21,453 nucleotides of DNA from a virus: IMG/VR virus record IMGVR_UViG_3300032770_000097, positions 1 to 21,453 of that record. One strand, 5' to 3'. The notes beneath the pieces are model-generated. The model searched no databases, was not told where the DNA came from, and saw only the letters and a list, made by a program, of their open reading frames with translations. The position numbers and the translations under genes were made by a program. Of this stretch, positions 1-21,453 are shown one piece after another. The first letter of the stretch is position 1, and the number at the start of each line of letters is the position of its first letter.

Positions 1-10
1 GAGGATGTGG

Positions 11-208
11 TCATGGCTTACTCTTCAGCCCTCGAATAGCGATAGCATCGGTTCTGTGACAATACGCGCCTTGGTCATGTCGGTCGCAACGGGCATTGGC
101 CAGCTTCTCGCACTCCTGCGCCGCGCGTTCGAGAGCGGCGTCAACCGGGCGCTGAATGTCATGAATGCTGACCTCGAACTTCTTTGCTAACTCTTCCGCC
201 AAGCTCAT
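11..208 (-). CDS. Small phage protein, 65 aa, unknown function
   Basis: Third gene of a leftward mini-operon. The start at 208 is preceded by a purine-rich SD (AAGGGA, 4 bases before the ATG), and the ATG overlaps the stop of the upstream 33-aa gene (ATGA). The N-terminal half looks helical and the protein contains an ECEKLA stretch, then two Cys/His residues (C41, H44) and another C-H pair, ending in AIRGLKSKP. Many uncharacterised small phage proteins have an ECEKLA motif and end in IRxLK; that resemblance is from memory. No function can be assigned. Confidence 0.65.
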   Translation of the reverse strand: MSLAEELAKKFEVSIHDIQRPVDAALERAAQECEKLANARCDRHDQGAYCHRTDAIAIRGLKSKP

Positions 209-306
209 TTCTTCCCTTTCCGCATGGCCTCAGCCAGGTTCTTCAACACCCACTCTATCCAGCGAATCTCGCCGGGAGAGAGACGCACTAAGCCGTCGCT
301 GTTCAT
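205..306 (-). CDS. Mini-protein, 33 aa, unknown
   Basis: A short frame between two overlapping neighbours. Its ATG (306-304) overlaps the stop of the 52-aa gene and its TGA (207-205) overlaps the ATG of the 65-aa gene, so translation is probably coupled. A GGTGGGA stretch inside the upstream gene, about 9 bases before the ATG, can serve as SD. The product (MNSDGLVRLSPGEIRW start) is amphipathic with a lysine-rich end. Existence is inferred from the coupling; no family is recognised. Confidence 0.5.
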   Translation of the reverse strand: MNSDGLVRLSPGEIRWIEWVLKNLAEAMRKGKK

Positions 307-461
307 GTTTGTTTATCCCACCAGATGTCAATGTCTTGGTATGCCCACTCACGGAGTTGTTCGTCTATTTCGGATTCGCTGGCGTCATCGTCAATTTCGA
401 TTTCTTCGTTGACGTTAACAGTTACGTTTGAAATGTCCCTGCGATGGAAGAAAACTTTCAT
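303..461 (-). CDS. Small acidic protein, 52 aa, unknown
   Basis: First gene of the leftward mini-operon. SD AAGGGG lies 5 bases before the ATG at 461. The product starts MKVFFHRRDI, continues with a Val/Asn strand-like stretch, then a strongly acidic segment (EEIEIDDDASESEIDEQ) and a Trp-containing end (DIDIWWDKQT). The acidic body could mimic nucleic acid or be a protein-interaction module, but that is a guess. It overlaps the next gene by ATGA. The 317 bases upstream contain hairpins but no promoter I can defend. Confidence 0.6.
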   Translation of the reverse strand: MKVFFHRRDISNVTVNVNEEIEIDDDASESEIDEQLREWAYQDIDIWWDKQT

Positions 462-778
462 GGCATCCCCTTCGTATCCGCTGCACCTATGTGGGGTCGG
501 CTGGGGTACTCGGTTCCAATTTCCCCCAGCCTTTAGGCTTATCTAGTCTAGCCTGCTCGATTGTTGGGAACCATCAATCGTGACAGTTGTTGTTAGCACT
601 AGCGTTACCCCTCGCCACTCGTTGACTGAATCGGGCAGCTTAATCACGCTCTTGAGGCGGCTTAGAAAGCCGTGGTCGATCTACCGATAGGGCCATCTCG
701 TTTTGTTCCCTAGCCCTGCCACAGCCCGGTGAAACCCGCTGCCCGAACTCGTCTGCTCGCGGTGATGGAGCACATCAC
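462..778. other. Gene-free region rich in inverted repeats
   Basis: No credible gene is seen on either strand in this 317-base gap. It holds several inverted repeats: 499-506 pairs with 524-531 (GGCTGGGG/CCCCAGCC); 558-567 pairs with 571-580 with one mismatch in ten and a GAA loop; 658-663 pairs with 667-672 (CGGCTT/AAGCCG, loop AGA); 761-766 pairs with 774-779 (GGTGAT/ATCACC). The last begins at the stop codon of the HNH gene, like a terminator stem without a U-tract. It may be the 5' leader of the 461 gene, a structured RNA, or a protein-binding region. Confidence 0.5.
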
Positions 779-1270
779 CTACTCGCGTATACAGCTACCC
801 CGACTGACAATCTTATGTATGGTTGTCTTTCCTAGCTTAAACATACTCGCTAATTTCCTTGTGGATAGCTTAGGATATAGAGCCAGTATTTGTTCTCGTT
901 GCTCTGGCGTAGTCCACGCATTGCGCCACATGTAGCGTGGGTTAAGCCCTGTACGAATTGCATGACGTGAGTTCTCAGAGTATGTGACATACTCTAAGTT
1001 GTCGAGCCTGTTGTTAGTCTTATTTCCGTCTTTGTGGTTACGGCACAGCCCCTCTGGTATATCACCTAGAAAGGCTTGTGTAACAAGATGCCCAACGGGT
1101 TTAGCCGTTCTCTTTCCTCGCCAGTCGTGGTAAAGCCCGACAACAACATAGCCCTGTGGATTAGGCCAAGGCTTCAGTATCAGGCCATTATCTATACGCT
1201 TTACACGGCCAAGATTACTGACAGCATACCGATACTCATAACCCTTAATAGGACGCCACTCCTCTATCAT
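779..1270 (-). CDS. NUMOD4/HNH homing-type endonuclease, 163 aa
   Basis: The N-terminus (EEWRPIKGYEYRYAVSNLG, residues 3-21) is a NUMOD4 motif as found in phage free-standing homing endonucleases. The HNH_3-type core is at about residues 77-100: R-N-H-K-D-G-N-K-T-N-N, then L-D-N-L-E-Y-V-T and E-N, with the catalytic His and Asn visible. The C-terminal 50 residues form a helix-turn-helix-like segment (LSTRKLASMFKLGKTTIHKI) that likely binds DNA. The ATG overlaps the stop of the PD-(D/E)XK nuclease gene (ATGA), with SD GAGGAG. It is the last gene of the operon, a typical place for a selfish endonuclease to settle. Whether it acts as a homing enzyme or as a packaging/recombination nicking enzyme cannot be told. 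Confidence 0.85.
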   Translation of the reverse strand: MIEEWRPIKGYEYRYAVSNLGRVKRIDNGLILKPWPNPQGYVVVGLYHDWRGKRTAKPVGHLVTQAFLGDIPEGLCRNHKDGNKTNNRLDNLEYVTYSENSRHAIRTGLNPRYMWRNAWTTPEQREQILALYPKLSTRKLASMFKLGKTTIHKIVSRGSCIRE

Positions 1271-2544
1271 ATTTTCTCCTCTGGATGGTTGGGTATACGG
1301 TATTTGTATAGTCCGCTTCCTATAGGGTCTAGTCCGGCAGTTCCCCAGCAGTTTTCATACATGGGACACTTACTATGGAACTGTGGATCATAAGCACAAC
1401 CTGTAGTGTGCTTTGGGAAGTGCTGCGACAACAGTGTAGGTATAGAACAGCTATCAGTTTGTTGGTTCAGCCCAATCTGCACCAGTGCATTATGAACCTC
1501 AGTCTCCCTATACACCACTTGTGTCTGCCACTCCTCAAGCTCATGGGCACTACGGCTAATCAGTGGTGGCGATGGGAACTGTGCTCTCAGTAGCTCAGGT
1601 TCAGCTTGGTACAGGTTGCCTACCCACTCAGCTACCCCACCAGGGTAACGCTCTGCTATGCGCTGGCGATTCCAACCCTTACCGAGTCTGCGATTGTTCC
1701 CAGCCTCATCCTGCCACTCAAACTGAGCCTTCCACTCAAGGTCTATCCCACCAGCTTCAATCATGTAACCCCAGACCAAGGGACTGTTATGGTGCCAACG
1801 CCCCGATCCCTTGGGCCACTCAGTACGCAGCTCACCCTTGACTAAGCCCTCAACCTGCACACCAGCTACCTCACGTCCTAGACGGGCCTCAACAGGGAGA
1901 ACTTCGCTGATAGTCTGCTGGTCAGTCTTGAAGTTCTCAAGCCACTCTGAGTTAACTTTCTTAGTAGTCTTAAGGGAGAGGATCACCAAGGCACCATCAG
2001 TACGGCGCTCTAGGATTGCATCGGGGCGGCTAAGAAATACTAGCTGGGCATCACTAATGGGATACATCCCAGCATTCCCAACGCAAAGGGTTTCTTCAGT
2101 CTCAACCTGTACCACTCTATATTGCTCAAGCAGCACAGGGAGCCTTACCAGGCACCAGCCTACTACCAGCCCCTCAAGTAAGTCACAGTAATGGTCAATA
2201 AGCCAGGTCTGATCCTCAGTAACCTGAATCATCTCGCCATCAAATCCCATTTCGGTAAGGGTAGCTGATTGGAAGCCGTGAGCCTCGGTGAACTGCTTGC
2301 GGAGATTGGCCTGAGCATGAGCTATAATGTCCTTTATACTGTGCATTAGATGGAGTTCATCATTCCACTTACACAGTAATAGTGCCTCAGCAATAGCCTC
2401 ATGTACAGCCCCACCAAAAGCAAGATGCTGATTGAGCTTTACAGGCTGTAGACCTTTGCCGTCGTAGTAGTATTCCCAATACTCGCGGCGGGGGCATTTG
2501 TGGTCTATCTCGGTACGGGAGCGGTCAAAGTAGTGAATACTCAT
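1267..2544 (-). CDS. PD-(D/E)XK nuclease, Cas4/RecB-like, with Fe-S cysteines
   Basis: A 425-residue phage exonuclease-like protein of the PD-(D/E)XK (PDDEXK_1/Cas4) superfamily. Visible marks are: C17 near the N-terminus; motif I GGAVHEA (H48-E49); motif II SRPDAIL (D175); motif III ILSLKTTKK (K192) followed by the Q motif DQQ (209-210); and a C-terminal cysteine triad C383-x9-C393-x5-C399, which with C17 would make the 4Fe-4S site known in Cas4, AddB and Dna2. In this family the residue two before the motif III Lys is normally Asp or Glu, whereas here it is Ser190. The ATG overlaps the upstream stop (ATGA). The likely role is DNA end processing in replication or recombination; it is not evidence of CRISPR, since no array or other Cas gene is present. 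Confidence 0.85.
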   Translation of the reverse strand: MSIHYFDRSRTEIDHKCPRREYWEYYYDGKGLQPVKLNQHLAFGGAVHEAIAEALLLCKWNDELHLMHSIKDIIAHAQANLRKQFTEAHGFQSATLTEMGFDGEMIQVTEDQTWLIDHYCDLLEGLVVGWCLVRLPVLLEQYRVVQVETEETLCVGNAGMYPISDAQLVFLSRPDAILERRTDGALVILSLKTTKKVNSEWLENFKTDQQTISEVLPVEARLGREVAGVQVEGLVKGELRTEWPKGSGRWHHNSPLVWGYMIEAGGIDLEWKAQFEWQDEAGNNRRLGKGWNRQRIAERYPGGVAEWVGNLYQAEPELLRAQFPSPPLISRSAHELEEWQTQVVYRETEVHNALVQIGLNQQTDSCSIPTLLSQHFPKHTTGCAYDPQFHSKCPMYENCWGTAGLDPIGSGLYKYRIPNHPEEKI

Positions 2545-2735
2545 GGCAGTAATTCAAACTCCACATTCTGTAGGTAGCAAACTTCCCTCTCTTGGCCTTG
2601 CTCATCCTTCAGTATAGCCAAGTCATTACCACGATAAACTAACTCACCTATAAAGTCCTTGCTCCAATGCCCAGTAACTTTATAGTTGCGGCCTATAGTA
2701 CCTGCCTGTGGTAGTCTATTTTGTGTGTTCCACAT
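2541..2735 (-). CDS. Small protein, 64 aa, unknown
   Basis: The start at 2735 is chosen over longer upstream options because GAGG sits 6 bases before this ATG, and upstream starts would run deep into the preceding gene. The product (MWNTQNRLPQAGTIGRNYKV start) has alternating hydrophobic strands ending YLQNVEFELLP, compatible with a small SH3-like beta barrel; that fold is inferred. It overlaps the 71-aa gene by 20 bases and the nuclease gene by 4, so it is likely co-translated with the nuclease. Confidence 0.65.
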   Translation of the reverse strand: MWNTQNRLPQAGTIGRNYKVTGHWSKDFIGELVYRGNDLAILKDEQGQEREVCYLQNVEFELLP

Positions 2736-2931
2736 TAAGAGCCTCAAGCAATGCACAAGTATCTGTGTTGTCCTTGTGGTACTTAGCATCCTGCTCATAA
2801 ATAGCCACAGGAGTACCATCACTGAAGTGCTCACGATCCCAACGCTTACGTTCTAGCTTACGTTGACCTTCGCGTAGCTGCTCGCGCTCAATACCAGTGA
2901 GATTGTCAAGATACCTATTAGGCTTAGTCAT
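2716..2931 (-). CDS. Small charged protein, 71 aa, unknown
   Basis: Starts at the ATG at 2931 (MTKPNRYLDNLTGIEREQ), 6 bases after a GAGGGG SD. The ATG six bases further upstream would abut the SD. The middle is highly charged and probably helical (REQLREGQRKLERKRWDRE), followed by a polar tail ending VEHTK. The SD lies inside the coding sequence of the preceding 41-aa Cys-rich gene, whose stop overlaps this start by 8 bases. No family is recognised. Confidence 0.65.
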   Translation of the reverse strand: MTKPNRYLDNLTGIEREQLREGQRKLERKRWDREHFSDGTPVAIYEQDAKYHKDNTDTCALLEALNVEHTK

Positions 2932-3049
2932 ATTCATCCCCTCTCTCTAGCTCACACTCAGGGCATAGTTGCTCATACTCACCATCACACTCTTCCTCAA
3001 TATCATGGCTCCAATCTTCACCACATAGAGGACAGTAGTGTTCACACAT
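2924..3049 (-). CDS. Zinc-ribbon mini-protein, 41 aa (paralog 1)
   Basis: Begins MCEHYCPLCGE and continues to CDGEYEQLCPEC, giving two CxxC knuckles (C6/C9 and C29/C32) plus C2 and C21, a layout typical of a small zinc ribbon. It is clearly related to the 35-aa gene at 3237-3344: same MCEH start, same CPLC and LCPECE motifs. Its start lies inside the end of the 63-aa gene (ATGTGTGA: start of one, stop of the other), and its 3' end supplies the SD for the 71-aa gene. Possible roles include protein-protein contact or inhibition of a host factor; none is shown. Confidence 0.75.
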   Translation of the reverse strand: MCEHYCPLCGEDWSHDIEEECDGEYEQLCPECELERGDEYD

Positions 3050-3233
3050 TGTACTTCTTTCTCTCTGCTGCGATGATGGGCACAAGGTTTTGACTGATTT
3101 TGTGCATTACTGCTAACTGCTGTTTTGTAAGAGACAAGTTAACAGCTATGTAGTTAAGCCCCTTGGTAAACCCAACTGCAAATGCAGCATCAGCTACTTC
3201 CGAGAATGCTTCTTTGAATTGCTGTTCAAACAT
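3042..3233 (-). CDS. Small helical protein, 63 aa, unknown
   Basis: The start at 3233 follows a GAGAGGA SD at about 6 bases, provided by the end of the preceding Cys-rich mini-gene. The product (MFEQQFKEAFSEVADAAFAV) is Ala/Phe-rich and probably helical, with a second helix near SLTKQQLAVMHKI. It ends in Y-N-V with the stop overlapping the ATG of the next Cys-rich gene. No signal peptide is evident. Function unknown. Confidence 0.65.
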   Translation of the reverse strand: MFEQQFKEAFSEVADAAFAVGFTKGLNYIAVNLSLTKQQLAVMHKISQNLVPIIAAERKKYNV

Positions 3234-3236
3234 TGG

Positions 3237-3344
3237 CTATCCTCTCTCCTGTTCACACTCAGGACACAGCTTCTTATACTCACTATCACAGGCTTGCTCA
3301 TGCCACCATAGTTCCTCACACAGAGGGCAGATGTGCTCACACAT
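3237..3344 (-). CDS. Zinc-ribbon mini-protein, 35 aa (paralog 2)
   Basis: Begins MCEHICPLCEELW and ends KKLCPECEQERG, with C6/C9 and C27/C30 knuckles plus C2 and C19. It is a near duplicate of the gene at 2924-3049, separated from it by one unrelated gene. The start overlaps the end of the 60-aa gene through the same ATGTGTGA string used by its paralog, and the last codons again carry the SD (GAGAGAGG) of the following gene. This suggests a duplicated mini-gene including both junctions. Confidence 0.75.
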   Translation of the reverse strand: MCEHICPLCEELWWHEQACDSEYKKLCPECEQERG

Positions 3345-3519
3345 TGACTTGTCCCTTTACATACCGCTGCCAAATATAGATGATTCCTGTTTTAGTTCCA
3401 GTCTCATCACTTTCAGCAGTACGGTATAGGCACTTCCAACCGTGCTCTATGTGCTCCTTTTCATGGTCATTGTCCGGGCCGCTAGTAGGTCTAACAACTA
3501 CCTTACATTGTAGGGGCAT
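3337..3519 (-). CDS. Small protein, 60 aa, unknown
   Basis: Starts at 3519 behind a strong GGAGGT SD 5 bases upstream. The product begins MPLQCKVVVRPTSGPDNDHE and ends GIIYIWQRYVKGQVNV, a mix of strand-like hydrophobic stretches and acidic loops. Its last two codons and stop (AAT GTG TGA) contain the start of the following Cys-rich mini-gene. It overlaps the upstream HNH gene by 17 bases. No family is recognised. Confidence 0.6.
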   Translation of the reverse strand: MPLQCKVVVRPTSGPDNDHEKEHIEHGWKCLYRTAESDETGTKTGIIYIWQRYVKGQVNV

Positions 3520-4000
3520 TGACTACCTCCGTAATAGCCTCAAAGTGCTTGAGAGCCTTCTTGACCTTACGTGCCCTACGCTTAGCTTCGCGGTTTCTGC
3601 ACAGACTATCGCAGTAAAGATTACCAGGAACTACAAGCCTCTCACAGCCCATAGCATTGCACTGTGGCTGTGGCTTCTTCTTTCGTGGCAGAGTCCCTGC
3701 ATGTGTTTGAGTATGACAACTAGCACAAAGGTATTGTAGGTTATCTAAGGCATGGTAGTTCTCTAGTGTCCTGCCAACCACTTGCCTGTGGTGTATTTGA
3801 CTAGTGAAGAATACAGCAGCTTTGCAGTGCTCACAGCGGCGCCCAGATCGGACATAGAGCAATCGGCGCACAGCTAATGGAGCGCGTAGCAACTGACACA
3901 CCTGTTCAGGCTTCATGCTAAGGCGTTCTGCAACAGCCCTATAGGTAAGCCCTGTCAAACGGAGTTCCAGTGCCCTAACGCGCTGTGGATTGTTTTTCAC
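3503..4000 (-). CDS. HNH endonuclease with N-terminal helix-turn-helix, 165 aa
   Basis: GTG start at 4000, overlapping the RHH stop (GTGA), with an AGAGG SD. Residues 1-45 look like a helix-turn-helix (LTGLTYRAVAERLSMKPEQV). The HNH domain follows at about 55-103: RCEHC, then I-H-H, then NLQYLCASCHTQTH, giving the H-N-H residues and a CxxC...CxxC zinc site. The tail has a further Cys cluster (CNAMGCERL...YCDSLCRNRE), probably a second zinc finger, then a basic helix. It most likely nicks or cleaves specific DNA, either in recombination or as a mobile endonuclease. Its place second in a repressor-led operon suggests early expression. Confidence 0.85.
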   Translation of the reverse strand: MKNNPQRVRALELRLTGLTYRAVAERLSMKPEQVCQLLRAPLAVRRLLYVRSGRRCEHCKAAVFFTSQIHHRQVVGRTLENYHALDNLQYLCASCHTQTHAGTLPRKKKPQPQCNAMGCERLVVPGNLYCDSLCRNREAKRRARKVKKALKHFEAITEVVNAPTM

Positions 4001-4152
4001 TGTGCCTCTTGTTGTTGCTCTAAAGCAGTCCGCAACAGAACCTCGATCTGGCCTCTAACCGTGCGGTTTTCGGCCTTGGCAACACTCCGAATTTCGGCCA
4101 CGAGCTGCTTGCTGATGCGCACTGCCAAGCAGTTGTCCTTGGGTTTCTTCAT
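3997..4152 (-). CDS. Arc/MetJ-like ribbon-helix-helix repressor, 51 aa
   Basis: Starts MKKPKDNCLAVRISKQLV: the beta-strand residues (CLAVRIS) are followed by helix 1 (KQLVAEIRSVAKAEN), the turn, and helix 2 (TVRGQIEVLLRTALEQQ), the standard RHH pattern of small dimeric repressors. The ATG at 4152 is chosen because a TTGACA-17-TATCGT promoter would start transcription within about 2 bases of it, leaving no room for an SD. A longer start at 4182 would lie inside the promoter. It heads leftward operon 1, and a perfect palindrome covers its -35 box, so autoregulation is likely. Confidence 0.8.
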   Translation of the reverse strand: MKKPKDNCLAVRISKQLVAEIRSVAKAENRTVRGQIEVLLRTALEQQQEAQ

Positions 4153-4160
4153 ACACAGCA

Positions 4161-4189
4161 ACGATACATTGCAACTCTGCACTTGTCAA
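4161..4189 (-). promoter_or_regulatory. Promoter P1 for leftward operon 1 (sigma70 type)
   Basis: On the minus strand TTGACA (4189-4184) is followed by a 17-base spacer and TATCGT (4166-4161). The -35 is consensus and the -10 matches four of six positions. Eight bases separate the -10 from the RHH start codon, so the predicted mRNA is leaderless or nearly so. Confidence 0.65.
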
Positions 4190-4193
4190 GTGC
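4179..4193. promoter_or_regulatory. Perfect palindromic operator over the P1 -35 box
   Basis: GCACTTG-T-CAAGTGC is a perfect 7+7 inverted repeat around one central base and contains the whole -35 hexamer of P1. Its position would let a dimeric or tetrameric RHH protein block RNA polymerase. An 11-base part of it (CACTTGTCAAG) recurs at 6392-6402 over the -35 of promoter P2. Confidence 0.65.
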
Positions 4194-4283
4194 AAAATTA
4201 CAATTATTTTGTGGCCATTTTCACCACGGCCTGTGGCTAAATTGGCACTATTCATAGGGTTTCAGGTGTGTTACAAGGGGAGA

Positions 4284-4361
4284 GCAACCCTCCTGCCTTC
4301 TGGGGTTGCGACTCGCGCGGGGGCCGGGAACTCATAGGCTCGGCCCCAATCGCCTATGAGG
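4284..4361 (+). promoter_or_regulatory. Structured leader with competing hairpins over an SD
   Basis: Three inverted repeats lie before the 4368 gene: 4284-4290 with 4303-4309 (GCAACCC/GGGTTGC); 4320-4326 with 4341-4347 (GGGGCCG/CGGCCCC); and 4331-4339 with 4352-4360 (CTCATAGGC/GCCTATGAG). The second and third cannot coexist, because one arm of each lies in the loop of the other. The third captures most of the GAGG SD (4358-4361) of the gene starting at 4368, so the two states would be translation-on and translation-off. No rightward promoter is convincing upstream. Confidence 0.55.
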
Positions 4362-4367
4362 TTAAGA

Positions 4368-4634
4368 ATGAGTCTTTGTATCGGGTTACAAGATGTTGTA
4401 GCTGTTTTACTCTCGGATGGCTGGCATACGGTAGCTGATCGGTCGTTTGAGTCGGATTGGTATGAAATTTATGGTGTGGGCCTCTGTACCCAAGGGGCAA
4501 TCTGGGAAGAAGCTGATGGCACCCGCGTTTGTTGTGCTCTTAGCTCAGTTCTAGCCATTCGCTCAAAGCCCCCACAATCGAACGGAAACGCCCCTAGCAG
4601 CCCCGCAGACCCCCTCGGCAGGCCCAAAGCATGA
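4368..4634 (+). CDS. Small protein before the ATPase, 88 aa, unknown
   Basis: Start 4368 is preferred over the in-frame ATG at 4356 because GAGG sits 6 bases before it. The upstream ATG has no SD and lies in a stem. The product (MSLCIGLQDVVAVLLSDGWH) has a pattern G-A-I-W-E-E-A-D-G-T-R-V followed by ALSSVLAIRSKP, which I associate with uncharacterised small phage proteins that pair a W-x-x-x-D-G loop with an L-A-I/V-R strand. The tail is Pro/Ser-rich. It overlaps the ATPase gene by ATGA, so the two are probably translated together and may act together. Confidence 0.7.
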   Translation: MSLCIGLQDVVAVLLSDGWHTVADRSFESDWYEIYGVGLCTQGAIWEEADGTRVCCALSSVLAIRSKPPQSNGNAPSSPADPLGRPKA

Positions 4635-5833
4635 GCGCCAACCTAGCGCCTCTTAAACTGGCCGCTACGCTTGCCGACAAGACCCTGAGTGACTGTACGG
4701 GCCTGGACGACTACAAGCGCAAACTTGTTACCTACTGGGCACTCGCTACCCATGCCTTGCCACACCTAGAAACCTTCCCCATATTGAGCCTGTACGGACA
4801 ATTCGGTTGTGGCAAGTCAGAATGTCTCAACGTAATTAGTCTGCTCTCAGCCAAGTCAGTACGGATCACCCTCAATAGTTTCACATTTCCAGCAATCCGC
4901 GATGCCTTTATCAACGCCTATGAGGGTACTGTCTTAATCGAGGAAGCCGATGCAACATGGAAAGCAGAGCATGATAAGGCATTTGAGAACCTATTAAACA
5001 ACCGTGGCAACCGTGGTGCCTCTGTTGAAGAACATAATCACCAAGTAGGTAAGCATTGGGAACGTAAACGATCTAAATACTTTGGTGCAACAGTTCTACA
5101 CCGTCGAACACCATTTGATGATGCAGCCCTAGAAAGCCGTACTATAGTCGTAAAATTCAAGCCAGTACGTGAGCGCACCTTCAAGCCCTACAACTCTACC
5201 GATCCCCTCACTAAAGAGATAGCTAAAGCTATAGCACAGATAAAAAGCCTAAAGTTGCCTTACTTTGAATCCATTGCCAATGTCGCAGGACGCGTAATGG
5301 ATACTTACCGTCCCTGTCTTATGGTAGCGCAGTACCTAGACGATCAGTCATTTATCACAGACTCTCAGGACATTCTTCATACCCAAACTGAGAGTATGTC
5401 TATAGATCAGGGCACCGAGTTTAGTCACATAGTCTTTTCTGCCCTTATTAACTGTATGGTAGACCCAAACGATCCCACACATACCCTTAGCTATTGCAAT
5501 ATCAAGCTGAGTGCTTTAGCTGATGCTGCTTACAAGGAAACACGCGATTGGTACACCGCACGCAAGATTGGTCGTCAGCTCAGGCTCATGAGGTTTACCG
5601 TTAAAGTGTCCAACGGTCAGGCGGTTGTTGAGCCAAATCGCAAGTTATTGCGTAGTACTTACGAATCAATAGGTTACAATGACCCTGACATCTTGGAGCA
5701 ATTAAGCACCCCCCTACCCCCGAATAATAACAGTAATAGAATCAATGACATAGAAAAAGATAGAGAGAGTGATAGAGAGTCGGGGGCTACTTCTACGACT
5801 ACTTCATCTACTGCTGGGAAAAAGCCCAACTGA
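4631..5833 (+). CDS. P-loop ATPase, helicase/DUF3631-like, 400 aa
   Basis: The Walker A motif is GQFGCGKSE (residues 56-64), Walker B is TVLIEEAD (100-107), and an arginine-finger or sensor-like segment D-D-A-A-L-E-S-R ends at R170. This order and the ENLLNNRGNRGA segment between them resemble the DUF3631-type and SF3-like helicase ATPases of phages and mobile elements. The C-terminal third (LSALADAAYKETRDWYTARK) looks like a winged-helix DNA-binding part, followed by a low-complexity Ser/Thr/Asp tail. Probably a replication initiator or helicase, ATP-driven, acting with the 88-aa partner. No primase motif is visible. The SD is weak (AGG, 7 bases before the ATG), consistent with coupling to the upstream gene. 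Confidence 0.75.
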   Translation: MSANLAPLKLAATLADKTLSDCTGLDDYKRKLVTYWALATHALPHLETFPILSLYGQFGCGKSECLNVISLLSAKSVRITLNSFTFPAIRDAFINAYEGTVLIEEADATWKAEHDKAFENLLNNRGNRGASVEEHNHQVGKHWERKRSKYFGATVLHRRTPFDDAALESRTIVVKFKPVRERTFKPYNSTDPLTKEIAKAIAQIKSLKLPYFESIANVAGRVMDTYRPCLMVAQYLDDQSFITDSQDILHTQTESMSIDQGTEFSHIVFSALINCMVDPNDPTHTLSYCNIKLSALADAAYKETRDWYTARKIGRQLRLMRFTVKVSNGQAVVEPNRKLLRSTYESIGYNDPDILEQLSTPLPPNNNSNRINDIEKDRESDRESGATSTTTSSTAGKKPN

Positions 5834-5919
5834 AAACAAAGGACTTATCTAGGTAGATGAGCGGCTTGAAGGTTGGTAGAGCAAGGCTCGGGTAGATGAA
5901 GGGGGTTAACTCACTGAAA

Positions 5920-5964
5920 CTAAAAGAGAAAAGCCCCCCAAGCTCGGTTAAGCTCGGAGGGCTT
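5920..5964 (-). terminator. Strong rho-independent terminator, leftward
   Basis: On the minus strand the 15 bases 5964-5950 can pair with 5945-5931, with a few G-U pairs and an AACC-type tetraloop at 5949-5946. The stem is followed by TTCTCTTTTA. It lies between the convergent ATPase gene and the 5982 gene. On the plus strand the G-U pairs become mismatches and no U-tract follows, so it should stop only leftward operon 2. Confidence 0.8.
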
Positions 5965-5981
5965 GGTGGGCAGCAGGAGGA

Positions 5982-6329
5982 TTACTGCCCCTGGTTCTGG
6001 AAAATCTCTTGCAGCTTCTTGGCACTGATATACCGCGCAATCACTGCAAAGCCCTTCTTGGTAGTGCTGAAGTAGTTCACTAGCCAGCTCTGCTCCTCAG
6101 CACTCAACACCTGAAGAGGATCAACACGCTTGTTGGTGTGCGCCCGTACAGGGGCCAGTGCATCAGCCTGAGCTTCCAGCTCCTTCGCTTTCTCAGCATT
6201 GCCATACTTCGTCAACAGCGCAGCATCCCGGCGTAGGGTTGCAGCTTGCTTCTGGGCATCGGTAAGGGGGGTGTACTTGCGTTCCTTCGTTTCGGCCTGG
6301 GGTTCCATTACAGCACTTTCGTCACTCAT
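5982..6329 (-). CDS. Helical protein, 115 aa, unknown
   Basis: Starts at 6329 with a GAGG SD 6 bases upstream and has its own promoter (P2). The first 20 residues are polar, and residues 20-60 are Ala/Lys/Glu-rich and probably coiled coil (DAQKQAATLRRDAALL, EKAKELEAQADAL). The C-terminal part (EEQSWLVNYFSTTKKGFAVI...KKLQEIF) is more globular. It is the last gene before the terminator. I do not recognise a family. Confidence 0.7.
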   Translation of the reverse strand: MSDESAVMEPQAETKERKYTPLTDAQKQAATLRRDAALLTKYGNAEKAKELEAQADALAPVRAHTNKRVDPLQVLSAEEQSWLVNYFSTTKKGFAVIARYISAKKLQEIFQNQGQ

Positions 6330-6350
6330 GTGTTACCTCGCTTTCTATTG

Positions 6351-6362
6351 GCCTAATTAGGC
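6351..6362. repeat. 12-base perfect palindrome downstream of P2
   Basis: GCCTAATTAGGC reads the same on both strands. It lies a few bases downstream of the predicted P2 transcription start and before the SD of the 6329 gene, where it could be an operator. Confidence 0.5.
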
Positions 6363-6372
6363 TCTGGTAGTG

Positions 6373-6401
6373 ACCATACTCGTGTCCGTGTCACTTGTCA
6401 A
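6373..6401 (-). promoter_or_regulatory. Promoter P2 for the 6329 gene (sigma70 type)
   Basis: On the minus strand TTGACA (6401-6396) is followed by 17 bases and TATGGT (6378-6373). The -35 lies in CTTGACAAGTG, the same 11 bases as at P1. The -35 also overlaps the stop codon of the 52-aa gene at 6398-6556. Confidence 0.6.
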
Positions 6402-6413
6402 GAAGTTTTTTGT
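6394..6413. repeat. 20-base direct repeat, copy 1
   Basis: Identical to 6567-6586 (CTTGTCAAGAAGTTTTTTGT on the plus strand). The two copies flank the 52-aa gene. Copy 1 carries that gene's stop codon and the -35 of P2. Confidence 0.85.
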
Positions 6414-6556
6414 TTAATAATGTCTAAGGCTACCCGACATAGAGCCCACATATGCTTGCGGGTATCCCGATCGTTGTAAGTGACGCCATGCCACCAATCA
6501 TCAACACCCTGCAACGCGGCTCTGACTTTCTCGGTTTCTAGCTTCGTTAATTCCAT
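6398..6556 (-). CDS. Small protein, 52 aa, between direct repeats
   Basis: The start at 6556 is chosen because AAGGAAGG lies 5 bases upstream, whereas longer in-frame extensions overlap the neighbouring gene heavily. The product begins MELTKLETEKVRAALQGVDD, with a WWHG turn and an amphipathic C-terminal helix (HMWALCRVALDIIKQ). It is likely a small all-alpha protein; no family is recognised. The gene sits between two 20-base direct repeats, so it could be a late insertion or a segment that is readily deleted. Confidence 0.65.
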   Translation of the reverse strand: MELTKLETEKVRAALQGVDDWWHGVTYNDRDTRKHMWALCRVALDIIKQKTS

Positions 6557-6566
6557 TGTGGCCTTC

Positions 6567-6586
6567 CTTGTCAAGAAGTTTTTTGT
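6567..6586. repeat. 20-base direct repeat, copy 2
   Basis: Identical to 6394-6413. This copy lies just upstream of the SD of the 52-aa gene. The TTGACA it contains has no good -10 at the right distance, so it is probably not an active promoter. Confidence 0.85.
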
Positions 6587-6588
6587 GC

Positions 6589-6747
6589 CTATGTTTTGCT
6601 CCATTGCTCCTCTTTGGCTTTCTCCAGGGCGCGGCGAAGTTCGCACCACATACACTCACGCCCTTTGTTTGAGTCACACCAATAACAATAACACTCCCTA
6701 TCATTGACGCGGAGCACCCGCTCTACTGCCGCTATCAGTTCACTCAT
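6589..6747 (-). CDS. Cys-rich mini-protein, 52 aa
   Basis: Starts MSELIAAVERVLRVNDRE behind AGGGG, and its ATG overlaps the previous stop by 8 bases. It has a compact metal-binding pattern C19-x-C21-x2-C24-x7-C32-x2-C35, with aromatic residues between (YCYWC, CMWC), then a helical tail (ELRRALEKAKEEQ). A zinc-binding hairpin on a helix is the natural reading; partner and role are unknown. Confidence 0.7.
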   Translation of the reverse strand: MSELIAAVERVLRVNDRECYCYWCDSNKGRECMWCELRRALEKAKEEQWSKT

Positions 6748-6946
6748 TGCTTGCCCCTATTCGCTCTTCGATACGATATGTATGCATTGGGTAAGCCTTA
6801 ACCGCCTGCCGCAAGCCTTTTTCGGCTCGCTTCTTCGACGTGGTTGTCTTTGGTTCATCGCCCACAACCGCTGAATCGACGGCCCACCATGTTTCAACCC
6901 ACTTCTTGCCTTCTTTGCGGGTGATTACGTACTTCTTACGAGGCAT
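6740..6946 (-). CDS. Small basic protein, 68 aa, unknown
   Basis: The start at 6946 (MPRKKYVITRKEGKKWVETW) is chosen for the AAGGAGAG SD just upstream; the longer start at 6970 has none. The basic N-terminus and alternating strand-like residues suggest a nucleic-acid-binding beta fold, followed by a helix (KKRAEKGLRQAVKAY). It overlaps the 112-aa gene by 11 bases and the Cys-rich gene by 8. Confidence 0.65.
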   Translation of the reverse strand: MPRKKYVITRKEGKKWVETWWAVDSAVVGDEPKTTTSKKRAEKGLRQAVKAYPMHTYRIEERIGASNE

Positions 6947-7274
6947 GGCTCTCTCCTTTCGCCAGCGCAAGGGCGGAGGCTACCTGCTGGCACTTCGATG
7001 GCGTCGTACAATGGTCGGTAGTGCGAATACCGCAAGCAGCACAATGAACCCGTTTCCGAACAACAAACGCACATTCCTCCAGTGCCTTCACAAGCGCCGA
7101 ATGGGCGTTTACGGCCTGTACGATGAACGCGGCTATTTCTAGTTGTTGCGCTGGCGTGAGCGTGTCACCGCTCGACCTTGGCCCACCAACAAGGCATACA
7201 TGGCGATCTTGGGCATCTTTGATGAAAATGCCGTCAGCAATCCACGGTGTAGGAGCTTCTTTCATGTCAGGCAT
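6936..7274 (-). CDS. Phage 'PTPW...AVNAH' protein with Cys cluster, 112 aa
   Basis: Shares with the 89-aa gene at 7997-8266 a P-T-P-W start, a central aliphatic segment and the IVQAVNAHSALVKALEE helix, a signature I know from many uncharacterised phage early proteins. Unlike its paralog it has an inserted cysteine cluster C-x2-C-x7-C-x5-C (within VHCAACGIRTTDHC) before the last helix, which may bind zinc. The SD GAGG lies 6 bases before the ATG, which overlaps the upstream stop by 8 bases. Confidence 0.7.
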   Translation of the reverse strand: MPDMKEAPTPWIADGIFIKDAQDRHVCLVGGPRSSGDTLTPAQQLEIAAFIVQAVNAHSALVKALEECAFVVRKRVHCAACGIRTTDHCTTPSKCQQVASALALAKGESHAS

Positions 7275-7470
7275 TGCCGGCCTCTTTCAGTATGCTGATC
7301 TCATCCCTTCTGGCAGTAGTCCACCCAAGGTCTTTGAGGCACAGACGCACTTCGCCTGGTTTACACCCAAGCTTAGATACCTTCTTGACTACACCAGTCC
7401 ATTTCGGAAAATCCCTGTTGCCAATGAGGTAAACTGTTTCGCCCTTCTTTGGAATCCATCGTGTGCTCAT
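7267..7470 (-). CDS. SH3-like small protein, 67 aa, unknown
   Basis: The start at 7470 is used because GGAGGG lies about 9 bases upstream, just after a strong hairpin. The sequence MSTRWIPKKGETVYLIGNRD followed by TGVVKKVSKLG and VRLCLKDLGW has the spacing of a small beta barrel (SH3/KOW-like). That is a fold guess from pattern, not a recognised family. It overlaps the next gene by 8 bases. Confidence 0.65.
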   Translation of the reverse strand: MSTRWIPKKGETVYLIGNRDFPKWTGVVKKVSKLGCKPGEVRLCLKDLGWTTARRDEISILKEAGNA

Positions 7471-7488
7471 GGTTTTGAACCCTCCACT

Positions 7489-7512
7489 CCCCGGCAGTGT
7501 CCCATGCCGGGG
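7489..7512 (-). promoter_or_regulatory. Intercistronic hairpin before the 7470 gene
   Basis: CCCCGGCA (7489-7496) pairs perfectly with TGCCGGGG (7505-7512), with an 8-base loop. On the minus strand its 3' arm runs straight into the purine-rich SD region of the 67-aa gene. No U-tract follows, so mRNA processing or translation control is more likely than termination. Confidence 0.65.
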
Positions 7513-7522
7513 GCTGCAAAGC

Positions 7523-7726
7523 TCACTTGCCGTAATCGTCGCCTTGTGTCCGTCTGGCGAACTCGAACATACGGTGCATCTTCTCATTGCGCCGTTCTGC
7601 CGCTGTCATGTGCCGCCATCCGGGGAATCCACGTCGCTTCAGGTCGGCCTTTACATCCTCCGGCCTCTCTTTAGGTGCTGGTGGCGGAAACCGCTGTACT
7701 CCATCGCGGTCATATACGGTTGTCAT
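7523..7726 (-). CDS. Small charged protein, 67 aa, unknown
   Basis: ATG at 7726 with a GGGAGGA SD about 9 bases upstream. It begins MTTVYDRDGVQRFPPPAPKE, a flexible Pro-rich stretch, followed by a basic helical part (EDVKADLKRRGFPGWRHMTAAERR) rich in Arg and Lys. It may bind nucleic acid. No family is recognised. Confidence 0.65.
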   Translation of the reverse strand: MTTVYDRDGVQRFPPPAPKERPEDVKADLKRRGFPGWRHMTAAERRNEKMHRMFEFARRTQGDDYGK

Positions 7727-7729
7727 ATC

Positions 7730-7942
7730 TCAACATCCTCCCTTCAAAGTTTGCCCTGAGTTGGCACAGCACTCGTGACAGTGGCAAGCGATGCCGTTAG
7801 CTTTGGCCTGTTGACCTGCTGCGTACTCACGCCGTGCAACTTGAAGCGACACGCGGTTTTCGACATATACCCGCGTAAAAGTGCGCATGTCTTCGTGGTA
7901 GCCAGCAATGCGCAGAACGGTAAGAGCGTTTTTGCGTGTCAT
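7730..7942 (-). CDS. Small protein with Cys/His tail, 70 aa
   Basis: The start at 7942 (MTRKNALTVLRIAGYHEDMR) has the GGGAGGA SD, whereas the longer frame start at 7990 has none. The N-terminal two thirds are helical. The C-terminus carries C-H-C-H-E-C-C, a likely metal-binding knot, and ends with Cys. It lies 3 bases upstream of the 67-aa gene. A hairpin precedes its SD. Confidence 0.65.
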   Translation of the reverse strand: MTRKNALTVLRIAGYHEDMRTFTRVYVENRVSLQVARREYAAGQQAKANGIACHCHECCANSGQTLKGGC

Positions 7943-7957
7943 AATGCTGATTTCCTC

Positions 7958-7987
7958 CCCTGTCTCCCGCTGCGACGAAAGGCAGGG
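7958..7987 (-). promoter_or_regulatory. Hairpin overlapping the SD region of the 7942 gene
   Basis: CCCTG (7958-7962) pairs with CAGGG (7983-7987) around a 20-base loop. On the minus strand the 3' arm is part of the AGGGGAGG SD region. The same arrangement occurs at 8282-8312 with a compensatory change. Confidence 0.5.
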
Positions 7988-7996
7988 CATGAAGTA

Positions 7997-8266
7997 TCAG
8001 TTACGTGCTATAGCCAGGGCGTCAGCAATAATCGTATGCGTTGGGCTGCCCTCGATGTAGCCGTGCTGCGCTTGCTCCAATGCTGCTACTAGTACATCGT
8101 GAGTATTGACAGCGCGCAGGATAAAGTTGCAGTTAGCCTCAATCTCTTCAGTTGATTTGCCTACTGTATCTAGCACCAACACGTGCGTGTTGCGCCCGGA
8201 GAAAATAACAGGATACTTTTTCGCTGGTGGAATGTTGCGATGCCAAGGTGTCGGCGTGTGTGTCAT
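7997..8266 (-). CDS. Phage 'PTPW...AVNTH' protein, 89 aa
   Basis: Starts MTHTPTPWHRNIPPAKKYPV and contains NCNFILRAVNTHDVLVAALE, the signature helix shared with the 112-aa gene at 6936-7274; the two are paralogs in one operon. It ends with a short helix (IIADALAIARN). It has no cysteine cluster. Its SD GGGGAGGG is 10 bases from the ATG and belongs to a repeated ribosome-binding cassette also seen before the 8641/8620 starts. Function is not known for this widespread family. Confidence 0.75.
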   Translation of the reverse strand: MTHTPTPWHRNIPPAKKYPVIFSGRNTHVLVLDTVGKSTEEIEANCNFILRAVNTHDVLVAALEQAQHGYIEGSPTHTIIADALAIARN

Positions 8267-8281
8267 AGCTTTAATTCCCTC

Positions 8282-8312
8282 CCCTACTGCCCACTCCTGG
8301 TGAGCTGTAGGG
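8282..8312 (-). promoter_or_regulatory. Hairpin overlapping the SD region of the 8266 gene
   Basis: CCCTAC (8282-8287) pairs with GTAGGG (8307-8312), loop 19 bases. It matches the hairpin at 7958-7987 in position and flanks; an A-T pair here replaces a G-C pair there. It would tie up part of the GGGGAGGG SD. Confidence 0.5.
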
Positions 8313-8326
8313 CATGGAGTATCAGG

Positions 8327-8620
8327 CTACATCGCCAGTCTTGCACTTTTATCCGGCATTGCTGCGAATCCGGGGCCGAATTGCTCGGTTGCACTTTGGC
8401 ACAAAGCATCCAGTTCTGCATCAATCTCATCCGTAACCGCTAGACTGTCAGTTGCGGTTGTGTTGTAATCGAATCGGTATGCAGTCCAATTCCCATCTGC
8501 TCGGGCCTTCACATTGAATTTTTCTTCAGCGAAGGCTTTATCTGCCGCTTCTGGCGTGTGATACCAGTCAAATCCTGCGCCAGTGTTGTATTGCCATGCC
8601 ACAACGTAAACAGTTTTCAT
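8327..8620 (-). CDS. Small protein, 97 aa, unknown
   Basis: Begins MKTVYVVAWQYNTGAGFDWY and has a strand-helix-strand pattern (HTPEAADKAFAEEKF), followed by an acidic helix near TDEIDAELDALC. Two starts are possible, 8620 (SD AAGGGA) and 8641 (SD GGGGAGGG, adding MKEGNQA), because the SD-plus-start cassette is duplicated in tandem. I prefer 8620, since the natural beta-strand start is MKTVYVV. No family is recognised. Confidence 0.65.
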   Translation of the reverse strand: MKTVYVVAWQYNTGAGFDWYHTPEAADKAFAEEKFNVKARADGNWTAYRFDYNTTATDSLAVTDEIDAELDALCQSATEQFGPGFAAMPDKSARLAM

Positions 8621-8679
8621 AGCTTGATTCCCTTCTTTCATAGCTTTGATTCCCTCCCCTACTGGAGTATCAAAGCTTG

Positions 8680-8994
8680 TCAGAGCATCCAATCGTGCGG
8701 TCTGCGGGTAAAGTTGTGACCGTAACCCCATAACCGCCCAAACACGTCTGTTTTGATACGAAGGTCGTTGTGAGACCCCTTGACTCCTGTAACAATCATC
8801 CACCCACGCCAGCCAGAAACGGTGCAGAATACACGGTCTCCCACTTTCGTTTTATATGGATCGTCAACGAGAGAGCAGCCATACGGCACAGTTTGCGGGA
8901 AGTTGTGCTCCACATGGGTTACGGGAGTCTCACCTTGGGTGATAACGCGCATTGGCCGTTCACTAGCACGTTTCGGATCACTATAAGCTTGCAT
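8680..8994 (-). CDS. Small beta-rich protein, 104 aa, unknown
   Basis: The start at 8994 (MQAYSDPKRASERPMRVITQ) is chosen for GGAGG 6 bases upstream; the ATG at 9006 overlaps that SD. The middle has KVGDRVFCTVSGWRGWMIV, a KOW/SH3-like pattern, and the end is rich in aromatics and Arg (WGYGHNFTRRPHDW). Second gene of leftward operon 2, right after the RHH repressor. Function unknown. Confidence 0.65.
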   Translation of the reverse strand: MQAYSDPKRASERPMRVITQGETPVTHVEHNFPQTVPYGCSLVDDPYKTKVGDRVFCTVSGWRGWMIVTGVKGSHNDLRIKTDVFGRLWGYGHNFTRRPHDWML

Positions 8995-9046
8995 TGTATC
9001 CTCCATTACTTGATATTATCGGGCCTTACTCTGCCAATACCTGCTC

Positions 9047-9193
9047 TTAGTGCTGTTGCTTAACATGTTGCTCCAGCACTCGAATTACATACTCTCTTAG
9101 GCTTACTTGTGCTAGTGCCGATAGACTCTTGAGCTGCGCTAGCAGGCTGATTGGCACCCGTCTAACCTGCAAATCCTTTGCATTGCTGTTCAT
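9047..9193 (-). CDS. Ribbon-helix-helix repressor, 48 aa
   Basis: Translates as MNSNAKDLQVRRVPISLLAQ..., with the ribbon strand (LQVRRVP), helix 1 (SLLAQLKSLSALAQ) and helix 2 (SLREYVIRVLEQHVKQ), the Arc/CopG/FitA-like RHH pattern. The start at 9193 has no SD but lies exactly where transcription from promoter P3 should begin. First gene of leftward operon 2 and counterpart of the RHH at 3997-4152, although the two sequences are not close. Likely an autoregulator of the early genes. Confidence 0.75.
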   Translation of the reverse strand: MNSNAKDLQVRRVPISLLAQLKSLSALAQVSLREYVIRVLEQHVKQQH

Positions 9194-9199
9194 GCTGTG

Positions 9200-9228
9200 A
9201 TAGTACGCTTTGCAGGAATTGCTGTCAA
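9200..9228 (-). promoter_or_regulatory. Promoter P3 for leftward operon 2 (sigma70 consensus)
   Basis: On the minus strand TTGACA (9228-9223), a 17-base spacer, then TACTAT (9205-9200). Six bases later comes the ATG of the RHH gene, so the A of the ATG is the predicted +1 and the mRNA is leaderless. The best promoter in the window. Confidence 0.75.
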
Positions 9229-9398
9229 GGTGTTTTGATTCATCCTCCGTAACTATATTTCCTTTATTATCAATACTATATAGACTTTCTTCATTTATAG
9301 CACTAATGTGGTGGGTGATTACTAATGCATTACTCTAGTACCCGTGCTTCATTACTTATGGGCTATGCTCTTGACAGGCCGTGGCATACTCGAAATTG
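9229..9398. other. Divergent control region between early and late genes
   Basis: AT-rich, with an 8-base palindrome CTATATAG (9276-9283) and no gene. The octamer CTTGACAG occurs here on the plus strand (9370-9377) and at P3 on the minus strand, an inverted pair that might be bound by one regulator. I find no rightward -35/-10 pair with proper spacing. Confidence 0.45.
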
Positions 9399-9854
9399 AT
9401 GAGCACAGAATCAGTAACGCCCAACCTCCAGGCTGACGATGGCGTAGTGCTGGGAGCTGGTGATCCTCAACCCAGGTGGGGGGAACGTGCTGCGTTGATC
9501 CGCAAGATAGCAGCTAAGTATCCTGAGCTATCACAGGGGGATATTGCTAGACGTGTTGGGTGTAGTCCTCAGAATGTTAGTCAGGTTCTTGCTGAGTTTC
9601 TTGCAGACACGTCCATAGAGCATATTGAGGACTTCCGGGCCGATAAGGCGAGTATCCTTGAGACGGTACAGTATAGGATGCTTGCATCCATAACTCAGGA
9701 CAAGCTAGAGAAACAATCAGCACTACAGCTAGTCACTGGCGCTGCCATCATTCAAGACAAGCTACAGCTCCTACGTGGTCAACCCACATCTATCCAAGCT
9801 CACATGATTGTTGATGTACTCGACGCTCTGCGCTCTAAGGAAGAGCAGTGGTAG
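9399..9854 (+). CDS. Terminase small subunit-like DNA-binding protein, 151 aa
   Basis: Contains a clear helix-turn-helix at about residues 44-63 (LSQGDIARRVGCSPQNVSQV) after a disordered start, then two long helices ending KLQLLRGQP. It lies just before the large terminase block, the usual place for a TerS that recognises the packaging site and loads the motor. The start is uncertain: ATG 9399 (MSTESVTPN) has no SD, and a GTG six codons upstream at 9381 is equally weak. A general transcription regulator is the alternative; position favours TerS. Confidence 0.7.
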   Translation: MSTESVTPNLQADDGVVLGAGDPQPRWGERAALIRKIAAKYPELSQGDIARRVGCSPQNVSQVLAEFLADTSIEHIEDFRADKASILETVQYRMLASITQDKLEKQSALQLVTGAAIIQDKLQLLRGQPTSIQAHMIVDVLDALRSKEEQW

Positions 9855-9855
9855 T

Positions 9856-9880
9856 GACCAGCACGACCAGCACATATAAT
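9856..9880 (+). promoter_or_regulatory. Tandem 9-base repeat followed by a TATAAT box
   Basis: GACCAGCAC is repeated back to back (9856-9864, 9865-9873), and one base later comes a perfect TATAAT (9875-9880). The -35 at 17 bases (TAGTGA) is poor, so if active the promoter would need an activator, for which the repeat is a natural site. It would serve the late genes from 10036 on. Confidence 0.45.
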
Positions 9881-9924
9881 GATGCGCCCTGGTGGTGGCA
9901 CTCGGACCATAAGAATTACTATTG

Positions 9925-9955
9925 CCACCCCCTATCCCCCTATTGAGTGGGGTGG
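9925..9955 (+). other. G/C-run inverted repeat, terS-terL intergenic
   Basis: CCACCCC (9925-9931) pairs with GGGGTGG (9949-9955) across a 17-base loop that itself holds another C-run. It is followed by more G-runs. Intergenic between the small and large terminase genes; it could be an attenuator or part of a packaging site. No U-tract follows. Confidence 0.4.
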
Positions 9956-10035
9956 GTGGGAGTGACGTACCAACACACTCACTCAAGTTTTCCCCCTAAA
10001 AAGGGTTATTAGTAGTATCACTACTGGAGTCAATA

Positions 10036-10158
10036 ATGCCTAAGAAGCTAGAACGTTGCGTTAAGGATGTAAAGAAGCAGGGCAAGTCTAGTAGCTCTGC
10101 CTGGGCTATCTGTCAGCATAGTGTGATGGGTAAGGGTGGGAAGAAGAAAGGTAAGTAG
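10036..10158 (+). CDS. Small basic protein 'CVKDVKKQGKS', 40 aa
   Basis: Reads MPKKLERCVKDVKKQGKSSS followed by SAWAICQHSVMGKGG and a Lys/Gly tail. The C-V-x(2)-V-x(3)-G-x-S...A-W-A-I-C pattern is a short family I remember from many phages and bacteria, always as a tiny uncharacterised protein. The SD GGAG is 7 bases upstream. Strongly basic, so DNA contact is plausible. It stands directly before the large terminase. Confidence 0.75.
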   Translation: MPKKLERCVKDVKKQGKSSSSAWAICQHSVMGKGGKKKGK

Positions 10159-10165
10159 CCTTTAG

Positions 10166-11917
10166 GTGAAGAGACGTAGATCAGCTGCGAGCCTCAATGC
10201 TACACCAACACTATCCCCTACTGATAGTGCTATAGCTGCCATCCTCGCTGGCTTTGATCCTAAGAAACCGGAGACTCTTGATAATGTAGCTGTTAAGGCT
10301 AAGGAGGCTCATAAGCTCTGGTTCCTTAAGCTCAACGGTAAGCAGGATGAGTTTGTACGCTACAAGAACAAATATGGGCGTACCCCGCGTATACGCTTAT
10401 TTGAGGCTGGCAACCAAGGGGGCAAGACTACCATAGGCATTGCTGAGGATATAGCGCATGCTATGGGCTTTAGACCTTGGCTAAAGAAGGATGACCCTGA
10501 CTACCGTATCCGTATCAAAGTACCTAACAATGGCCTAGTTGGTTGCGAAGTAGCTGGACAGAACCTCATCCAGCGTATTGAGCCTCAGTTCAGGGAGTTC
10601 ATACCCGCTCATTGTGAGCCTGAGTTTACACGCTACAGTAATGATGGCTCCATTAAGAGCATCACGCTCACTTATGACTACTTGGGTAACAAGTGTGGTA
10701 GCACCATTCACTTCCGTTCCTATGTCCAGGCAGCCGATAGCTTTGAGGGTGTAATCCACGAATGGCAGCACTTTGATGAACCCCCACCACAACCTATCTG
10801 GAATGCTGCATCACGCGGTAGGATGTCAACGAACGCTCCTGTATGGCTAACCATGACTCCTCTCAAGGAGCCATATATCTATGACATGCTTTCCCTCAAC
10901 GCTGCTAATAACAATGGCACAGACGAAGAGATAGCCATATTCCGTTGCTCAGTGTGGGAGAACTGTCAAGACTGGTGTAGGGAATGTGACGTAACCATCC
11001 CCGAGAACTCTCCTGATGTGCTGGAACCCGGTCAGATCAGGCCTAAAGGTCGCTGCCCCAACTGCCGTAAGGTTATGGGCTTCATGCCCCGCGCTGGTAT
11101 TGAGAACTACCTCAAGACCATCACTGACCCAGACGAACGTGAGGCTCGTGAAGAGGGTAAGTGGAAGCACCTTAGCGGAATGGTCTACAAGGAGCTAGAC
11201 CGTGAGCGACATCTTTATCCTGACTTTACTATTCCCCGAGGATGGATGCGAATTGAAGTGGTTGATCCTCACGATGTACGGCCTACCCGTTGGCTATTTG
11301 GCGCTGTATCCCCAGAGGAGATCACAATCAATGGACGTACCGCTAATCGCATTTACTTCTATACCTACCTGTTAGCCTCTGGGAACATAGGCACCATAGC
11401 CCGCTCTGTACGTGTCAAACGTGCAGAACATGACTACAAGGAACCTTCCCTTGTCATCCTTGATGCTAAGTTTGGTGCTAGAACACGCCAAGGACTAGAT
11501 GACTCGACATCTTGGGAAGAAGAACTCGAAAAGGCAGGTATTAAGCGGGTTATCCTCTCCCACTCTGCCCCAGGTGATATTGCTCTAGGCCATAAGGTTG
11601 TAAAGCAATACCTACAACCTCACTACAGCACCGCACAGAACCGTGAGTTCCCCGGCATGATGTTTGCTCGTGAAGGTTGCGCAGGTCAACGTGGCCCTAT
11701 ACAAGATATGTTTAACTACCGCTGGAAGGAAGGCTCTGATAAGCCCGAGGAAGATTTCAAAGATATGGCTGACTGTGTACGTATGGTGGCACTTGAGCAG
11801 CCAGTTTATCACTCACCAGAGCTAGATGATATGCCAATAGCCAATGTACCTATGGAGTCGTATAACCCTCTCTACTATGGCTTAACCATGCCTGGTGCTA
11901 GAAGGGAGCTACGATGA
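10166..11917 (+). CDS. terL: Terminase large subunit (packaging ATPase/nuclease), 583 aa
   Basis: The N-terminal ATPase has Walker A GNQGGKTT (82-89), Walker B with catalytic Glu in HFDEPPP (202-208) and a coupling segment VWLTMTPL. The C-terminal RNase H-like nuclease shows acidic residues in VVDPHD (365-370), VILDAKFG and DMADCVRM. Between them is a zinc-ribbon-like insertion, C271-x2-C274-x22-C297-x2-C300. It pumps DNA into the prohead through the portal and cuts the concatemer. The start is a GTG at 10166 with only a distant SD (AAGG in the previous gene). It overlaps the next mini-gene by ATGA. Confidence 0.93.
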   Translation: MKRRRSAASLNATPTLSPTDSAIAAILAGFDPKKPETLDNVAVKAKEAHKLWFLKLNGKQDEFVRYKNKYGRTPRIRLFEAGNQGGKTTIGIAEDIAHAMGFRPWLKKDDPDYRIRIKVPNNGLVGCEVAGQNLIQRIEPQFREFIPAHCEPEFTRYSNDGSIKSITLTYDYLGNKCGSTIHFRSYVQAADSFEGVIHEWQHFDEPPPQPIWNAASRGRMSTNAPVWLTMTPLKEPYIYDMLSLNAANNNGTDEEIAIFRCSVWENCQDWCRECDVTIPENSPDVLEPGQIRPKGRCPNCRKVMGFMPRAGIENYLKTITDPDEREAREEGKWKHLSGMVYKELDRERHLYPDFTIPRGWMRIEVVDPHDVRPTRWLFGAVSPEEITINGRTANRIYFYTYLLASGNIGTIARSVRVKRAEHDYKEPSLVILDAKFGARTRQGLDDSTSWEEELEKAGIKRVILSHSAPGDIALGHKVVKQYLQPHYSTAQNREFPGMMFAREGCAGQRGPIQDMFNYRWKEGSDKPEEDFKDMADCVRMVALEQPVYHSPELDDMPIANVPMESYNPLYYGLTMPGARRELR

Positions 11918-12018
11918 TCTTCATAGTTGGTAGTTTTGTTGCTGGATTTATAGTTACATTTTGTGCATGTTCGTGGGCATTAAGGCGTACCGTGTTCAAG
12001 GATAGGGAGCTACGCTGA
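11914..12018 (+). CDS. Single-span membrane mini-protein, 34 aa
   Basis: MIFIVGSFVAGFIVTFCACS then WALRRTVFKDRELR: one hydrophobic segment of about 22 residues followed by a basic tail, predicted N-out/C-in. The start overlaps the terL stop (ATGA), and its own TGA overlaps the next ATG (TGATG). SD GGGAG lies before the start. It is too small for a typical holin but could be a spanin-like or membrane-docking peptide. Its last residues (RELR) and the underlying 11 bases repeat the end of terL. Confidence 0.6.
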   Translation: MIFIVGSFVAGFIVTFCACSWALRRTVFKDRELR

Positions 12019-12284
12019 TGGCATTTATACTGCCGTTCATACCTTTAATTGCGACGGGAATTGGCGCGGCAATTTCTGGTGTTGAGCTAGCTCATCAACC
12101 ATCAGCGCCTACAGCTCCCACTCAGCCCCAGACACAAACAGACCAAGCTAAGGCTCAAGATGCAGCAGCCCTAGCTCAAGCTCAAGCACTACAGAAGCGC
12201 CGTGGACAAGCTTCAACAATACTCACCAGTCCAATAGGAACGACAGGCAGTGCCACAACTCAGGTAGCTACTTTGGGGACATAG
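12018..12284 (+). CDS. Virion-region protein, membrane/Ala-Gln-rich, 88 aa
   Basis: A hydrophobic N-terminus (FILPFIPLIATGIGAAISGV) is followed by a Pro/Gln/Ala-rich flexible stretch and the end motif KRRGQASTILTSPIG with a final T-L-G. The R-R-G-x-A-S-T-I-L-T motif is found in a family of small podovirus proteins next to the portal (recalled, not searched). Possibly a minor head or ejection protein with a membrane-active N-terminus. SD GGGAG, overlap TGATG with the mini-gene before. Confidence 0.75.
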   Translation: MAFILPFIPLIATGIGAAISGVELAHQPSAPTAPTQPQTQTDQAKAQDAAALAQAQALQKRRGQASTILTSPIGTTGSATTQVATLGT

Positions 12285-12285
12285 C

Positions 12286-12426
12286 ATGAAATACTATGTA
12301 GAAGGCTGGGTAACACAGAATGGTAAGCGTAGCTGGGTTAAGTGGGGGCCATATAAAACCCAAGAGATAGCTGATGAGAAGCTCAAGGAGTTTTTTGAGC
12401 ATTACAAAGGAAAGCTACTAGGCTGA
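12286..12426 (+). CDS. Small protein, 46 aa, unknown
   Basis: MKYYVEGWVTQNGKRSWVKW then a strand and helix (PYKTQEIADEKLKEFFEHYK). SD TGGGG about 7 bases upstream. Strongly basic and aromatic; the first half looks like a beta hairpin and the second like one amphipathic helix. No family is recognised. One base separates its stop from the next ATG. Confidence 0.65.
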   Translation: MKYYVEGWVTQNGKRSWVKWGPYKTQEIADEKLKEFFEHYKGKLLG

Positions 12427-12427
12427 T

Positions 12428-12628
12428 ATGAAACGTATCGCAAAGATTAGGAACTATGATCGTGACCTTGCCATATTCCTTACCGATCATCCCGACTGGT
12501 CTCCAGCCTTGACCCCTCGTGATGATACTCCAGAGGTATTTGGGCTGATTGGCCCTAGTGGTACGTTTTACCCGGTTGAAAGCGTGCTCTATGGGGCATT
12601 AACCATGAACACCTTGCACAGGTACTAG
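12428..12628 (+). CDS. Small protein, 66 aa, unknown
   Basis: MKRIAKIRNYDRDLAIFLTD begins a helical N-terminus, followed by DTPEVFGLIGPSGTFYPVES, a beta-type segment, and a short end ALTMNTLHRY. The weak SD (AGG, 5 bases) is in the previous gene's end. It sits directly before the portal gene. Function unknown. Confidence 0.6.
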   Translation: MKRIAKIRNYDRDLAIFLTDHPDWSPALTPRDDTPEVFGLIGPSGTFYPVESVLYGALTMNTLHRY

Positions 12629-12635
12629 CAAAGCA

Positions 12636-14513
12636 ATGACCTACCCCTCCTTAGCCACGGCTACTCAGTACCTCAGCTCCCGCGAGTACATGGCCTCGCC
12701 TACTGGCCCTCGTGATGATGACCAAAAGGCTAAGGACTGCATGAAATATCTACAAGTCCTGGCCCAGTATAGGCTTCAATGGGAGCCATACATAGATGCC
12801 ATAATTCTTTATGTCAATCACGGACGCCGCTTTGTACAGGACTACAATCTCTGGGATGGTCAGCAAACAGGTCAAGAGGTCTATGATGATAGTGCGATGC
12901 TTGCGCGTAATAAGCTCGTGGATGGTATGGTGGGTTACTTATGCTCCCGCAATCAACCCTGGTTTGCTTTGGAGCTACCCGGAAAATTTAATTTCCCCCG
13001 CTCTAGCGGAATGCGCTCATGGTCAGGTAGAAGAGTAGACGAATACCCGCAAGTACAGAAGTGGTTGCAGGACTCCCAGACAGTAATGTACTCGGCCTTC
13101 AACCGCTCCAACTTCTACGATACTGTACCTGAGTTTATTAGCGATGGTGCTACCTGTGGCACCGCTACTGTCCAAGTAGAAGAAGATGTCTCTAATGCCA
13201 CAATAGTATTCACTGTCCCGCACTTTCGTGAGTGCTTCATAGCCGAGAACCAATGGGGCATGGTTGACACTATCTATCGTGTCTATGCTATGACCCTACG
13301 CCAGCTTGTGCAGAAGTTTGGACTAGATAAAATGAAGGAGGTAGATGATAAGTTTAACCAGGATTATGAGCAAAATATGTACGAACAGCGCATGATCCTC
13401 CATGCCATCTACCCCCGCAAAGACTACAACCCCTCCCGCATGGATGCCAAGTCTAAGCCTTGGGCTTCTGAGTGGATATATCGCAAAGACGGTGTCCTAT
13501 CCTACACTCAAGGTAAAGTAGACACTACCATATCTGGTGATGGTAAGCTCCTATCCGAGGGTGGCTATGACTCCATGCCCACTATCACATGGCGCTGGCG
13601 CAAAAATAATGATGAGGTCTACGGTCGTGGCCCAGCGCATGACGCCTTCGTCTCCATCGCTCAAGCTAACCAGATGGGCCGCACTAATCTTATCACCGCT
13701 CACCAAGCAGCCGAGCCACCCCTTGTAGCTCCAGCAGACTTACGTAACTCCATCCAGCGTGGCCCTAATGGTATCACCTACGTAGAGCGTAATAGGGGAG
13801 CAGATATGAGAACCCTTATCTCTCCTCTCTACACTGGTGTGCAGAATCTCCCCTTCAATATCGAGTACCAAGATCGTGTTACTCGCATCATCAACGAGCA
13901 CTTCCATACTGACGTATTTATGATGATGTCTCAGCTTTCCCAGCAGGGCAACCAGTCTCGCATGGTGATGGAGCAGGTACAGGAGCTTCAAGGGGAGAAG
14001 GCAGCTATCCTAGGCACTCGTGTAGGCAACCTGCAATCAGAAGCCTTCGATCCCCTTATCACCCGCGTATACCACATAGAGTCAATGGCAGGCAGGATAC
14101 CAACTCCTCCTGATATCCTCCTAGAGAGCGTTCATGGCCCAGTAGAGATTCAATACCTTGGCCCCTTAGCACAAGCCCAGACACGTCTCACGAAGGTACG
14201 TGCCATCACTACTTTCCTACAACTTGTAGGCCAAGTAGCTCAGATTGACCCCTCAGTGCTCCACGTGGTCAATAGCTACAACACCGTGAAAGAGCTTGCC
14301 GATGCAGTTAACGTACCCGTAGAGTGCCTAAACGATCCCAAGACTTACCAGATGATCCTTCAAAGCCTACAAAAGATAGCCCAACAGGATCGTACTGCTG
14401 ACAACTTACCCAAGGTAGCCAGGGCAGCAGCAAGCCTCAGCAAAGCTCCTGAAGCTGGCAGTTTGGTACAGCAACTCATGGATGGTGGCGAAGGTGGAGG
14501 TACTGTGCAATGA
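12636..14513 (+). CDS. Portal / head-tail connector protein (T7 gp8-like), 625 aa
   Basis: Length, position after terL, and sequence features match the podovirus head-to-tail connector family (Head-tail_con): an N-terminal RLQWEPYIDAIILYVNHGRR helix, the GMVGYLCSRNQPWFAL block, a core with RECFIAENQWGMVDTIYRVY, the GRGPAHDAFVSIAQANQMGR segment, and a C-terminal long helix (RLTKVRAITTFLQLVGQVAQ). Twelve copies form the ring through which DNA enters and leaves. The SD is weak, so translation coupling with the preceding small genes is likely. Its stop overlaps the next ATG. Confidence 0.92.
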   Translation: MTYPSLATATQYLSSREYMASPTGPRDDDQKAKDCMKYLQVLAQYRLQWEPYIDAIILYVNHGRRFVQDYNLWDGQQTGQEVYDDSAMLARNKLVDGMVGYLCSRNQPWFALELPGKFNFPRSSGMRSWSGRRVDEYPQVQKWLQDSQTVMYSAFNRSNFYDTVPEFISDGATCGTATVQVEEDVSNATIVFTVPHFRECFIAENQWGMVDTIYRVYAMTLRQLVQKFGLDKMKEVDDKFNQDYEQNMYEQRMILHAIYPRKDYNPSRMDAKSKPWASEWIYRKDGVLSYTQGKVDTTISGDGKLLSEGGYDSMPTITWRWRKNNDEVYGRGPAHDAFVSIAQANQMGRTNLITAHQAAEPPLVAPADLRNSIQRGPNGITYVERNRGADMRTLISPLYTGVQNLPFNIEYQDRVTRIINEHFHTDVFMMMSQLSQQGNQSRMVMEQVQELQGEKAAILGTRVGNLQSEAFDPLITRVYHIESMAGRIPTPPDILLESVHGPVEIQYLGPLAQAQTRLTKVRAITTFLQLVGQVAQIDPSVLHVVNSYNTVKELADAVNVPVECLNDPKTYQMILQSLQKIAQQDRTADNLPKVARAAASLSKAPEAGSLVQQLMDGGEGGGTVQ

Positions 14514-14644
14514 CTCAGTTTAAGTGGTATAGAAAATTATTGGGTGGTAAATGGTGTTGGATGAGAAGTCTAACAAACTTTACCGGATATAAGTGGATTA
14601 GGGTTTGTGATACTGCTAGTTACTGGGATGAGAACTGGCAATGA
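14510..14644 (+). CDS. Trp-rich mini-protein, 44 aa
   Basis: MTQFKWYRKLLGGKWCWMRS continues with a second aromatic repeat (YKWIRV, SYWDENW). Six Trp in 44 residues, in a W-Y-R-x-L-x-G-G-K-W pattern that I associate with tiny proteins of other podoviruses (from memory). SD GGAGG 9 bases upstream. ATGA overlaps on both sides bind it to the portal and the Bbp19-like gene. Probably a small beta sheet; role unknown. Confidence 0.7.
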   Translation: MTQFKWYRKLLGGKWCWMRSLTNFTGYKWIRVCDTASYWDENWQ

Positions 14645-14889
14645 GCACTCCTCCACTTACACCCCAGCAGGAGATGTTACAGCGTTATCGTAACGTCTTT
14701 GGTAGCTCAGAAGGTCGTATAGTCCTTGGTGACATTCTAACAAAAGGTCACTATGGTGTAACCCTTGATCCAGATAACCCTGTTATGGTAGCTGAATATA
14801 ACTTTGCTCTAGTAATAGCTACACTATCTGGGCATCTTGACCAACTCTACTCACAACTCGGTATAGCCGAACACTCTAACCCCACCTAG
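14641..14889 (+). CDS. Bbp19-like phage protein, 82 aa
   Basis: The segment MLQRYRNVFGSSEGRIVLGD followed by I-L-x-x-G-H-Y matches the Y-R-x-V-F-x-S-x-x-G-R-x-V-L-x-D pattern of the Bbp19-like domain, named for Bordetella phage BPP-1. The C-terminal helix (EYNFALVIATLSGHLDQLY) completes the family. These proteins are encoded between portal and scaffold in BPP-1-like genomes; the exact role is not settled. Start ATG overlaps the previous stop. Confidence 0.75.
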   Translation: MSTPPLTPQQEMLQRYRNVFGSSEGRIVLGDILTKGHYGVTLDPDNPVMVAEYNFALVIATLSGHLDQLYSQLGIAEHSNPT

Positions 14890-14916
14890 GACGTGGGCTA
14901 AGAAAGGAACAATAAC

Positions 14917-15762
14917 ATGGGCGGAACAGCACCGTACTACGATAACCAGAAGTGGGGCGGCCCGAATGGCCTTCGGCTCCCACAAGAAGTATTCCCAGCG
15001 ACAATGGCTGTGGTCAAAGAAACCGACATCAATGTTGGCGGAGCTGGCACAACCAACACCATCACCATTGATCCAAGCCAAACACTGTCTAGCTACTACA
15101 CCCTAACCAACGCTGGCTCAGGCGCTACCACAGTCACCTTTCCAGTCCTCCACAATGGCTTTGTGTTCACCGTGTATAACAACAGCGGCCAAAGCTCTAC
15201 ATGGAAGGTTAGTGGTAAGACTGGCGTAACTGTAGCTAATGGCTATAAGGCAGTCCTACTGTTCGACAAGGTAGCTGGTGACATTGTACGGGTTACTGGT
15301 GACTTCAGTGGTTCTGGCCCTAGCTCTAGTGGCCCTGCTCCAGTGGTGTCCAGTGCAGCTACACTAACATTGACCAGTGCTAACGCTGGTGCCACAATTC
15401 TTCTAGCCCGTGCCGCTGGTACAGTTGTCACATTGCCTGCTGCAACTGGTTCAGGTACAAAATACAAGTTTGTGGTGTCTGTTACTGTCACAAGCAATAA
15501 AGATGCTATACTTGCGGCTAGTAGTAGTGACTTTATCAATGGCATTGCCATTGGCGAAAACAGCAACACACCATTGTCATTTGCTTCTGCTGCGGCCACT
15601 AACCACTCTATCCAAATGCCGTTTGCTGGTACACAACCAAGTGGCGGGTTTATTGGTGATTACTTTGAGTTTCAGGACATAGCAGCAAACTTGTGGCAGT
15701 GTAATGGTATGTACCAAGCTGGTACTACACCGACTACGCCATTTAGTTCGGCTACGTCGTAA
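14917..15762 (+). CDS. Structural decoration/fibre protein, 281 aa
   Basis: Starts MGGTAPYYDNQKWGGPNGLR after an AAGGA SD. It has two beta-rich domains. The first (about 40-130) has SSYYTLTNAGSGATTVTFP and GFVFTVYNNSGQSS...DIVRVTGD. A Ser/Gly/Pro linker (FSGSGPSSSGPAPVVSSA) follows, then a second domain (LTLTSANAGATILLARAAGT...VVTLPAATGSGTKYKFVV). Both patterns are frequent in surface or decoration proteins of phages. It is encoded before the scaffold, so a head-surface fibre or cement role is more likely than tail. Gene identity as structural is fairly firm, the exact role is not. Confidence 0.7.
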   Translation: MGGTAPYYDNQKWGGPNGLRLPQEVFPATMAVVKETDINVGGAGTTNTITIDPSQTLSSYYTLTNAGSGATTVTFPVLHNGFVFTVYNNSGQSSTWKVSGKTGVTVANGYKAVLLFDKVAGDIVRVTGDFSGSGPSSSGPAPVVSSAATLTLTSANAGATILLARAAGTVVTLPAATGSGTKYKFVVSVTVTSNKDAILAASSSDFINGIAIGENSNTPLSFASAAATNHSIQMPFAGTQPSGGFIGDYFEFQDIAANLWQCNGMYQAGTTPTTPFSSATS

Positions 15763-15765
15763 ACG

Positions 15766-15830
15766 AGTTGGGGGTGGGCAAGTCCGTAGGAGGTCTTTCT
15801 GGTGTGCCAGAACAGCCTACCCCCTCAACT
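15766..15830 (+). promoter_or_regulatory. Nested hairpin before the scaffold block
   Basis: The outer stem pairs AGTTGGGGGT (15766-15775) with 15819-15830 (ACCCCC and CAACT, small bulge). Inside it TTCTGG (15797-15802) pairs with CCAGAA (15807-15812) over a TGTG loop. No U-run follows. It could set the ratio of the genes before and after it by partial termination or mRNA protection. Confidence 0.5.
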
Positions 15831-15849
15831 TCATCAGAAGGAGCATAGT

Positions 15850-16092
15850 ATGCCTGGTGGCAAGGGCGGTAACAATAACAAGGGTAGTGGTGGTGGTAGG
15901 GCAAGGAGCCTTGGTGCAGCGGCAGGCCCAGCCAAACCCAACGGAGCTATCCTTGACGATACCGCCGAAGTGCTCCTTCAACAGAAGCAGCGTTTCAAGG
16001 CTTGGGCTAAGGGCTACCGTGACTCTAAGCTCAAGGAGAACGCTTGGACTAAGATGTATCAAAATTCACCAAACCCCATCAAGGGTAACTAG
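15850..16092 (+). CDS. Small Gly-rich protein with W-x-K-M-Y tail, 80 aa
   Basis: Start 15850 follows AGAAGGAG, an optimal SD. The N-terminus is Gly/Asn-rich and flexible (MPGGKGGNNNKGSGGGRARS), the C-terminal half is helical (VLLQQKQRFKAWAKGYRDSK) and ends NAWTKMYQNSPNPIKGN. The A-W-T-K-M-Y-Q-N string resembles the extreme C-terminus of the scaffold two genes downstream (A-W-M-N-M-Y-K-N). Likely an assembly or internal head protein; inference from this shared tail and position. Confidence 0.7.
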   Translation: MPGGKGGNNNKGSGGGRARSLGAAAGPAKPNGAILDDTAEVLLQQKQRFKAWAKGYRDSKLKENAWTKMYQNSPNPIKGN

Positions 16093-16094
16093 CT

Positions 16095-16304
16095 ATGAAC
16101 TATCCAATGTCAACAATGCCTAAGAGTGATGCTGAGTGGGAGGCTGAGTGTGATGCTCGGACTCTTGCCGAAGCTGAAAAGATACGCGGTGATGAGGGAC
16201 GTTTGGGCAGAGCACAAGAGGCTGCTGAACGTCTTGCTAAAGAAGCCCAAGAACACGCGGATAACTTAGCTCATGTTGTTGGGTGGATTAAGATGTACAA
16301 GTAG
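16095..16304 (+). CDS. Coiled-coil protein with W-I-K-M-Y-K tail, 69 aa
   Basis: MNYPMSTMPKSDAEWEAECD is followed by a long charged helix (RTLAEAEKIRGDEGRLGRAQ) and ends VVGWIKMYK. The P-K-S-D-A-E-W...D-A-R-T-L-A-E-A-E pattern resembles a small family in other phages of Gram-negative hosts (recalled). The start at 16095 has AAGGG about 9 bases upstream; internal ATGs at 16107 and 16116 are possible. The last six residues share the W-x-K-M-Y-K tail of its neighbours. Confidence 0.7.
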   Translation: MNYPMSTMPKSDAEWEAECDARTLAEAEKIRGDEGRLGRAQEAAERLAKEAQEHADNLAHVVGWIKMYK

Positions 16305-16350
16305 TTTACTTTAACCTAATCAATGGCTACGGCCAAAGTGAGAGGATACC

Positions 16351-17094
16351 ATGCCTGAAGCAGCAGTAGTTGAACCGGTTGTAGAACCAGTAACGCCTCC
16401 CGCTGATCCACCATCTCTAGGATGGCGCGCTGGCTTACCTGACGACCTTAAACAGAACACCGACCTTGCTAACTACAAGACAGTAGGTGACTTCACTAAG
16501 GATGCCCTGTCTTGGAAAGGTAAGGTAAGTGAACTAGAGGGGAAGCTGGGTGAGTCAATACCCAAACTGCCTGATGATGCAACAGATGAGGATCGTAATA
16601 CCTACTATGATGCTTTAGGTAGACCAAAAACTCCTAATGACTATGTTCTAGAGGGTGAGGACAAGAACGCTCCCGAGTTCAATGCTGAAGTGCGAAAGCT
16701 GTTACATGATACAGGACAAACACCACAACAGGCATTAGCACTTAATAAGTGGTGGAACAAGTTCTTTGATGGTATGGTTAAGCACCAACAGGGACTTGCT
16801 CAAGCCGAATATGATGCAGCAGCACAGAAGCTTAAGAGCGAGCTAGGCGACAAGTACGATACCAACGTAGAACTGGCCAAGAGACTATGGAAGCAACACG
16901 GAGATGGAGAGTTCGATATAGCCTTTGCGAATAGCCCATCACGCTTTGGGACTATTCGACTCCTTCTCAAGCTAGCTTCCTTGACCGGAGAGGATACTTC
17001 TCCACAGGGGCAACATTCAGGTAGTGCTAAGGAGCTAGATTCCACAGCAGCTTGGATGAATATGTATAAGAACCCTGTAGGTGGTAAGAAGTAA
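16351..17094 (+). CDS. Capsid scaffolding protein, 247 aa
   Basis: Acidic, Pro-rich N-terminus (EPVVEPVTPPADPPSLGWRA), a middle with the GRPKTPNDYVLEG segment common in podovirus scaffolds, and a long helical C-terminal half (LAQAEYDAAAQKLKSELGDK). It ends AWMNMYKNPVGGKK, a short basic tail of the kind that docks onto the coat protein. It is encoded directly before the major capsid protein, as expected for a scaffold that shapes the prohead and leaves before packaging. SD GAGAGGA. Confidence 0.85.
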   Translation: MPEAAVVEPVVEPVTPPADPPSLGWRAGLPDDLKQNTDLANYKTVGDFTKDALSWKGKVSELEGKLGESIPKLPDDATDEDRNTYYDALGRPKTPNDYVLEGEDKNAPEFNAEVRKLLHDTGQTPQQALALNKWWNKFFDGMVKHQQGLAQAEYDAAAQKLKSELGDKYDTNVELAKRLWKQHGDGEFDIAFANSPSRFGTIRLLLKLASLTGEDTSPQGQHSGSAKELDSTAAWMNMYKNPVGGKK

Positions 17095-17125
17095 CCACTC
17101 CTCGGTGTAGTTAGAGGACTAACTG

Positions 17126-18181
17126 ATGGCCACAGATGTATCACAACTGGGGTATACAACCCTTCCAGATGTGATTAACAACTATTCTACGTCAGATGCC
17201 CGTGCTGTGTTTGTCATGGCAGCGCGTGTACTTGATCGTCAATGTCCACTCATTAGGTATCTGCCTATGGAACCATCCAACCAGATACTTAGCAACATAG
17301 CGATTCGTACCGATTCACTACCCATCCCTGGTACACGTCGCTTTAACACAGGTGTCCAGCCTACTGCTGCCAAGAACACCCAGATTAGTGACCCAATGGC
17401 TCTGTTCGAGGCATATAGTGAAGTTGACAAGGAACTGTACCGCATCCAGAACAACCCTGATATGTGGCGTATGGATCAAGACCTTAACCACGTAGAGGGG
17501 TTCAAACAGCTTCTTGAGTCTATCTTGTTCTATGGCAACATGGCTCAAGACCCCGGCACCTTCAACGGCCTTGCTACCCGATTCAATAACCTTGAATCCT
17601 ACCCGAACGGCGACCAAAGCTGGTTGCCTAACGTGTGGAATGGTGGTCAAACTACTGGCTCTTGCACCAGTGCCTATTTCCTCGAACTAGGCAAGATGAA
17701 GGTTTATGGCATCTACCCACCTAACACTCCCGGTGGCCTCAACATCGAGAACCTTGGGGAGATGACCAAGGAGCTTGCTGCTGGCACAGGTGGTGGCCCT
17801 TCTCTTAACTACTTGATGCAGGTTCTTCGTACCCACATGACCTGGCGCATTGGTATCCAGATCAATGATGAACGCTGCGTCCAGCGCATTGCCAACATCA
17901 ACCCCACAGGCTTCAGTGGGCCTAACGGCTTCAACGAGGACATCTTTATCGAAGCTAAGAACCAACTCCCCGGCTCGGGTGAAGCTCCCGGTACTGTTCT
18001 GCTTATGAATCGTCAACTCAAGACTCAGGTTGACATTCGTGCAGTCAGTCAGAAGCTCAACGCTTACACCTTCTTTAGTGCCAATGAGGTTGATGTGTTT
18101 GGCCGCAGTGTCACTAAGTTCCAGAACATTCCAATCTTGATGACTGAGAAGATTCTCAACACCGAGACGGTCGTCAGCTAA
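17126..18181 (+). CDS. Major capsid protein, HK97 fold, epsilon15 gp7/Bbp17 type, 351 aa
   Basis: Shows the family features: N-terminal LGYTTLPDVINNYSTSDARA, then RQCPLIRYLPMEPSNQ, a GTRRFNTGVQPTAAKN loop and the E-loop region, a central VYGIYPPNTPGGLNIENLG segment, and the P-domain end GRSVTKFQNIPILMTEKIL. Length matches epsilon15/BPP-1 coat proteins. Hundreds of copies form the icosahedral head. SD AGAGGA 7 bases before the ATG. Its codons are the most C-ending in the window, consistent with high expression (impression, not counted). Confidence 0.92.
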   Translation: MATDVSQLGYTTLPDVINNYSTSDARAVFVMAARVLDRQCPLIRYLPMEPSNQILSNIAIRTDSLPIPGTRRFNTGVQPTAAKNTQISDPMALFEAYSEVDKELYRIQNNPDMWRMDQDLNHVEGFKQLLESILFYGNMAQDPGTFNGLATRFNNLESYPNGDQSWLPNVWNGGQTTGSCTSAYFLELGKMKVYGIYPPNTPGGLNIENLGEMTKELAAGTGGGPSLNYLMQVLRTHMTWRIGIQINDERCVQRIANINPTGFSGPNGFNEDIFIEAKNQLPGSGEAPGTVLLMNRQLKTQVDIRAVSQKLNAYTFFSANEVDVFGRSVTKFQNIPILMTEKILNTETVVS

Positions 18182-18191
18182 GGAGAGCACA

Positions 18192-18944
18192 ATGCCGTAC
18201 AGTGATGCACTTGGATACTTCCACGGTACTGGCTCCTCAGCGGGGCCGATTACCTCAACAGCTAACACTCTGACTGGTGTATCTCAGTCAGGCACAACCC
18301 TTACCTACACTGTAGCTACTGGTCAGGTAGTCCCAGGCCAAACCTATCAGCTTGCTGGTGGTGGCTATACCTACCAGAACGTGACCATCGTTGCCATCCT
18401 CACTGGTGGTGGCGGTACGGGCACAGCTACAGTCAACTTCTCTCAGACTGTAACTACTACCACAGCTACAGGCTATCCACCTACTCTTGGTGATGTTCTG
18501 TGCGCCTCTGGTAGCCAATACTGCAACCTGGAGCTTGACTTTGGTGCTCCGAATGCTGGTGTAGCTTACCCATATCTCCCTCAGTTCCCATCACTCACTG
18601 AGAAGGGTTACACCTTCCCACCTGAGATTGTTGGGGCTGATACTGGAACCCCGTATGGAGTTCACATCATTGTTGAGTCTCCATTCAACACCCTTACCTC
18701 CATTAACTTTGAGGTATGCACTGCGGCAACCACGGCGGCTACCTACAATGGTACGCCGGGGACTATCGCATCTCGTTCACTGACCCTAGCGCAGCTTCAG
18801 GTAGTGGGAGCACATTACTTCATTCCTGTAATGGGATCAGCCGTGCTGGAGTTCCTGCGCTGGTATGCTGCCATCACTGGTAGCAATCCTACGCTTGGAA
18901 CTATCGTGTCCTATTGGGGGCCACGTATGGGTGGTGAGCAGTAG
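18192..18944 (+). CDS. Capsid cement protein, Bbp16-like with inserted beta-domain, 250 aa
   Basis: The C-terminal 150 residues (from about 100: YCNLELDFGAPNAGVAYP ... PYGVHIIVESPFNTLTSINF ... YFIPVMGSAVLEFLRWYAAI) match the Bbp16-type cement that sits on BPP-1 capsids, and the gene follows the coat gene as in BPP-1. Residues about 28-90 are an additional Gly/Thr-rich beta-domain (SQSGTTLTYTV ... GTGTATVNFSQTV) resembling one in the tail nozzle protein here. SD GGAGAG. The cement stabilises the DNA-filled head; the extra domain would probably face outward. Confidence 0.8.
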   Translation: MPYSDALGYFHGTGSSAGPITSTANTLTGVSQSGTTLTYTVATGQVVPGQTYQLAGGGYTYQNVTIVAILTGGGGTGTATVNFSQTVTTTTATGYPPTLGDVLCASGSQYCNLELDFGAPNAGVAYPYLPQFPSLTEKGYTFPPEIVGADTGTPYGVHIIVESPFNTLTSINFEVCTAATTAATYNGTPGTIASRSLTLAQLQVVGAHYFIPVMGSAVLEFLRWYAAITGSNPTLGTIVSYWGPRMGGEQ

Positions 18945-19018
18945 CTTACGCTACGCGCTCCTACCTAGTAGGAGCTTAACAACTTAACCAGAGGGGCATG
19001 GCTACATGCTGTGCCCCT
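18941..19018 (+). other. Hairpin cluster after the cement gene
   Basis: Three inverted repeats occur in 78 bases: GTAGC/GCTAC (18941-18945 with 18950-18954, spanning the cement stop codon), GCTCCTAC/GTAGGAGC (18957-18964 with 18968-18975, 3-base loop) and AGGGGCA/TGCCCCT (18992-18998 with 19012-19018). None has a U-tract. They probably act as partial terminators or 3'-end stabilisers separating head-gene from tail-gene mRNA. Confidence 0.55.
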
Positions 19019-19034
19019 TCATAGGAGACTAAGT

Positions 19035-19469
19035 ATGGCAGACCATATCATCCGTGCAAAATGTGTTGATAAGTCTTTCGACAGCACAAACGCTTTTAAT
19101 TACCTCCCCGGTGACTTGTGCGAGTTTAACGTCACAACGGGTAAGGTAACTGTTGGTGGGTCAAACGGTAGCACCACCTTGGGCTTTGATAGGCAGCTAT
19201 TCTGGCTTAAGACTCTTGGAGGGCGATGGGCATTCGACTTTGACCGGGCTAACTCCTCTAGTACAGCAGACCGTATATTCTTCTGCAAAGAGTGTGGACA
19301 ACCCTTTGATCGCTTGAGCGACATTGGCAACCATGCAAGCAGCGTACATGAGGCTAAGAAGCCTAAAGTGAGCAAAGAACAAGCAGCTATTATGGATGAT
19401 GAGGAAGAAGAGGGGCTACTAGCTCAACGAAGGGCTGAGGAAGCTGAGACACAACAGGCTACAACATGA
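19035..19469 (+). CDS. C2H2 zinc-finger protein, head-tail region, 144 aa
   Basis: Start 19035 has AGGAGA 6 bases upstream. The N-terminal 80 residues are beta-type (DLCEFNVTTGKVTVGGSNGS). Residues 82-107 form a classical C2H2 finger: FFC-x2-C-x3-F-x5-I-x2-H-x4-H (C84, C87, F91, I97, H100, H105). A basic stretch (EAKKPKVSKE) and an acidic helix (MDDEEEEGLLAQRRAEEAE) follow. Its place between cement and tail adaptor suggests a minor virion or assembly protein, though the finger could bind DNA or a protein. The stop overlaps the next ATG. Confidence 0.75.
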   Translation: MADHIIRAKCVDKSFDSTNAFNYLPGDLCEFNVTTGKVTVGGSNGSTTLGFDRQLFWLKTLGGRWAFDFDRANSSSTADRIFFCKECGQPFDRLSDIGNHASSVHEAKKPKVSKEQAAIMDDEEEEGLLAQRRAEEAETQQATT

Positions 19470-20230
19470 ACTATAATCAAGTAGGCATAGCGAACTTAGC
19501 ATTGAACCTTATAGGTGCTCGTGGCGACATTGTTGACATCAACGAGAACTCACCTAATGCTAAGAAGGTACTAGTTGTATGGGACGCTATATTTCAGGAA
19601 GTTCTCAGTGAGCGTGACTGGAAGTTTGCTAAGACTCGCACATCACTACAGCTAGTCCTGAATCCCCAAACAGGTCAACCTCTCAAGCCTCTCTATGCCT
19701 ACCACTATGCTTGGTCTATGCCATCTGACTATCTGCGCTTTGTACGCCCTCGCAGACGCCCTAACCGTGACTGCTTCTGGTATGGCTGGGGTACATTCCC
19801 TGGCTGGTATCACCGTGAGGATTGGCCGTTTCATCCCTACGTTGACTACAAGGTAGAGGCTATCAACCAGCTCGACTCTAGCGGCAACCCAACAGGTAAC
19901 TACATTCAATGTGCCCTGTGTGACTACAGTGGCAACTGTGGCCCTGCCAAGATCAACTATATACGCCTTATCACAGACTATACTCAGCTCCTCCCCGGCT
20001 TTGTAAACTGTCTATCCTACCGCTTGGCACAGAAGCTAGCTATATCTATTACAGAGGATATGAGGAAAATGCAGGCTATGGAGGCTCTTTACAAAGATAG
20101 CCTTAATAGTGCAGAAGCTCAAAATGAGTGCATGGACTATGAGAAGGATGAGGCTGGTAGTGAGAGTTGGGTACGTGCTGGGAGGTATGTAACAAGTGCT
20201 TGGCGTGGAGGGGGTTGGTGGGGACAATAG
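19466..20230 (+). CDS. Tail tubular protein A / head-tail adaptor (gp11-like), 254 aa
   Basis: The start NYNQVGIANLALNLIGARGD and the segment AIFQEVLSERDWKFAKTR fit the T7 gp11/P22 gp4-like adaptor family, which opens with a helical bundle contacting the portal. The middle is aromatic-rich (RDCFWYGWGTFPGWYHRED), and the LSYRLAQKLAISITEDMRKM helix returns to the family pattern near the C-terminus. It seals the portal ring and connects it to the nozzle encoded next. ATGA overlap with the zinc-finger gene. Confidence 0.85.
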   Translation: MNYNQVGIANLALNLIGARGDIVDINENSPNAKKVLVVWDAIFQEVLSERDWKFAKTRTSLQLVLNPQTGQPLKPLYAYHYAWSMPSDYLRFVRPRRRPNRDCFWYGWGTFPGWYHREDWPFHPYVDYKVEAINQLDSSGNPTGNYIQCALCDYSGNCGPAKINYIRLITDYTQLLPGFVNCLSYRLAQKLAISITEDMRKMQAMEALYKDSLNSAEAQNECMDYEKDEAGSESWVRAGRYVTSAWRGGGWWGQ

Positions 20231-21453
20231 ATGCCTAAAATCTATCCATACATAAACACGTTCAACGCAGGCGAGGTAAGTGAACTCATATTCAATCGTG
20301 AGGACATTACCAAGTACCGCTCATCGTGTCGTGTATTGGAGAACGCCATGCCTCTAGTAGAGGGTGGCGCTAAGAAGATTCCAGGCACATACTTTGGTGG
20401 CTCTATGCCTGCTGGTGCTCAAGGGCCATGCCGCTTAGTACCCTTTCAGTTCTCTACCATCCAAGGCGCTATCATAGAAATCTCCTGCACAGGTATCTAC
20501 GGTGGTCAAATCCGTATATGGGAGCCTGTAACTGAAGGCTCATGGCAGCTTGGCTTGGTGCTGAGTGGTATGACTCCTTTAGCCTTACCAACTCCCTACG
20601 TTCAAGCTGATCTATTCGCTCTTGACTGCTCCACTCAGAGTGCAGACGTACTGTGGATATTCCACCCCAACTATCCACCAGCTACCGTACAGCGCCTAGG
20701 TACAAACAACTGGATTTACTCTCAGTCCCTCCCCGGTGCCCAGCTCAACGATCCTCCCTACCGTGGCACCACTGATGTAGTGAGCACAGGATTCTCTGGG
20801 CTTGGTGTACCAATCTCAGATATAACCCAAGCTAACCCATGCGTTATTAAGCTAGTTAATACATCTATAACTACTGGTGAACGCATCTACATCAACAACT
20901 GCTCAGGGATGGTTGACCTTAACGAAGGGGAGTTCTTTGTTACAACTGGTGGTGCAGCTATCAGTGTAACCCCTGCTAAGGGTGGTATAGTCTGTACTGG
21001 CTCTATCTCAGGGACTACGCTAACTATCACCGCCATCAAGAATGGCTCTATAGCTATAGGCACAGTTATTACTGGTGTTGGAGTCACTGCTGGTACGGCG
21101 GTAACAGCCTTCGGTACAGGCACAGGTCTAACAGGAACCTACACAGTTAACAACGCGCAAACAGTAGGCTCTGAGCAGTTAACAACTCCACTGGTTGACT
21201 CTACACTCTACCTCAAGTATACAGGTGGTGGCTTTGTTGCTCCGGTAGTCCCAGTATTCAGCAACCCCGGTGACTATCCCGCGTGTGGTACTCTATACCA
21301 GCAGCGTCTTATGGTTGGTGGCACTGACAACAATCCTACAACTGTCTACGGTAGTGTAATAGGAGACTACCCAGACTTCATTAACGACCCCAACGCTGAT
21401 GACTACGCTATACAATTCACTCTAGTCTCCACTAAGCTAGACCAGCTTCTCAA
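20231..21453 (+). CDS. Tail tubular protein B / tail nozzle, N-terminal part (cut by window edge)
   Basis: Open reading frame from the ATG at 20231 to the end of the window (407 codons, no stop). It starts MPKIYPYINTFNAGEVSELI, and has RVLENAMPLVEGGAKKIPGT and VLWIFHPNYPPATVQRLG, then RLMVGGTDNNPTTVYGSVIG and GDYPDF, a block order typical of podovirus nozzle/stabilisation proteins. Residues about 257-316 are an inserted beta-domain (SISGTTLTITAIKNGSIAIG ... GTYTVNNAQTV). The protein extends the adaptor ring and seals the tail. SD GGGG 7 bases upstream. The full length lies beyond the window. Confidence 0.85.
   Translation, partial: MPKIYPYINTFNAGEVSELIFNREDITKYRSSCRVLENAMPLVEGGAKKIPGTYFGGSMPAGAQGPCRLVPFQFSTIQGAIIEISCTGIYGGQIRIWEPVTEGSWQLGLVLSGMTPLALPTPYVQADLFALDCSTQSADVLWIFHPNYPPATVQRLGTNNWIYSQSLPGAQLNDPPYRGTTDVVSTGFSGLGVPISDITQANPCVIKLVNTSITTGERIYINNCSGMVDLNEGEFFVTTGGAAISVTPAKGGIVCTGSISGTTLTITAIKNGSIAIGTVITGVGVTAGTAVTAFGTGTGLTGTYTVNNAQTVGSEQLTTPLVDSTLYLKYTGGGFVAPVVPVFSNPGDYPACGTLYQQRLMVGGTDNNPTTVYGSVIGDYPDFINDPNADDYAIQFTLVSTKLDQLL

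Follow-up and report, generated by a model that had tools for sequence, protein, structure and literature searches.

The stretch of DNA that we analyzed, referred to as the window herein, is 21,453 nt long and derives from an uncultured phage contig (IMG/VR record). It carries a head module of the BPP-1/epsilon15 type, consisting of a terminase, a portal, a weakly matching Bbp19-like protein, two small proteins, a scaffold candidate, and a GP7-type coat protein (Table 1). Both the coat type and the gene order (portal, Bbp19-like protein, scaffold, coat) place the window in this class, and 8cjz, 3j4u, and 3j40 are solved relatives of its coat. Our search of bacterial genome contigs found no relatives of the GP7 coat. 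The genes encoding the 80-aa, 69-aa, and 247-aa proteins are separate and do not overlap. A 281-aa protein of the window resembles a 130-aa protein that fills the same slot in relatives, with an extra second domain, and the slot between it and the scaffold varies in relatives, where we observed other ORFs of 150-230 aa and, in L017, an endonuclease-like ORF. Upstream of the portal, a small protein (phrog_831) ends in another conserved C-terminal tail, R-R-G-x-A-S-T-x-L-T-S-P-x-G...T-L-G. Similar ends (T-[IL]-L-T-[GS]...L-G) occur in the matching slot of phiV10, BPP-1, and pelagiphages, once on two nearby genes.

Table 1. Coordinates of the head-module features of the window and of selected features in related loci (L numbers).
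Feature	Location	Strand	Remarks
Small protein upstream of portal	12018-12284		phrog_831
Portal	12636-14513		PF12236
Bbp19-like protein, weak	14641-14889		PF25181, E = 0.002, below its cut-off
281-aa protein	14917-15762
80-aa small basic protein (family B)	15850..16092	+	orthologs near scaffold in about 30 phage loci
Tail AWTKMYQN of 80-aa protein	16042..16065	+	residues 65-72
69-aa small protein (family C)	16095..16304	+	acidic; body W-x-A-E-x-D-A-R-T-L-A-E-A-E-x-I...
Tail WIKMYK of 69-aa protein	16284..16301	+	residues 64-69, C-terminal end
Scaffold candidate, 247 aa	16351..17094	+	phrog_3742 / phrog_458 family; gene adjoins coat gene, upstream
Tail AWMNMYKN of scaffold candidate	17050..17073	+	residues 234-241 of 247 aa; six residues after
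Major coat protein (GP7)	17126..18181	+	PF20911, E = 1e-58; BPP-1/epsilon15 type; proposed docking surface for tail
Tails resembling that of the phrog_831 protein	L172 3357-3563; L173 2853-3260; L176 1979-2236 and 2681-2893		phiV10 p06 (L172); Bbp22 (L173)
Further short proteins near scaffold with scaffold-type tail	L161 3771-3971; L169 1623-1787; L192 3209-3388		YSPEFEAKFG (L161); YDPNFEEQYG (L169); EKLYPDQ (L192)
epsilon15 gp10	L184 6982-7317		PDB 3j40_N

The original prediction was that three consecutive proteins with unrelated bodies, the scaffold among them, share a tail of the W-x-x-M-Y type. All three tails are in frame in the translations, although eight residues follow AWTKMYQN in the 80-aa protein and not nine as first counted. 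The bodies indeed proved unrelated, as both BLASTP and profile-profile comparison align the tail alone. For the 80-aa protein against the scaffold, the best BLASTP match was the 8-residue tail and nothing else, the 69-aa protein matched the scaffold through its tail end alone, and when the 80-aa and scaffold family profiles were compared, nothing but the tail aligned (P = 6e-5). Since the tail alone aligns, descent of the entire proteins from a common ancestor is ruled out. When the C-terminal 20 residues of 219 window ORFs were compared with the scaffold tail, the two neighbors ranked at the top with scores of 36 and 30, followed by 26, and letter-shuffle tests of their tails gave p = 0.0025 and 0.0005.

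Based on its position, predicted helical fold, and PHROG similarity, we infer that the 247-aa protein is the scaffold. Its gene lies directly 5′ of the coat gene, and the protein has the variable linker and conserved C-terminal end that would be expected of a scaffold. The AF2 model is mostly helical, with a 59-residue helix and a C-terminus of low confidence from residue 220 onward. Neither a PDB sequence search nor a fold search (Foldseek) returned a solved relative. While phrog_3742 carries no function, one relative weakly matches phrog_19777, "head scaffolding protein" (E = 0.009), and PHROG 458 labels the family "protease".

To follow the tail across relatives, we searched IMG/VR with the coat and the scaffold, which yielded 64 distinct scaffold sequences (the window's included, a few partial). 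In the C-terminal region of these proteins the linker holds about 1.1-1.9 bits per column and the tail 2.6-3.7 bits at most positions, a pattern that would be expected of a flexibly tethered, short binding peptide. The tail types are WMNMYKN, F-D-Y-S-K-S-P-K-P-P, Y-D-K-S-P-x-P-P-K, Y-P-K-S-N-M-P-P-A-K, Y-D-K-S-N-M-P-P-A-K, and Y-D-L-S-K-F-N-L-P-P-A-K. The letters differ from phage to phage, and the small neighbors usually carry their own phage's version, for instance YDKSPxPPK, YPKSNMPPAK, NMYPNTK, or YPSM. Most orthologs lack W-x-x-M-Y itself and usually have their own scaffold's tail in its place, which leaves the proposal of a shared tail standing; we rejected the literal W-x-x-M-Y as the defining motif, as it is merely one clade's version. 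Coats of close relatives share 84-89% identity with the window's coat, yet the scaffold tail types vary, and window-like coats of 84-88% identity accompany both WMNMY and FDYSKSP tails. Judging from such similar coats with differing scaffold tails, tails of more than one type may fit a single site. The T7-like scaffolds (VP2, pelagiphages) have another C-terminal motif, which by eye is found on no listed neighbor.

Members of the 80-aa family (family B) consist of a disordered, G/S/K-rich N-terminus, a conserved A-x-L-x-D-D...F-x-x-W helix, and the C-terminal tail. For the window's protein, AF2 predicted a helix at residues 39-60 and a short turn within the tail at residues 65-69, the remainder being of low confidence (pLDDT 62); a short turn was also modeled at the scaffold tail (residues 232-236), with low confidence in both proteins. 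The 80-aa protein holds 14 K+R against 5 D+E and, as cargo, could contact packaged DNA. About half of the 64 scaffold loci have an ortholog upstream of the scaffold, in most cases with its own phage's tail type, and the tail Tyr is almost invariant in the family. For instance, the scaffold and small protein tails read FIAYDKSPAPPAKR and MIFYDKSPAPPKK in L023, SYDKSPKPPQKR and NYDKSPKPKKRG in L014, and NPYPKSNMPPAK and TPYPKSDMPPAK in L084. The two tail types disagree in L002/L010, L013, L017, L032, L099, and G010; on the evidence of these six mismatched relatives, exact matching appears not to be obligatory. In G006 and G008 the scaffold tail is present and neither small gene was found.

The 69-aa family (family C) is present in about 80 viral contigs, and no member was found in cultured phage records. 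The window's protein has no Pfam match, and the best PHROG match of an ortholog is weak (E = 0.097). Family C ends in WIKMYK in the window, in EYSNSPKPPKKN in L048, and in KYDKSEMPPAKE in L144/L145, each resembling the scaffold of the same phage. Similarly, the end STNMYPNTKAEK in L165 accompanies the scaffold tail KNMYPNTKD, SYPSHKKE is paired with TYPSMEGKT in L236, and TYNKSPKEG is paired with DYSKSPAP in L276. That one and the same family C body bears differing tails, each fitting the local scaffold, argues more strongly than any other single observation for selection of the tail to match. L161 and L169 each encode a third tagged small protein, and some phages thus hold two or three of them. 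The family C proteins of L240, L242, L244, L248, L261, and L272 carry another conserved tail at their C-termini, N-V-F-x-[KR]-[VI]. Since a neighbor with a similar end was observed in L246 only (103 aa, ..TVFERLDKREQS), we do not claim a siphovirus-like extension through these NVFxKV/RI ends.

We then compared tails within and between phages, using loci dereplicated at 90% scaffold identity and body segments as the control. The family B tail matched the scaffold of the same phage better than mismatched scaffolds (35.3 versus 28.4, n = 32, p = 2e-5, a value that overstates independence because one tail type dominates and the phages are related). The same held for family C (38.1 versus 17.4, n = 9, p = 1e-5) and for the gp10/Bbp20 family described below (24.6 versus 17.9, n = 8, p = 0.003), and the control body segments gave small or no differences. 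When family C was thinned by scaffold identity, p was 1e-4 below 40% (n = 10) and 0.003 below 30% (n = 7). In a partly independent test, loci were fetched by the C protein and their scaffolds found by body only; in 11 of the 13 loci no other tail matched better than that of the scaffold, and five of the 13 are phages already used in the comparison within and between phages. There was no match in one family C locus (L274), where the scaffold ranked 16th of 36. Among 12 larger phage contigs with 185-501 ORFs each, the best genome-wide tail match was a small scaffold neighbor in seven, and in G011 it lay about 3.4 kb away from the scaffold. Lastly, we searched the 1,637 distinct ORFs of at least 50 aa from the window and its relatives. 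W..MY in the last 18 residues occurs in six of them and a Y-x-[KNQ]-S tail in 78, and every one of these ORFs is a member of the scaffold, 80-aa, or 69-aa family.

Cultured phages carry the same kind of pairing in another family, that of epsilon15 gp10 and BPP-1 Bbp20. The scaffold-position protein and the Bbp20/gp10 family member share SAAEVLYGK and SAAETLYGN in phiV10, RRLYAASNM and QRLYGASSM in BPP-1, and AAKLYDKS and AAKFYANT in BcepC6B. In epsilon15, gp6 ends in ISAFYPKK and gp10 in LKDAFYPDG, and gp10 is the top match among 88 ORFs. In ctQRb9, Jess A, Vibrio 1.021.A, and Olaya the match is weak, with a -[LM]Y- end on both proteins. A tblastn search of phage records with Bbp20 returned members of its own family and no others, and the window's small proteins have no PHROGs or Pfam match. 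Proteomics putatively detected gp10 in virions, and it was modeled as an outer staple (PMC9207676). Later re-modeling reassigned the staple density to a protein of 130 aa (PMC9207676). The epsilon15 record lists this protein as gp8 and notes its similarity to the Bbp16 cementing protein; the counterpart in phiV10 matches solved cement proteins. A 2025 paper still calls gp10 an inner-surface staple (PMC12391199), and the public record of gp10 still labels it major coat protein, citing the 3j40 model. Accounts of where gp10, a reported virion protein, sits thus differ, and its tail would put it alongside the scaffold. Its reported presence in virions is the sole experimental hint that small proteins with such a tail reach the particle.

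Taken together, these comparisons make it likely that the scaffold docks on the prohead lattice through this tail and that small proteins mimic the peptide and are built in. The tail would be a short linear motif on a flexible linker, approximating hydrophobic-x-(x)-Tyr with small, Lys, and Pro residues after it, by which the scaffold would hold on to the assembling head, most probably at the inner face of the coat lattice and perhaps at the portal too. The two small late proteins, encoded directly upstream of the scaffold, would occupy the scaffold tail's site and be built into the prohead beside it, so that the tail would act as a natural cargo label while the bodies perform the cargo's job. 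A shared docking peptide had been predicted from the window, and that proposal now has good comparative support: the tail is a conserved island, is confined to few proteins, and mostly changes in step. Its coat binding and the prohead or virion location of the small proteins are what we infer. Docking by the scaffold tail is argued by analogy with herpes simplex virus (HSV), whose scaffold proteins attach to the major capsid protein by their 25 C-terminal residues, and with P22, in which the C-terminal hook of the scaffold binds the coat N-arm and the portal (PMC12005531). By the same analogy, the coat would be the tail's partner. The small proteins would end up inside the head. More broadly, small unrelated proteins probably ride into the growing shell on a shared peptide in a wide group of short-tailed-type phages. 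We lean slightly toward a general cargo code in GP7-coat phages and distant phages with the same scaffold family, whereby unrelated small families (80-aa family B, 69-aa family C, gp10/Bbp20, and the short proteins in L161, L169, and ctQRb9) would have acquired the docking tail, track its changes, and co-assemble.

Docking on the portal or terminase instead of the coat would recruit the small proteins to the packaging vertex. The small genes are located between the portal and coat genes, the P22 hook touches the portal too (PMC12005531), and the tail type need not follow the coat, given the two tail types that accompany coats of 84-88% identity. We nevertheless consider this unlikely, since within the C-terminal end conservation is highest in the tail and the portal is not singled out. 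Scaffolds, moreover, have to meet the coat lattice in large numbers, and we judge the coat the likelier partner. The tail could also be a removal signal, through which a protease or other clearing factor strips the scaffold and accessory proteins from the maturing head. On this account the scaffold and small proteins would have to exit together, and the "protease" label of PHROG 458 would fit, but the usual C-degrons are unlike the Pro/Lys/Gly runs that end these tails. The presence of epsilon15 gp10, which bears such a tail, in reported finished virions (PMC9207676) makes a removal signal all the more improbable.

Recombination between adjoining late genes might have copied their 3′ ends, leaving the peptide as a functionless evolutionary leftover. 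Codon identity at matched tail residues was 122 of 256, compared with 106 ± 7 expected if independent, and four of five matched residues in the window's own 80-aa pair have identical codons; this is the slight excess that copying would predict. Most matched residues nevertheless use different codons, and this near independence rules out copied DNA or gene conversion as the sole cause and implies that the peptide, not the DNA, was kept and selected. With the match also persisting over distant phages and several protein families, and with a nearly invariant tail Tyr in the 80-aa family, we see very little prospect of a functionless leftover. Least probable is chance convergence of short Lys/Pro-rich C-termini. 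While the motif is short and some pairs are unmatched, observed tail match scores were 25-38 versus 14-18 for letter-shuffled tails, no ORF outside the three families carried the motifs, and permutation p-values reached 1e-5; chance resemblance as such is ruled out by the shuffles, the permutations, and the 1,637-ORF search.

If the docking reading is true, a large phage group uses the scaffold tail as a natural and exchangeable cargo label, which, as far as we found, is apparently the first to work through independent genes that mimic the scaffold's end. Packaged proteins would then be predictable from sequence alone, epsilon15 gp10 and BPP-1 Bbp20 would gain a testable interior role, and the tail would point to the scaffold-coat interface of the GP7 capsid family and supply short peptides with which proteins could be loaded into phage-derived particles. 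A true cargo code would, in addition, give a place inside the head to gp10, whose modeled outer position was judged wrong. In the open literature, with subscription papers outside our scope, we found no earlier description of a tail common to a scaffold and separate phage proteins.

Several known systems resemble parts of this arrangement. The epsilon15 gp10 and BPP-1 Bbp20 proteins accompany the same coat family, and the scaffold's tail type occurs on them in phiV10, BPP-1, BcepC6B, and epsilon15, whereas their bodies differ from those of the window's small proteins. P22 scaffold fusions load cargo and are used by engineers. The P22 hook is a folded helix-turn-helix, whereas our tail is a short peptide and is carried by natural proteins. 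The protease and scaffold genes of herpesviruses (UL26/UL26.5) and lambda (C/Nu3) are nested in frame, hence their products have common ends. As we propose here, a second protein reaches the prohead by ending as the scaffold does, but in our phages the genes are separate, the bodies are unrelated, and each has its own copy of the tail. The closest known system is the capsid-targeting sequence of T4, which lies at the N-terminus of the internal protein. This conserved sequence leads diverse small proteins (IPI-III) into the prohead scaffold core (PMC3012670). The likeness lies in one short, conserved peptide being attached to small proteins that are otherwise diverse. In contrast to the T4 sequence, the tag described here is C-terminal, equals the scaffold's own tail, changes type with the scaffold, and occurs in phages that are not T4-like, so that it is analogous to the T4-type targeting sequences and not a member of them.
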